Below are positions 1 through 64,000 of a stretch of DNA of 64,000 nt, in pieces. The stretch is taken from assembly GCA_947454235.1 (NCBI GenBank), contig CANGIY010000003.1, forward strand, positions 124,001-188,000. The letters are read 5' to 3'. This DNA comes from Chitinophagaceae bacterium. GTDB taxonomy: Bacteria > Bacteroidota > Bacteroidia > Chitinophagales > Chitinophagaceae. A model generated the notes under the pieces. It saw nothing but the letters and a program-made list of their open reading frames with translations, did no database searches and was not told the origin of the DNA. Position numbers and translations under genes: made by a program. Each line of letters begins with the position of its first letter. Position 1 is the stretch's first letter.

Positions 1-1990
1 CTGTAGCACTTTCTTTCATCACATTGCCCAGATTACCTGTCAATGTTAGCCCACCCTTGCCTTTTGATATTGACGTTTCAATGAACAAAATATCGCCGCC
101 TACCGCTGTCCACGCCAAGCCAACAACTACCCCCGGTGGATGCCCCTTGGTATAGATATCGTTCGAGTAACGTGGCTTACCGAGCACCTTTTCTACTACT
201 TCAGGGCTAATAGCTTTAGGTAGTTCCTCGTCCATTGCTACCTGCTTCGCCAGCGACCTCATGATACCTGCAATCTGGCGATCTAATTCACGCACACCGC
301 TTTCACGTGTGTACTCTTGAATCATTTTGTTGATTGCCTTGTCGTTGAATTTCACAGGCACTTTATCAACCCCATGCATTTCTTTTTGCTTCGGTATCAG
401 GTGTCTTTTGGCAATCTCTATTTTTTCTTCGGTTGAATACCCCGAGAGCTGAATAATTTCAAGCCTATCGCGCAAAGCCGGTTGAATATCGCCGAGGCTA
501 TTGGCGGTTGCAATGAACAACACCTTCGATAAGTCAAATTCTAACTCAAGGTAATTATCGTAGAACGAGTTGTTTTGTTCAGGGTCAAGCACTTCGAGCA
601 ATGCCGAACTTGGATCGCCCCTAAAGTCTTTACCCAGCTTATCAATCTCATCAAGTATAAATACGGGATTGGCAGATTTTATTTTCCGGAGCGATTGTAT
701 GATGCGACCAGGCATAGCACCTATGTAGGTCTTTCTATGTCCTCTAATTTCACTTTCATCGTGTAAGCCACCTAAACTCAGGCGTACGTACTTACGCTGA
801 ATGGCGTTTGCAATGCTTTTACCCAACGATGTCTTACCAATTCCCGGAGGACCTACGAAGCATAAAATCGGTGACTTCATGTCGCCCTTCAGTTTCAACA
901 CTGCCAGGTATTCCAATATACGGTCCTTGATTTTTTCCATTCCGTAATGGTCGCCATCAAGTACTTTTTGTGCTTTTTTAAGGTCGTACCTGTCTTCAGT
1001 ATACACCGACCAAGGCAGGTCGAGCATCAGGTCAAGGTGATTATAAATCACAGAATAATCGGGAGTGCTCGGGTGCATACGCTCGAGCTTTTCAATGTTT
1101 TTCTTGAATAACTCTTTCGCTGCCTCCGACCAGTTCAACCCTTCGGCTCTCTTCTGTAAGTCTTTGATCTCACGCTCATTCGGGTCGCCGCCAAGCTCCT
1201 CACGAATGGACTTCATTTGCTGTTGAAGGAAGTATTCGCGTTGTTGCTTATCTATATCTGCACGGGTTTTGTTGGTAATTTCGTTTTTCAACTCCACCAA
1301 TTGCAATTCCGTTTGTAATAGACTCAACAATTTCTCAGCCCTTGTGCGCACATCGTTTTCTTCCAACAACGCTTGTTTCTCAGTAAGCTTGGTAGAAATA
1401 TTTGAAGCAATAAAGTGCATGAGGTACGACTGCTGTTCAATGTTTTTCAGTACAATTGAAGCCTCACTCGGTACGTTAGGTGAAAGTTGTGCGATTTTTT
1501 CTGAGAGATCTTTGATAGAACTCATCAAGGCAACAAAAGTTTCGTCGTTTTCAGGATATACATCTTCCAGGTAGGTAACCTTTGCCACGAAGTAAGGATC
1601 TTCCTGCTTCATTTCATCAATCCTGAACCTCATTCTGCCCATGATAAAAATGGTGATGTTACCATCAGGCATTTTTATCTGTTTCACCACTTTAGCAAGC
1701 GTACCTATTTGGTAAATATCCGCAGCACCGGGGTCGTCGTTGTTGGCATCTTTTTGAGCAACAACTCCTATCCATTTTGATTCTTTTGCAGCCTCTGTTA
1801 TTGCCTTTACCGATTTTTCGCGTGCTACAGTAATAGGTAAAACTACATTAGGAAACAGCACTGTGTTTCTTAATGCAACGATAGGTAGCTCCTTAGGCAT
1901 CGAGCTTTTCTCCTGCTCATCCATTTCATCTTCTCCTAATGGAACTATGGGCATAAATTCCATTTCCTGTTCGTTCTGACCAAACATCAT
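1..1990 (-). CDS. lon: ATP-dependent Lon protease (endopeptidase La), C-terminus cut by window edge
   Basis: Manual reverse translation gives MMFGQNEQEMEFMPIVPLGEDEMDEQ...LPIVALRNTVLFPNVVLPI...FVGPPGIGKTSLGKSIANA...VFILDEIDKLGKDFRGDPSSALLEVLDPEQN; Lon N-domain plus AAA+ module, open to position 1. Confidence 0.95.
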   Translation of the reverse strand, partial: MMFGQNEQEMEFMPIVPLGEDEMDEQEKSSMPKELPIVALRNTVLFPNVVLPITVAREKSVKAITEAAKESKWIGVVAQKDANNDDPGAADIYQIGTLAKVVKQIKMPDGNITIFIMGRMRFRIDEMKQEDPYFVAKVTYLEDVYPENDETFVALMSSIKDLSEKIAQLSPNVPSEASIVLKNIEQQSYLMHFIASNISTKLTEKQALLEENDVRTRAEKLLSLLQTELQLVELKNEITNKTRADIDKQQREYFLQQQMKSIREELGGDPNEREIKDLQKRAEGLNWSEAAKELFKKNIEKLERMHPSTPDYSVIYNHLDLMLDLPWSVYTEDRYDLKKAQKVLDGDHYGMEKIKDRILEYLAVLKLKGDMKSPILCFVGPPGIGKTSLGKSIANAIQRKYVRLSLGGLHDESEIRGHRKTYIGAMPGRIIQSLRKIKSANPVFILDEIDKLGKDFRGDPSSALLEVLDPEQNNSFYDNYLELEFDLSKVLFIATANSLGDIQPALRDRLEIIQLSGYSTEEKIEIAKRHLIPKQKEMHGVDKVPVKFNDKAINKMIQEYTRESGVRELDRQIAGIMRSLAKQVAMDEELPKAISPEVVEKVLGKPRYSNDIYTKGHPPGVVVGLAWTAVGGDILFIETSISKGKGGLTLTGNLGNVMKESAT

Positions 1991-2157
1991 ATATCGGCAA
2001 GGTTTTTTATAAATGTATGACAATGTGACCCCAATGGGATCACTTGTAGTGACAAATTTAATTGTCAAAGGTTATGCCAGAAAGGAAAACCTGAAATATT
2101 TGCAGATATGGACCACAAATAACGGTAGATTTGTCACTAAAAGTAACTGCGCCGGTA

Positions 2158-3150
2158 CTAATTCAGCAAAATGGTGTGCTTGGAATTGAAGGAAACATTT
2201 TTGACGTTCCAGTCTATTCTACGTTCAAAATCACTTTTTCGCTCGGCACAGTTTTTCAAAGTACATACTGCACAGCATTGCGGTAGGCAACCATCGGTAT
2301 GCACAAACATTTCAACATGCTCTCCAAAGTTCTCGCGCACCATGTTTTCCAGGCTCTTAACCTCTTCGTGCCCCTCGTTGATATTCATGTACCAAGGTAT
2401 TGTAAGGTGGCAATCGAGATGCAGTATAGAACCGTACTTGATAATGCGTAAGTTATGGATGTCCATCCAGTTTGCCCTTCTGTGTTCGCCTAAGTACTTC
2501 ACTACATTTTCAAGTAACTCAATATCGGCTTCATCCATAATGCCTGCAATTGAGCCCCGTAGTATTTTATACCCCGAAATAAATATAACGACTGCAAATA
2601 CCATTGAAATCACACTGTCGATCCAGCTATAGCCTGTATAATACAAAGCGACCAGCCCTACAATAATGCCTAAAGTCCCATAGGTATCAGATTGCATGTG
2701 CTTACCTGAGGCAACTAGCGCAAGGTTATTATTCTGCCTCCCTTTACGAATAGCAAAAATGCCCAAAATGAAATTAAAAAATGCAGTAGCTGCAACCAGA
2801 TAAATTCCAAAATCGAGCTTATGAAAACTATGCGGATGTGCCAAATTATCGAGAGCCTCAAACACAATGAGGAAGCAGGAAGCTACCATCATAATGCCCT
2901 CAAATGCAGCCGAAACAAATTCTGCCTTACCATGCCCGTAAGGGTGGTTTTCGTCGCGGGGTTGGGAAGAAAGATATAAAGAATACAGCCCTACAAAACC
3001 CGCAATTACATTGATGGTGTACTCAAGTGCATCGGTAAGTATGGCGACACTGTGCGTAAAAGTCCATGCCGCAATCTTAACCATGAATATCAGCGATGTG
3101 ATAATGCTGATTTTCTTCTGGAAGCTAAAATTTTCGTCGGCACGTGTCAT
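2158..3150 (-). CDS. Cation diffusion facilitator (CDF) family transporter with Cys-rich C-terminus
   Basis: ORF 330 aa; multi-TM, HPYGHGKAEFVSA motif, SWIDSVISM, C-terminal CLPQCCAVCTLKNC. Confidence 0.88.
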   Translation of the reverse strand: MTRADENFSFQKKISIITSLIFMVKIAAWTFTHSVAILTDALEYTINVIAGFVGLYSLYLSSQPRDENHPYGHGKAEFVSAAFEGIMMVASCFLIVFEALDNLAHPHSFHKLDFGIYLVAATAFFNFILGIFAIRKGRQNNNLALVASGKHMQSDTYGTLGIIVGLVALYYTGYSWIDSVISMVFAVVIFISGYKILRGSIAGIMDEADIELLENVVKYLGEHRRANWMDIHNLRIIKYGSILHLDCHLTIPWYMNINEGHEEVKSLENMVRENFGEHVEMFVHTDGCLPQCCAVCTLKNCAERKSDFERRIDWNVKNVSFNSKHTILLN

Positions 3151-3251
3151 GTATTCTCTTTTTCAAAAAACGGACGGTAAAGGTACAAATGAACTGAATG
3201 CTATTTCTTATCAGACACCTAAAATTGAATTAAGTTTGTAAGAAAAAGAAA

Positions 3252-4886
3252 TTGACCACAGAAAATAGAAATACTGCTTTTGATAAGCTCGCCAATAAGT
3301 ATGGCGAAGTGATGCTTGTGCTGGTTTCTATTGTCTTCTATTGCCGTTCTTTATTTTTTCAACTTACCGGGCTCGATGATTTCATTTTATTAAAGCGCCT
3401 AGAAGAAAACAACAGCAACTTTCAAAGCCTGACTCGTGTTTTTAAACCCGGTAGCTATGGTCCTTGGGTGAGTTACTACCGTCCGGTGTTTTACGATACC
3501 ATTATTCTCAATTATTTGGGCTTCGGTAGCGGACCATTTTCCTATCACCTGGTCAATGTTTTTTTGCATGCGCTTGTGGCTTGGGTAGTGATGAATCTAT
3601 TGCAACAACTCCATTTCACAAAAAGACAAGCATTTGTTCTTTCACTCATTTACGCATTACACCCTTTAATGACGCAGGCGGTTTGTTGGATTCCAGGGCG
3701 CAATGACCTGCTGCTGGGACTTTTTACATTTTCTTATTGCTACAACTCCATTGAATACAGTATCACAAACCACAGAAAGAACATTTTTCTGGCTGTTGTT
3801 TTTTTAGCTCTGGCACTTTTCACCAAGGAAGCGGCTTTGATGGCTCCATTGGGGCTCACGGCACTATTGGTGTTCAGGCATGGGCTGCAACAATTTAAGA
3901 AAGAGATATTGCCCCATATCACCGTTGCCGCCATAGGCTGGTGTTTGATATTTATTGCACGTTACTTACATGCGCCCGCACACCTTGTGGGCGGCAAACA
4001 GGGTATCCTTTCCAACATTTGGGTACATAAGTACGTGCCCTTTTTCTACCTGGGAAAGATTGTTGCGCCATTTAATTTAGGCACATTTCCGGCAATGGCA
4101 TCAAAAGATTTACATGTAATCATCGGTGGGTTAGCAATTTCATTGCTGTCGGCACTCGTCATACGCAAAAAATTATCAGCACAATATGCTGTTGGCGGTT
4201 TACTATTTTTTGGTGCATTTATTATCCCTTTTATCATTAGCCACGATGCCTTGATTGGCAAACCTTTGTACGAACACAGAATGTATATTCCGCTATTAGG
4301 TGTATTAATTGTGGCTGGAAAATTACTTAACAGTGTCTCAGGGGCAGGCCGTAAATTTACTATTGCCTTTGCTACCTTCGTTTTAGCTTACTTTACGATC
4401 GCGGGTCAAGTCCACCAATCTGATTTTTCAAATTCGTATTCTTTTTGGAAAAAATCTGTTGAAAATGCACCCAATAACCCCAGGACAAATTTATCGTTCG
4501 CTTTGCAACAGTTGAACAATGAAGCTGAAGCCATCAAATACATTTCACGAGCAGAAAAGCTATCGCCTAATGAGCATTTATTGCAATTTTCCAAAGGCGT
4601 AGTTTATATGCAACACGGCAAATTTGATTTAGCTGATTCTGCCTTTAAACGCGAGCTTGCAACCACAAAATATTACGAATGTTACTTCTACCTAAGTAAA
4701 ATTGCCTTTGACAAGAATGATTTCAACAAAGCAGTAGCGTTTTTGATGGTGTACAACGATCGCAACCCCTACTATTCATTGCAATACAAGCACGAACTCA
4801 ATCAAAAACTTGCAACTGCCCAAAATGGCGAGCAACTAATGGCCGCATTGTACGCAAAAAAAATGCAGTGCTATTTTGAAAACTAA
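3252..4886 (+). CDS. Multi-TM glycosyltransferase-like protein with C-terminal TPR region (TMTC/PMT-like)
   Basis: ORF 544 aa; GLDD near N-term, HALVAWVV..., HPLMTQAVCWIPGRNDLL, EHRMYIPLLG, TPR-like C-terminus; apparent TTG start, an internal ATG is possible. Confidence 0.7.
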   Translation: MTTENRNTAFDKLANKYGEVMLVLVSIVFYCRSLFFQLTGLDDFILLKRLEENNSNFQSLTRVFKPGSYGPWVSYYRPVFYDTIILNYLGFGSGPFSYHLVNVFLHALVAWVVMNLLQQLHFTKRQAFVLSLIYALHPLMTQAVCWIPGRNDLLLGLFTFSYCYNSIEYSITNHRKNIFLAVVFLALALFTKEAALMAPLGLTALLVFRHGLQQFKKEILPHITVAAIGWCLIFIARYLHAPAHLVGGKQGILSNIWVHKYVPFFYLGKIVAPFNLGTFPAMASKDLHVIIGGLAISLLSALVIRKKLSAQYAVGGLLFFGAFIIPFIISHDALIGKPLYEHRMYIPLLGVLIVAGKLLNSVSGAGRKFTIAFATFVLAYFTIAGQVHQSDFSNSYSFWKKSVENAPNNPRTNLSFALQQLNNEAEAIKYISRAEKLSPNEHLLQFSKGVVYMQHGKFDLADSAFKRELATTKYYECYFYLSKIAFDKNDFNKAVAFLMVYNDRNPYYSLQYKHELNQKLATAQNGEQLMAALYAKKMQCYFEN

Positions 4887-4917
4887 CAGCACTGCATTGA
4901 ATATTTAATCGAAGAAT

Positions 4918-5754
4918 TTACCAATCGCCACTGGCACCGCCGCCATCAGAACTACCACCACCAAAGCCACCGAAGTCACCCACTCCATCCCAACTGCCGC
5001 CGCCGCCACTGCTTCCGCCGCCGTTGCCCCAGCCTCTGCCCATCATATTACCGAGCAGCATACCCGATGCAAAATCGACCCAGCCACCGCCACCACCGCC
5101 TCCTCGACCACCACCTCGGTTGATTCTGGAAACAAGTGCTATAATAATGAGTAAAATGATAAAGCCTGTGCCTATTCCATTTTTCTTCTTGCCATGCCCT
5201 CTCCTGTCTTCTTCGGTGAACTTTCTATCAGAATGATATTCACCGGCAGCCAGTTTCATAATCTTACCACTCGCATCTTTTAGCCCCTGGTAATAATTCC
5301 CATTTTTAAACTGAGGAATCATTTGTTGCTCAATAATGTCGTTGCAAGTAATATCAGGAATAGCACCCTGTAAACCATTACCCACTTGAATAGACGCTTT
5401 CTTCTTTCCCTCACCATTATCCATGGCAAGAAGAATCAAAAGTCCATTGTTTTTTTCTTTATCTCCCAGACCCCATTTGCCAAACAACTGGTGTGAGTAA
5501 TCGAGAATATCAATGCCCTGCAGGCTGGAAATAGTTACTATGGTAATTTGATTAGAAGTCGCTCGCGCATAATCTTCTAGGTAAACTTCCAATTCTCTTT
5601 TGTTATCTGCACTCAGAATTCCGGCAAAGTCGTTGACCAATCGTGGAGGATTAGGTCTTTCAGGGTAGTTTTTGTCATCAGCGTTTGCCAGCCCGAAGGA
5701 AAGCAAAAACATCAGCGATGAAAAAAGTGCCCGTATAAATTTTGTCTGAAACAT
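4918..5754 (-). CDS. TPM domain-containing protein (YgcG-like) with Gly-rich C-terminus
   Basis: Signal peptide, RLVNDFAGILS...LEVYLEDYARATSNQITIVTI, TM, Gly/Ser-rich tail. Confidence 0.88.
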   Translation of the reverse strand: MFQTKFIRALFSSLMFLLSFGLANADDKNYPERPNPPRLVNDFAGILSADNKRELEVYLEDYARATSNQITIVTISSLQGIDILDYSHQLFGKWGLGDKEKNNGLLILLAMDNGEGKKKASIQVGNGLQGAIPDITCNDIIEQQMIPQFKNGNYYQGLKDASGKIMKLAAGEYHSDRKFTEEDRRGHGKKKNGIGTGFIILLIIIALVSRINRGGGRGGGGGGGWVDFASGMLLGNMMGRGWGNGGGSSGGGGSWDGVGDFGGFGGGSSDGGGASGDW

Positions 5755-5760
5755 GTGATA

Positions 5761-6219
5761 TTAGTTACCGAAGACAATGTCATCGGGCAGTTCATTTTTG
5801 TTGGCTTCTTTACTAGCAGGGAACTGTTGAGCCAGCGCAGCACCTAGTTTTTTAATGCAATTTGCTATGCCGTCAGCAAGTTCATTGCGTTTCAGATGAC
5901 CTTTCAGTTCGTCTGCTGCTGCCTCCCAAAATACGGGCCCGCCTGCCAGCTCATAAATTGCTTTATCACCAAACAATGCAAACTTTCTGTCTTGTAATGC
6001 CACATAAATAATAATAGCATTGCGGGCTTCGGTTTTATGCATATCCAGTTGAGCAAATACTTGTTTTGCACGCACCAACGGTTCTTTTTCGGGGCATTTA
6101 TTTTCAATAAACACCCTTATTTCTCCCGTAGTTTCTTTTTCAGCAGCACCTATTGCAGATGTGATTTTCTGCTGGTCAGCTTGCGAAACGGACGGCTTTT
6201 TCTTGAATATTGACAGCAT
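5761..6219 (-). CDS. TPM domain protein, second copy in operon
   Basis: 152 aa; AIGAAEKETTGEIRVFIENKCP...ARNAIIIYVALQDRKFALFGDKAI typical TPM. Confidence 0.85.
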   Translation of the reverse strand: MLSIFKKKPSVSQADQQKITSAIGAAEKETTGEIRVFIENKCPEKEPLVRAKQVFAQLDMHKTEARNAIIIYVALQDRKFALFGDKAIYELAGGPVFWEAAADELKGHLKRNELADGIANCIKKLGAALAQQFPASKEANKNELPDDIVFGN

Positions 6220-6230
6220 CAGCTATTGCT

Positions 6231-6809
6231 TTAGAATTTCACTTTTGGTGCTTTCTGAGCGTCAGCTTCAGCTTCAAACATTGTTCTCTCTTTGAAACCG
6301 AACATACCAGCTAAGATGTTGTTAGGGAAAGAAGTCACCTTTACATTGTAATCACCCACCGATTGGTTGTAGTCGTACCTTGCATTTTTAATGCGGTCTT
6401 CAGTACCTGCGAGCTCAACCATCAGTGCTTTATACTGTTCGTTGGCTTTCAATTGTGGGTACTGTTCTGAAACGACCATCAATCTACCCAAAGCCTGACT
6501 CAACTGACCTTGAGAAGCCTGAAATTCTTTTAATTTTTCAGCACTGAGATCTTTTGGGTCTAACTTAATTGAAGTAGCACTGGCACGCGCCTGAATAACG
6601 TCTGTCAAAGTCTTCTGTTCGAAATTGGCAACGCCTTTCACAGTTTCTACCAGATTAGGAATCAGGTCGGCACGACGTTGGTAGTTTACTTGCACGTTGG
6701 CTAAATTTTTATCAACGTTTACGCGGTTTCTGTTCATCCCGTTGTAACTGGCACCGCCCCAGAAAATCAGCAACAATACTATGCCGAGAAATACATACAG
6801 TCCTTTCAT
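6231..6809 (-). CDS. LemA family protein
   Basis: 192 aa; YNGMNRNRVNVDKNLANVQVNYQRRADLIPNLVETVKG, ARYDYNQSVGDYNV. Confidence 0.95.
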   Translation of the reverse strand: MKGLYVFLGIVLLLIFWGGASYNGMNRNRVNVDKNLANVQVNYQRRADLIPNLVETVKGVANFEQKTLTDVIQARASATSIKLDPKDLSAEKLKEFQASQGQLSQALGRLMVVSEQYPQLKANEQYKALMVELAGTEDRIKNARYDYNQSVGDYNVKVTSFPNNILAGMFGFKERTMFEAEADAQKAPKVKF

Positions 6810-6943
6810 TTTGCTTTTGTTTTTTTATCAAAAATACGTTGTAGCAACGACAAAAAGCAAAATCACTTCGGTGATACATAGCTATTTGTCGGTAACCAGG
6901 GTTTTTACAGCGGTGAAAAGTGCGATTAACCCAACAACATTAC

Positions 6944-7195
6944 CTAATGGAAAAATATACGCCCAACAATTCGGATGAGGACGAGGATGATGGTAATGTT
7001 CGAAAGGTATTTCCCGTAAGGCGATTTCAGGTACTTACAGCATTCTGAACAAGCTATCCCCAAAAGCACCTCGACTAGCCATGTAAAAATGCCCAGACCG
7101 CCAGCCAAAAAGAAATTATCAAAAATACCATAACCTAAAACGAAGACAGACGCAGCCCCAATAACGATTCCAAGTATGTTCCTGATATTTCTCAT
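6944..7195 (-). CDS. Small hydrophobic membrane protein of unknown function
   Basis: 83 aa ORF with two to three hydrophobic segments. Confidence 0.5.
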   Translation of the reverse strand: MRNIRNILGIVIGAASVFVLGYGIFDNFFLAGGLGIFTWLVEVLLGIACSECCKYLKSPYGKYLSNITIILVLIRIVGRIFFH

Positions 7196-7288
7196 GGTGC
7201 CGATGTAGCTTTAATTTACCATTAATTAAACACGAAGATATTACTTCAAGCCACTACTATTCGTAGCTTTAGGTACTTAATTGAAATC

Positions 7289-7873
7289 ATGATAAAAAGC
7301 ATTGCTGTTTTCTGCGGCTCGTCTTCAGGCGGGGCTGATATTTATAGGGCTGAAGCCCATTTGTTGGGTGCCACTATGGCTGCAATGGACATTGAACTTA
7401 TTTATGGTGGTGCCAAAATAGGCGTAATGGGAGCTGTTGCTGATGGCTGCCTGAACGCGGGCGGGCGGGTAACAGGTATTATTCCAGGGTTTCTGAAAAC
7501 AAAAGAAGTAGCCCATGATGGTCTCACCCGCTTATTAATTGTTGAAACCATGCACGAAAGGAAATGGCAGATGCACGAAATGAGTGACGCAGTAATTACA
7601 CTGCCGGGCGGATGGGGCACCATGGAAGAAATTTTTGAAATGCTAACATGGGCGCAACTTGGACTTCATGAAAAGCCTATAGGCATGCTGAATACCAACG
7701 GGTATTACAATGCATTGCTGCAAATGTGCGATACAATGGTGAGTGAAAAATTCCTGGCCCAGGCTACGAGATCTATCTTAATGCACGACAATTGTGTGAA
7801 CGGGATAATGAACAAAATAATCGCTTACAAGCCTACTCCCGGCGACCGAATACTGACAAAGAAATTTGTTTAA
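7289..7873 (+). CDS. LOG family protein (TIGR00730-type nucleoside monophosphate phosphoribohydrolase)
   Basis: AVFCGSSSG, PGGWGTMEEIFEMLTWAQLG (PGGxGTxxE motif). Confidence 0.93.
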   Translation: MIKSIAVFCGSSSGGADIYRAEAHLLGATMAAMDIELIYGGAKIGVMGAVADGCLNAGGRVTGIIPGFLKTKEVAHDGLTRLLIVETMHERKWQMHEMSDAVITLPGGWGTMEEIFEMLTWAQLGLHEKPIGMLNTNGYYNALLQMCDTMVSEKFLAQATRSILMHDNCVNGIMNKIIAYKPTPGDRILTKKFV

Positions 7874-7883
7874 CGCATAAAAA

Positions 7884-7907
7884 AAGCGCCCTGTTTCCAG
7901 AGCGCTT
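7884..7907. terminator. Hairpin between convergent LOG and secG genes
   Basis: AAGCGC-c-CTG-TTTC-CAG-a-GCGCTT preceded by A-run; bidirectional position. Confidence 0.65.
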
Positions 7908-7930
7908 AGAATATTTTCAATAGTCAAAAA

Positions 7931-8245
7931 CTATTTACCGCCTTTTTTATCAGGAGCCGGAGCAGTTTTTTGTTGTTGTGCTTTTCCGTTTCCTTGTTTT
8001 TCTTCAGTACCAAAGTTTGTTTTTGGCAAGAAAGCAACTGAAATAAGACAAAGAGCACCAACTGTACCCATTAGAATCCATGTGCCTTTCTCCATAACGT
8101 CACCTGACTGCTTAACACCCATTACCTGTGTACCAAGAGTACCAAATGAACCTGTAAGACCGCCACCCTTTGGATTTTGAATCAAAATAAAGAAGCCTAG
8201 AACTGCACAAACAAGGATGGTGAGTATGGTGATGATGATTGCCAT
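7931..8245 (-). CDS. secG: Preprotein translocase subunit SecG
   Basis: 104 aa; LVCAVLGFFILIQNPKGGGLTGSFG. Confidence 0.92.
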   Translation of the reverse strand: MAIIITILTILVCAVLGFFILIQNPKGGGLTGSFGTLGTQVMGVKQSGDVMEKGTWILMGTVGALCLISVAFLPKTNFGTEEKQGNGKAQQQKTAPAPDKKGGK

Positions 8246-9729
8246 TAGTTATTATCTTTTAATATTTCTTCGATTTTGGACGCAAAATAAGTATTTTTTT
8301 CAGGAAACTGCAAACTTAATTTCTTGTACATATCTATAGCCTTATCAAATTTCTGTTGTTTAACATAAATTTCGGCTAAAGACTCGCTTGCCAGACCCTC
8401 TTCCTGCGTTATTGAGTTCACCGCCATTTCCAATACATTATCAGGAATGTCTTCGCTGTCGTCTTCAAACGTCGCAGCCAGTTTTTCCCTTTGCCACATT
8501 GCTTTCAGGGCTTTTTGCCCTTCATCTTCCGACTGCTTATCGTTGGCTGTTTTTTTGAAGTGGAGCAACCACTCCGAAAATTTCATCATAACCATGAGCG
8601 ATTTATCACGAACATCAATGTTTTTGCCATTTTTTTGTTCCTGAATTTCATTTTCTATTATTGTATTAGCCTCTTTCTCAACCGAAATGCCCTGTTGTTC
8701 AAAATAATCAACTGCAGAATAAGGCATTACGGGAATATCAGACAACACATCGTCGTTTTTAAACCTGTTAGTTACCTGCGGGGCAGCCGGTGTTTCAATT
8801 TCTGTTTCTTCAGGCGCGTCCTTGCCTTCCAAAATTTTCAAAAACTCTTCTTCTGTCAATTCTTCGTGCAATTCCACCACTGGTTGTTCCTCTTTTATTT
8901 CTTCCTCTATCGGCGCCTCAATTACTACTTTCTCGTCTCGAGCCTCAACAGCGTCAATCATTTCATTTTCAACGTCCTGCTCAATTTCTACCGCTGCAAC
9001 ATTTTCATCTAATGTTACCTCTGGTTTTATTACTGGTTCTTCAACCGGTATTTCCCCCGAATCAGCCAACACTTCGGTGTTTTCGGTTTCTTCAACTTGT
9101 GGTTCGTCTTCCAGCAAATCGTTCAAATCATACTTTGGGATGTCAGAATTTTCTTCTCCTCTCAAAAATGCCAACGTATCGGCATGGTGGTGCACTTTAG
9201 GTGTCGCAGGCAATTCATCAACAACCGGTTCGTCAATTAAGTCTTCAATTGCATCTTCAACAACAGCCTCAGCTGGAGTTTCTGCTAACAATGGTTCCTC
9301 CATTACCTCTTCCGCAACTTCGGCAACAACCACCTCTTCCTCAACTGTATCAACAGATTCGTCTATGGCGTCTAACTGCTCATCCTCCTGAATTTCAATA
9401 GGCAATTCCTCAGCAACAATTTCTGCCTGAGGTGCATTTTCAGAAATTTCAGTCAATTCCTCATTCTGCGATTTCACAACGTTGATTTCTTCGCCCAGCA
9501 GAAATTTTTGAAAATTGATTGGGTTGCCCTGATACGAATAAATATCGTTGAGCAATTCTAACGTAATACCTTCCTTTTTACAGACCGCCGAAGCATTGAT
9601 GTACCTCAATGGCACAAAAAAGGGGAACTTCTGCATCATTGATGCAATAGCCGGATTGCCCTCCCCTGCCTGCACAGCTGGGTTGTGCATTAAATAATCT
9701 ACCAGTTGTATGGACTCAAAATCTTGCAT
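8245..9729 (-). CDS. Hypothetical protein with long acidic (Glu/Val-rich) linker and C-terminal TPR-like hairpin
   Basis: 494 aa; overlaps secG start by 1 nt; C-term SLAEIYVKQQKFDKAIDMYKKLSLQFPEKNTYFASKIEEIL. Confidence 0.75.
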   Translation of the reverse strand: MQDFESIQLVDYLMHNPAVQAGEGNPAIASMMQKFPFFVPLRYINASAVCKKEGITLELLNDIYSYQGNPINFQKFLLGEEINVVKSQNEELTEISENAPQAEIVAEELPIEIQEDEQLDAIDESVDTVEEEVVVAEVAEEVMEEPLLAETPAEAVVEDAIEDLIDEPVVDELPATPKVHHHADTLAFLRGEENSDIPKYDLNDLLEDEPQVEETENTEVLADSGEIPVEEPVIKPEVTLDENVAAVEIEQDVENEMIDAVEARDEKVVIEAPIEEEIKEEQPVVELHEELTEEEFLKILEGKDAPEETEIETPAAPQVTNRFKNDDVLSDIPVMPYSAVDYFEQQGISVEKEANTIIENEIQEQKNGKNIDVRDKSLMVMMKFSEWLLHFKKTANDKQSEDEGQKALKAMWQREKLAATFEDDSEDIPDNVLEMAVNSITQEEGLASESLAEIYVKQQKFDKAIDMYKKLSLQFPEKNTYFASKIEEILKDNN

Positions 9730-9742
9730 AAAACGAATTAGA

Positions 9743-10291
9743 TTACCAGTTCACAAAAGCTTTATTAAAAATATCATCAGCCAACTGATTGCCAATATCA
9801 TCAATCAGTCCATTCTCTACATTCTGAAGCGTTTGAGTTGCATCAAAATCAGAAAAACGCGTAAAGGTTTGTGTGAAACTTGCTTTTTCATTTTTCCGGT
9901 TTTTAAACTTGATTGATACTGAAAGTGTCAGTCTGTTTTTTGACGCAGTTTGAGCATTCACTGCGCCCGATACCGACACAGTATAGGTGGTAATAGAACC
10001 AGAAAGGTCATAATCAGCATCATCGGTTGATACAGGAGCCAGCCCTGTCTGAGATAAAATTCTTCCTCTTATTTTCTCGGTAAGTGTTGCCGCCAAACTA
10101 GGCACAACATTCTGAGCCCTGTTTTCCAGCAGGTGCATATTCATGCTTTTGCCATCGATGGTAGCACCTGAAAAGCTATAAACGCCACAGCCTGCCAACA
10201 AAGGAAACAACACTAATAAAAGGAAATACTTTCGGCTCACCTTCGCAAAAATACACCAAAAATGTGGATACAGTGTGACAAAAACCAACAA
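9743..10291 (-). CDS. LptE-family LPS-assembly lipoprotein
   Basis: Lipobox LLAGC, GVYSFSGATIDGKSMNMHLLENRAQNVVPSLAATLTEKIRGRILSQTGL; true start may be GTG at 10240; upstream of secG as is common in Bacteroidota. Confidence 0.8.
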   Translation of the reverse strand: MLVFVTLYPHFWCIFAKVSRKYFLLLVLFPLLAGCGVYSFSGATIDGKSMNMHLLENRAQNVVPSLAATLTEKIRGRILSQTGLAPVSTDDADYDLSGSITTYTVSVSGAVNAQTASKNRLTLSVSIKFKNRKNEKASFTQTFTRFSDFDATQTLQNVENGLIDDIGNQLADDIFNKAFVNW

Positions 10292-10318
10292 TTACGTTAA
10301 ATCAGAGCCACAAAAAAA

Positions 10319-10343
10319 GAGTCACGCTCTGGAAGCGTGACTC
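10319..10343 (-). terminator. Rho-independent terminator downstream of the OsmC-family gene
   Basis: GAGTCACGCT-CTGGA-AGCGTGACTC, 10-bp perfect stem next to an A-run (T-run on minus strand). Confidence 0.8.
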
Positions 10344-10369
10344 AGTAAAGATTTGAGTTTTAATTTATT

Positions 10370-10780
10370 TTAGAGCAAAGTTGCTTTCACTGCTTTCTCG
10401 CAGTTGAACAATTTTGTAACAAGACAAGCTTCTAAAGCTGCTTGCGCCATTTCAGCAAATTTCTCAGCAGTAATGCCCGGAACTTTACCCGATACGCTTA
10501 ATTCACTCATTGTAATAGTGCCGTTGTCAAGTGTAATGTCGCAACGTGTTGAAATCTCATCAGGAGTAATGCCTTCAGCATTCAACATAAAAGTGAGTTT
10601 CATTGTGTAACAACCAGCGTGTGCTGATGCGATTAACTCTTCAGGGTTAGTACCGATACCATCAGCAAACCTGCTTGAGAAAGAATATTGAGTTTTATTT
10701 AAAACAGTGCTCTGTGTAGTGATGTGACCAGAACCTTCTTTTCCTGTACCGTTCCAAACTGCGGTTGAATGCCTTTTCAT
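10370..10780 (-). CDS. OsmC family peroxiredoxin
   Basis: 136 aa; RFADGIGTNPEELIASAHAGCYTM, C-terminal ACLVTKLF. Confidence 0.9.
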   Translation of the reverse strand: MKRHSTAVWNGTGKEGSGHITTQSTVLNKTQYSFSSRFADGIGTNPEELIASAHAGCYTMKLTFMLNAEGITPDEISTRCDITLDNGTITMSELSVSGKVPGITAEKFAEMAQAALEACLVTKLFNCEKAVKATLL

Positions 10781-10839
10781 AATAAATTTTAAAATTTAAA
10801 CAAAGATATAAACACCCTGACGGGGGACTGATAGAAAAA

Positions 10840-10873
10840 ATTAATCCCCGTATTTGGTAATACGGGGATTAAT
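10840..10873 (-). terminator. Terminator downstream of rpsP
   Basis: ATTAATCCCCGTATT-TGGT-AATACGGGGATTAAT, 15-bp perfect stem. Confidence 0.85.
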
Positions 10874-10897
10874 GGGCTTTGAAAATCGAGTTCAAAA

Positions 10898-11386
10898 TTA
10901 ATTTTCTTCAGCTGGAGCCTCGTCTGAAGCTTCTGAAGATGCCTTAGAGGCAGCGTTTTTCTCTTCCACTTTACGTACTGATTCACGCATGATTTCCTGG
11001 CGTTTTTCGTGTTTATGCTGCCTATGAGCTTCTTCACGTTTAGCGACCAATTCCTCATGACCTGCATTCCACTGCTCGAATTTCTCCATAGCTGTTTTTT
11101 CATCAAACAAACCAAGAGAAACCCCACGCATCAGATGCTTCATGTACAGTACTCCTTTGAAAGACAAAATCCTACGACATGTGTTTGTAGGTTCTGCGCC
11201 TTTTTGCAACCAATACAATGACCTTTCACGATTGATCCTAACTGATGCAGGAATCGTAAGTGGGTTGTAAGTACCGAGTTTCTCGATGAATTTACCGTCC
11301 CTTGGTGCTGTTGAGTTAGCAACTACAATGAAGTAGAATGGGCGCTTTTTTGATCCGTGTCTTTGTAAACGAATTTTTACCGACAT
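10898..11386 (-). CDS. rpsP: 30S ribosomal protein S16
   Basis: [42 protein letters not shown]. Confidence 0.97.
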
Positions 11387-11512
11387 AAAATAATTGACAT
11401 TATTTTGGGGTTAGAAATAAATTTTAGGTGGGCAAAGATAGAATTTAGAAAGACAAAAAAAAATTTGACACCACTTTTTTCAGTGGTTAATCCCACATTT
11501 TTGCAAAAAATT

Positions 11513-11542
11513 AATAAAACCCTCCGTTAGAAGGGTTTTATT
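11513..11542 (-). terminator. Terminator downstream of the sigma factor gene
   Basis: AATAAAACCCT-ccgttagaA-AGGGTTTTATT hairpin. Confidence 0.7.
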
Positions 11543-11585
11543 TGAAAAATCATATAGAATTCCGGGCCAGTAACGCCCACTCTTT

Positions 11586-12443
11586 TTATCCTAAATATCC
11601 TTTAAGGGCGCTACTGTATCTTGCTTTTTGCAGGCGTTTGATAGCTCGCTCCTTAATTTGCCTGATACGCTCTTTTGTTAGATCGTATTTCTCACCAATC
11701 TCTTCAATGGTCGGACCGTCTTCACCCTCGAGACCAAAGTATGCATTCAGGATTTCAGCTTCACGTACACTCAATGTTTTGAAAATACGTTTAATCTCAT
11801 TCCTCAATGAATCTTTCATTACATCATCATCAGTATCGCTGCTACCCTCAAGTAAGTCACCCATAGCAACATCTTCCGCTTCGTGTACCGGAGCATCAAG
11901 TGAAGTGTGGCGCGTATTGCTGGTAAAAATGTTGGTTACTTCTGTCTCGCTCATGTCGAGAATGGTAGCCAACTCTTCAGTAGATGGTTCACGTTCGTTT
12001 TCCTGCTCAAATGCAATGAATGCTTTGTTGGCCTTATTATAAGTACCAATTTTATTTTGCGGCAAACGCACCAAACGACCTTGTTCTGCCAATGCCTGTA
12101 AAATTGACTGACGAATCCACCACACAGCGTAAGAAATGAATTTGAAACCCTTAGTTTCATCAAAACGCTGTGCAGCCTTGATCAAACCAAGGTTACCTTC
12201 ATTGATCAGGTCGCTCAATGAGAGACCCTGATGCTGATATTGTTTCGCAACCGATACAACGAAACGGAGATTCGACTTAACGAGTTTCTCCAACGCACGC
12301 TGATCGCCCATGTGAATTTTCTGAGCTAGCGTCGTTTCTTCTTCAGGAGTAATCATCGAAATCTTGCTGATCTCCTGAAGGTATTTCTCCACTGCCTGGG
12401 AGTCTCGGTTTGTAATCTGGGTGGCAATTTTGAGCTGCCTCAT
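11586..12443 (-). CDS. rpoD: Sigma-70 family RNA polymerase sigma factor (primary RpoD/SigA type of Bacteroidota)
   Basis: MRQLKIATQITNRDSQAVEKYLQEI, regions 2.1-2.4 (GNLGLIKAAQRFDETKGFKFISYAVWWIRQSI), region 4 (TKERIRQIKERAIKRLQ). Confidence 0.95.
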   Translation of the reverse strand: MRQLKIATQITNRDSQAVEKYLQEISKISMITPEEETTLAQKIHMGDQRALEKLVKSNLRFVVSVAKQYQHQGLSLSDLINEGNLGLIKAAQRFDETKGFKFISYAVWWIRQSILQALAEQGRLVRLPQNKIGTYNKANKAFIAFEQENEREPSTEELATILDMSETEVTNIFTSNTRHTSLDAPVHEAEDVAMGDLLEGSSDTDDDVMKDSLRNEIKRIFKTLSVREAEILNAYFGLEGEDGPTIEEIGEKYDLTKERIRQIKERAIKRLQKARYSSALKGYLG

Positions 12444-12733
12444 ATAATTAAATAAATTTGTTTACTGTATCAATAGTTTAGACGTAAAGTCTTTGGATTT
12501 TGTTTGATGCGGTGTGTTAAAAGTTTCCTTAAATTACTGACCGCAAAAAGCATACCACCAAATGGCATCACCGCAGCAATTGCTGTGAAAACCTTCTTAA
12601 ATTTACAATATAAAGCAATGAGATTATATAGTTGAATTATTACGTTTGCAAATAACCTTATAGAGTACGATTCTCATTTCGGCTTCTGTGCTGTAAAATG
12701 TGGTGCAAAATTAAACCTATCTCCCAAAATTGC

Positions 12734-12741
12734 TACCTTTG
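12734..12741 (+). promoter_or_regulatory. Bacteroidota-type -7 element (TAnnTTTG)
   Basis: TACCTTTG 31 nt upstream of acyl-CoA dehydrogenase ATG. Confidence 0.5.
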
Positions 12742-12771
12742 CAGCGCTTCACAAAGTAACTTTAACAAAAC

Positions 12772-13950
12772 ATGGAAAAAGACAATTACCAACACCCGGA
12801 CTATTATCTGTTAGATGAATTGCTCACTGATGAGCACAAATTAATCAGAGATTCGGTGAGGGCATTCGTGAAAAAGGATATTTCACCAATTATTGAAGAC
12901 TACGCACAACGTGCAGCATTCCCTAGCCAAATTATTAAAGGACTCGGCGAACATGGTTGTTTCGGTCCGTTTGTACCAACCGAATATGGCGGTGCCGGAC
13001 TTGACTATATCTCTTATGGTATCATGATGCAAGAACTTGAGCGTTGCGATTCAGGCGTAAGGTCTACCGCTTCAGTTCAAGGTTCACTTGTTATGTTCCC
13101 TATCTATAAATTCGGTAGCGAAGAGCAAAAAAGAAAATATTTACCAAAACTGGCTACAGGTGAAATGATGGGCTGCTTCGGTCTTACAGAGCCCGACCAT
13201 GGCTCTAACCCTGCAGGCATGACCACAAATTTCAAAGACGCAGGCGACCACGTTATTTTGAACGGTGCAAAAATGTGGATTTCAAATGCACCTTTCGCTG
13301 ATATCGCTGTAGTTTGGGCTAAGAACGAAGAAGGCGTTATTCACGGCATGGTGGTTGAACGCGGCATGGAAGGCTTCACTACTCCTGAAACACACGGCAA
13401 ATGGTCTTTACGTGCTTCAGCGACTGGTGAGTTGGTTTTTGATAATGTTAAAGTACCAAAAGCAAACATCTTCCCTAACATTACTGGTCTTAAAGGTCCG
13501 TTGACTTGCCTTTCAAGTGCGCGTTATGGTATTGCATGGGGTGCTTTAGGTGCTGCTATGGACTGCTACGATACTGCACTCAGATACAGTAAGCAACGAA
13601 TTCAGTTCGGTCGCCCGATTGCTGGCTTCCAGCTTACACAAAAGAAACTGGCTGAAATGATTACTGAAATCACAAAGAGTCAATTACTCAACTGGCGCCT
13701 TGGCGTATTACGTGGTGAAGACCGCGCTACTCCTGCTCAAATTTCTATGGCGAAACGTAATAGCTGCGATATTGCGCTAAAAGTTTCAAGAGAAGCGCGA
13801 CAAATTCTTGGCGGCATGGGTATCACTGGTGAATTCAGCATTATGCGCCACATGATGAACCTGGAATCAGTTGTTACATACGAGGGCACACACGACATTC
13901 ACCTGCTTATTACAGGTATGGATGTTACAGGCATCAATGCATTCAACTAG
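12772..13950 (+). CDS. Acyl-CoA dehydrogenase family protein (glutaryl-CoA dehydrogenase-like)
   Basis: 392 aa; CFGLTEPDHGSNPAGM, RYGIAWGALGAAMDCYDTALRYSKQRIQFGRPI, ILGGMGITGEF, YEGTHDIH. Confidence 0.93.
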   Translation: MEKDNYQHPDYYLLDELLTDEHKLIRDSVRAFVKKDISPIIEDYAQRAAFPSQIIKGLGEHGCFGPFVPTEYGGAGLDYISYGIMMQELERCDSGVRSTASVQGSLVMFPIYKFGSEEQKRKYLPKLATGEMMGCFGLTEPDHGSNPAGMTTNFKDAGDHVILNGAKMWISNAPFADIAVVWAKNEEGVIHGMVVERGMEGFTTPETHGKWSLRASATGELVFDNVKVPKANIFPNITGLKGPLTCLSSARYGIAWGALGAAMDCYDTALRYSKQRIQFGRPIAGFQLTQKKLAEMITEITKSQLLNWRLGVLRGEDRATPAQISMAKRNSCDIALKVSREARQILGGMGITGEFSIMRHMMNLESVVTYEGTHDIHLLITGMDVTGINAFN

Positions 13951-14017
13951 CAGCAATACAAAATCATATTTCTCAGGGGGCGTTCAGATTGAGCGCCCTC
14001 TTTGTTTGCAGTAAAGT

Positions 14018-15355
14018 CTAAGACAACTCTATGCACTTATCGGGGTTATCAGCGGCATACCTGAAAACCAGATTCCTAATAAAATCATTATCCTGCAATG
14101 GCTCAATCACTGTTTCCAGATGGTCGAACGTTAGCACATCGACAGGCGAATGTGGCAGGTACCCCATACCCACAAAAATGCCTTCCTTCACCAATATGCA
14201 ACTCATCTCTTCCTGCTCTCTGCCTTCGTCAATGAGGGCAAACGTGGGTAACATCTGTTGAAGTTTCTTCAATGCCCTCCCCACCCGTGTGTTATATTCA
14301 TCTACCAAAACATGCTGTTCGCATGCACACCCCGATGACAGGTTGCACAAACGATTGCACAGCTCATAATCGCGTATCAGTTCCTTGAGCAAATTTTGCC
14401 CTTCTATCAGTGTGTTGAACTTAAATACAGGCTTAATGGTTGCCTTCAGTTTTTCAATGGCAAATCGCTGAAATCCCTGTCTGTCTTCATACAACACCAA
14501 CCCAAATTGAGGCAAGTACCCCTTCTGGCTGCGGTTGTGTACCGGCCAAATACGCCTGATTTCCGCACTCTCGAGTATGTGCGCCATGAGCTCGGTGCCA
14601 CACTTTTTATAACTGATTGAACGGGTATCTTTTAAAAAATCTTGTTTCTGGCGGGTAATCTTGTTATTGGAAAAATGGCTTTTGACCCTTTGCTTGATGT
14701 TAACTGCCTTACCAACATAAATAATTTTTCCTGCCGCATTATAGAAATAATATACTCCGGGTGTTTCAGGCAATGCTGCCACCTGCTCCATTTTTACATT
14801 TGGCGGCAGGTAGTGTTCACCATTCTTGAGCTTGAGCATTTGAGCCATCGCTCCTTCGGTATCCTTTTCTACCAATATTTTTAGTAAGTCGGCAGTAGCA
14901 AGTGCATCGCCGCCCGCACGGTGCGCCACCCCATGGTTAATGCCTAACTGAGCAGTAAGCTTACCCAAGCTGTAGCCATTCATACCCGGCAATACCTTAC
15001 GGGCATACCGTACCGTACACAACTTGCGCGCGTACAATTCATACCCCGCCAAATCAAGCTGGTGCTTTACGAATGAATAATCGAAGTTCACATTGTGCGC
15101 CACAAACACCTTGTCTTCCAGCATCTCGTAAATCTTACCCGCAACATCGCCAAAACTGGGAGCCGTTGCCACCATCTCATCGTTGATGCCAGTGAGTTTC
15201 TGAATAAAGAAAGGAATAGGCTGGTGCGGATTGATGAGCGTCTCGTAATAATCGACCACCTCTTTACCGTCATGCACCACAATAGCAATCTCGGTAATGC
15301 AATTCGCCGACGCATAACCACCCGTAGTTTCAATATCTACAACCGCAAATAGCAT
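14018..15355 (-). CDS. Fusion of DEDDh 3'-5' exonuclease (DnaQ-like) and GIY-YIG (UvrC/Cho-like) nuclease
   Basis: 445 aa; FAVVDIETTG, FVAHNVNFDYSF, HRAGGDALATADL, then GVYYFYNAAGKIIYVGKAVNIKQRVKSHF. Confidence 0.92.
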   Translation of the reverse strand: MLFAVVDIETTGGYASANCITEIAIVVHDGKEVVDYYETLINPHQPIPFFIQKLTGINDEMVATAPSFGDVAGKIYEMLEDKVFVAHNVNFDYSFVKHQLDLAGYELYARKLCTVRYARKVLPGMNGYSLGKLTAQLGINHGVAHRAGGDALATADLLKILVEKDTEGAMAQMLKLKNGEHYLPPNVKMEQVAALPETPGVYYFYNAAGKIIYVGKAVNIKQRVKSHFSNNKITRQKQDFLKDTRSISYKKCGTELMAHILESAEIRRIWPVHNRSQKGYLPQFGLVLYEDRQGFQRFAIEKLKATIKPVFKFNTLIEGQNLLKELIRDYELCNRLCNLSSGCACEQHVLVDEYNTRVGRALKKLQQMLPTFALIDEGREQEEMSCILVKEGIFVGMGYLPHSPVDVLTFDHLETVIEPLQDNDFIRNLVFRYAADNPDKCIELS

Positions 15356-15400
15356 TCAGGTATTTTCAGGGAGATAAAGTTAAGGGATTGTGGGTGAAAG

Positions 15401-17998
15401 TTAGTAGGCAACTGCCAAATCGAGGGCACGAAGAATCGATTCTCTTTGTTCGCTTAATACAATTAGATTATACAGCCCTTCAAATTCATCTGAAATGCCA
15501 TCAGACTGATTTTCTTGTATCCTTCCAGCCCCAGTTGGCTCAATTTTATTATTAAGCAACTCATTAAAACGAACAGAAATTCCTCCTCCTTTTGCTACTG
15601 CCAATAAATATTGTGCAATGAAACTACAGCTATTATTATCGAGACTTTTAAAAGCGGCTCCATTGACATAAGACGCCAAAGCTAATTTCTTGACGAAATG
15701 ATACCTATAATAAAACACCCTAATTTGCCGTGGAGTTAAAAATTCGGACTCTTGCATAAGTCTTTGAAGCATCTTCTTTTCACTAGCATTAACCGCAAAA
15801 CTCTTCGTTTCTACGGTCGTATTTTTGACATTATTTGTTTGACCGTTGCTGGCATTGAAATTGTTCTCATTCAAATTGATTTCTGGCTCTTCATCACTTT
15901 CAACGATTTTTTGACTTTGATGTGGTCCTCTAGCTCCATCTGCTTGATTTAAGTCAATTGCTAAATCTGCCTTTATAATCGAATTCAAAATATCTAAACG
16001 ATCTTTTGCACCCAATTGACCCAAGTTTATACCAAACAAAAAAAGTTTGTCGAAATACTCATTTTGCAAGTCATCGAAGTTGTTTTTTTCCCATGACCCT
16101 TCTTCTTTACTTACCCTCGTTGTATTTTGTAATAAATACCTGTATTTATCAGATAGGGCCGTTTTAAGAATTCGTTGATCTATAGCGGCAACCACCATAA
16201 TACTTTCACTCAATTCTTGATTTTCAAGCATCACACGCAATGAATCAATTATCTTGATGATGTTTTTTTCATCGCACCTGTCTATATCTTCAACAAAAAG
16301 GAAAATTCTCTTTTGCGCTTTAACTTTGCCCCAAATATTCTCATTCCAGGCTCGCACCAAAAAAACAAGTTCCTTTTCAATTTCGTTTTGGGCTCCTAAT
16401 AGACTTGAAAATGAAGTCTTAGAATAGTACTCATTAAATAAATCACGCGCCCTACCTTTGAATTTTGCAATTGACCTTATCTTTAAATATAGAAAAAAAA
16501 CACTAAAGACGACAGAAGTATACTTAGAAAGCAAACTTGTCATTAATTCAATTTTAGTTGTAAAACTTAAAGTAGCCCAAAAAAGTGCTGCTAAAAACGG
16601 AATAAAATCAATCCAAAACCTAAGTCGCCCTTTTCTAATAACGTTCAATTTGATTCTACGGTATACTAAATTAATTGAATCGCAAATTCGAATTCCTATT
16701 TTTTTCAGCGCAGAATGGCTTCCTGATTTTGCAAACACCTTCGAATCCTCAAAATAGGAGATTGAAAACTGCTCATATAAATACGCCCAAGTCGCAGGTG
16801 TATCTTGATATTTCCAAGTTAGAAAATCAACGCGCTTGTTTTCATCAGACTTTTTTTCCAATACTTCCCACAATTCTGAAATAAACCTTGATTTACCTCT
16901 TCCCCAGCGTCCGAATACTCCAACCATTGCGCCTTTTTCATTATTTGGAATTCTAATTAAGACTTCAGAAAAATCCCTAGCCATCTCTTTAACTCCCAGA
17001 ACGGATTCAATTCCATTGTCTCTGATATTTATATTTGACGCATCTGACGCAAAACCGACCTGCTCTTGTTGCGCATAATCTCTAATTTGAGCATCTTCAT
17101 ATTCAGACAATTTAACTAGACATTTACCTTCATACTCAAAAATCCTTTTGGGAATATAGTCGAAATCCACCTCATGTGTTAGATTGAAAGATCGAAAATA
17201 TTCCCTATTGTCCTCAAATACAAGCAAGTGAACACTATCGATTACTCTATTTCGTATCAAGACCATAGATCTTAAAACAGTTCGGCTTGTAGAAACTACG
17301 ACCCAAATTGATTCCCCCTCCCGAAGAATTGATCCTATTTCATTTTGGGGATTATCAATCCCTCTACAAAAATCAGATTCGACTCTTACTATTTCGTTAG
17401 ACACATTAAAAATGCCAGGTTCATCTAAAACTAAACACCAACTCCTTGTCTCTTTACTTTGATTTGTTGTTTGGCTTGCTGGCTTCAAATCCTCCTCATC
17501 TGAATTTTCTATGGTATTTCGTTCTTTATCGGAATTAACACCTCTAACTATATTTGAAAAAATCGTTTCTTCAAGAGTGTAAACCATAAAGAATGGTGGC
17601 TGTGCTTCCAAAATTCTTTTATATAACTTATACACATCCACCGGATCGAGGCGCCCAGCACCTGTCCCTAACAAAGGGAGTGCAACAGTTCTAATTTTCG
17701 AGTTGTTTCGACAATGTTTTGCAATATTCTGGACAATTTCTTCAATGTATTCGAATTTTGAGTAGTCATTATCAACCGCTGTGGCAAACCCAACTTCAAA
17801 TTCATTTCTAGTTGATGAATTTACTTGAATATAATCCACCGAACCCAGTTCTCTGTATTCAAGTCGTTCGTTTAATTGAACTCCCAAACTTGAAAGACCG
17901 TTTTTCATGGGTGCTGTCATTGTAGCAGTTGTACTACGTGAAACGACATATAAATCCGCGTAACCAGCGAACAAATCATCATTAAACAACTTAATCAT
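15401..17998 (-). CDS. Macro-like N-terminal domain fused to KAP family P-loop NTPase with inserted TM segments
   Basis: 865 aa; N-term ...IRTVALPLLGTGAGRLDP; Walker A GVFGRWGRGKSRF, two hydrophobic segments, Walker B RIFLFVEDIDRCDEKN; order matches KAP NTPases. Confidence 0.8.
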   Translation of the reverse strand: MIKLFNDDLFAGYADLYVVSRSTTATMTAPMKNGLSSLGVQLNERLEYRELGSVDYIQVNSSTRNEFEVGFATAVDNDYSKFEYIEEIVQNIAKHCRNNSKIRTVALPLLGTGAGRLDPVDVYKLYKRILEAQPPFFMVYTLEETIFSNIVRGVNSDKERNTIENSDEEDLKPASQTTNQSKETRSWCLVLDEPGIFNVSNEIVRVESDFCRGIDNPQNEIGSILREGESIWVVVSTSRTVLRSMVLIRNRVIDSVHLLVFEDNREYFRSFNLTHEVDFDYIPKRIFEYEGKCLVKLSEYEDAQIRDYAQQEQVGFASDASNINIRDNGIESVLGVKEMARDFSEVLIRIPNNEKGAMVGVFGRWGRGKSRFISELWEVLEKKSDENKRVDFLTWKYQDTPATWAYLYEQFSISYFEDSKVFAKSGSHSALKKIGIRICDSINLVYRRIKLNVIRKGRLRFWIDFIPFLAALFWATLSFTTKIELMTSLLSKYTSVVFSVFFLYLKIRSIAKFKGRARDLFNEYYSKTSFSSLLGAQNEIEKELVFLVRAWNENIWGKVKAQKRIFLFVEDIDRCDEKNIIKIIDSLRVMLENQELSESIMVVAAIDQRILKTALSDKYRYLLQNTTRVSKEEGSWEKNNFDDLQNEYFDKLFLFGINLGQLGAKDRLDILNSIIKADLAIDLNQADGARGPHQSQKIVESDEEPEINLNENNFNASNGQTNNVKNTTVETKSFAVNASEKKMLQRLMQESEFLTPRQIRVFYYRYHFVKKLALASYVNGAAFKSLDNNSCSFIAQYLLAVAKGGGISVRFNELLNNKIEPTGAGRIQENQSDGISDEFEGLYNLIVLSEQRESILRALDLAVAY

Positions 17999-18141
17999 CG
18001 AAAATTCAATTTAATTAAACCAAACGCAATTTAATGTATTTAAACATAAACGAGAGGAGATGTTACTATTCTCAAAATAGCTTTAAAGCACAACAAAATA
18101 TAAAGTTTGTGATATCCCCCTTTCTTGAGTGTCTAATTTTA

Positions 18142-18339
18142 CTAATCCCACATTCCCACCAAATCAACTTGACTTACTCTTCCATCCTCTAGTTGAGCGC
18201 GGCTTTTAAGAATTTCTTGAAAGAAGAGCTGATTGTAATTGCCTTGCCTAGCCAAATAGCTTGATGCGCGTAAAAACCTAAAAACAGCCTTTGTGTTTTT
18301 TAAATGATTGGAAATTGGGGAAGAAGGACTGTGTTTCAC
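18142..18339 (-). CDS. Small hypothetical ORF upstream of the macro-KAP gene
   Basis: 65 aa, same strand, 143 bp upstream; no recognised motif. Confidence 0.35.
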   Translation of the reverse strand: MKHSPSSPISNHLKNTKAVFRFLRASSYLARQGNYNQLFFQEILKSRAQLEDGRVSQVDLVGMWD

Positions 18340-18531
18340 GCTGAAATTTTATCAACTCAAATTTAACACATTTCCACCAATCCGCTCCGCCTCCAAATCA
18401 TATCCGCAAAAATTCAACTCCATACAAACTTCACACATTTTCTCATAAAACCTTTGTTTTAAATACTTGAAATGTATTTTTGTGTTTAATCTCATATGAT
18501 TTCAACCAACTTTTAAGACTCAAAACAAACA

Positions 18532-20007
18532 ATGAAAAAGACAGGCTTACTACTATTGTGCGCAGCCGTAACTGCCATGATGATTCGATGCAACAGCGGA
18601 GGAGGAGGAGACAACAATACCACCACCGATGCAAAACCAATTGCAACAATGCCATTCCCAACGGTGAATATTCCAGGGTTTAGCTTCCCAACAGATAGCA
18701 ACCGAATCAACAAGTGGATTGATTCGAACATGGCAGACTCCATTTACCTGCATGGCTGGGGCATTTGGGCAGGTCTTACAACCAAAACAGGTGAGAAAAT
18801 AGGCATGGAAGAAAGCTACATCTATGAAACGTGGTATTCTCCAAAAGAATTAAAAGACTCGCTGAAAAAAGAAAACTTAACCCAAACTAGGAAAGCAAGG
18901 ACGGCGCTACACGTACCGGTTCAGCTTGAACATGCCGCCCATGCAGAAATGAAAATGAGGGCTGCCGCTTTGAATATGATGCAAAAAGCAGCAGGCGATA
19001 ATTCAAAAAAATGCAACGAACCTAAATACAACACCGGCGTGTACAAACTTATAGTGACTGTTGCCTACAACCCGCAAGCAGCTCAGCATATCCTTTCTAA
19101 TAAACTGTATGACTCATCGGTACTTGCAGGTTTTGCAACGAAAGGCAATGCCAATATCCCTGAATTCCCGAATAATTCTATCGTTATTAAACCTACTTAC
19201 GAACTTATTCCTAAAGAAGCATTTGCAAGCGGATTCTTCCCATTGCGTATTTGGGAGGGCCCTGACTATTGCGACTCTGGGTTCGTAGATTCTCAGTGGA
19301 AGTCGGTGGTGTATATTGACGTAAACAACAAAAGTCAGGGTGACGGAAGCGCTGACAATACCAACCTCAACAAAAGGATGCCACAGAATTCTTACAACCT
19401 GAATTCAATGATTTACTACACAGTAACAGGCGCAGATACTGCGAACATTAAGGGCTCAAGAATAGGCGACATTGTGGTATTGGTAGGTATGCACGTAACC
19501 ACTAAGGAAATTAAACGTTGGACATGGCAAACATACTGGTGGTCGCCAGAAACCAAAAAACCACCTGTACCAAGTTCTGAGGCAATTGCATCAAAAAGGC
19601 CAAGTCAAATTACCGGCGCACCCGCACATTATGCAATGGCAATAGGTTACACATTCACCATGCCTAACCAACCACTTACCGGCGGTAACAAAAACGGAAC
19701 ACCAGTAATTGCCTTTAACCCATATTTGGAAAGTGGCTTTGGTGTAAATGTTTTCTACGAACCGGGAAGAGTGATTGAAAAAGGTGGCAAATTAATTTTA
19801 AATAGAGTGGGTTGCCAAACAGGTTGCATGAGCTGCCACGCACTCGCAACTTTCGACAAATCTCAACCTGTTAACCCTGCGTTACAACTACAACCAAGCA
19901 ACTATATCCCTGACACGTACATCGATATGGTGACCGATTCTAATTTCACGAACAGGTTGCAACTGGATTTCTTGTGGTCAATCCAATCAAACCTCATTTC
20001 TAAATAA
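18532..20007 (+). CDS. Putative secreted/lipoprotein with C-terminal CXXCH (c-type heme) motif
   Basis: 491 aa; N-terminal hydrophobic segment then C-N-S-G-G-G-G; C-terminal RVGCQTGCMSCHALATF, CMSCH encoded at 19825-19839. Confidence 0.65.
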   Translation: MKKTGLLLLCAAVTAMMIRCNSGGGGDNNTTTDAKPIATMPFPTVNIPGFSFPTDSNRINKWIDSNMADSIYLHGWGIWAGLTTKTGEKIGMEESYIYETWYSPKELKDSLKKENLTQTRKARTALHVPVQLEHAAHAEMKMRAAALNMMQKAAGDNSKKCNEPKYNTGVYKLIVTVAYNPQAAQHILSNKLYDSSVLAGFATKGNANIPEFPNNSIVIKPTYELIPKEAFASGFFPLRIWEGPDYCDSGFVDSQWKSVVYIDVNNKSQGDGSADNTNLNKRMPQNSYNLNSMIYYTVTGADTANIKGSRIGDIVVLVGMHVTTKEIKRWTWQTYWWSPETKKPPVPSSEAIASKRPSQITGAPAHYAMAIGYTFTMPNQPLTGGNKNGTPVIAFNPYLESGFGVNVFYEPGRVIEKGGKLILNRVGCQTGCMSCHALATFDKSQPVNPALQLQPSNYIPDTYIDMVTDSNFTNRLQLDFLWSIQSNLISK

Positions 20008-20033
20008 CTAAGATTTCCTAAATGCAACAAATT

Positions 20034-20061
20034 TGAGGCTGCCCAAAAAAAGGCAGCCTCA
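20034..20061 (+). terminator. Hairpin between the CXXCH-protein gene and the pepsin-like gene
   Basis: TGAGGCTGCC-caaaaaaa-GGCAGCCTCA, 10-bp perfect stem. Confidence 0.65.
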
Positions 20062-20122
20062 TCTAAATATCACTAAATTAAATAACAATAACACACACAA
20101 TACCACTTTAAATATAAAATCT

Positions 20123-21382
20123 ATGGCAAACGAAAGAATCCTCAAAATTCCCATTACCAACTATTATGCAAGCGGCGACTACACTGCTAACCTATTGATT
20201 GGCCAACAAAAAACTCCTGTTAACCTGATTTTAGATACAGGTAGTAGCACATTGGCAGTTAAATCGATTCTGGATGAAGCTAGCGGCTATGACCCCACGA
20301 AAGATTCAACTTTGCAAACGACCACTTATTATCAAGAAATAACTTATGGCACAGGCGGCTGGGCTGGTCCTGTTGTGAATACACAAGTTATTATGACTGA
20401 TTCCAAAGGTAATGAGATAGGCTTACCCACCGCGCCTATTGCCATCATTGACGACCAGGAACAAAATAACATGCAGGGCGTTGATGGCATCTTTGGTTTA
20501 GCATTTACAATACTTGACAATGGCAACGACTTATCTGCCTATCTTGAACAAACACAGCCAAATAACATATCGACCTACCCATGGCCGTTTGGCATTACCG
20601 ACCTCAGCCAATTCAATGCTACAATACAGAGTATTTTTGGACCCAACCTCCCATCAAGCGTTAACATACTGCCTTTCTTTACTGACCTTGAGGGAAACAG
20701 TGTAGTTGCTAATAAATTTGCATTCTATACACACCGTTCAATGGTGTACTACCCTTCAGAAAGCGCTGACCCTAACTCAATTATTTCGGCCCCGTTGAAC
20801 AAAGGCTTCTTCATATTGGGCGGCGGAGAAGAACAAACAGATTTGTACACCGGCAACTTTATTGATGTGGCTGTAACAGACGATGAGTATTACAATACAA
20901 ACCTAATCTCAGTTCAGGTGGGCAATTCCGCTCCTATTGCTGTTACACCGGCTCAGTCTCCTGAAAATCCAAATTCAATAGTTGACAGCGGTACAAACGG
21001 GCTCTCGTTGGACAGCGAACTGTATAATTCAATTATAAGCGAACTGGTATCTTTCATTCCTGAATTTGAAAATATGATATCTGAAAACAACGGAGGTTCG
21101 GGTGAACCCATCACCTGCCAGAATGACCAATTGAATCTTGCAAATTGGCCAGATATTAAATTCAATTTCCAAGGTGCAACGGGTGACACTGTAACTCTTA
21201 CCTGCACTCCAGATACTTACTGGCAGGTCAATGCGTTTCAGTATGGCAACTCTGTATTCAACATTTCACCGGGTCAGTCACCTTCGATCCTTGGTCTACC
21301 TCTCATGAACAACTACTACTGCGTATTCGACAGAACTATGGGTTCAACAGGCGCAATACGTTTTGCCCAAAAAGCCGGATAA
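20123..21382 (+). CDS. Pepsin-like aspartic peptidase (family A1)
   Basis: VNLILDTGSST (Asp-1), EITYGTGGWAG (flap), GVDGIFGLAF, SIVDSGTNGLSL (Asp-2), ILGLPLMNNYYCVFDRTMGSTGAIRFA; ATG at 20123 (MANERIL) preferred over ORF-track TTG at 20033, which lies inside a hairpin. Confidence 0.93.
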   Translation: MANERILKIPITNYYASGDYTANLLIGQQKTPVNLILDTGSSTLAVKSILDEASGYDPTKDSTLQTTTYYQEITYGTGGWAGPVVNTQVIMTDSKGNEIGLPTAPIAIIDDQEQNNMQGVDGIFGLAFTILDNGNDLSAYLEQTQPNNISTYPWPFGITDLSQFNATIQSIFGPNLPSSVNILPFFTDLEGNSVVANKFAFYTHRSMVYYPSESADPNSIISAPLNKGFFILGGGEEQTDLYTGNFIDVAVTDDEYYNTNLISVQVGNSAPIAVTPAQSPENPNSIVDSGTNGLSLDSELYNSIISELVSFIPEFENMISENNGGSGEPITCQNDQLNLANWPDIKFNFQGATGDTVTLTCTPDTYWQVNAFQYGNSVFNISPGQSPSILGLPLMNNYYCVFDRTMGSTGAIRFAQKAG

Positions 21383-21410
21383 ACAACACTACTACAGAAA
21401 TATTTAGAGA

Positions 21411-21438
21411 GGATGTCTCAAAAGGGGCAGCCTCTTTT
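21411..21438 (+). terminator. Imperfect terminator hairpin after the pepsin-like gene
   Basis: AGAGGATGTCTC-aaa-AGGGGCAGCCTCTTTT; similar to the 20034-20061 hairpin. Confidence 0.55.
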
Positions 21439-21447
21439 CGTTTATTA

Positions 21448-22164
21448 TTACTTCCACCACACCCACGAATTCCATGCATGAGGAAGGTAGGATGCATCAA
21501 GCGAAAGCACCATAAAATGTAAATGGGTGGGCGAACGTTTTTTAGCGGCGTTAAGTCCGGTTCTACCGCAATAAGCAATTAATTGCCCGGCGGTTACTTT
21601 TGTACCTACATCAACAAGTACGCTGCTGTTGTGCGCATAGTACAAGAACAACTTTTTAGCCGGCACATACACCATAATGTACTTTCCACCGCGCAACTGG
21701 CTATTGGCTTCCCATTGAGGTTCTGCGGCAACAACCACTCCATCTAAACAAGCGACTACTCCTACATCTTTGCCTGTTTTATCGTCCTTACTGTCCTGAT
21801 TTTTATCGTTGATGAAAATATCGTGTGCAGGGTGGGCCTTATGTCTGTTACCATCAAAATAGTCGTACCCCTGATAGAGATATCCATTGCCGTTTGCACC
21901 ACCCACAGCTTTTTTATCATACCCCATCAACGGAAACACCGGCGTTTCAGCTTTCATGTTTTTTGGCGATAGGGCATCAATGCGTTTCATCAATACCTGA
22001 AACTTACTTTTCGCATCTTCTTTCTTCAACTTCCCATCCCGAATAGCAGTATTCAGATCGTTGAATTTACTGCAGTATATCGCAAGACTATCAGTAGTTG
22101 CATTTGTAGTAACAACCAAGCTCAGAAATAATAATACTAAAATGTAACGCCTGTTATTCTTCAT
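21448..22164 (-). CDS. M23 family (LytM-type) peptidase
   Basis: HKAHPAHDIFIN, GVVVAAEPQW, YAHNSSVLVDVGTKVTAGQLIAYCGRTG, SPTHLHFMV. Confidence 0.88.
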   Translation of the reverse strand: MKNNRRYILVLLFLSLVVTTNATTDSLAIYCSKFNDLNTAIRDGKLKKEDAKSKFQVLMKRIDALSPKNMKAETPVFPLMGYDKKAVGGANGNGYLYQGYDYFDGNRHKAHPAHDIFINDKNQDSKDDKTGKDVGVVACLDGVVVAAEPQWEANSQLRGGKYIMVYVPAKKLFLYYAHNSSVLVDVGTKVTAGQLIAYCGRTGLNAAKKRSPTHLHFMVLSLDASYLPHAWNSWVWWK

Positions 22165-22993
22165 TGAACCTCATGCATTGATCGGTGGTAAAATCCCACT
22201 GTGGAGTAATAATATCATGAGCCTGGGTATTCAATTTGTACCATGGAGAAAGGGCTTTATTCTCTGGGTTTTGAAGTACCTGCATTTCCTGCGCCGGCAT
22301 ATAGCTTTGCGCCAATAGGTACATCTTTTCACCCTTTGCATTTTCAACCATATCCATCACCAATTCAGCATGTCCCGGCGAACCACCCTTTATCAATACA
22401 TCACCAGGTCTTAAATCAGCGTAATTGATTTTTTTGAGTTCATGCGAAAGCGATAAAGTGCCACAATAAGTGTACACCACTTCCATAAACTCATCGAGTG
22501 CCTTGTGACTACGGTCTGGTCTAGCGCTTTTCACCCATTTTACCGAATTCCCTTTAACTGAAATCCTATTGCCTTCCTCCCATTTTGAGAATTCAGCAAC
22601 AAAGCCGCTGGTGAATTTAAAATGAATGTCTTTTGTCCTTTTTTGCGCAAAAAGATATTCTGCGCGCACATGCATCACTGCATCAGCACATTGGTGTAAG
22701 TCCTTATTGCTCAAAGGCAAATCAACCACCGCCGAATAAATACCATCATTGGGCTTAACGGCACCGTTGTAGTAATGCACTAACGCACCAGCAGGTTTCA
22801 AACCCAGCGTGCGAATAAACCCTCCGAATGAGTTTACACTTAAATTCAACCGCTTAAAACCCGAAGGCTCCGGGAACCTTGTCGCAATGGTAATGCCACC
22901 CGTGTTTACAGTTACCTTTTGTCCGGCGCTGCGAAAAAACGCAAAAACCAGTACAGACACCAGTACACTAAAAATCAAAAAAACTATTCTCAT
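22154..22993 (-). CDS. DUF4846-like exported protein
   Basis: 279 aa; signal anchor, ADAVMHVRAEYLFAQKR, DLRPGDVLIKGGSPGHAELVMDM; overlaps start of M23 gene. Confidence 0.7.
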   Translation of the reverse strand: MRIVFLIFSVLVSVLVFAFFRSAGQKVTVNTGGITIATRFPEPSGFKRLNLSVNSFGGFIRTLGLKPAGALVHYYNGAVKPNDGIYSAVVDLPLSNKDLHQCADAVMHVRAEYLFAQKRTKDIHFKFTSGFVAEFSKWEEGNRISVKGNSVKWVKSARPDRSHKALDEFMEVVYTYCGTLSLSHELKKINYADLRPGDVLIKGGSPGHAELVMDMVENAKGEKMYLLAQSYMPAQEMQVLQNPENKALSPWYKLNTQAHDIITPQWDFTTDQCMRFNEE

Positions 22994-23090
22994 CTAACAA
23001 TTATGACATTCAAAGTAACGTAGTTTTCAGACATTTATTAGACGTTGTTCAAGATATTTTTGACAAATTCACCAGCCACCAAAAACTACA

Positions 23091-23115
23091 AAACCCGGAA
23101 CTAAATTCCGGGCTT
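23091..23115 (-). terminator. Terminator downstream of lgt
   Basis: CCCGGAA-ctaaa-TTCCGGG hairpin with flanking A/T. Confidence 0.65.
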
Positions 23116-23153
23116 TGAACAAATATCTATCTTTCGACTTTCAATCGCAAACT

Positions 23154-24233
23154 TTACTCAAAACTATGGTGAGCAGGAGGTTCAGGTGTTTCCTTTTTGC
23201 GATAAAACAGCAATATACCCACTCCGGTTATCACCAATATTACAGAGATCAATTCGGCTTGGGTAGGCTTTACAAATCCAAAATCGTATTTGGCATTCAC
23301 CCTAATCAACTCAACAAAGAAGCGCTCGGTACCAGCAAAAATGAGGTACATCGCAAACATGTGCAACGGATATTTGAGTTTCTTCCTGATAGCCCACATC
23401 AATCCAAATAAAGAAATACCCAATAATGCCTCATAAATAGGTGTTGGAAAAACTGCTACAGGCAAAACTGTATTGTATGGTCTCGACCATTCCGGAACTA
23501 CCCTGCCTTCACAGGCAACGTTGTGTGGATAATTCATAGCCACCATCCACCTTGGCACGCCTGCCGGAGCTGGAAAACTTTTAGAAGGAATAAAGCGCGT
23601 ATAGTCAGCTATCAATTTTGAATCTTCAGGGGTAGAAGCTCTCAGACTCGCATCGGCTTGTGTGATATATGCTGAATTGTAGATACCCCAGTCACCATCG
23701 CCAGAAAACTGACACCCAAGTCGACCCACACCATAAGCGAGCATGATAGCTGGAGCGGCAGCATCGCATAAATGTCGAAATGGGATTTTGTACCTGCGGG
23801 CATAGAAAGCTAAAACCGCGGTTGCTACAATAAACCCACCATAAAATGTAAGTCCGCTTGGAGAAAGCAGGCTGGCGAAATTAAAATCATCCCACGACTC
23901 AAAAGCATTGAAAAACTTAGCACCAATGATACCGCCAATAGCAGCAGCAAAAACAATCTCAGTCATGAGCATGTGAATAGGCACCAAAACCATGCGCTCT
24001 TCCTCAACCGGATTTGGATTTTCAGAGGTTGGCTTCGCCTTTACTTTCATTTTCTTCAGCACAGGCTTCAAAAAACCCGCAGCTTCTTTGCGTTTCAGCT
24101 CAGAAGTCATTGCCCTTGCAGCAGCCAGAAATGACAATGCTACAAAGAACCCGAAAGTCTTAAAAATGCCCAGCCACGAAGGCATATCGTGCCCAAGCAA
24201 GGCCTGAAATAGATACTGAAAATCAGGATACAT
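23154..24233 (-). CDS. lgt: Prolipoprotein diacylglyceryl transferase
   Basis: Multi-TM; FYGGFIVATAVL, YGVGRLGCQFSGDGDWG, PTPIYEALLG, GTERFFVELIRVN. Confidence 0.93.
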   Translation of the reverse strand: MYPDFQYLFQALLGHDMPSWLGIFKTFGFFVALSFLAAARAMTSELKRKEAAGFLKPVLKKMKVKAKPTSENPNPVEEERMVLVPIHMLMTEIVFAAAIGGIIGAKFFNAFESWDDFNFASLLSPSGLTFYGGFIVATAVLAFYARRYKIPFRHLCDAAAPAIMLAYGVGRLGCQFSGDGDWGIYNSAYITQADASLRASTPEDSKLIADYTRFIPSKSFPAPAGVPRWMVAMNYPHNVACEGRVVPEWSRPYNTVLPVAVFPTPIYEALLGISLFGLMWAIRKKLKYPLHMFAMYLIFAGTERFFVELIRVNAKYDFGFVKPTQAELISVILVITGVGILLFYRKKETPEPPAHHSFE

Positions 24234-24291
24234 GCCGTAAAAATAAGTCTAAACCGCTATTGGGGTGTAAATTTTAATACAGGTTTGTGAT

Positions 24292-24708
24292 TTATTTGTC
24301 GGCATCAGCACCAACAATATCAATCGTCACAGACTCTGCATCTTTAACATGCTTTACTTTAATCTTAAAATCAGCCGATTCACCGGGCTTTACAACTTCT
24401 TCCAACGTATGCTTTTGCTTCTCAAGGCTTTTGCCTTCTTTGTCTTTGAAGTTCAATTGCACTTCAATGTTTTTATACGTCGTAAGAGATGATTTATTTG
24501 AAACTTCGCCTTCTACCACCGTTCTATTCACAAGGTTGTTGCGTGAAGAACCAGACACTTTCAAAAACTTTGTAGGACTGTCTTTCTCCATGTCTGCCAT
24601 TTGTGCCTTTGTACCCTCGTATTTCGAAGAAGGACGATCGCTATTGGCACTGTCTTTACAACTGAACAAACTTAGTGCGACAAATGAAAATAGTAGAATG
24701 CGTTTCAT
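24292..24708 (-). CDS. Putative lipoprotein, unknown function
   Basis: Lipobox LFSC; 138 aa. Confidence 0.65.
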   Translation of the reverse strand: MKRILLFSFVALSLFSCKDSANSDRPSSKYEGTKAQMADMEKDSPTKFLKVSGSSRNNLVNRTVVEGEVSNKSSLTTYKNIEVQLNFKDKEGKSLEKQKHTLEEVVKPGESADFKIKVKHVKDAESVTIDIVGADADK

Positions 24709-24793
24709 GTTTTGATTTTTTGCAAAATTAAGGAAGCAATCTGTTTACGCTCCCTGTTGAGTTATTTATAGGAAAATTTTAATAAAGGTAAAA

Positions 24794-25543
24794 TTACTGG
24801 TACTTATCGGTTAAATAAACCTTCTTCCCACCCATTATGCAATAAGGGGGCTCGAAACCGGGCATTGACGTTGCCCTAATATGACGCTCAATCTTCTCTT
24901 TATCCCAGTTCAAATCAATGACTTTTATCTGGTTCATTTCATTGCGATAATGCATTGATGTACCATACTTACTCACAAGTAATTCTTGGTCAATTTCGCG
25001 GAAATTGCCAGTAACAACATGTCTCAAGGTCTCTATGAATAGCTTCAACGACTTATCGACAGTAATGTCATACAGCTCACCAACCCAGCAGTTTTCAGGA
25101 ATGGGGAACCTTTTTTGAAAAATAATAGGACCATTATCTACTCCCGGCAGCATTCTATGCAATGTTGTACCAAACTCCTCCTTTCCTTCTATCAAAGCAA
25201 ATGAAAACTGATTGCTCCCCCTGTATTCTGGTAGCGGTGCCATGTGCAGATTCACTGCAAGCTCCCTGGCTTTTTCAATATGCCTCGCTTTTAAAATTTC
25301 GTGGTACTGCACCGAATACAAAAAATCGCATTCAGGCATGTCGTCAAGCGACTCAAAAACTTCGATTCCGTTTTGTTGAGCAAGGGCAGCAAGGTCATGG
25401 TCGCCTCCAAATTCTGTTCTGTTTTTTGTCAAAACACCCTTCAATGAAAGATTCAAAATCCCCGCATTACCTATTAGAAATTTTAAGCAATTATATCCGA
25501 TAGGCTTTGAACCCAAAAATATTATTTCTTTCGGTGCACTCAT
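24794..25543 (-). CDS. Formyltransferase family protein (methionyl-tRNA formyltransferase-like fold)
   Basis: 249 aa; FLGSKPIGYNCLKFL, NLHMAPLPEYRGSNQFSFALIEGKEEFGTTLHRM..VDNGPIIFQ. Confidence 0.85.
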   Translation of the reverse strand: MSAPKEIIFLGSKPIGYNCLKFLIGNAGILNLSLKGVLTKNRTEFGGDHDLAALAQQNGIEVFESLDDMPECDFLYSVQYHEILKARHIEKARELAVNLHMAPLPEYRGSNQFSFALIEGKEEFGTTLHRMLPGVDNGPIIFQKRFPIPENCWVGELYDITVDKSLKLFIETLRHVVTGNFREIDQELLVSKYGTSMHYRNEMNQIKVIDLNWDKEKIERHIRATSMPGFEPPYCIMGGKKVYLTDKYQ

Positions 25544-25593
25544 TAAATATAAAATTTTGGAAAGTTACTATTTTCGCAACACAATTCTGACGA

Positions 25594-26802
25594 GTGCGCA
25601 AAATACTGATAATTACGAACAGAGTACCCTACCCCCTCAATGATGGTGGCAACCTTGCTGTTCACGCAATGATTGAAGGGTATAGAATGAGTGGCTGGAA
25701 AGTTTACCTTTTGTCCATGAACACTACACGCCATTATGTTGAACCATCGGTTCTTTCAGGATTGTACAACTACATTGATAAATTTGAATGGGTTGATTTC
25801 AACAACGACGTCAAGTTCGTTAAACTGATGAAAAACTACCTGTTCAGTAAACTACCCGAGCATGCTGAAAGGTTTTACCACCCCGAGTTCGAAGAGCGTA
25901 TCCTTAGAGCGATTGATGAATTTGAACCTGATGTGATTCAAATAGAAAGCGTTTACCTTACTACTTATCTCGATGCAATACAGAAACGAACTAAGGCTCT
26001 TAAAGTACTTCGTTCGCACAATATCGAATACCATATTTGGCATGGGCTCGCTATTAAAGCGAGAAACAGGCTTCGTAAAAAGTACCTACATAACCTCACC
26101 CACCGCCTTAAGAACTTTGAACGTCGGGCGTGGCGTAAGTATGATTTAATTTTGCCGATCACGGAAAAAGACTCCTTTCATATCACACGGCTTGAAAAAA
26201 TCACAGATATGGTGGTTGCTCCTTTCTCTATTGAAATCAAAGATATTGTCCCCCATCACGAAAACGAAAACTGGGTGGGCTACCATATTGGTGCCATGGA
26301 CTGGATTCCGAACCGAGATGGAATTGCGTGGTTTTTACAACATGTGTGGCCAAAAGTACACAACAGGTTACCCAAGTTCGAATTCTATTTTGCCGGTCGA
26401 AACATGCCCGACGATTTCAAGAATTTAAAAATTGAAGGAGTTCACTGTGCCGGGGAAGTTGCAGATGCCAACGAGTTTATCGCTGACAAGCGCATACTTA
26501 TTGTTCCGGTAACAACCACAGGCGGCATCAGAGTAAAAATACTCGAAGCATGGGCGGCAGGAAAAATAGTAATTACAACTCCCGAAGGGGTGAAAGGACT
26601 TGATGCAAAACCGTCGGAGCACTTTTTACTGGCGAGAAAGCCCGATGAATTTGTGAAAGCCATAAAATGGTGCATGACGAACAAAGCTGAAGCTGAACAA
26701 ATGGCAGAAAAAGCAAGGCAGCTCGTCATCAACAAATACCAGCACCGAAACGTTATAAAGAAAGTAATTGACAAAATTGAAATTTATCTGGAACTGAGAT
26801 AA
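25594..26802 (+). CDS. Glycosyltransferase (GT4-like)
   Basis: 402 aa; NRVPYPLNDGGNLAVHAM, VGYHIGAMDWIPNRDGIAWFL, VPVTTTGGIRVKILEAWAAGK; GTG start. Confidence 0.88.
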   Translation: MRKILIITNRVPYPLNDGGNLAVHAMIEGYRMSGWKVYLLSMNTTRHYVEPSVLSGLYNYIDKFEWVDFNNDVKFVKLMKNYLFSKLPEHAERFYHPEFEERILRAIDEFEPDVIQIESVYLTTYLDAIQKRTKALKVLRSHNIEYHIWHGLAIKARNRLRKKYLHNLTHRLKNFERRAWRKYDLILPITEKDSFHITRLEKITDMVVAPFSIEIKDIVPHHENENWVGYHIGAMDWIPNRDGIAWFLQHVWPKVHNRLPKFEFYFAGRNMPDDFKNLKIEGVHCAGEVADANEFIADKRILIVPVTTTGGIRVKILEAWAAGKIVITTPEGVKGLDAKPSEHFLLARKPDEFVKAIKWCMTNKAEAEQMAEKARQLVINKYQHRNVIKKVIDKIEIYLELR

Positions 26803-28047
26803 TTACAACATAAATTCCAGCCACCCCACAAGCAGCCAAAATAACACCACGAAAGGTGAGGGTATTTTCGTGTAGTTCAGGAGTGCGAATGTGATTGCAA
26901 CAACCACCAGTGTCATAATGCTGAAACTATTGTAACTGTTGATACCAATGGTACTCAGTAACACAATTCCTGACGCCCATATCATTCCCACAACTGCGGC
27001 ATTGATACCCTCAAGTGCCCTGAAAATGATAACGTGTTGTTTGAGGTTATGGTAAATTGGGTAGAAGAAAAACAGTAGCAAGGTACTAGGTAAGAAGACT
27101 GCGGTTGTTGCTGTAATACATCCCAATATTTGCCACAATACACCTTCTTTGTGCATAGAAATTCCACCCACGTATGATACTATACTGAATACAGGACCCG
27201 GCACAGCCTGTACAATACCATACCCATTCAACAATTGGTTGGGTGTAGCAATAGGATTGGTAATCGTAAATTGGTACAGCATCATGGGCAATAATGCCTG
27301 ACCACCACCAAATACGATAGACCCAAAACGATAAAAGTTTTCGAACAAATGGTAAAGTTGTCCGTGCTGCCAGTTTCCAGTACGCGCCAACTCACTTAAA
27401 ACGCCCGCCACAACAAACAAAACAGCAAACAACCATAAATTCACCCATTTGATTTTCTTGGGTTTTTGGGTGGAGCTTGGAATCCGTTTGTTACTGAAAT
27501 TACTGATGGTACCTGCAACCACTAACAACAACGGAAACACCCATGGCGACTTAAAGAGTATGGTAGCAATTAAACTCCCCACCATAATGCCACCGGTAGC
27601 CAGTACTTTAATGCCCGATTGTGTCATTTTATAGGCAGCATAAAACACAAATCCCACAGACATAGGTTGTATGTAGTGGAATAAATGGAAAGCCATTTTG
27701 TTATCTTCAAATGCACCCGTGGGAGAAAGGTAGTACACAAAAAACGACAACAAGCCCATAATAAGGGCAGCAGGAAACACCCACAACAACAATGTGATAC
27801 ATGCCAGCGGAATCCCTCCGCGCTTTAATGCAATAAGAGTAACAGTTTGAGTGGAAGACGGACCTGGTAAAAGCTGGCAAAAAGCGTTGAGTTCCATCAA
27901 TTCCTCTTCGGTCACATCCTTCCTTTTTTGAACGAAAGTCTTCATCATCATACCCAAATGCCCCAGCGGACCGCCGAATGCAGTAAAGGAATAAATAAAC
28001 ACCGATTTCAAAAAAGGTACGTGCCTGAGAAGCAACATCCTGCTCAA
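26803..28047 (-). CDS. chrA: Chromate transporter, ChrA family (two-domain)
   Basis: 414 aa; [27 protein letters not shown], second half [32 protein letters not shown]. Confidence 0.9.
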
Positions 28048-28201
28048 TATTTGGTTAAAATTAATAAAACGGCTGACAATAATGAAATCAAAACAATTAC
28101 CCTTACAATGTTTCTATAATGCTTTAACCAAAATCTTCACTGCAGTTGGAATTCATTTTAGACGCAAAGGTTTAATTTTTCCTTCGATAGTTGCGCAATC
28201 T

Positions 28202-28209
28202 TATCTTTG
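28202..28209 (+). promoter_or_regulatory. Bacteroidota-type -7 element
   Basis: TATCTTTG with TTG ~10-20 bp upstream, 24 nt before SDR ATG. Confidence 0.45.
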
Positions 28210-28232
28210 CCGAAACTCAGTAAATATTAAAA

Positions 28233-29054
28233 ATGGGGAAACTGTCGGGTAAAGTTGTGTTAATCACAGGCGGCTCATCGGGTATCGGGAAGGCGCTCAC
28301 CAACGAAGCTTTAGCACGTGGGGCAAAAGTTGCCGTATGTGGCAGAGACATCAACAAACTACAAAATTCATTTACTGCATCTGAAAACCTTATTTGCGTT
28401 CAGGCCGATGTGAGCAAGGAGGAACAGTGCGCAGCATTCGTGCAAGCAGCAGTTCAAAAATGGGGACAGGTCGATGTGTTGATTAACAATGCAGGCATTT
28501 CAATGAGGGCTCTTTTTAACGAGGTAGATCTGACTGTGATAAGGGAACTCATGGATATTAACTTTTGGGGTGCAGTTAATTGCACCAAGTTTGCATTGCC
28601 CGCTATCCTAAAAACAAAGGGAGTTATTTGCGGAGTATCGTCAATTGCGGGTTACAGGGGCCTACCCTGCCGCACCGGCTATTCGGCTTCAAAATTTGCT
28701 CTTCAGGGCTTTTTAGAGTCTTTAAAAACTGAATTGCTGCAAACTGGCACACACGTAATGTGGGTAAGCCCCGGGTTTATCGCGTCTAACATTCGCAACG
28801 TAGCCCGCGGCGCCGATGGTTCGGCGCAAGGCGAAACACCATTGGACGAATCAAAATTGATGAGTGCTGAAACCTGCGCTCAAATAATTCTGGATGGCAT
28901 TGAACAACGAAAACGTACTGTAGTTATGACTTCTCAAGGCAAACTCACTGTGTTCATCAACAAACTATTCCCTTCATTAGCCGACAAATTGGTATTCGGG
29001 CATTTCATGAAAGAACCCGATTCGCCACTCAGTCGTTTACCTAAAAACCAATAG
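28233..29054 (+). CDS. SDR family oxidoreductase
   Basis: ITGGSSGIGKAL, NNAGIS, GYSASKFALQGF. Confidence 0.94.
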   Translation: MGKLSGKVVLITGGSSGIGKALTNEALARGAKVAVCGRDINKLQNSFTASENLICVQADVSKEEQCAAFVQAAVQKWGQVDVLINNAGISMRALFNEVDLTVIRELMDINFWGAVNCTKFALPAILKTKGVICGVSSIAGYRGLPCRTGYSASKFALQGFLESLKTELLQTGTHVMWVSPGFIASNIRNVARGADGSAQGETPLDESKLMSAETCAQIILDGIEQRKRTVVMTSQGKLTVFINKLFPSLADKLVFGHFMKEPDSPLSRLPKNQ

Positions 29055-29062
29055 CCTGCATT

Positions 29063-30466
29063 ATGAGCAAAATGAACTGGGAACAACTTTTCAGTATTAA
29101 AAGAACAGGCGATTCAGGCAGCAAAAACCGTTATTTCGACCCGGTTCGCGATTCTTACCAACAAGACTACGACCGCATTATTTTTTCATCTCCCTTTCGT
29201 CGCCTCCAAAACAAAACGCAGGTATTCCCTTTGCCGGGGTCTGTTTTTGTACATAACCGCCTTACTCATAGTCTTGAAGTAACATCTGTTGGTCGTTCTT
29301 TAGGCAAAGCAGTAGGCATTGAAATATGGAAAAAACACGAAAAAAGCCTTTCTGAAACAGCAGCAGAATTCTACCGATACGAACTTCCTTCAGTAATTGC
29401 AGCTGCCTGCCTTTCGCATGATATAGGCAATCCGCCATTCGGGCACTCAGGCGAAGATGCCATCAGAAACTATTTTATTGAACTGGAGGGCAACCCTAAA
29501 AAAATTATTGAAAACAGCCTGAGTGCTTGCCAGTTAAAAGACTTCACCAATTTTGAAGGCAACTCAAATGCGCTGCGGGTATTAACCCACGCATTCAACA
29601 GCCCCGAGCAAGGTGGCCTCAAACTCACCTATGCAACTCTTGCTTCTATAGTAAAATACCCTTCAGATTCATTGTCAGGTTTTGACAAAAAGACCGGACT
29701 TATTTCTACTAAAAAGTCCGGCTTTTTTGACTCTGAAAGGCAAACATATCTCGACATTGCTGAAACATTAGGCATTCCTGCCCTGAATGAAAAAAAGACA
29801 ATTTTCTCCAGGCACCCATTTGTATATCTCACAGAAGCTGCCGACGATATCTGTTACCGGGTTATTGACCTGGAAGATGCGCACAGGCTTGGGATAGTGT
29901 CGTTCGAAACGTTCCTTGGCTTATTTCTTCCTTTCTTTAACGAAGGAGAAGAATTTGGCTCGCAAGGATATGTGCTCAAAAAAATCGCCAAATTTGATGA
30001 CGATCGCCAAAAAGCGCAATACATAAGAGCTGCCTGGATTGGGACCATGGTGCAGAAAATGACCGATGTTTTTATGGCTAACGAAGAGGCATTACTTAAT
30101 GGTACATTGCAAAAGGACCTCCTCGACTGCCTCCCTGAAAATGAACGCGGATATATTGATGCAATCAACAAATTCTCAATCAAAGAGATATACAATTACA
30201 AATCGGTGGTTGAAATTGAGTGCGCAGGTTTCAACATCATTGGCGGGCTACTGAAAGAATTCATCAGTGGATTGCTTGCACCAACCACCAACAGATCTAA
30301 AAAACTACTGCAGCTCGTCTCTAAACAGTTTATTGTTCAGCGTCGTCCCGATACATTATACAATGACATTCACTCTGTTGTTGACTTCATAAGTGGTATG
30401 ACAGACCTTTATGCAATTGATTTGTACCGAAAAATATCGGGTATAGCCATTCCTGAAATTAAATAA
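29063..30466 (+). CDS. dgt: Deoxyguanosinetriphosphate triphosphohydrolase (HD domain)
   Basis: SPFRRLQNKTQVFPL, HNRLTHSLEVTSVGR, CLSHDIGNPPFGHSGE. Confidence 0.94.
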   Translation: MSKMNWEQLFSIKRTGDSGSKNRYFDPVRDSYQQDYDRIIFSSPFRRLQNKTQVFPLPGSVFVHNRLTHSLEVTSVGRSLGKAVGIEIWKKHEKSLSETAAEFYRYELPSVIAAACLSHDIGNPPFGHSGEDAIRNYFIELEGNPKKIIENSLSACQLKDFTNFEGNSNALRVLTHAFNSPEQGGLKLTYATLASIVKYPSDSLSGFDKKTGLISTKKSGFFDSERQTYLDIAETLGIPALNEKKTIFSRHPFVYLTEAADDICYRVIDLEDAHRLGIVSFETFLGLFLPFFNEGEEFGSQGYVLKKIAKFDDDRQKAQYIRAAWIGTMVQKMTDVFMANEEALLNGTLQKDLLDCLPENERGYIDAINKFSIKEIYNYKSVVEIECAGFNIIGGLLKEFISGLLAPTTNRSKKLLQLVSKQFIVQRRPDTLYNDIHSVVDFISGMTDLYAIDLYRKISGIAIPEIK

Positions 30467-30467
30467 A

Positions 30468-31691
30468 ATGCATCCTAAGAACCTAAGAATAGACGATTTC
30501 AGCTACGAATTACCTGCTGAAAAAATCGCTTTACACCCCAACCCAATTCGGGGCGGCTCAAAATTATTGGTGAGCAAAAAAGGTGAAATTTCAGAATCGA
30601 CTTATAACAACATCAACAACTACCTACCGCCAAAATCATTTTTGGTTTTTAATCAAACGAAAGTTGTCAATGCCCGTTTATTGTTCAAAACACCTACCGG
30701 GGCAAATATTGAAATATTCTGCCTGAACCCTGCACAGGATGGAACGGAAATAACTTCTGCTCTTTCAGCAAAATCGGGCGTGGAATGGAAGTGCCTTGTA
30801 GGCAATGCTAAGAAATGGAAACCAGAGACAACGCCTTCTCTTGTTGCAGAAAAAGAAGGCATTCAGCTTGAAGCTGTACTTATTGCAAAAGACAGCAATG
30901 GGAATACCATTCAATTCAAGTGGAAGAATTCAGAGATTACATTTGCTGAAATTTTGAACATTTTTGGCGATGTACCTCTTCCACCCTACATCAACCGAAC
31001 AACTTCAGAAGCAGACAACAATCGATACCAAACCATTTTCGCCAAACAAGAAGGAAGCGTAGCTGCCCCAACGGCAGGACTTCATTTCACCGAAGAGATC
31101 CTGAAAAAAATAACCGATAGCAAAAATTCAATCAGCTATGTGACCCTACATGTAGGTGCAGGTACTTTTATGCCTGTAAAAACTGAAACCATATCCGATC
31201 ACTTGATGCATGCGGAATGGATAGAATTTACTGACACATTTGTACAACAACTACTAGATGCTAAAAAAGCAGGCAACCCCATAATACCCGTAGGTACTAC
31301 CTCCATGAGAACAATTGAGAGCATCTATCAAATAGGCAGCAAATTATTTAGTGGAGAAAATGTTGACTTTGATGGCTTTGCAGTACAACAATGGGATCCT
31401 TATGAAAAACCACAAGCTGCTATCGTCGATGCACTTCAAGCAGTAATAGATTTTATGCTTTCTAAAAGCCTTAAAAAAACAATAACCCGGACGCAAATTA
31501 TTATTGCTCCGGGCTATCAATTTGTTTTATCTGATGGGTTGGTTACAAATTTTCACCAACCAAAAAGTACGCTATTATTACTTGTCTCAGCTTTAGTTGG
31601 TAAACAGTGGCGTGATGTATACGACTATGCGCTCCACCGCGATTTCCGTTTCCTAAGCTATGGAGACGGTTGCCTGCTGCTACCTTACTAG
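30468..31691 (+). CDS. queA: S-adenosylmethionine:tRNA ribosyltransferase-isomerase (QueA)
   Basis: FSYELPAEKIALHP, GSVAAPTAGLHFTEEIL, VTLHVGAGTFMPVK, NFHQPKSTLLLLVSALVG. Confidence 0.93.
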   Translation: MHPKNLRIDDFSYELPAEKIALHPNPIRGGSKLLVSKKGEISESTYNNINNYLPPKSFLVFNQTKVVNARLLFKTPTGANIEIFCLNPAQDGTEITSALSAKSGVEWKCLVGNAKKWKPETTPSLVAEKEGIQLEAVLIAKDSNGNTIQFKWKNSEITFAEILNIFGDVPLPPYINRTTSEADNNRYQTIFAKQEGSVAAPTAGLHFTEEILKKITDSKNSISYVTLHVGAGTFMPVKTETISDHLMHAEWIEFTDTFVQQLLDAKKAGNPIIPVGTTSMRTIESIYQIGSKLFSGENVDFDGFAVQQWDPYEKPQAAIVDALQAVIDFMLSKSLKKTITRTQIIIAPGYQFVLSDGLVTNFHQPKSTLLLLVSALVGKQWRDVYDYALHRDFRFLSYGDGCLLLPY

Positions 31692-33749
31692 CGTTACATC
31701 GCCTTTATACTGGTGGTTTACACCATCTGGGCTAGCCAATGTAATTACATAGTGGTAAACATCCATATCTTGTGGAACTCCGTTCAACTTACCATTCCAA
31801 CCTTCTTTCATGTTGTAGTTGCTTTGGAAAACGATTTGTCCCCACCTGTTGCATACTGTGAAATCAACCATTTTCCAGTTATACGGAGGATTGATAATTT
31901 TAAACTCATCATTCATTCCGTCATCGTTTGGTGTAAAACCTGTTGGAATCATGATTGTGTCAGGGAATACCACCGTTACTGTTACGGTAGCAGTATCTGT
32001 ACAACCCCAATGGTTCATACCAATAACCTGATAAATTGTAGTGTGTTGCGGAGTAGCAACCGGGTTATTGATATTAGGATTGTCTAATGAACCGTCATTG
32101 GGTGTCCACCAGTAATTTTGTGCACCTTGTACTTCCAGTTGCGTAGAATTACCAAAAGCAATTGTTCTTGAAGGGCTAATATCAATTAAAGTTAAAGAAG
32201 GCTGAATAACAATTGTCTCTGTTGCTGAATTTTTACATGCAATATTTGCAACTGTAAGCGTATAGACACCCGAGTTGGCTGCGGTGACATGAATAATCTC
32301 TGCATTCTGTGAAACAACATGGAATCCGGCAGGTCCATCCCAAGTATAGCTTACTCCGGCAGCACTATCGAAGCCATAAAGATCAAGAATTTGACCCAAA
32401 CAAACTGGCGCGTTAGACTTAATAACTGGTTTTGGAGGTGTTCCAGGGTCAGTCAATTCAACCGGACCACCCATATTTGAAACACAACCATGAAGAGTCA
32501 CATAAAAATCGTGATAGATCCCTTTAGGAAGACCAGTAACAACAATGTTGCCTGATGCATCAGTTGTTATTGTATCATAAACAGTCGTTCCGTTTGTTAC
32601 ATAAGAAACGTAGTAAACTGTACTAGCCAAAAACCCAGTGAGCGTAAATGAACCATCAGAATGCTCGCAAGGTGTAGGATTAGTACCAAAGTAATTTGTG
32701 ATAACCGGTGTTTGATAAATTGTTGCATTCGTTGTTGCCGGGAAGGATGTACAGCCATCGACTGTAGCTACAACCTGATAAGTACCTGCAGCAGAGGCAG
32801 GCGCTGCACTTCGTATTGGATTTTGAAGTGCTGAAGTAAAGCCACCAGGTCCAGACCATTGGAATGTTGCAGTTGAAATAGAATCAGAAGCGAATAAATG
32901 TAAATCTTCGCCTGAACAAATAGGACTATTGTTAGTCGCAATTGGAACAGGTACATGTTTTACTACTACATCAACATAAGCTGTGTCTTTACAACCACCC
33001 AATGCTGTCACAACTGTATATGTTCCTGCACCCGACATGCCAATACCTGTGACTGTTGGATTTTCGATTGCAGCAGTATAACCGGCAGGACCAGTCCAGG
33101 AATAGGTCAGACCTGTTGTATCAGGACCACTATACAAATTCAAATTAGCTCCTTCGCATACTGGTGAAGATGAACTTGCAGTTACGTGGTGTGTCGATGT
33201 CAGTGATGAAACTGTATCAACTTGCATGTGGTAAGTCATACCTGAATTTGACATGCAGTATACCTTGAATGAATCTACGCGGTCACAAAACTTAATATCC
33301 AAATCTGGGCCGGCATAATCAGACATGCCCGTAGCAGGACCATAAATTCTACCCAGCGATAACGAACAGACTGTAGAAGAAGTTGAAGGACAACCACCAC
33401 CTAGTGAAATAACATCCGTCATTGTGACTACGTAAGGAAGACCATTCACATACAGTTGAATGTATTCTCCACCATTCAATGCATAACTCTGCATTTTGAT
33501 GCGGTAAACAGGTCTTGAGAATTGGTAATTATAGGCACCTGATGTACCCATACCAACCCAATACTGAGCGGGCGTTCCTAAACAACTTGCCGACCAGGAA
33601 CTTACACCGCCTGTGGAAGTTACAGTTACTGAAAGACTTCCATAGGTTGCTGTACCTGAAAGATTAGTTACAGCCACTTGTGCTTTGCTTTGAAGTACCG
33701 CAAATAAGCAGATGCCAAAAATTGCTAACCACCTTTTCATATAACTCAA
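31680..33749 (-). CDS. T9SS type B sorting domain (gliding motility-associated CTD) surface protein with Ig-like repeats
   Basis: Signal peptide, repeats (SPVCEGANLNLYS..., SPICSGEDLHLFA..., APVCLGQILDLYG...), CTD IPTGFTPNDDGMNDEFKI...CNRWGQIVFQS..GWNGKLNGVPQDMDVYHYVI. Confidence 0.92.
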   Translation of the reverse strand: MSYMKRWLAIFGICLFAVLQSKAQVAVTNLSGTATYGSLSVTVTSTGGVSSWSASCLGTPAQYWVGMGTSGAYNYQFSRPVYRIKMQSYALNGGEYIQLYVNGLPYVVTMTDVISLGGGCPSTSSTVCSLSLGRIYGPATGMSDYAGPDLDIKFCDRVDSFKVYCMSNSGMTYHMQVDTVSSLTSTHHVTASSSSPVCEGANLNLYSGPDTTGLTYSWTGPAGYTAAIENPTVTGIGMSGAGTYTVVTALGGCKDTAYVDVVVKHVPVPIATNNSPICSGEDLHLFASDSISTATFQWSGPGGFTSALQNPIRSAAPASAAGTYQVVATVDGCTSFPATTNATIYQTPVITNYFGTNPTPCEHSDGSFTLTGFLASTVYYVSYVTNGTTVYDTITTDASGNIVVTGLPKGIYHDFYVTLHGCVSNMGGPVELTDPGTPPKPVIKSNAPVCLGQILDLYGFDSAAGVSYTWDGPAGFHVVSQNAEIIHVTAANSGVYTLTVANIACKNSATETIVIQPSLTLIDISPSRTIAFGNSTQLEVQGAQNYWWTPNDGSLDNPNINNPVATPQHTTIYQVIGMNHWGCTDTATVTVTVVFPDTIMIPTGFTPNDDGMNDEFKIINPPYNWKMVDFTVCNRWGQIVFQSNYNMKEGWNGKLNGVPQDMDVYHYVITLASPDGVNHQYKGDVTLVR

Positions 33750-33820
33750 TTTATAAAATTAAAACAACTCGAAGTTAATAAAAGCGTTCGAAAAATTAAC
33801 TATCAAAAACGTTTTTCGTT

Positions 33821-33856
33821 AAATTGAAATGTCCCAATCAAGGGACATTTCAATTT
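33821..33856 (-). terminator. Terminator downstream of T9SS gene
   Basis: AAATTGAAATGTCCC-aatcaa-GGGACATTTCAATTT, 15-bp stem. Confidence 0.8.
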
Positions 33857-33873
33857 ACATATTGTCTGGAATA

Positions 33874-36339
33874 TTACCTGATTAAAGTAAAGCTTCCGTT
33901 TACTGTCTTATTCATTCCTTCAGGATAAGCAACAATGATTTGGTAGAAATACTCACCCATATCTTGTGGTACTCCTTTGAACTTACCGTCCCAACCTTTC
34001 TTGTAGTCAGCAGTTTCAAACATCAGGTTACCCCATCTGTCAAATATCTTGAAGTCAACTAATTTCTGATAAGTAAACTTAATCAACCTGAACTCATCAT
34101 TCAATCCGTCATCATTAGGAGTGAATGCTGTAGGAATCATATCTCTAACATCTTGGTTAAGGTGAACAGTTACTGTAGCTGTATCCTTACAACCATATTC
34201 ATTTTGACCCACTACAGTATAAACAGTTACTGAATCATTTGGATGTGCAATTGGATTGTTGATATTAGGATTATCAATGGATCCATCGTTAGGGAACCAC
34301 TCATAAATCCACGCATTTTCAGCATTCAATTGAACCGAACCGCCATTTGTTATGTATTGTGTTGGTGTAATGTTGGTAAGTACAATCGGAGGTTGAGAAT
34401 TTATTTTAGCAGTAACTGTAGAAGAACAGCCTAACGGGGTTGTAACTGCAGTGAATCGATAGATGTAAACACCCGTACCTGAGAAGTAAGTTGTTGCAGT
34501 ATTATCAGAAGACAATCCAGCCGCCGGTGTCCACAAGTAAGAAAGAGTTACTGTATTATCATTTGGCAAAACATCAGCGTATCCATCAATCTCCATTGGT
34601 CTGCGCAAGCAAACAATCGTGTCCTTAAATGGTACGTGAGCATTCACTTCAATTACTTCAACTGTTTCTTGTTTCGTAACAAGGCAAGGAATTGAATCGG
34701 TAACATTCAACGTTACTTTGTAATACCCGCCTTTACTGTAAGTATGGCTAGGGTTATCAAGTGTAGATGTAGTTCCGTCTCCGAAATCCCACATATAATC
34801 AGGCCTTCCTGCGATTGACGAATTGGTAAAATTGATTGCAGTACCCAAACATACCTGAGTGGCACTAGGAGTGAAGTTTGCTGATTCAGGATGTCTTAAA
34901 TCAATAGGAACTTCGAGCGTATCAAAACACGTACCGTATGTACTATAAATCAATCGTACAGTATAGTTATTTTGTGTTGTGTATGTGTGTACTGGATTAT
35001 AAACGGTATCGCCTGAACCGTCACCATAAGTCCAATCGCAATGGTAACCAGCCGGAGTTGATCTGTTTGTAATAATGATTCTATCAGAAGTACAGCCAAG
35101 TTGTTTTGTAATAGTGAAATCAGCATTTATTGGAGGATCAACCAATGTGATAGGACCTACTGTATTACTTGGGCAAGGGTTACCGTTTTGTACGTGAATT
35201 GCATCATACACACCGGCACACAAACCAGTCATAGTAAGGCTGCTATCAGCACCTGCACCACCTGGGAATACCATAGGAGGCATTGGGATACCGTCCTTTG
35301 AGTAATAAACAGTATCAGAAACGCCCGGAGACAAACCGCCGGCAATATGTATTGTACCATCGCACTTACCACAAACCGTAGGGTTGGTAGCTGAAATGCT
35401 ATTGATATGGTGACCTGCAGTATTACGGTCGCTATGCAAATCAACATGGATATAAGCAAACGTTGAGTCAGCACAACCCGCTGCTGTAGCATAGTAAGTT
35501 CCTACTCCACCAGTTGGCGATACTGTGATTGAAGTACCAGTACCTAAAAAAGCACCAGTAGTTGAGTCGTACCAGCAAATTGTTGAAGAAGAATAAGGAA
35601 CCGGAGCGAAAGTAATTGAACTAACTGAATAACCAGAAATCGTAGTATCGCGAGGAGAGAACCTCCAAGCTTCGTTTGTTGCAGTCCAAGAAGTACCGTA
35701 ATCGCGTGAAGGAGCTGCTGTCGAAGCTGAACCTGATGCATTTTGAACACCTACAATTGCCTGACCACCGTTCCAAGAACAAATGGTTTTGTGTGCGATG
35801 TGCGCCTCAAGAATGTTTGTAGTTTCATACAAAATCATTTGAGTAGTAGTCCATTGCGTAGTACAAGAGTACATTCTGGTGGCACAGAAAGTAGCCATAA
35901 ACTTCCTATAAGGTGCAGTACCTATAGTAGAATAAGTAATGGTACCGCCCGCAGGGATATAAATATCGCACCAAGGACCACAAAAACAGTTATAAACCGA
36001 TGAATTACCGGCAAGGACTGCAGAAATAGGCCAAGGGCAGTAAGCTCCCGCTACCGAACTATTAAAATTCAAAATACCATTAGAACCAATACAAAGACGG
36101 TTATAATAGTTATTGTAGAACTTAAAGTTAAAGCCAATACTGATTAAACTAGAATAGCCATCATCCGAAGTAATGCCCGCAGATGTAGGCACATCGCCAA
36201 GCAATGTGGCGTGTAGAGTTGTAGATGTTGCTCCACACATCACTGAATCAGCTGATAACGTAAGCTGAGAGTAACCCGGCCTCGAAAAAAGTGTGAAGAT
36301 TAGCCCAAAAACAACTAATAAGTAACGACTTGTTTTCAT
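33874..36339 (-). CDS. T9SS type B sorting domain surface protein with PKD domains
   Basis: Signal peptide; PKD motifs CDWTYGDGSGDTVYNPVHTY and YMWDFGDGTTSTLDNPSHTY; CTD IPTAFTPNDDGLNDEFRL...FDRWGNLMFET..GWDGKFKGVPQDMGEYFYQI. Confidence 0.93.
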   Translation of the reverse strand: MKTSRYLLVVFGLIFTLFSRPGYSQLTLSADSVMCGATSTTLHATLLGDVPTSAGITSDDGYSSLISIGFNFKFYNNYYNRLCIGSNGILNFNSSVAGAYCPWPISAVLAGNSSVYNCFCGPWCDIYIPAGGTITYSTIGTAPYRKFMATFCATRMYSCTTQWTTTQMILYETTNILEAHIAHKTICSWNGGQAIVGVQNASGSASTAAPSRDYGTSWTATNEAWRFSPRDTTISGYSVSSITFAPVPYSSSTICWYDSTTGAFLGTGTSITVSPTGGVGTYYATAAGCADSTFAYIHVDLHSDRNTAGHHINSISATNPTVCGKCDGTIHIAGGLSPGVSDTVYYSKDGIPMPPMVFPGGAGADSSLTMTGLCAGVYDAIHVQNGNPCPSNTVGPITLVDPPINADFTITKQLGCTSDRIIITNRSTPAGYHCDWTYGDGSGDTVYNPVHTYTTQNNYTVRLIYSTYGTCFDTLEVPIDLRHPESANFTPSATQVCLGTAINFTNSSIAGRPDYMWDFGDGTTSTLDNPSHTYSKGGYYKVTLNVTDSIPCLVTKQETVEVIEVNAHVPFKDTIVCLRRPMEIDGYADVLPNDNTVTLSYLWTPAAGLSSDNTATTYFSGTGVYIYRFTAVTTPLGCSSTVTAKINSQPPIVLTNITPTQYITNGGSVQLNAENAWIYEWFPNDGSIDNPNINNPIAHPNDSVTVYTVVGQNEYGCKDTATVTVHLNQDVRDMIPTAFTPNDDGLNDEFRLIKFTYQKLVDFKIFDRWGNLMFETADYKKGWDGKFKGVPQDMGEYFYQIIVAYPEGMNKTVNGSFTLIR

Positions 36340-36606
36340 CTCCCTTAATTATTTAATATGGTTTGTATAAGTCTTAACGATAAAATAATCAGCCAAAGTA
36401 CAATTTTTTTTCTATTTCAAAACGTTTTGTACCTGAACCTCTAGTAAATAGACAAACTAATTTTAAAAATGGTTGGCTTTGTTGGTAAAATGTTTAAAAA
36501 ACTAAACGTCAAACTGTGGATAACTATTGAAAAGCTTCACCTTTTTTACATATCAGCAATCGCATTGTTTTCAGGCGTAAAAAAATAGGCTTGCGCATAT
36601 TATCTG

Positions 36607-36614
36607 TACATTTG
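36607..36614 (+). promoter_or_regulatory. Bacteroidota-type -7 element
   Basis: TACATTTG upstream of flippase ATG (36634). Confidence 0.4.
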
Positions 36615-36633
36615 TCTTGGACATCGACTGAAA

Positions 36634-38103
36634 ATGAAGAAATTCTTTGTAAAAAACATATTATTTATCGTAGCAATTAATGCTATGGTGAAGCCGATAT
36701 GGATTTTTTTCATTGACCGGACCGTACAAAATAAAGTTCCACTCGGTGAGTATGGTACTTATCAGGCACTGTTAAGCCTAAGTATCATATTCCAAATTAT
36801 CCTTGACTTTGGCATCACCAGCTACAATAGCCGGGTCATTTCTCAAAACCCAGAAAGGTTACCCCAAATATTCCCATCCATGTTTACGGCAAGGCTGCTG
36901 CTATCTTCTGCCTATTTTATCATTGCAACTACATGGGGGTATGCCATAGGTTACCGAGGCATTGAACTGCAATTGCTGTTAGGCGTTTTGTGCATTCAGG
37001 CATTGAACTCTATGCTTTCTTTCATTCGGTCAAATATTAGTGCCCTTCAAAGATTTAAAACCGACGGAGTTTTATCAATCACTGATAAACTATTAATGAT
37101 ATGCATTTGCGGTATTTTATTATTAATACCAGCGACATCGCAAAATTTCAAAATTTCGTGGTTCATTTCAGCTCAGATAGGAAGTTATGCGTTAACTTCT
37201 ATCATAGCATTTGTAGTCTTACTCAAAGTTTCCAAAGCCCATATTCGCTTACACTTTGATAAAACAATGATTGCGAATATCATCAAAAGCTCGCTACCAT
37301 ACGCCCTGCTTATTTTTCAAATGTCGGTGTACAACAGAGCCGATGCTATGATGATTGAACGCCTCTCCACAAACGGAAAACTTCAGGCTGATATTTGGGC
37401 ATCAGCATTTCGCCAATTGGATGTTGCCAATATACTCGGACTTATGTTCGCTACTATGTTGCTACCGCTTTTTGGTAAAATGTTGGCGAGCAGGGATGAC
37501 GTTCGACCGCTTATTAAGCTATGTACCGACATTTTGCTGCCGTTTTCAGTAATCATAACAGTAATAGGTATCGTTTTCAGTAACGATGTGATGCAGTTGC
37601 TGTACAAAGGTGCTCATACTTCAGCCGCTATGGAATACAAGTATGTCTTTGCCTGGCTTATTGGTTCGTTTCCGGCTTGGTGCATGATGTATATATATAG
37701 TACGCTGCTCACTGCCAACGGCAACTTAAAAACGCTCAACATAATCGCTTTTTTCGGTGTTGTATTCAACCTCACTCTCAACTTCATTTTAATACCTCGG
37801 TACGGATCTGTAGGAGGTGCTTTCACATCGTGCGTTACACAATCGTTATTATCCATTCTTTTTATTGTTGCATGTTCTAAAATATTTGATGTAAGGTTTG
37901 AAGGAAAGTGGCTCCTATTACAAGCACTTTTCGCAATAGCATTGACCGGGGTTGCATTGACAATTGCCGCCCAAACTCCATTGAGCTGGATAGTTAAAGC
38001 AGCAATCGTCGGTTTTGCCGGGGCGGTAGGCATGGTTCTTTTTGGCTTTGTGTCTCCTTCTTCCCTTAAACTGCTGATGGCGCAGAAAAAGCAGCAACAA
38101 TAA
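36634..38103 (+). CDS. Polysaccharide biosynthesis / oligosaccharide flippase (Wzx/MATE-like)
   Basis: 489 aa, ~12-14 TM, YGTYQALLSLSIIFQIILDFGI. Confidence 0.85.
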   Translation: MKKFFVKNILFIVAINAMVKPIWIFFIDRTVQNKVPLGEYGTYQALLSLSIIFQIILDFGITSYNSRVISQNPERLPQIFPSMFTARLLLSSAYFIIATTWGYAIGYRGIELQLLLGVLCIQALNSMLSFIRSNISALQRFKTDGVLSITDKLLMICICGILLLIPATSQNFKISWFISAQIGSYALTSIIAFVVLLKVSKAHIRLHFDKTMIANIIKSSLPYALLIFQMSVYNRADAMMIERLSTNGKLQADIWASAFRQLDVANILGLMFATMLLPLFGKMLASRDDVRPLIKLCTDILLPFSVIITVIGIVFSNDVMQLLYKGAHTSAAMEYKYVFAWLIGSFPAWCMMYIYSTLLTANGNLKTLNIIAFFGVVFNLTLNFILIPRYGSVGGAFTSCVTQSLLSILFIVACSKIFDVRFEGKWLLLQALFAIALTGVALTIAAQTPLSWIVKAAIVGFAGAVGMVLFGFVSPSSLKLLMAQKKQQQ

Positions 38104-38193
38104 TCTGTTAATTTTATATTTAAGACTACCTCAAACATACTTTTGGCATGATTTGTGCAGTTTATAAACTACACTTAAAACCAAGCCAATTTT

Positions 38194-38460
38194 ATGAAAC
38201 AGATTAAAAAGCGACTGATCAACATTCTGAACAAAGAATTATTCATTGATAGAAATCTTCTTTCAAATGAGAATGCAAGGCTGGAAAATAACCTTCACTT
38301 GAACCCTACTGACTTAAACCTGCTACTTTATTACTTTGAACGCGACTTGAAAATTGAGATCCCCGACGAAAAAATGAGCTTGTCACAAAATCTGAATGAG
38401 TTTGCGAAAAGCATCTACCAAATAAAAAAATACACAGCTAAATTGGCAAAAGCTTCATAA
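38194..38460 (+). CDS. Small acyl-carrier-protein-like protein lacking the Ppant serine
   Basis: 88 aa; ARLENNLHLNPTDLNLLLYYFERDLKIEIPDEKM aligns by eye with ACP helix II region. Confidence 0.55.
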   Translation: MKQIKKRLINILNKELFIDRNLLSNENARLENNLHLNPTDLNLLLYYFERDLKIEIPDEKMSLSQNLNEFAKSIYQIKKYTAKLAKAS

Positions 38461-38464
38461 AATG

Positions 38465-38496
38465 AACAACGCCCGGTGTCGCTACCGGGCGTTGTT
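38465..38496. terminator. Terminator between convergent genes
   Basis: AACAACGCCCGGT-gtcgct-ACCGGGCGTTGTT, 13-bp stem. Confidence 0.85.
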
Positions 38497-38498
38497 GT

Positions 38499-39158
38499 TT
38501 ATATAAATTTGTTTTCTTTGGCGTATTTGATGGCATCTGCCTTCGAATGAACATCTAGTTTGGCGTAAATGTTTTTAATGTGAGTTTTCACCGTTTCTAA
38601 ATCAATATACAGTTCTTCAGCAATCCTCTTCCTACTTTTTCCAGTTGCTACCTGTTCCAATATCTCGGTTTCCCGCCTCGACAAAGGAGAAGATTCATTT
38701 CTTTTAAACGATGCAATCACCATCTTCGCAATTTTAGCACTCATGGGGCCACCGCCTTCAAGCACTTCGTGAATGGCTGCAATAATTTTATCGGGCGGAG
38801 TGTTCTTGGTCAGATACCCTGAGGCACCGTTACCTAAAGCTGTAAAAATGAACTTTTCGTCATCGAAAACTGTCAACATAATAATGTAGACATCAGGCAA
38901 CTGCTTTTTGATTTTAGATATTGCATCGACGCCTGAAATTCCTTTTAACTGAACATCAAGCAAAATTACTTTCGGCTCCAGTGCTTCCAGTTTGGGGCGT
39001 GCAGCCTCATATGAATCAAAAGCACCTGCCACAACATACCCGCTTGCAGCACTCAAAAGTTCTGTATAAATATCCCTGATGGTAGCATCATCTTCTATTA
39101 ATACAATTCTGATATCTGTGTTCATTGTGTCGCCGTTTATGATTGTAAATTTCGTCAA
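38499..39158 (-). CDS. NarL/FixJ-type response regulator (REC + LuxR HTH)
   Basis: VLIEDDATIRDIY, VILLDVQLKGISG, LSRRETEILEQVATGKSRKRIAEELYIDLETVKTHIKNIYAKLDV. Confidence 0.92.
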   Translation of the reverse strand: MTKFTIINGDTMNTDIRIVLIEDDATIRDIYTELLSAASGYVVAGAFDSYEAARPKLEALEPKVILLDVQLKGISGVDAISKIKKQLPDVYIIMLTVFDDEKFIFTALGNGASGYLTKNTPPDKIIAAIHEVLEGGGPMSAKIAKMVIASFKRNESSPLSRRETEILEQVATGKSRKRIAEELYIDLETVKTHIKNIYAKLDVHSKADAIKYAKENKFI

Positions 39159-39246
39159 AAACGATTCAAAATGCGTTTTCTTTAAAAAATACCCCTAAAA
39201 AATACCCCGCTGTAACAAAAAGTGTAAGGATATTTGTACGCTTATC

Positions 39247-40074
39247 ATGCGCCGTATTTCCGATATTTATTTCTATTGCCACATCAATACTGTTTTTGTG
39301 GCACTGGTTTTCTGCATGGGCGCCGAACACGTGCTGTGGGGTAGGGAATTACAGATAATAACTCCCGTACACTTATTGCTTTCAGGGGGAATATTACTCG
39401 TGTACAATCTGCACCTTGCACTCAGGAACATTTACAGGAAACACCCGATTTTTAATGCCAGTGCGCTTCCTAGCAATCAATTGCCACATTTGCTGTTTGC
39501 CATCATTGGCATATTCAGTATAATGGGCTCTTTCTTTTTTTTGAGCAATGGTTTAAAACTTATTTTTATGGGTGGTGTCATCGTATCGCTGGCATATACA
39601 CTACCCATGCTACCCCTTGGCTTCAAAAAACGACTGCGGGAAAACGGAACGATCAAAATATTAATGCTTTCTATAGCATGGACATTAATACCCACCATGC
39701 TGCCGCTTATTGAATATGGCACGATACCCATTCAGTTTATCCCCTTCCTCCTTCAAACCTATTTGCTGGTTTTTTCCACCTGTTTGTTTTTTGACAGGAG
39801 AGACATTGCAGATGACAATAAACGAGGCTTGAAAACATTTGCTATTCGCCTTGGTGCAAACAACAGTTTAATATTGTCGGTTGCACTGGGGATGTCGCCA
39901 GTTGTCTTTAATTTATTTGTGAATGATACGGGTTTTACGGGCGCACTTATTACAAGCATTTACGCAGGAATGGCATACTGGCTTTTACGCAACAATTTTA
40001 ACGCAAAACGTTATTTGTTTTTTGTTGATGGTATTATTTTAATGTATGGCATCACAATGCTTACTTTACATTGA
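39247..40074 (+). CDS. UbiA prenyltransferase-like membrane protein
   Basis: 275 aa multi-TM; DRRDIADDNKRGLKTFAIRLG resembles the second UbiA Asp-rich motif. Confidence 0.65.
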   Translation: MRRISDIYFYCHINTVFVALVFCMGAEHVLWGRELQIITPVHLLLSGGILLVYNLHLALRNIYRKHPIFNASALPSNQLPHLLFAIIGIFSIMGSFFFLSNGLKLIFMGGVIVSLAYTLPMLPLGFKKRLRENGTIKILMLSIAWTLIPTMLPLIEYGTIPIQFIPFLLQTYLLVFSTCLFFDRRDIADDNKRGLKTFAIRLGANNSLILSVALGMSPVVFNLFVNDTGFTGALITSIYAGMAYWLLRNNFNAKRYLFFVDGIILMYGITMLTLH

Positions 40075-40099
40075 CTCTTTTGATTCGGGAGTTCTTCAT

Positions 40100-40699
40100 C
40101 TATATCAGTTCAAGTATCTCTTTGCAAATAGCTCGTCCTTTATCGTTGTTATACCACTTTTGCATTTCAGTTTTTACATCGTCAAGGTCAACTCCTTCAG
40201 CCATCAGACGATCCCTTATAATTTGAAGTTCAGCGGGCCGAGGTCCCCAAGTGTACAAATCCTCCCCATTTTCATTTCTAACAATCAACTTTGGTATACC
40301 CTTGCTTCCATTAGTCAGATAATTGTTGATTAGAAATGGTTCCGCGTCTCTAAGTTGAATCTCATACGTAAAAAGTGGATTCAGTTCTGCCATCATGCAC
40401 AAAAAAGGCACCGAATGGGCCGCGTCGCCACACCAGTGCTCGGTTATAATAATCCAATGCTGAGGTTGCTGAATGCTTTTCAACTTATTAACCAATTCGC
40501 CATTAAGTTCCATATGCCCATCCCAACGCCTCATCCTGGCTTTGTTGAGCTTAGTGTAATCTACATAATGTGAATCGTTGTAGGGGGCGATAGGATTTAG
40601 CGAAGTAAGTATAGTATCGAATAAATCGCGGTACTCGTTATAATTCATAAAAATAAAGGAAGTGGATAATTGGAGACAAATATAGGTTGACAAGCTCAA
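40100..40699 (-). CDS. Thioredoxin-like family protein
   Basis: 199 aa; HWIIITEHWCGDAAHSVPFL, NGSKGIPKLIV. Confidence 0.8.
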   Translation of the reverse strand: MSLSTYICLQLSTSFIFMNYNEYRDLFDTILTSLNPIAPYNDSHYVDYTKLNKARMRRWDGHMELNGELVNKLKSIQQPQHWIIITEHWCGDAAHSVPFLCMMAELNPLFTYEIQLRDAEPFLINNYLTNGSKGIPKLIVRNENGEDLYTWGPRPAELQIIRDRLMAEGVDLDDVKTEMQKWYNNDKGRAICKEILELI

Positions 40700-40889
40700 A
40701 TAACTATAATATTAGGGAGCTATTTTAAACTTTACCAGATTGGCATTATCTACATAAGTTACCCTTTTTACCCGCCATGGGCAGAATTATTGATTGTCAA
40801 CGCTTGCACATTGAACAGAAATATTTAATTTCAATCTTGGTACGTTGATTCATTTACCAATCAATGCCGATGCTCTCAAAACAAAAAAC

Positions 40890-41408
40890 ATGCGCACAAC
40901 GCTTTCAGTATTTTTATTGGTGTTTTCGATGGCTTTTATCGCTCAAAACAGCTTTGCGCAAAAATACCTGAAGAAAAACGAGCAAACAGTATTTTCATTC
41001 AAAACAAAGGATAGTACTAAAATTATAGTTGCTGTTGACACCAACGAAAAATACATAGTTTGCAGGTTAGGTGATTACCTCCAGTCAAAAATGGAATTCC
41101 CAACAAAAGACACATCTAGTTGGCGAAAAATTGGCTTCTACAGCTATTTACGTCCTCACGATGGAAAAGGTAACGGACTTGACTTGAACAATATCACATT
41201 TGTAGTCAAAGACACTCGCTATGTGATTTATGAAAATTATGTTGAAGGAGAGAAAGACGACATTGGCATTAGCCTTTACAATTTATCGGGACAACAGATA
41301 AACGACCGGAAATACATCAAAAAAAGTAACAAAGGTTCGCTCATTAACCTAAGAAGCTACCGCGATAAAATGGGCATTGGCTCAGAATCATACGAAAACC
41401 ATAACTAA
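40890..41408 (+). CDS. Exported protein of unknown function
   Basis: Signal peptide MRTTLSVFLLVFSMAFIAQNSFAQ; internal ATG at 40890 preferred over 40845. Confidence 0.6.
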   Translation: MRTTLSVFLLVFSMAFIAQNSFAQKYLKKNEQTVFSFKTKDSTKIIVAVDTNEKYIVCRLGDYLQSKMEFPTKDTSSWRKIGFYSYLRPHDGKGNGLDLNNITFVVKDTRYVIYENYVEGEKDDIGISLYNLSGQQINDRKYIKKSNKGSLINLRSYRDKMGIGSESYENHN

Positions 41409-41504
41409 TTAAAAAGCAGTTAATTCACATTAGCATTTGCACATATATTGCCGTGCTACTAGTTAGGGCGCGTTTTGTTGGTATCTTCGCGCAAAATTTT
41501 CAGT

Positions 41505-43010
41505 ATGTCTAAGCCGATTCAATCTGCACTAATTTCAGTTTTCTACAAAGACGGTCTTCTACCAATTGTTCAGGAACTCCATAAAAATGGCGTAAAAATT
41601 TATTCCACCGGAGGCACTCAATCATTTATTGAGCAAGCAGGTATTCCTTGTATTGCTGTTGAAAGTGTAACAGGCTACCCTTCTGTATTGGGCGGCAGGG
41701 TAAAGACATTGCACCCTCTTGTATTTGGTGGCATACTCGCGCGCCGCGATCTGGCTTCTGATATGGAACAAACCCAACAGTACAACATGCCGTTGTACGA
41801 CCTGGTGATTGTTGATTTATACCCATTTGAAGAAACTGTAAAATCAACCAACGATGAAGCTGCTATTATTGAGAAAATAGACATCGGTGGCGTTTCTTTA
41901 ATTCGCGCCGCGGCTAAGAATTTTAAAGACGTTGTCATTGTTGCTTCCCGCAATCAATATCAAAATTTATTAGACACGATTACCAGCCAAAACGGTGGCA
42001 CTACACTCGAAGACCGCAGGAAATTTGCTACCTCAGCTTTTGAAGAATGTGCACGCTATGATGTAGCTATTGCAGGCTATTTCACAGGTACGCACCAACT
42101 GGAAATGACCGCTTCAAGCAAACAAGTTTTGAGATACGGAGAAAACCCGCATCAGTCGGCACAATTCCTGGGCAACCTCGACGAGCTTTTCGAAAAACTG
42201 AATGGTAAAGAACTTTCTTACAACAACCTGGCCGATGTTGATGCCGCGTGCCAAATTATCGCTGAATTCAACGACCCGACATTTGCTGTTATTAAACACA
42301 CCAATGTATGCGGACTGGCAACGAGAAAAACAGTTTTAGAAGCCTGGATTGACGCATTGGCGGGCGACCCTGAAAGTGCGTTTGGCGGAATTTTGATTAC
42401 CAACACAGAAATAGATGCAGCGGCGGCTGAAAAAATCAACGAACTATTCTTCGAAATTCTCATTGCACCTTCTTATGCGGCTGATGCATTGACAATTCTG
42501 AAAAGCAAAAAGAACAGGATTATTTTACAACAGAAAATACAACTGAAACCAACAGTTGAATACCGCAGGGTGTTGAATGGCACATTGATGCAAGGCGCTG
42601 ACAACATCAACAGCCTTGAATGGAAGGAAGTAGGTGACAGAATGTGTACCTCTACTGAAACTGCCGACTTACAATATGCTAATATCGTTTGTAAACATTT
42701 GAAATCAAATGCTATTGCATTGGTTAAAAACCAGCAACTCATAGGCAAGGGCTGCGGACAAACTTCAAGGGTAGATGCATTGCGTAACGCAGTTGCTAAA
42801 GCGCAGCAATTTGGTTTTGAAACAAAGGGGGCCGTGATGGCTTCTGATGCTTTCTTCCCATTCAATGACTGCGTGCAAATGGCCGATGAAGCGGGTATTA
42901 CAGCAGTAGTACAACCCGGCGGTTCTGTGCGCGACAACGACAGCATCGAGTACTGTAAACAGCACAATATGGCAATGGTGATGACCGGTGCAAGGCACTT
43001 TAAGCACTAA
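41505..43010 (+). CDS. purH: Bifunctional AICAR transformylase / IMP cyclohydrolase
   Basis: QSALISVFYKDGLL..IYSTGGTQSFIEQAGIP, GGRVKTLHPLVFGGIL, LRYGENPHQSAQ, FPFNDCVQMADEAGITAVVQPGGSVRDNDSI; ATG at 41505. Confidence 0.96.
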   Translation: MSKPIQSALISVFYKDGLLPIVQELHKNGVKIYSTGGTQSFIEQAGIPCIAVESVTGYPSVLGGRVKTLHPLVFGGILARRDLASDMEQTQQYNMPLYDLVIVDLYPFEETVKSTNDEAAIIEKIDIGGVSLIRAAAKNFKDVVIVASRNQYQNLLDTITSQNGGTTLEDRRKFATSAFEECARYDVAIAGYFTGTHQLEMTASSKQVLRYGENPHQSAQFLGNLDELFEKLNGKELSYNNLADVDAACQIIAEFNDPTFAVIKHTNVCGLATRKTVLEAWIDALAGDPESAFGGILITNTEIDAAAAEKINELFFEILIAPSYAADALTILKSKKNRIILQQKIQLKPTVEYRRVLNGTLMQGADNINSLEWKEVGDRMCTSTETADLQYANIVCKHLKSNAIALVKNQQLIGKGCGQTSRVDALRNAVAKAQQFGFETKGAVMASDAFFPFNDCVQMADEAGITAVVQPGGSVRDNDSIEYCKQHNMAMVMTGARHFKH

Positions 43011-43056
43011 TTCTTGAAATCATCTAAAAATAATTAGGATTGTAGAATAAAAGAGT

Positions 43057-43064
43057 TACTTTTG
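43057..43064 (+). promoter_or_regulatory. Bacteroidota-type -7 element for tRNA-Leu
   Basis: TACTTTTG 15 nt upstream of tRNA 5' end. Confidence 0.55.
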
Positions 43065-43078
43065 CGCTCCAATTCTGA

Positions 43079-43160
43079 GCGGGTGTGGTGAAATTGGTAG
43101 ACACGCTAGACTTAGGATCTAGTGCTGCGAGGCTTGGGGGTTCGAGTCCCTCCACCCGCA
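43079..43160 (+). tRNA. tRNA-Leu (anticodon TAG)
   Basis: Acceptor GCGGGTG/CACCCGC, anticodon arm CTAGA-CTTAGGA-TCTAG, T-loop GGTTCGAGTCCC; CCA not encoded (ACCG). Confidence 0.95.
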
Positions 43161-43170
43161 CCGAAACAGG

Positions 43171-43196
43171 AAAGCCTTTCGCAAGAAAGGCTTTTT
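43171..43196 (+). terminator. tRNA terminator
   Basis: AAAGCCTTTC-GCAA-GAAAGGCTTTTTT. Confidence 0.85.
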
Positions 43197-43708
43197 TACT
43201 TTTTAACCCTTTGCATCTTGAATTCCTGGCGCACATCCCTTTCGCCTTGCTTGCCCCAAATAGCGGCAACCAGTGAATCGCCCCCTATCCTTTCATAAGA
43301 TATGTATTGCGGAAAATCGTGTGAGGGATTGCTGAAAACAATCTTTCCACCACTTTGCTCAACCGCCTGAAAAGCGACCGGTTTGCCTCCATTTTGACCA
43401 TTTACGGTAGGTATGTACTGTAATTTCTTGTTCTTCAATGCAAGCTGAATGGTCTCAAAAATGATTGTATCTGCCATTCCATTGCTTTTCACATGAATGG
43501 CATACGACCTTCCCTGCATCAAAGAATCATTAACACTGTCCCAATGTTCATAAACAACATCGTCGCCCTCTTTGAAAAACCATGTTCCCGAAAGCCAGTG
43601 CAGTTGCTGCATGTTGTGAAATGAAATCTCTTTCGCAAAACCGAACACTAAAAATGCCGCGACTATTGAAACGGAGGAAATAAAACTGGTTTTTAATTGA
43701 CTTTTCAT
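43196..43708 (-). CDS. DUF6265-like exported protein
   Basis: Signal-like N-term, LHWLSGTWFFKEGDDVVYEHW; ATG at 43708 preferred. Confidence 0.7.
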   Translation of the reverse strand: MKSQLKTSFISSVSIVAAFLVFGFAKEISFHNMQQLHWLSGTWFFKEGDDVVYEHWDSVNDSLMQGRSYAIHVKSNGMADTIIFETIQLALKNKKLQYIPTVNGQNGGKPVAFQAVEQSGGKIVFSNPSHDFPQYISYERIGGDSLVAAIWGKQGERDVRQEFKMQRVKK

Positions 43709-43846
43709 GGCTCGGTTATTGAGTAAATGCGCTATCGGTGTTAAAGATATGCATTCATGCAGGTCTATCTGCGCTTTCCAATTCACGTGTTATCCCACAC
43801 AATGATAATATTTCCTAAAAACCTAAAAAGGATGCTGATACAACGT

Positions 43847-43854
43847 TACTTTTG
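43847..43854 (+). promoter_or_regulatory. Bacteroidota-type -7 element
   Basis: TACTTTTG 39 nt upstream of transketolase subunit ATG. Confidence 0.5.
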
Positions 43855-43892
43855 CAGTTCGGTTAACAGCCATATCTTAACAAAGCCATTCA

Positions 43893-44852
43893 ATGTTACA
43901 AGACATTAAAATACTGAACGAAAAGGAAACCCGCGGCGGTTTCGGCGAAGGTATCCTGGAAGCAGGTCGTAGAAATCCAAATGTAGTTGCACTTACTGCC
44001 GACCTCGCTGGTTCGCTTAAGCTCAATGCATTCATTAAGGAATTTCCTGAACGCTTTATTCAATGTGGTATTGCAGAAGCCAACATGATTGGTGTGGCTG
44101 CAGGACTTACTATTGGTGGTAAAATCCCATACACTACTACGTTTGCCAACTTTTCTACTTCACGTGTTTATGACCAAATTCGCCAAAGCGTAGCCTACAG
44201 CGATAAAAATGTAAAAATCTGTGCATCTCACGCGGGTCTTACTTTGGGTGAGGATGGTGCAACCCACCAGGTACTTGAAGATATAGGTATGATGAAAATG
44301 TTGCCGGGCATGGCTGTAGTTGTTCCTTGCGACTTCAACCAAACAAAGGCTGCGACTATTGCAATTGCCGACTATCATGGTCCGGTTTATTTGCGTTTTG
44401 GTCGCCCGAAATGGCCAAATTTCACGCCTGAAAATCAGGAGTTTGTATTGGGTAAAGCTCAGGTTTTGGCTGAGGGTACCGATATTTCATTGTTTGCCTG
44501 CGGTCACATGGTGTGGCGTGCTGTTGAAGCTGCTAAACGTCTCGCTGAAGAAGGTATTTCTGCTGAAGTAATTAATATACATACTATCAAGCCACTTGAT
44601 GAAGAAGCTGTTTTGAAGTCTATTCAAAAAACAGGTTGCATGGTATCGGCTGAAGAGCACCAAATCAATGGCGGACTCGGCGAAAGCCTTGCTGGTGTTG
44701 CTTCACGCAAACATCCGGTTCCACATGAATTTGTAGCAGTAATGGATACTTTCGGTGAAAGCGGAACACCTAACCAATTGCTTGAAAAATATGGCCTGAC
44801 TACAGAAAACATCTACCAGTCGGCTAAAAAAGCGATTGCCCGTAAAAAATAA
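43893..44852 (+). CDS. Transketolase C-terminal subunit (Pyr + C-terminal domains)
   Basis: 319 aa; LTADLAGSLKLNAFIKEFPERFIQCGIAEANMIGVAAGL, HAGLTLGEDGATHQVLEDIGMM. Confidence 0.92.
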   Translation: MLQDIKILNEKETRGGFGEGILEAGRRNPNVVALTADLAGSLKLNAFIKEFPERFIQCGIAEANMIGVAAGLTIGGKIPYTTTFANFSTSRVYDQIRQSVAYSDKNVKICASHAGLTLGEDGATHQVLEDIGMMKMLPGMAVVVPCDFNQTKAATIAIADYHGPVYLRFGRPKWPNFTPENQEFVLGKAQVLAEGTDISLFACGHMVWRAVEAAKRLAEEGISAEVINIHTIKPLDEEAVLKSIQKTGCMVSAEEHQINGGLGESLAGVASRKHPVPHEFVAVMDTFGESGTPNQLLEKYGLTTENIYQSAKKAIARKK

Positions 44853-44879
44853 TTATTCGACATTAAGTACCCCGATGTT

Positions 44880-45893
44880 ATGAAAAACTCGTTGTTTTTA
44901 GGTGCGATGTTATCTTTAAGTACTTTATTGGTGTCTTGCGGCAACGATAAACCTAAAGAAACTGCACAAACAAGTGAAACTGCTGCTCCTGTTGAAGCCG
45001 CAGTAAAAACACCGGTATTTAATGCTGATAGTGCCTATGCGCTCATTGGTAAGCAGGTAGCTTTCGGACCACGAACTCCAGGCAGCCCTGCACAAAAAAA
45101 GTGCGCTGAATTGTTGCAAAAAGAACTGCGCAATTGCTGCGATACGGTGTACCGCCAGGAAGTATCAGTTAAAGGTGGCGATGGCAAAATGCTGCCTTGT
45201 ATTAACTTAATTGGCGTTATTCACCCCAAGGCACAACACCGCATATTAATGCTTACCCACTGGGACAGTCGCCCGTGGGCCGATAAAGACACGAAGGATA
45301 AAGACAAACCTATTTTGGCGGCTGACGATGCCGGCAGTGGTGTTGGGGTGCTGGTGGAAATGGCAGCAAAAATCAAATCATTCGGGTTGCCTGATAACAT
45401 AGGCGTTGATATTTTATTTGAAGACGTAGAAGACTACGGCAAGGAAATGTGGGGCGAAAACTCCTATTGCCTTGGTACGCAATACTGGGCACACAACCCG
45501 CATGTACCGGGCTACAAAGCCGATTTCGGTATTTTGTTAGACATGGTGGGCGCGCATAATGCATTGTTTAAAATGGAAAGCCAATCGACCAACTATGCCC
45601 GCGACGTACAGGCTGATGTTTGGAAGGCTGCCGCCGATGCAGGCTTTTCATCTTACTTCCCATACACCGATGGTGGTGCAATCACCGACGACCACATTCC
45701 TGTAAATCAGATATTAGGCATCAAAACCATTGATATCATAAACCTCGGCGGCACCATGGAACAACCTTTTGCTCCGCATTGGCATACCCACAACGACAAC
45801 ATGTCGGTGATTGACAAAAACACCCTTAAAGCTGTAGGACAAACATTGCTACAAGTCGTTTACAGCACTGCTGCTAGAAACAAAGCGTCGTAG
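44880..45893 (+). CDS. M28 family peptidase / glutaminyl cyclase-like lipoprotein
   Basis: Lipobox LVSC; LTHWDSRPWADKD, ADDAGSGVGVLVEMA, LFEDVEDYG, TDDHIPVNQILG. Confidence 0.9.
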   Translation: MKNSLFLGAMLSLSTLLVSCGNDKPKETAQTSETAAPVEAAVKTPVFNADSAYALIGKQVAFGPRTPGSPAQKKCAELLQKELRNCCDTVYRQEVSVKGGDGKMLPCINLIGVIHPKAQHRILMLTHWDSRPWADKDTKDKDKPILAADDAGSGVGVLVEMAAKIKSFGLPDNIGVDILFEDVEDYGKEMWGENSYCLGTQYWAHNPHVPGYKADFGILLDMVGAHNALFKMESQSTNYARDVQADVWKAAADAGFSSYFPYTDGGAITDDHIPVNQILGIKTIDIINLGGTMEQPFAPHWHTHNDNMSVIDKNTLKAVGQTLLQVVYSTAARNKAS

Positions 45894-45962
45894 GTTAGTT
45901 TTAGTACTAGTCTTTGTTTGTATCAGCCCGTCCCTAGTTTTTCAATTCGGGAAGGATTACCC

Positions 45963-46154
45963 GGCAGGGCGTTTGTAACGCCCCTAACACCAATTAGAAG
46001 TACGAAATACTTCATTCTCACTACAACTTTTATACATCAAAATCACAGAGAAATGCATGACAAAATTTATGCAGTTTTCTAAGCGAATCATCTGTTTTTT
46101 CAAATAACATCGATTAAATCAAGGTATAAGTAGGGGCGTTACAAACGCCCTGCC
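45963..46154. repeat. 24-bp perfect inverted repeat pair, each arm itself a hairpin
   Basis: GGCAGGGCGTTTGTAACGCCCCTA (45963-45986) and its reverse complement TAGGGGCGTTACAAACGCCCTGCC (46131-46154). Confidence 0.9.
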
Positions 46155-46161
46155 TACCGAT

Positions 46162-46178
46162 CCTCGTTACAAACGAGG
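46162..46178. repeat. Palindrome with same core (GTTACAAAC)
   Basis: CCTCGTT-ACA-AACGAGG. Confidence 0.8.
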
Positions 46179-46260
46179 ACCAGTGAGGAGTAGCAGATTT
46201 TAGTTTTCGAGAACAGGTTTACCCGCTGTTTGTAAGTTGTATTCGCCTGTAACTTAAAAA

Positions 46261-46743
46261 TCATCTTCCCATTATCATTCTGTTGGTATAATGAACCACC
46301 AGTTTACATTGATCTGGCTCAAAGTCAATTAAAATATGGGAACATAGACTTGAAACTTGAAAAGACGAAATCGTCCCATTGTCCAAGTTTTCCAGAATCA
46401 TAATATTATCGCGATCATTTTGCTTTACCAAGTTAAATCTCTTATCAAACAGGCCGGAAGAAGGGTTCCCAGAAATGTGTCCAGTGAAATAAACGCTGTC
46501 GTTAAAAAAGACTCTGAAATTTCCATGAAATGACCCATCGAAACACAACTCTATTTCATTTTTGCCTCTTAATATGCTGTCAAAGTATCTATCACCAGGG
46601 GCTAATTTGCGAAATGTATCATAAACAGCTACCACTGGTAGTTTTTTGCATTCCTTTTGCCCAAATGAAGGGAAACAAAAGTGAAGTAGGAGAAAAAGAA
46701 AAAAAGAAATTCTGTTCTGTTGTACACTTAACACTTTCTGCAT
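46261..46743 (-). CDS. Exported orphan hypothetical protein
   Basis: 160 aa with signal-like N-term; no recognised domain. Confidence 0.55.
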   Translation of the reverse strand: MQKVLSVQQNRISFFLFLLLHFCFPSFGQKECKKLPVVAVYDTFRKLAPGDRYFDSILRGKNEIELCFDGSFHGNFRVFFNDSVYFTGHISGNPSSGLFDKRFNLVKQNDRDNIMILENLDNGTISSFQVSSLCSHILIDFEPDQCKLVVHYTNRMIMGR

Positions 46744-46780
46744 GTCGGGGATTTTTTGAGGTTCTATTATTCTTCGGCTG

Positions 46781-46856
46781 TAACGCCCGTAACTCCAATT
46801 AAAAGTACGAATTACAATCCATTCAACGAGGGTATTTTACACCTGTAGGTCGGATC
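46781..46856. repeat. Intergenic repeat copy B
   Basis: TAACGCCCGTAACTCCAATTAAAAGTACGAATTACAATCCATTCAACGAGGGTATTTTACACCTGTAGGTCGGAT; near-identical to 47876-47951. Confidence 0.92.
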
Positions 46857-46893
46857 CCCACGCCCATTTGAGAGTAGAAGATGCTACCTCCAA

Positions 46894-47346
46894 CTATGGC
46901 AAGAATTCACCGAAATACGCATGTTTAACACTACACATTAATCTTTGCAATTTATCTTCTTGAAATACAAAGCCAGTTATGAATAATTGCGCATCTGTTT
47001 TCAATGAGTCACTCCATACCTTCGGCTTCACATGAATTTTGTCATTTTTTTTAATTTCACCTACATAGTTAATATCAACAACAACAAATGTATCAGCATT
47101 TTTATCAACTCCGACTAACCAACACGGTCCAGCAAGTATTGTATCCTGATTGAGAATCGTGTATTTTGGGAAATAATACAACACATTCACTTTACAATTG
47201 ACCAATAAGTCAGAATATTTCCATAGACCTTGACAATGTTCTACCGAACCTCTAGTTGTCAAACATGAATATTGTCTGTTAATATTGTTCACTCTTGCCG
47301 TTTTACACGAGAGAAAGAAAATCAAAATCAGAAAAAGTAATCTCAT
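46894..47346 (-). CDS. Putative orphan lipoprotein
   Basis: 150 aa; lipobox FFLSC. Confidence 0.6.
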   Translation of the reverse strand: MRLLFLILIFFLSCKTARVNNINRQYSCLTTRGSVEHCQGLWKYSDLLVNCKVNVLYYFPKYTILNQDTILAGPCWLVGVDKNADTFVVVDINYVGEIKKNDKIHVKPKVWSDSLKTDAQLFITGFVFQEDKLQRLMCSVKHAYFGEFLP

Positions 47347-47446
47347 AAATAATATTTACGTACTGGTCTTATTTGCAAGGAAACTGTTACAAATGAGTGC
47401 CTGAAAGGACAATGAATGTAGTCTATTTCTATTGTAAAACTATAAA

Positions 47447-47836
47447 TCATTTAATAGCTGAAAACAGATTAGAGTCAATGGTGAATGCAAAGGGATAGCA
47501 TGTGGATTGATCTAATCCTTGGAAATATATACCATCAGTTTCATAATGTAAAAATGTATCAGACTTTTTAAAGCTAATAAACACATCATAATTTAGGTTT
47601 TCTTTGTGGTCTAAAAAGCCCTCTTTTCTGTTGAGCAGCAATTGAGATAAAATGCACTTTTGTTTTGCATTTAAATTGTATTTTATAACACCGTTGTTCT
47701 CCCAGACATCTACAGTGTCAAGATGATCACACGAAAAATCAGGTACTTTTGTTTCGTTGCACGAAAACGCAAAAATGCACGAAATAAGCAGAAAGAAGAT
47801 GTTAACTAATTTCCAGCAGATTTTTAGCAAGATCAT
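47447..47836 (-). CDS. Putative orphan lipoprotein
   Basis: Lipobox IFAFSC; ATG at 47836 preferred because the longer ORF start lies in a repeat. Confidence 0.55.
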   Translation of the reverse strand: MILLKICWKLVNIFFLLISCIFAFSCNETKVPDFSCDHLDTVDVWENNGVIKYNLNAKQKCILSQLLLNRKEGFLDHKENLNYDVFISFKKSDTFLHYETDGIYFQGLDQSTCYPFAFTIDSNLFSAIK

Positions 47837-47875
47837 ATTTAAATCCTTAAAATTACCATCAACTTTATCAAAATG

Positions 47876-47951
47876 TAACGCCCGTAACACCAACTAAAAG
47901 TACGAATTACAATCCATTCAACGAGGGTATTTTATATCCGCAGGTCGGATA
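47876..47951. repeat. Intergenic repeat copy C
   Basis: TAACGCCCGTAACACCAACTAAAAGTACGAATTACAATCCATTCAACGAGGGTATTTTATATCCGCAGGTCGGAT. Confidence 0.92.
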
Positions 47952-48005
47952 TCAGCTCCCTTCCGTACCTAGAGGATTCAATGCACGGTTAATGATAAAA
48001 AAACA

Positions 48006-49700
48006 TTACTTCACTAACAACCAATCGCCAATTACAACCGCATCTAGTTTCGATGTATAAAAAAGTGCTAGTGCTTCAGTCGGTGTTTCAACTATTGGCA
48101 TCCCTTTTTTATTAAATGAGGTATTGAGCAATATCGAAGACCCAGTTAGCTGCTTGAAATGGTTCAACAGATTGTAAAACAACGGATTGCTGCTTTGTGT
48201 GACTGTTTGCACCCTCGCACTACCATCCACGTGCACCACTTCGCCATATTCCTCCTTATATCGGTCTCTTATTTTATCAACCAGTATCATATACGGACTA
48301 TCGTAACCGTACTCAAAATATTCATGTACATCTTCTGCAATCACTGATGGAGCAAATGGCCTGAAGTCTTCCCGCATTTTTACGTCTCTGTTCACAAATG
48401 CACGAACACCCTTTATGCGCCCATCAGCCAGAATGCTTCGATTACCCAGTGCCCTTGGTCCAAATTCTGCACCTCTCTGATACCAGCCTATGACCTTTCC
48501 TTCACTGAGTAATTGAGCCGTTTTTTGAGCAATATCAGTTTCTTTAGTGCATTTATTTTTCAATTCAGGGTGTGTTGCAATAACCTCATCCAGTGCAGCT
48601 ACAATCTCATTTTCAGTGTAGGTGCGACCAAGGTATGTAGAGCCACTGTGAAGTTTTCTCGCTCCTTTCAACACCTCTAACCACCCATAATATGCACAAC
48701 CAATTGCCAGACCATTGTCGGCTGCGGCAGGTTCCATATACAGTTCTTGAACTGAAGTTTCCCGCAAAATTCTGGCATTCGCAACCGCATTGAGTGCCAC
48801 CCCACCTGCATAACACAACCTGGTACTTGAAGCTAACGACTGCCTATGGTTGACAACATACAGTACTGCACGTTCCACTTCTTTCTGCACCCACGCTGCC
48901 AGGTCGGCAAAATACGAGAACCTTGCTTTGAAGTCTTCATAGCCTGAAGAGGGCTGCGATAATACTTTCAGGGCTTCATCTTTTACAAACACCCGGCCCT
49001 CACGCAAATCAAATATCTCATCGTTGTACTTCGTTCTGTCGCCAAACGGAGCGAGCCCCATTAACTTACCTACATCATCAAGATTGCAGAATATGTAATT
49101 ACTGAAAACACTGTAAACACCTCCTATTGAATGTTTTGTGGTTGGCGTGTTATTATGTTCTGTTGAATTTGCACCGCCAAATGCAGAAAAATCTTTGAAA
49201 ATGGGCGTTAGCAAACCACCTTCGTAATGATAAAAACTATCTTTTTCAAGCAAATTCACCAATTGTACATCAGCAGGCACAGAAGTACCTGCAAGGTCAT
49301 CGCACTGAAAATAGAAACTACCACAACCATCAACAACTAAAAGATTGAATTCATCAAAAGGGCAGGTACCTATTGCACTGTACGCGTGGGCGAGGTGGTG
49401 CGAAATAGAAACAAATGGAATGGTGCAGTTTTGAGGAAAAAACCGTGCTCCCTGATATGAATGCTTCATGATTTCATCTTTCTCGAAATTGGCGGCTTGC
49501 ACCACCAGGCTCACATCTTCAAGGGTTATGCCCGCAGCCTCAAGACAGTACCGCACCGAAAGGAAATCATTTTGCCCATCGTGCTTCTTCCTTGAAATCC
49601 GCTCTTTTTCTATTGCTACTATCAATTCCCCATCTTTCAGCAAACACGATGAACCATCATGCGAAAGACCTGTACCCAAAACATAAATCGGCTTACTCAA
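48006..49700 (-). CDS. Carbamoyltransferase (NodU/TobZ/CmcH family)
   Basis: 564 aa; VLGTGLSHDGSSCLLKDGELIVAIEKERISRKKHD, ISHHLAHAYSA, CYAGGVALNAVANARI, YQRGAEFGPRALGNRSILADGR. Confidence 0.93.
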   Translation of the reverse strand: MSKPIYVLGTGLSHDGSSCLLKDGELIVAIEKERISRKKHDGQNDFLSVRYCLEAAGITLEDVSLVVQAANFEKDEIMKHSYQGARFFPQNCTIPFVSISHHLAHAYSAIGTCPFDEFNLLVVDGCGSFYFQCDDLAGTSVPADVQLVNLLEKDSFYHYEGGLLTPIFKDFSAFGGANSTEHNNTPTTKHSIGGVYSVFSNYIFCNLDDVGKLMGLAPFGDRTKYNDEIFDLREGRVFVKDEALKVLSQPSSGYEDFKARFSYFADLAAWVQKEVERAVLYVVNHRQSLASSTRLCYAGGVALNAVANARILRETSVQELYMEPAAADNGLAIGCAYYGWLEVLKGARKLHSGSTYLGRTYTENEIVAALDEVIATHPELKNKCTKETDIAQKTAQLLSEGKVIGWYQRGAEFGPRALGNRSILADGRIKGVRAFVNRDVKMREDFRPFAPSVIAEDVHEYFEYGYDSPYMILVDKIRDRYKEEYGEVVHVDGSARVQTVTQSSNPLFYNLLNHFKQLTGSSILLNTSFNKKGMPIVETPTEALALFYTSKLDAVVIGDWLLVK

Positions 49701-49857
49701 TCAAAAATCAATTTGCCTCTAAATTATTTATTTGTTTCAGTCAAGCAAATCAGAATCTGATTTTAAAGTTAATTTGGTGAGGAAAAACGTCCTTACTCCC
49801 TGCTCCTCGTTTGAAACAGCCTGTCCCGATTTTTTTTGAATTCGGGAAGAACCAATT

Positions 49858-50412
49858 CTAACGGTTCTTTCCCACCCATTCATCTGTTGTCATCTCAAGC
49901 CAATCGATATCGCGGTCGGTGATGGGTGAAAACATTGTTTTTTTGTAGTGCAGTCCAATCTTTTCAAGCACACGTCTTGAAGCCTTGTTTTCGACATGGG
50001 CGGTACCAATAATGAGTGGAACATTTAATGTTTCAAAGCCGTATTGCAAGCCTTCCAATGCGCTTTCGGTGGCATAGCCCTTGCCCCAAGCTTCGGGTAT
50101 AAACCGATAACCAATGTCATAATATGTTTCAGTGCCATGTTCGGGCTGAATGACATGCTTAATGCCCGACCAACCTATGAACTCCTGAGTACTCTTTTCA
50201 ATCACAGCCCACCGACCAATTCCCAATTCAACATATTGCTGTTTTACAAGTCCGACTACCGCTTTTGCTTGCTCCAATGTTGATATTGGCCTATTACCCA
50301 GGTACGTGTGTACAATCGGGTTTGAATCGAGCCTAAAAATACCTTGCTCATCGCCGTCTCTGAACTCGCGAAGGATTAAACGGTGTGTTTCAATGTGAAA
50401 TTCAAGTGGCAT
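49858..50412 (-). CDS. GNAT family N-acetyltransferase (RimJ/RimL-like)
   Basis: FHIETHRLILREFRDGDEQGIF, YRFIPEAWGKGYATESALEGLQYGF, SRRVLEKIGL. Confidence 0.92.
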   Translation of the reverse strand: MPLEFHIETHRLILREFRDGDEQGIFRLDSNPIVHTYLGNRPISTLEQAKAVVGLVKQQYVELGIGRWAVIEKSTQEFIGWSGIKHVIQPEHGTETYYDIGYRFIPEAWGKGYATESALEGLQYGFETLNVPLIIGTAHVENKASRRVLEKIGLHYKKTMFSPITDRDIDWLEMTTDEWVGKNR

Positions 50413-50462
50413 ATACTTTGAGTTTTGCCGGTTAAAACGGGCTTAAAATGTGAAAATAAAAA

Positions 50463-50493
50463 TCCCCCGGAAACAATAAAAATCTCCGGGGGA
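50463..50493 (-). terminator. Terminator downstream of folD
   Basis: TCCCCCGGA-aacaataaaaatc-TCCGGGGGA. Confidence 0.75.
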
Positions 50494-50512
50494 CAAGGAA
50501 AGACTTTTATGA

Positions 50513-51403
50513 CTATTCTGCTGCTACCGACGCTTTTTGTCTTGCAGCCAACAATGTATTTTTCATTAAACCACAAATGGTCATAGGACCAACACCACCC
50601 GGAACCGGCGTGATATGGCTACACTTTGGTGCAACACCTTCGTAGTCAACATCACCCACAAGGCGGCTACCTGATTTTTTAGTAGCATCAGCAATGCGAT
50701 TGATACCTACGTCAATTACAACAGCACCGTCCTTCACCATATCGGCAGTTACAAACTTAGGCTTACCAATTGCAGCAACAATAATATCGGCCTGGCGTGT
50801 AATTTCAGCAAGGTTTTTAGTACGGCTGTGTGTCAATGTCACAGTTGCATTGCCCGGATTTGTGTTCCTGCTCAATAAGATTGTCATTGGTGTACCAACA
50901 ATGTTACTACGACCTATTACAACGCAATGCTTGCCTGCAACATCAAGTCCGTAATGTTCCAGCATCAGCATAATGCCATATGGTGTAGCTGGCAGGAATG
51001 TAGGCTGTCCCAACATCATTTTACCCTGAGAAATAGGATGGAAACCATCAACGTCTTTTGCAGGGTCAATGGCCAATATCACCGCATCGCCCGAAATATG
51101 TTCAGGCAAAGGCAATTGCACCAAAATACCGTCCACATCATCGTTTTCATTCAGTTTTTTAACCTCATCAATCAGTTGCGCCTCAGTGATATCGGTGTTG
51201 AAACGTAACAATGTCGATTCAAAACCCAATTCAGCACAACTTTTCACTTTATGACCAACGTAGGCTTCACTGGCAGGGTTGTTACCCACCAAAATAGCAG
51301 CCAGATGTGGCTTTTTACCACCTGCCGCCTGCCAGTTAATTACATCTTGCTTTATCTGCTCTTTGATGTGAGCCGAAACAAAAGAACCGTCTAGTATCTG
51401 CAT
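50513..51403 (-). CDS. folD: Bifunctional methylene-THF dehydrogenase / methenyl-THF cyclohydrolase
   Basis: ILVGNNPASEAYVGHKVKSC, GILVQLPLPEH, KDVDGFHPISQGKM, VIGRSNIVGTP, TPVPGGVGPMTICGL. Confidence 0.96.
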   Translation of the reverse strand: MQILDGSFVSAHIKEQIKQDVINWQAAGGKKPHLAAILVGNNPASEAYVGHKVKSCAELGFESTLLRFNTDITEAQLIDEVKKLNENDDVDGILVQLPLPEHISGDAVILAIDPAKDVDGFHPISQGKMMLGQPTFLPATPYGIMLMLEHYGLDVAGKHCVVIGRSNIVGTPMTILLSRNTNPGNATVTLTHSRTKNLAEITRQADIIVAAIGKPKFVTADMVKDGAVVIDVGINRIADATKKSGSRLVGDVDYEGVAPKCSHITPVPGGVGPMTICGLMKNTLLAARQKASVAAE

Positions 51404-51561
51404 TTTATTATTGATATTTTAAGCTTCTAAAGGTAAGAGAAAATTTGAACCCATGAAGATGATTTGAAACATGAAAGCAAAAAAAATACTGTTGATATCC
51501 AGCCCCATCTTTCACAAATCCGCAACGAATCAATTGATGCCGTTACATTATATTTGTCCCC

Positions 51562-53586
51562 GTGAGCTTTTTATATCCTTTATTTTTAATCTCCGGAGTG
51601 GCATTGGTCATTCCTGTGTTGATACATTTATTCAACCTCAGGAAGTACAAGACTGTCATGTTCCCGCATACTCGTTTTCTAAAGGATATACAACTTACCA
51701 GCCGCAAGCAATCGCAGTTACAGCATAAATGGCTGCTTTTAATACGCCTGCTTTTTCTCGCGTCCTTGATTCTGGCATTTGCACAACCTTTTTTTAAAAG
51801 CAATGAAGAACAAAAGGGCAACAGACTGCAACTGATATATCTGGATAATTCGCGCAGCATGAGTGCCAAAAAAGGCATGCGCACCATGTTAGACCTTGCG
51901 AAAGAGAGTGCCATCAGGCAGGTGAAATATGCCGCACCTGGTTCTAAGTTCATGTTGATCACCAACGACCGCCCTCAAAGTTTCCACCCTGAAACAGCCG
52001 AGAAAATAATTGGAGAGATAAACAGTGTAGACTTTTCAGCGGCATGGAAAAGCATTGATAAAATAACACTTACAGCACAAAGTCTGTCGCAAAACGAAGG
52101 CATGAACGGCTGCGATGTATTTTATTTCTCCGACTTCCAGCAAAACACGCTTACCTACCCCGATGCGGCACACGGAAAAAACATCAATTTCTACTGCCTG
52201 CCACTGCGCGCCGATGATTTGCATGATGTAGCCATCGATACTGCGTTTCTTACAATACCTACTTTACAAGTGGGCAGAAACAACTACCTGGTCGTTAAAA
52301 CAAAGCTTTATGGTAACGAGCCCAAGGAACCTATTGTTGCCCAGCTAACGGTCAACAATCAGGTAAAAAGCGTTGCCACCATTAAATGGAACGATAAAAA
52401 AGAAAGCATTGACACGCTGCCATTCCAAATCACAGATGCAAGCTGGCAGCGCATACAAGTAACTGTGAACGACGATGTAGTGCGCTTTGACGATACCTTC
52501 CGCATTAGCGGGCGTAGTGCGTCAAACCTTTCTGTACTGGTGCTGAATGAGGGGCTTGCGAATCCCTTCGTACAGGCAGCCTTCAGGGCTTATGGCGATT
52601 TCAGGCTCAATCAGGCCGACATCAATACCCCGGCTACCGACTGGAGAAACTACAACCTGATAGTATTAAATGGCATTACCCATATCGACGAAACGCTAGG
52701 TCGTTCAATCGGCACAGCACTTCAGTCAGGACAAAGCATTTGTATTTTCCCCGGCAAAACCGAAAACACCGAAGGGCTGAATGGGGGCATGAAGTACATT
52801 GGTGATATCAAATTCAACAAACTTGATACCACTGCCCAAAATGTAGCTTCATTGCAACAGGGTTGTAACCTCGTAAAAGACATCTTTGAAAAGATTCCAG
52901 ACAATGTGCAACTCCCACGCTGCAACTGGCACTATTCCATCAGTTCGGGCTTAAACGCCAACAGCCAGTCGGTGATGAGTTTTAGAAATGGAGATGCTAT
53001 GCTGGCTTCATTCACACCTGACCGAGGTACGCTTTACATTTCATCGACGGGTGTCGATTTGCTTTCGGGCAACTTTGCAGGCAGTTACTTTTTTGCTCCG
53101 TTCCTATACCAAATGGCGGTACAAAGCGGCACCAACAACGTATTTTCAATTACAGCCGGCAGCAAGCAAAGTGTGTACTTACCACTGTTGAATGCGACAG
53201 AAAAAAACACTATGCACCTCTATGCCAATAACACCGACATTATACCAAGCCAACGCCCCGAAGGTGCCGGACTGGTGCTGGAGATTGGCACAGCATTGCA
53301 CCAACCCGGCTTTTACAAACTGGCAGCCCCACAATCTGACACCACGCTCATTGGTCTTAATGAAGATAAAACAGAGTCAGACCTTATGCTACCCGACCTG
53401 AAAACAGTTAAAAACACATGGAAAGGCAACAATATCAAGTGGCCCGACATGGAGCACAATGGCAGCTACAAAGATGCCGGCGCTCTTCAATTTCCCATCT
53501 GGAAACTGTGTATTGCCCTCGCAGTTCTTATGTTACTACTGGAAACACTCCTCCTTTCCCGCAAGCGTGTCGGTGGAATGGCGTAG
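51562..53586 (+). CDS. BatA-domain (aerotolerance regulator N-terminal) membrane protein
   Basis: MSFLYPLFLISGVALVIPVLIHLFNLRKYKTVMFPHTRFLKDI...LLLIRLLFLASLILAFAQPFF; GTG start; C-terminal TM. Confidence 0.88.
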   Translation: MSFLYPLFLISGVALVIPVLIHLFNLRKYKTVMFPHTRFLKDIQLTSRKQSQLQHKWLLLIRLLFLASLILAFAQPFFKSNEEQKGNRLQLIYLDNSRSMSAKKGMRTMLDLAKESAIRQVKYAAPGSKFMLITNDRPQSFHPETAEKIIGEINSVDFSAAWKSIDKITLTAQSLSQNEGMNGCDVFYFSDFQQNTLTYPDAAHGKNINFYCLPLRADDLHDVAIDTAFLTIPTLQVGRNNYLVVKTKLYGNEPKEPIVAQLTVNNQVKSVATIKWNDKKESIDTLPFQITDASWQRIQVTVNDDVVRFDDTFRISGRSASNLSVLVLNEGLANPFVQAAFRAYGDFRLNQADINTPATDWRNYNLIVLNGITHIDETLGRSIGTALQSGQSICIFPGKTENTEGLNGGMKYIGDIKFNKLDTTAQNVASLQQGCNLVKDIFEKIPDNVQLPRCNWHYSISSGLNANSQSVMSFRNGDAMLASFTPDRGTLYISSTGVDLLSGNFAGSYFFAPFLYQMAVQSGTNNVFSITAGSKQSVYLPLLNATEKNTMHLYANNTDIIPSQRPEGAGLVLEIGTALHQPGFYKLAAPQSDTTLIGLNEDKTESDLMLPDLKTVKNTWKGNNIKWPDMEHNGSYKDAGALQFPIWKLCIALAVLMLLLETLLLSRKRVGGMA

Positions 53587-53599
53587 GTGTTTTTTCGGG

Positions 53600-53976
53600 C
53601 AAGACAGAGTCTTGCATCCGCCCTTCCGTAGAAGATTCTACGGAAAACAAATTAATATTATAGTTAAGCGTAGAGTCTTATATGCTTGCGCGGACGCAAG
53701 TATCCAACCTGCGGGGCACTATTTTACTCGCAAGACAAATCTTGCAACCAACCTTCGGTAGAAGACTCTACGGAAAACAATTTAAAATTATAGTTAAGCG
53801 TAGAATCTTCTACGCTTGCGCGGACGCAGGTATCCAACCTTCGGGGCACTATTTTACTCGCAAGACAAATCTTGCAACCAACCTTCGGTAGAAGACTCTA
53901 CGGAAAACAATTTAAAAATATAGTTAAGCGTAGAATCTTCTACGCTTGAATGGGCGCAGGTATCTGACCTGCGGGG
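53600..53976. repeat. Tandem array, ~130-bp unit, ~2.9 copies, containing nested hairpins
   Basis: Units start at CAAGAC at 53600, 53731, 53861; contain CAAGAC..GTCTTG, CCGTAGAA/TTCTACGG and AAGCGTAGAA-TC-TTCTACGCTT; units 2 and 3 almost identical. Confidence 0.95.
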
Positions 53977-53981
53977 AAACC

Positions 53982-54494
53982 CTAATGCGCGCAATCCATT
54001 AAAAGTAGCTGGAAGGCTTCACGAAGCTTTTTGAGTTCTTCCTGAAGTTTTGAATCATTGTAGGTTAATGGCACAGTAAATGATTTTGAAAAATCGGCTT
54101 TATGCTCCCAGCCACCCGTATTCACAAAAGAAAGCGTTGTTACCGTTTTATTGGCTCCTGCTAAAACAATCATACCCTTATCGTCAAGCAGTTTGGTATC
54201 TTCTAAATTGATTTTGTACAGGGTATTCAACACCTTGGGAGTGCAGGGTTCCTTTGTGTCCTTGGCACATTCAATGTATTGTTTCACCTCAAAATACAAT
54301 GCACAATCTTGAGTGTAAACAGTTACATCGGTAGCACTAACCGATTGAGTACTGCTTTTATTCCAAAATTTTTTACATGTACTTTGTACATAAGGGATCA
54401 ACTGATCTCTGCCTTCAAAATACTGTGATATTTGCGCTTGAGCACCTTCTGACAAAAACACCACCAAAAAAACCAGTGACAATAATCTTTTCAT
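53982..54494 (-). CDS. Exported hypothetical protein
   Basis: 170 aa with signal peptide MKRLLSLVFLVVFLSEGAQAQ. Confidence 0.65.
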   Translation of the reverse strand: MKRLLSLVFLVVFLSEGAQAQISQYFEGRDQLIPYVQSTCKKFWNKSSTQSVSATDVTVYTQDCALYFEVKQYIECAKDTKEPCTPKVLNTLYKINLEDTKLLDDKGMIVLAGANKTVTTLSFVNTGGWEHKADFSKSFTVPLTYNDSKLQEELKKLREAFQLLLMDCAH

Positions 54495-54600
54495 ACTACT
54501 ATTTTTTACAAAATTAGTCAGGCTAACGTTTTTAAATCATGACTCTGGTTTCCACAGGGAACGACCAAAATCAGTCATCTAATCCACTTCCTTTCTTATA

Positions 54601-55524
54601 TTAAGGAAGCATTATTTCGTACTTCTTACCCGGTTTAACCGTTAGCTTATGTGCCCTGAGCCAAGGGTTATAGATTTTCAGGTATTTGTAAGACGTTTTG
54701 TTGTCTTTCGCCCATTGCGCCAAATCAGGTATAGTTTTATCAACTGTAACTGTCTTTCCTTTCAATGGTTGGTACAAGTCGGCATCAGAGATAATGTTTC
54801 CAAACTTTTTAGGGTTACTGAGCAAATGTTTGAGTGCCAATATCCGGTAAACATATCTGTTGGTCTCGTCAGGGAAAATCATCTCGAAATAATTCTTCGT
54901 CTGTTGGAATTCACACTGGCTTGAAAAACCACCCTGCCCACAGTTATATGATGCGGCAGCAGCTGTCCAGCTACCGAATTTCTCGTAGGCTTCTTTAAAG
55001 TATTTACAAGCTGCATCAGTAGCTTTAACTGCATTAAAACGCTCATCAACTTCCTCACTGATCTCTAAACCATAATGAGGCCCCGTATCTTTCATAAACT
55101 GCCAGAAGCTTGCCGCACCCACACCCGAAAGTGCGTTTTGTTGCAACGAACTCTCCGCAACACATACATACTTAAAATCGTCGGGTACTCCGTTTGCTTT
55201 CAAACGCTCTTCTATAATGGGCATATACCTGCCCGATAACTTGAGTATAGAAAGTTGAGCACCATGTAAGTAGGAATTAGAAAGTAGTTCTCTGTCCAGT
55301 TTTTCCTTGACATCCCATTTTTCTAAAGGCACTTCTTCGCCTGCAAAAGTCATGGAGTGAGGTATTTCAGGGGTGTACCACTTGTATTGTGGTCTTCCTT
55401 CTGAATTTACGTCAACTGAATTGGTGGGTTGTTCTATTTTGTTGAGGGCGATTACAGTTACCGTAACTACACCGGCTACAAAACCGCCAATAAAAAGTGA
55501 AAAAATTTTGGTTCTGGGTGTCAT
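54601..55524 (-). CDS. Lytic transglycosylase (MltD-like SLT domain)
   Basis: VCVAESSLQQNALSGVGAASFWQFMKDTGPHYGLEI, AAAASYNCGQGGF. Confidence 0.9.
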   Translation of the reverse strand: MTPRTKIFSLFIGGFVAGVVTVTVIALNKIEQPTNSVDVNSEGRPQYKWYTPEIPHSMTFAGEEVPLEKWDVKEKLDRELLSNSYLHGAQLSILKLSGRYMPIIEERLKANGVPDDFKYVCVAESSLQQNALSGVGAASFWQFMKDTGPHYGLEISEEVDERFNAVKATDAACKYFKEAYEKFGSWTAAAASYNCGQGGFSSQCEFQQTKNYFEMIFPDETNRYVYRILALKHLLSNPKKFGNIISDADLYQPLKGKTVTVDKTIPDLAQWAKDNKTSYKYLKIYNPWLRAHKLTVKPGKKYEIMLP

Positions 55525-55674
55525 GAAAATGGATTAGTGTTTAAAGTTACACAATCGCTGAAAATGGAGTGCCGTAGGTATAAAAAAAAGTTTTTACAAC
55601 AAATCCATAGACATGAATCCGTTGTAAAAACACCGAAAATATAAAAACTGTAAAGTTGAACCTACGTTAAAAAA

Positions 55675-56061
55675 TTAATTCTGAGAATGCAAACCTATGC
55701 TGTTCCCCTCAGTGTCGGTGAAAAATGCCATAAAGCCATTATCGCCACCAATTTTAGTTTTAGGCATATCAATACGCCCCCCTGCTGCTTCTACACGGCT
55801 CAGTGCATCGGCCAGATCAGGGTTACCATTAAAATATACTTTTACTCCGGCAGAAGACGGCTGGTGCATAGGTCCTTGAGCCAACGCGCCTGATACTTTA
55901 CCATTTCCGGGAACAGAGGGAAAAAACACCATTGCCATTCCCATCATATCCATTGGCCCTGCCATCTGGATATTGAAAACTGTCTCATAAAATTTCTTTG
56001 CACGATTGATATCTGCAACCGAAACTTCAAACCAATTGATGATATTTACGTTACCGTCCAT
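55675..56061 (-). CDS. VOC family (glyoxalase-like) protein
   Basis: NIINWFEVSVADINRAKKFYETVF, FFTDTEGNSIGLHS. Confidence 0.9.
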   Translation of the reverse strand: MDGNVNIINWFEVSVADINRAKKFYETVFNIQMAGPMDMMGMAMVFFPSVPGNGKVSGALAQGPMHQPSSAGVKVYFNGNPDLADALSRVEAAGGRIDMPKTKIGGDNGFMAFFTDTEGNSIGLHSQN

Positions 56062-56259
56062 AGTTATTAGATTTATAAGGGCCTGTTAGTTCTCTCCTCC
56101 TTAAAGGACCTTAATTCCGACTTTTTATTGAATGAACAAATGTAAAACACACTCAAAACATGTCCCTAGTGCGAATAAGTCAATTTTAGGGTGTATTTAC
56201 GCCATCGGGAAAAGTTCTTGTAGTTTTTAGTTAATATTGTTCGACAAACAAAGAGTTTC

Positions 56260-57264
56260 ATGACTGCAATTCTGAACACAGCGAAAAAACGCGTTGGCAT
56301 TCTTGTGCCTGAGGGCGATTTCATTTTTTCGAGTGTAGTCGGTACCTACAAGGTATTTTTACATGCTAACAATTATCTGGTGCAACACCTTAATCAAGAT
56401 CCTTGTTTCGAAGTGGAACTGGTTGGCAAAGGTGGTGCAAAAAGCATGTATGATGGTATTTTTACTGTTCGCCCCACTCAACTACTCCATGAAGCAGGGA
56501 AATTCGACTTAATTGTCATTCCTGCTATTCAGCCCTCATCAATAGAAGAGAACAAAGACTTTATACCTTTTCTTCAGGAACAATATAAAAATGGAAGTGA
56601 AATAGCCAGTATCTGTATTGGCGCTTTTGTGCTCGCATCAACGGGACTACTTGAAGGTAAACAATGCTCTACACACTGGATAGCAGCAGATTTATTCAAA
56701 AAAATGTTCCCCAACATTAAGATGCGGGATGAAAAAGTAATTACCGACGAAGCGGGTATTTATACCAGCGGAGGCGCTTATTCATTCCTGAATTTATTGA
56801 TTTACCTAGTAGAAAAATATACCAGCCGGGAAGTAGCCCTTTACCTGGCAAAACTGATGGAAGTAGATATTGATCGAAAAAATCAGTCAGCATTTCACAT
56901 ATTTATGGGGCAGAAATCGCATGAAGATGAACCCATCATACAGGCACAAACCTATATAGAGAAGAATTTTTTTGAAAAAATATCGGTCGACCAATTGGCA
57001 CAAATGTTTGCGCTAAGTCGGCGCAACTTTGAGCGAAGATTTAAAAAAGCCACTTCAAACACGCCAAACGAATACCTGCAAAGGGTAAAAATTGAAGCCG
57101 CAAAAAAACACCTGGAAACCGGTAAAGAAAACGTGAACGAAATCATGTACTCGGTTGGGTATAACGATCAAAAGGCATTCAGGTCGGTGTTTAAAAAGTA
57201 CACAGGGATATCTCCGCAACAGTACAGAAAGAAATATAACAAGTTCGTTGCACAATCACTCTAA
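56260..57264 (+). CDS. GlxA-type transcriptional regulator (DJ-1/PfpI + AraC HTH)
   Basis: VGILVPEGDFIFSSVVGTYKVF, IASICIGAFVLASTGLLEGKQCSTHW, C-term ALSRRNFERRFKKATSNTPNEYLQRVKIEAAKKHLE. Confidence 0.93.
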   Translation: MTAILNTAKKRVGILVPEGDFIFSSVVGTYKVFLHANNYLVQHLNQDPCFEVELVGKGGAKSMYDGIFTVRPTQLLHEAGKFDLIVIPAIQPSSIEENKDFIPFLQEQYKNGSEIASICIGAFVLASTGLLEGKQCSTHWIAADLFKKMFPNIKMRDEKVITDEAGIYTSGGAYSFLNLLIYLVEKYTSREVALYLAKLMEVDIDRKNQSAFHIFMGQKSHEDEPIIQAQTYIEKNFFEKISVDQLAQMFALSRRNFERRFKKATSNTPNEYLQRVKIEAAKKHLETGKENVNEIMYSVGYNDQKAFRSVFKKYTGISPQQYRKKYNKFVAQSL

Positions 57265-57327
57265 TTGGTAGCGATGTTTTAATATTTTGGCACAGTTTTA
57301 GTGATACGTCACCAAACATTGTACAAT

Positions 57328-57783
57328 ATGAAACATCTTACTACTCTACTCGTTATACTGTTCGCAGGCTTTTATTCTCATGGGCAAAACCAACAAGTGA
57401 AGCTCAATAAAATGAAGGGTGAAATTCTGGTGCTCGTTAATAAATACAGGGTATCGCAACACCTGAAGCCACTCAAAGACAACGCAATTATTGCTAAGGA
57501 AGCTGAAATACACAGTAAAAACATGGCAAATGGTTCAGTTGCATTCAGTCACGATGGCTTCGACAATCGTGTAGATCGGATAAGAAATAAAGTAAAAGAC
57601 GCCTACGAATTTGCTGAAAATGTTGCTTATGGTCCTAAGACTGCACAAAAAGTGGTAGACAACTGGCTAGCAAGCCCGGGACACAAAAAGAACATTGAAG
57701 GCGATTTTAACCTTTCGGGAATAGGCGTTGCTCAGAACAACTCTGGACGGATTTACTTCACCCAGATTTTCGCAAAAAAATAA
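57328..57783 (+). CDS. CAP/SCP domain exported protein
   Basis: Signal peptide MKHLTTLLVILFAGFYSHG; LVNKYRVSQHLKPLKDNAIIAKEAEIHSKNMANG, ENVAYGPKTAQKVVDNWLASPGHKKNIEGDF; ATG at 57328. Confidence 0.9.
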   Translation: MKHLTTLLVILFAGFYSHGQNQQVKLNKMKGEILVLVNKYRVSQHLKPLKDNAIIAKEAEIHSKNMANGSVAFSHDGFDNRVDRIRNKVKDAYEFAENVAYGPKTAQKVVDNWLASPGHKKNIEGDFNLSGIGVAQNNSGRIYFTQIFAKK

Positions 57784-57849
57784 TCAGTCAGTTTCAATTG
57801 CACTGCTAACTTTGTTGGACAACAATTGGTGCTTCACCAAATTTAAATT

Positions 57850-59271
57850 ATGCTTCATAAAACTAAAATTATTGCTACTGTAGGTCCTGCCTGCAACACA
57901 TACGAAAAACTATTAGCACTCGTAAACGCCGGTGTAAACGTTTTTAGATTGAATTTCTCTCATGGCACTCACGAACAACACCTTCAGGTCATTAACCACA
58001 TTAAACTCATCAACGAAAATTTCCCGTTGAATGTTGCGATATTGTGCGACTTGCAAGGTCCTAAATTGCGCGTAGGAGAAATTGCGAATGGCGAACTTCC
58101 ACTAACTGCCGGAGATATTTTGTATTTCTCGAACGAGAAAACGCAAGGCACCAAAGAAAACATCTACATTTCCTACCCTAACTTCCACAACGATGTAAAA
58201 GTGGGTGAGAAAATTTTGCTTGATGATGGTAAAATTGAGGTAAGGGTACAAGAAGTGCTTGCCAATAACAAAGTAAAGGTTGAAGTACTAACTGATGGAG
58301 TACTGCTTTCGAAAAAAGGCGTTAACCTTCCTGACACAAAAATTTCGCTGCCTTCACTTTCTGAAAAAGATCTCAACGACCTAGACTTTATTCTGGCTCA
58401 AGGTATCGACTGGGTTGCGCTTTCTTTCGTACGTTCGGTTGAAGATGTAACCAGCCTGAGAGCTATCATAAAAGAAAAGGGCGGTAAGTCTAAAATCATA
58501 TCAAAAATCGAGAAACCTGAAGCACTTCAACATTTGCGTGAAATCATACTTGCATCTGATGCTATTATGGTGGCTCGCGGCGATTTGGGTGTAGAATTGC
58601 CACTTGAGCAAGTGCCTATGATTCAAAAGACAATTGTATCAAAGTGCATTCATAGGGCTAAACCTGTAATCATTGCTACGCAAATGATGGAGAGTATGAT
58701 TGACCGTACCCGCCCTAACCGTAGTGAAATTACAGATGTTGCCAATGCCGTTTTGGAAGGTGCCGATGCAGTTATGCTGAGCGGAGAAACAGCAATGGGT
58801 CAAAACCCTGAATTGGTCATCAAAACCATGGTAAGCATTATAAATGAGGTAGAAAAAGAGAAGATGGTGTATAACCGCAATCTAACTCCTCAGCCGCACA
58901 GCCCATCGTTCCTTAGCGATGCATTGTGTTACAACGCCTGCCAGATTGCTCATGACATTAATGCCAATGCACTTATTGGTATGACTCAGTCGGGGTACAC
59001 TGGCTTTATGCTTTCAAGCTACCGCCCTCGTGCGCCTTTGTTCATCTTCACAAAAACAGAATGCCTGGTACATCAACTCAGTTTGAGCTGGGGTGTTCAG
59101 GCTTTTTACTATGATAGGGAAGAAAGTATAGATGGCGTTATCAACGATCAAATAAGATTCCTGAAAGAAAAAAATTTATTGCAATCAGGCGATGTTGTGG
59201 TAAACACAGGCAGCCTTCCGGTAAGTGAACATCTACCAACAAACATGCTCAAAATCACTAAGGTTTCTTAG
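57850..59271 (+). CDS. pyk: Pyruvate kinase
   Basis: TKIIATVGPACNTYEKL..GVNVFRLNFSHG, ISKIEKPEAL, VARGDLGVELPLEQVP, ATQMMESMI, DAVMLSGETAMG. Confidence 0.97.
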   Translation: MLHKTKIIATVGPACNTYEKLLALVNAGVNVFRLNFSHGTHEQHLQVINHIKLINENFPLNVAILCDLQGPKLRVGEIANGELPLTAGDILYFSNEKTQGTKENIYISYPNFHNDVKVGEKILLDDGKIEVRVQEVLANNKVKVEVLTDGVLLSKKGVNLPDTKISLPSLSEKDLNDLDFILAQGIDWVALSFVRSVEDVTSLRAIIKEKGGKSKIISKIEKPEALQHLREIILASDAIMVARGDLGVELPLEQVPMIQKTIVSKCIHRAKPVIIATQMMESMIDRTRPNRSEITDVANAVLEGADAVMLSGETAMGQNPELVIKTMVSIINEVEKEKMVYNRNLTPQPHSPSFLSDALCYNACQIAHDINANALIGMTQSGYTGFMLSSYRPRAPLFIFTKTECLVHQLSLSWGVQAFYYDREESIDGVINDQIRFLKEKNLLQSGDVVVNTGSLPVSEHLPTNMLKITKVS

Positions 59272-59298
59272 TCTTTTTTTTTCGATTTACCATATAAC

Positions 59299-59334
59299 TG
59301 AAACGCCCCGCTGATTGCTCAACGGGGCGTTTCG
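59299..59334. terminator. Terminator between convergent pyk and T9SS gene
   Basis: TGAAACGCCCCG-ctgattgctcaa-CGGGGCGTTTCG. Confidence 0.85.
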
Positions 59335-59351
59335 GTTATGCAAAACAGTTG

Positions 59352-62300
59352 CTACCTTGATAGCATTACCTGGAATATTTCGTTTTTAGCACCAAGCTGT
59401 ACTTTAACCATGTACACACCATTTGGCAGTGTATCATCTAGCTTAATGCTGGTATTTAATTCTCGGTTGTACACTTGTTCAGTAGTTGTAAGTACTGTCT
59501 TACCCAACACATCGGTAATCGTTACTGCAACATCTTTAACGCGTTCGTCATCAACAATACCAAACAATTGAAGGTTACCCCTTGTAGGGTTGGGTGCTAC
59601 TTTCAAGGTATTGCCTGAAAGCCCAACTACCGGAACTCCCACAATAATAACTACTGTATCAGTGTTAGAAGTTGCAAGTCTACCCGTTACGCAATTATAA
59701 TTACTAAGTACTATGCAGTATACTTTCTGCCCGTCAGCCGGAGTATCAATCGTAAACGTACTGTTGGTTGCACCAACTATAGGAGTACCATTCACGTACC
59801 ATTGATAAGTAGGCGAAGTGCCACCGTAAGTGGTGGTTGCAGTAAAGGTTATCGACGTACCGTGCAAAACGTGTGTGCCCGGCGATGCTGTTATGGTTGC
59901 CGTAGGTGTCATTACTGAATCTACAACTATGTTAGCAATGGCAAATGCAGAATCCGGCACTGCACACATTTCAGAGCTAATCATGCGCACAACAATGTAG
60001 TCGGTTGCAGTAGGAACAAATGAGAATGCCCTAGTAGTATCGCGGTTGATACCATTCACTTGCCACAAATATGTAGGATGTAATCCCCCACTATCAGGCA
60101 CAGCGGTAAACGTAACCATTGTACCCGCACAAACCGTATCAGGATTAAGAATTGTAACAGCAGGTGCAATGATTGGTTTCACATTCATTTGAATGGTATC
60201 GCTGTTAATGCTATCAGGAGACACACACTGTGCGTTGCTGATTAAAATGCACCAAATTCTATCGAGGTTGCGAGGAACGTAAGAATAGAAACTTGTATCA
60301 GTACCCACATAACCAACATTGATTTTCCAATGGAACACAGGGTCAGTACCACCATTAACTATTGTTGCATGATAGTTTACACGTGTACCATCACAAACTG
60401 TATCTGCAGTTGCACTAATTGTGATAGATGGATGTACCACAGGTATCACTACCGGATAAACAGCATTACTTCTAACAGTATCAATTGTTCGGCACGGCGC
60501 ATTAGATGCAATTTGACAATAGATAGAATCGCCTGCTCTTGGAGTATCAACATAAGAACCAAGATGACCAACGATACGACCGTTCTTGTACCAATTGTAA
60601 TACGGCGCCGAACCACCATTAGTGACTGTAGCAAAGAAATTAATAGCACCACCCGCGCAAACTGTATCTGTTGGAGAATAAGTGATACGAACCGATGGCG
60701 TAACTATTGGATTTACTGTTTCACGAATTCCCCTGCTCACTGCCGAATCAACAATCAAGCAGCTTGCATTGGAATTCAATACACAAATAACTGAATCACC
60801 GTCATTTGGTGTGTAAGAGTAGCTGGTAGCACCAGAACCTACGTTAACGCGATTCACCTTCCATTGGTAAGTTGGCGCAGAACCGCCGTTGATGATAGCA
60901 GTTGTAAAATTCACAGTTGTGCCTGCGCAAACTGCACCCGATGGACTCGGAGTGACAATGATAGAAGGCGTTACATTCGGTAACACTGTCATTGTAATAG
61001 TATTGCTGTTCAACGTATCAGGTACCGAACACGCTGCACTTGCCGTCATGTGGCACAAAATTTCATCTCTATCTGTTGGGATGTAAGAATAAGCAGTATC
61101 AGTAGATACCGCTACGCCGTTTTTCTTCCACGTGTATGTTGGGTGTGTACCGCCGTTGGCTGAAGTTTGATTAAAAGTTACAGTTGTTCCTGCACAAACA
61201 GTATCGTTTGGTGTAACACGAATTGAAATTGAAGGATATACCAGCGGAATAACGTGCATTCTTATTGTATCGCTATAAACTGTGTCAGGTGTTGCACATA
61301 GTGCGCTACTCACCATTCTCACATAAAGCACATCGCTATCAGCCAAAGAACCAATTGAGAATGACGAAGCCGGATAAACGCCAATGCCATTTTTAAACCA
61401 AAGATATGTTGGTGCTGAACCCGTATTAGTTGAAGTTGAAGAGAATGTAACACTCGTTCCGGCACAAATTGTATCGCTTGATGCGCTTGCCGTAATTGTT
61501 GGATATACCAAAGCCCTTACATATACATGACTTACCGCGCTCACCGATGTATCTGGCGATGCGCAACGCTCAGTACTGTGTACAACACAAAAAACAGAGT
61601 CATGAGTTGTTGGACGATAGCTATAAGTTGGACCAACTGCAATATGAATACCATTTCTGTACCAATCAAACGAAGGAGCACCACCGGCGTCAGTAGCACT
61701 TGCTGAGAAACTGATCAAGCTTCCTGAACACACTGTATCAGCACTCGCCGAAGTAGTGATTGAAGGTGTTGTTACTGAGATAACCGTCATTTTAATACTG
61801 TCGCTAATAGCAGTGTCGCTGGTAACGCAAGCCAGACTTGTATGCAACACACACCTAATAACGTCACCGTCACTAGGCGAATAACTTAATGTATCGGCAG
61901 TACCAACACTGGTTCCATTAACCAGCCAATTGTAGCTTGGGGTCGCTCCGCCATTGGCAATCGAAGAACGATAAATAACACTAGTACCCGAGCACAAAGT
62001 ATCAGGAACACTTGCTGAAATCGCGATTCTCGGAGTAAGATGAGATACTGTGGTAATGTTAATCACATTGCTTATTACGGTATCAATTGTCCGGCATTGA
62101 TAGTTACTTATTAAACGGCAAGAAATCAAAGACCCTGAAGACGGAACATAGGAAAGAATGGAACTAGAGGTACCTATTGCAGTAGCCCTGTCGAACCACT
62201 GGTAAGACGGACCGTCTCCACCGTTTGTAGTAATCGCGTTAAAAACCACTCTAGACCCTTCGCAAACTGAATCACTGATTGTAAATATTCTTATTTCCGG

Positions 62301-63932
62301 AGGTCCATTACGTAAAACACGGTAAGTAAAAGTATCACTTACTATTGCCCTTGGCAATGCGCAAACTGCGTTGCTTATCACTTTTAAAAAATAAAAAGCT
62401 CCATCAAGTGGGTTAAACCTGATATTTGCTGTTGTATCGTCAGTCGAATAACCATTCTTGTACCAAAGCATCGACACAGAATCACCTGCATCGGTAACAG
62501 CTGCGTTCAACTCTATCATTGTTCCACTACAAACAGTATCGTGAACACTACTGCCAGTTACAACAACTGATGGGTGACGAGATGTTTTTACGTCAAAAAC
62601 CAATTTATTTGATATACCTATTGTGTCGCCGGTAGAGGCTTCCAAAATGTAGCAATATACCGTATCTCCATTATGAAGACTATCAATTCTCAAAGTCGCA
62701 GTATCACCAAATGACCAAGTACCTCCTATATTCCAACGATAGTTGAGGGCTGCAGCTACTGCCGGTATTACAGTCACTGATACAGGAGTTTCGGAACAAA
62801 CATTTAAAGTAGGAGTAGTTATTCTAGCTGGTGGCGCAGAAACAGTACGAACCAAATTGTTTTGCTGGTCAATAAAAAACAACCTTCCTGACCTTGAAAT
62901 GGCACAATCATAGGTCATTGAAAAAGATGCGTCCGTTGCATATCCTCCATCAACAGTGTAACCTAAACGGCCATTTCCGGCGTAAGTATAGATTCTGCCT
63001 GTTGATGATTCTACTTTTCTGATTACATTATTATTCTGATCGGCAATGTACATATTCCCGCCAGTATCAACCGATATGCCACCCGGACCGTTTAACAGCG
63101 CCATAGTCGCCGAACCATAATCACCGGTATATCCACCTGCAAGAGTTGTTGTATCAACATACCCCGCTACAGTCGAAATCTGCCCGAATGTATTAACTTT
63201 TCTAATTACATTATTTCTATAGTCTGCAATATAAATGTTTCCTGCTCTATCTATATCAATATCAACAGGTTGCGCCAATGCCGCATCAGTAGCCATTCCA
63301 CCATCACCTGCATACCCTGTCGTACCACCAGCAAGTACATTCAAATTTCCTGATGCATCAACCGAAAGAACTCTGCTTGTATTATCTGCTATCAATAAAG
63401 TGCCATCTGATTTCACTGCAACACCTATCGCACCATCAAGTGTTGTAGATGTCGCTGCACTACCCGTGCCCGTAAAACCCGTAGCACCTCCAACGCCCGC
63501 AACGGTAGTAATAATACCGGCAGTATCGACTTTTCGCACACAAGCATTTCCAAAGTCAGCAATGTATAGATTGCCAATATTGTCGACACAAATACCCATG
63601 GGCGAAAAAAGTGTAGCAGCAGTCGCTGCACCGCTATCGCCGGAGTACCCCGACGTAGAAATAGTTCCTGCAACTGTTGAAATAAACCCTGCTGTGTTCA
63701 CCTTGCGCACAACATGGTTATTCATATCTGATATATAAACATTCCCAGCAATATCAAGACAGATACTGGATGGTCCCCCAATTTCAGCCATTGTTGCGGC
63801 GCTTCCGTCACCCGTTGCTCCAATACCCAAATATATACCTGCATAGGTAGATATTTTCTGGGCTGAACTTTTTTGAAAACCGGCAAGCGAAATAAATAGA
63901 AATAGGAGTGAATATATGTACGTACGTTTCAT
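59352..63932 (-). CDS. Large T9SS type A sorting domain surface protein: NHL-repeat N-terminus and ~12 Ig-like repeats
   Basis: 1526 aa; signal peptide; NHL repeats (GPSSICLDIAGNVYISDMNNHVVRKVNTAG...); tandem ~88-aa repeats (DTVCAGT..F...GG..PTY.W..NG); CTD KVAPNPTRGNLQL...ITDVLGKTVL...LPNGVYMVKVQ. Confidence 0.93.
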   Translation of the reverse strand: MKRTYIYSLLFLFISLAGFQKSSAQKISTYAGIYLGIGATGDGSAATMAEIGGPSSICLDIAGNVYISDMNNHVVRKVNTAGFISTVAGTISTSGYSGDSGAATAATLFSPMGICVDNIGNLYIADFGNACVRKVDTAGIITTVAGVGGATGFTGTGSAATSTTLDGAIGVAVKSDGTLLIADNTSRVLSVDASGNLNVLAGGTTGYAGDGGMATDAALAQPVDIDIDRAGNIYIADYRNNVIRKVNTFGQISTVAGYVDTTTLAGGYTGDYGSATMALLNGPGGISVDTGGNMYIADQNNNVIRKVESSTGRIYTYAGNGRLGYTVDGGYATDASFSMTYDCAISRSGRLFFIDQQNNLVRTVSAPPARITTPTLNVCSETPVSVTVIPAVAAALNYRWNIGGTWSFGDTATLRIDSLHNGDTVYCYILEASTGDTIGISNKLVFDVKTSRHPSVVVTGSSVHDTVCSGTMIELNAAVTDAGDSVSMLWYKNGYSTDDTTANIRFNPLDGAFYFLKVISNAVCALPRAIVSDTFTYRVLRNGPPEIRIFTISDSVCEGSRVVFNAITTNGGDGPSYQWFDRATAIGTSSSILSYVPSSGSLISCRLISNYQCRTIDTVISNVINITTVSHLTPRIAISASVPDTLCSGTSVIYRSSIANGGATPSYNWLVNGTSVGTADTLSYSPSDGDVIRCVLHTSLACVTSDTAISDSIKMTVISVTTPSITTSASADTVCSGSLISFSASATDAGGAPSFDWYRNGIHIAVGPTYSYRPTTHDSVFCVVHSTERCASPDTSVSAVSHVYVRALVYPTITASASSDTICAGTSVTFSSTSTNTGSAPTYLWFKNGIGVYPASSFSIGSLADSDVLYVRMVSSALCATPDTVYSDTIRMHVIPLVYPSISIRVTPNDTVCAGTTVTFNQTSANGGTHPTYTWKKNGVAVSTDTAYSYIPTDRDEILCHMTASAACSVPDTLNSNTITMTVLPNVTPSIIVTPSPSGAVCAGTTVNFTTAIINGGSAPTYQWKVNRVNVGSGATSYSYTPNDGDSVICVLNSNASCLIVDSAVSRGIRETVNPIVTPSVRITYSPTDTVCAGGAINFFATVTNGGSAPYYNWYKNGRIVGHLGSYVDTPRAGDSIYCQIASNAPCRTIDTVRSNAVYPVVIPVVHPSITISATADTVCDGTRVNYHATIVNGGTDPVFHWKINVGYVGTDTSFYSYVPRNLDRIWCILISNAQCVSPDSINSDTIQMNVKPIIAPAVTILNPDTVCAGTMVTFTAVPDSGGLHPTYLWQVNGINRDTTRAFSFVPTATDYIVVRMISSEMCAVPDSAFAIANIVVDSVMTPTATITASPGTHVLHGTSITFTATTTYGGTSPTYQWYVNGTPIVGATNSTFTIDTPADGQKVYCIVLSNYNCVTGRLATSNTDTVVIIVGVPVVGLSGNTLKVAPNPTRGNLQLFGIVDDERVKDVAVTITDVLGKTVLTTTEQVYNRELNTSIKLDDTLPNGVYMVKVQLGAKNEIFQVMLSR

Positions 63933-64000
63933 AACCCGCTATGTTTAAGATTGCAATTTAAGCATTCAATTTTAATTTAATTCTGATTAGGCTCCTTTTA

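Follow-up and report, generated by a model that had tools for sequence, protein, structure and literature searches.

A macro-headed KAP NTPase with a predicted membrane hairpin in a Chitinophagaceae genome: a candidate single-protein immune receptor

Anti-phage systems repeatedly include KAP NTPases (Qat, PifA, Tmn), whose mechanism is largely obscure. The locus described here raises the question of what a KAP protein does when a macro domain stands at its N-terminus. In a 64,000-nucleotide stretch of a Chitinophagaceae bacterium genome (contig CANGIY010000003.1, positions 124,001 to 188,000; hereafter the window), an uninterrupted ORF of 865 amino acids at 15401..17998 on the minus strand was confirmed. 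ORF and Pfam analyses divided the protein into a macro head, an unassigned middle region and a KAP NTPase with a predicted membrane hairpin. We give a probability of about 50% to the reading that it is a single-protein, NLR-like anti-phage immune receptor in which a macro sensor head is joined to a membrane KAP ATPase. The first-pass annotation had proposed a membrane-anchored NTPase gated by an ADP-ribose-like nucleotide, possibly anti-phage; its macro fold, KAP core, solitary gene and likely defence role stood, and the finding proved wider than first noticed, the protein belonging to a clade with interchangeable heads.

The KAP NTPase core (residues 338 to 680; 15959..16987, minus strand) was delimited by Pfam and clade alignments. 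We found that the Pfam model KAP_NTPase (PF07693) matched residues 348 to 621 with an E value of 1.3e-12 and 48.1 bits, above its gathering score of 20. When the window core was aligned with 40 relatives, the GxWGRGK of the Walker A motif GVFGRWGRGKSRF (residues 360 to 372; 16883..16921, minus strand) and the DxDRC of the Walker B motif LFVEDIDRCDEKN (residues 567 to 579; 16262..16300, minus strand) were invariant in all 41 sequences, and the positions first given for the two motifs were right to within a few bases. Between them, hydropathy and the structural model predicted a two-helix membrane insertion (residues 461 to 511; 16466..16618, minus strand), as in the KAP family, with hydrophobic segments at residues 465 to 479 and 493 to 507 and two long helices in the model of the core (pLDDT 77). 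Nearly all relatives had a hydrophobic insertion at this place, usually of two helices by hydropathy. The Pfam score, the hydrophobic segments and the modelled helices thus bore out the proposed KAP P-loop NTPase with a predicted membrane insertion.

The best Foldseek match of the KAP half was RdrA, the RADAR ring ATPase (E value of 8e-4, TM-score of about 0.3 to 0.4 on the query), and the core model was also near Orc/Cdc6-type AAA+ proteins, weakly and with low TM-scores. Since these matches are weak and low in TM-score, we only infer that the KAP core may form a ring. In the C-terminal helical part, clade alignment revealed the motif TPRQIRVFYYRY (15701..15736, minus strand), in which Thr-Pro-Arg is invariant. 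The protein ends in LDLAVAY (15404..15424, minus strand), and the terminal tyrosine is conserved in the clade: 32 of the 40 members of full length have it as the last residue before the stop codon, usually within [IV]-[AP]-Y, at an overall identity near 30%. Among the C-termini compared (relatives L015 to L067), proteobacterial members frequently end in L or I. The clade resembles the KAP family in its P-loop, its DxDRC Walker B motif and the membrane segments between Walker A and B, but has invariants of its own (a WKYQ-type motif, the Thr-Pro-Arg motif and the C-terminal tyrosine) and N-terminal heads that are exchanged.

The N-terminal 165 residues (17504..17998, minus strand) had been called macro-like. 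The Pfam Macro model scored 14.4 bits (E value of 0.036), below its gathering score of 22, as for a divergent domain. However, phmmer matched the head to the N-termini of two other proteins, L022 (E value of 4e-11) and L021 (E value of 5e-7), and a profile of four macro heads retrieved DarG proteins encoded in same-family genomes, at best with an E value of 4e-8. HHalign of the macro-head family against DarG macro domains gave a probability of 97.3% and an E value of 1.6e-11, compared with less than 1% for control pairs. The AlphaFold model of residues 1 to 165 had a pLDDT mostly of 80 to 96, and Foldseek matched the modelled head to solved macro domains of alphaviruses, DarG and TARG1 (E value of 2e-7, TM-score of 0.75 by target). 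As judged from sequence and model, residues 1 to 165 have a macro fold, and the structure prediction upheld the original assignment.

Alignment with the DarG macro domains of same-family genomes showed that the macro phosphate-binding loop (loop 2), LPLLGTGAGRLDP (residues 107 to 119; 17642..17680, minus strand), was kept, with PLLGTGAGRLDP as the retained loop, and that the NTVNT, MGKG and NFPTK motifs of DarG were missing. Since the catalytic motifs are lost and the phosphate loop is kept, a ligand reader fits better than a DarG-type hydrolase, and the head may be a sensor of an ADP-ribose-type signal. One of the DarG genes in the same-family genomes adjoins a 210-residue ORF that by eye resembles DarT.

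The same type of macro head, at about 30% identity, was found in two LRR-Roc-TIR proteins (L022 and L112), and the beta-rich domain upstream of it is common to the KAP proteins L017 and L021. The two Roc proteins (L022, 7978-12012; L112, 6581-10636) consist of a beta-rich domain, macro, LRR, Roc(-COR) and TIR, KAP being replaced by a Roc GTPase and TIR. The occurrence of one macro head type on KAP and Roc-TIR proteins indicates that heads are common to different NTPase classes.

The middle region (residues 170 to 320; 17039..17491, minus strand) is predicted to be beta-rich. As first noted, no family could be named for it: Pfam gave no match at E values up to 10, phmmer and HHalign found no relatives, and the AlphaFold pLDDT was below 50. 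One relative is a macro-EVE-KAP protein (L016; EVE by Pfam, E value of 4.5e-8), and L023/L024 are macro-EVE-like-KAP proteins whose EVE-like segment, judged by eye, lies at the same place as the window middle. From these two macro-headed lineages we guess that a PUA/EVE-like fold is possible for the middle region; the sequence searches gave this identity no support, nor did the low-pLDDT model.

Searches of genome and viral contigs with the full-length window protein found nothing, so the KAP-core alignment was needed to find relatives. It recovered 47 loci in Bacteroidota, Calditrichota, Gammaproteobacteria, Magnetococcales, Campylobacterota, Planctomycetes and others; the core belongs to a thinly spread clade of some 40 divergent proteins in several phyla. 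At an E value of 1e-20, members were present in 3 of 398 genomes of the phylum, and the viral contigs searched with the core alignment held none. The heads in the clade include macro, EVE, LRR, TPR, TIR, Clp_N, SF2 helicase, Schlafen-AlbA, HTH and others; those verified by Pfam are EVE, TIR_2, LRR, TPR, Clp_N, ResIII/Helicase_C, SLFN_AlbA_2 and HTH_3, and DUF5648 was also verified among members. A maximum-likelihood tree built from the core placed macro heads on three separate branches, LRR heads on three and TPR heads on two. The macro-headed L016 was nested among proteins with other heads with 99% support, and its macro domain is distantly related to that of the window protein (HHalign probability of 88%). 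Heads are therefore interchangeable over the KAP core; how many exchanges took place can be given only roughly, as support for the deep nodes is weak. A role of KAP proteins in defence is already known and the exchange of heads across the clade is the more interesting part; we found no description of it in the literature searched, which covered few subscription journals. One constant KAP module with many swapped heads offers a natural experiment for telling the sensing part from the acting part.

Some members differ in gene structure. In L057 (6017-9518), an NB-ARC ORF overlaps a TPR-KAP ORF, so that two NTPase classes lie around one TPR region; the two are perhaps a single frameshifted protein. 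In L069 (7401-9480) and L063 (3090-5201), the KAP gene is split into two ORFs, the second with the terminal tyrosine of the clade, and these are likely disrupted copies. In L027 (4602-13765), a KAP gene with a REase-like and EVE-like head is inserted into a type I restriction operon, with HsdM on one side and HsdS on the other.

In the receptor reading, the variable head would be the sensor and the KAP NTPase the constant part. The macro head would read an ADP-ribose-type signal, either a free nucleotide from TIR- or SIR2-type NADases or an ADP-ribosylated nucleic acid or protein. The KAP NTPase would probably form a ring, as RdrA-type ATPases do, and its two-helix hairpin would lie in the membrane. 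Once the head bound its ligand, the ATPase would be released and would then change or damage the membrane, and phage growth would stop. A macro-headed member of this kind would connect ADP-ribose signalling with a KAP membrane ATPase. More tentatively, and rather less probably than the receptor reading itself, the clade may consist of nucleotide-gated immune receptors of prokaryotes, each a single protein with an exchangeable head on a membrane-embedded KAP ATPase; the macro head would let an ADP-ribose-type second messenger open or disrupt the membrane directly. Against the receptor reading, the TIR and REase-like heads resemble effectors more than sensors, the window gene stands alone with no defence neighbour, and the middle region has no match.

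The neighbours of the relatives bear on the defence role that the first-pass annotation had raised as a possibility. Several relatives stand in verified defence loci. In L027 the order is HsdM-KAP-HsdS-HsdR, with intervals of 0 and 11 bases; in L029 a KAP gene of this kind comes after an HsdM fragment, and L056 has HsdM-HsdS-KAP in overlapping genes. Elsewhere, the order was McrB-McrC-KAP-HsdS-HsdM-Fic (L028), KAP beside McrC-McrB (L032 and L047), the Druantia-like HATPase-HATPase-DruA-KAP (L050), or PLD/SNF2 helicase and Eco57I methylase genes followed by KAP (L064). In L042, L046 and L052, KAP precedes EAD11 genes, and EAD11 adjoins LRR-headed copies. Counted together, some six or seven of the roughly 40 lineages have a defence-locus setting. 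Among 119 genomes of the phylum, McrC occurred 15 times and N6_Mtase was present in 105. Measured against that background, McrC within three genes of KAP in two lineages is far above chance; since N6_Mtase is common, the Hsd and methylase cases rest more on tight operon structure than on rarity. The presence of relatives inside HsdM/HsdS, McrBC-Hsd, DruA and Eco57I-helicase loci supports a defence role, which, with the low GC content of the window gene and its absence from the genus genomes searched, we consider likely.

An alternative reading is that the heads recognize modified or foreign nucleic acid (EVE modified bases, the SF2 helicase as a further reader, macro ADP-ribosylated DNA) and that the target of the KAP ATPase at the membrane is phage DNA, which it might, for instance, exclude or translocate. 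QatA, a KAP protein of the qatABCD defence operon, is reported to bind both ssDNA and dsDNA (PMC13279940), which fits this explanation. So do the EVE, helicase or REase-like heads on several relatives within restriction operons. DarG proteins, which act on ADP-ribosylated DNA, are also the closest macro relatives found, and TARG1 is among the fold matches. However, nucleic acid is not what LRR, TPR, TIR and Clp_N heads read, and the profile of four macro heads found no DarG-type gene elsewhere in the genome of the window, so we regard this explanation as possible and rather unlikely.

In STAND proteins, effectors are usually N-terminal. By analogy, the head could be an effector or an effector-docking module, with the KAP and C-terminal part detecting infection and the macro domain acting on or recruiting an ADP-ribosylated partner. 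Effector-like heads do exist in the clade (TIR in L030 by Pfam; REase-like in L027, L029 and L062 by eye), and the EAD11 genes beside LRR-headed copies point the same way. On the other hand, LRR and TPR heads are repeats of the sensor type, no variable sensor region is obvious in the conserved KAP-C-terminal part, and the macro head lacks the DarG catalytic motifs, which together make this arrangement improbable.

The receptor reading must also accommodate the setting of the window gene itself. The gene is intact and single-copy in its genome, and as first described it stands alone among ordinary genes, whose names were assigned by eye; by the same inspection, neither a defence gene nor an ADP-ribosyltransferase-like gene adjoins it. 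Its GC content of 35.6% is the lowest among the 35 ORFs of the window (mean of 42.5%, standard deviation of 2.2), and searches of eight other genomes of the genus did not find it. From its composition and its absence from these genomes, the gene looks foreign and acquired. A gene for a DnaQ-like exonuclease with a GIY-YIG/UvrC-like part, as judged by eye, lies 45 bases downstream (14018-15355); it was found in the eight other genus genomes at 65 to 68% identity with no KAP gene alongside. Because the surroundings of this flanking gene vary across the genus, we could not demonstrate a clean empty site. Plasmid and phage collections contained no match to the window protein, and viral contigs no copy or close relative of the gene; two other clade members had partial, weak matches on plasmids at just 24 to 25% identity. 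A cellular role apart from phage, for instance in envelope stress or in ADP-ribose signalling, the defence neighbours of relatives then arising by chance, would suit the window copy and the many relatives that likewise sit among ordinary genes, but is quite improbable given the low GC content, the rare and patchy accessory distribution (similarity of any level in 13 of 399 genomes of the family, besides the phylum count above) and the restriction genes that abut or overlap KAP in several unrelated lineages, against the McrC background.

KAP NTPases have been noted in counter-invader systems (PMC8195603, PMC10853773), where they can substitute for STAND NTPases (PMC8195603). Tmn, a defence protein of the KAP kind, has two transmembrane segments and a published anti-phage role (PMC11846954); compared by description only, it resembles the window protein in its ATPase and membrane segments, but no macro head was mentioned for it. 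QatA is likewise a KAP NTPase from a defence operon. PADLOC gave weak matches of the window protein to QatA, PifA, DarG and the ThsA macro domain. With equivalog models, the QatA score was 28.7 bits against a cut-off of 600, and qatBCD neighbours were not seen; the DarG score was 21.4 bits against a cut-off of 250, with no DarT-like neighbour by eye. DarG provides the closest macro relatives found, whereas the window head has lost the catalytic motifs, has no DarT partner and is fused to KAP.

The Thoeris analogy drawn at the outset held for function only, and assignment of the protein to Thoeris was rejected. ThsA effectors of the TM-macro type bind ADPR-type nucleotides through the macro domain and oligomerise (PMC11204291), and like the window protein they combine membrane segments with a macro domain. 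However, they have an N-terminal TM segment, a C-terminal macro domain and no NTPase, with partner TIR proteins encoded alongside, whereas in the window protein the macro domain is N-terminal and fused to a KAP ATPase, no TIR gene lies next to its gene, and its closest macro relatives found are of the DarG type. The TIR_2 matches of the genome lie on contigs C12 and C30, away from the gene on C3.

Elsewhere in the genome, contig C26 carries a degenerate KAP remnant with an internal stop (29750-30325; L119) and an N6_Mtase match at 10620. On contig C12 (L115), a gene at 400-2004 encodes a C-terminal TIR with a SIR2-like N-terminal part, as judged by eye, and is overlapped by a STAND-like NTPase gene at 1991-3298; the two likely form a further NAD-related defence pair.
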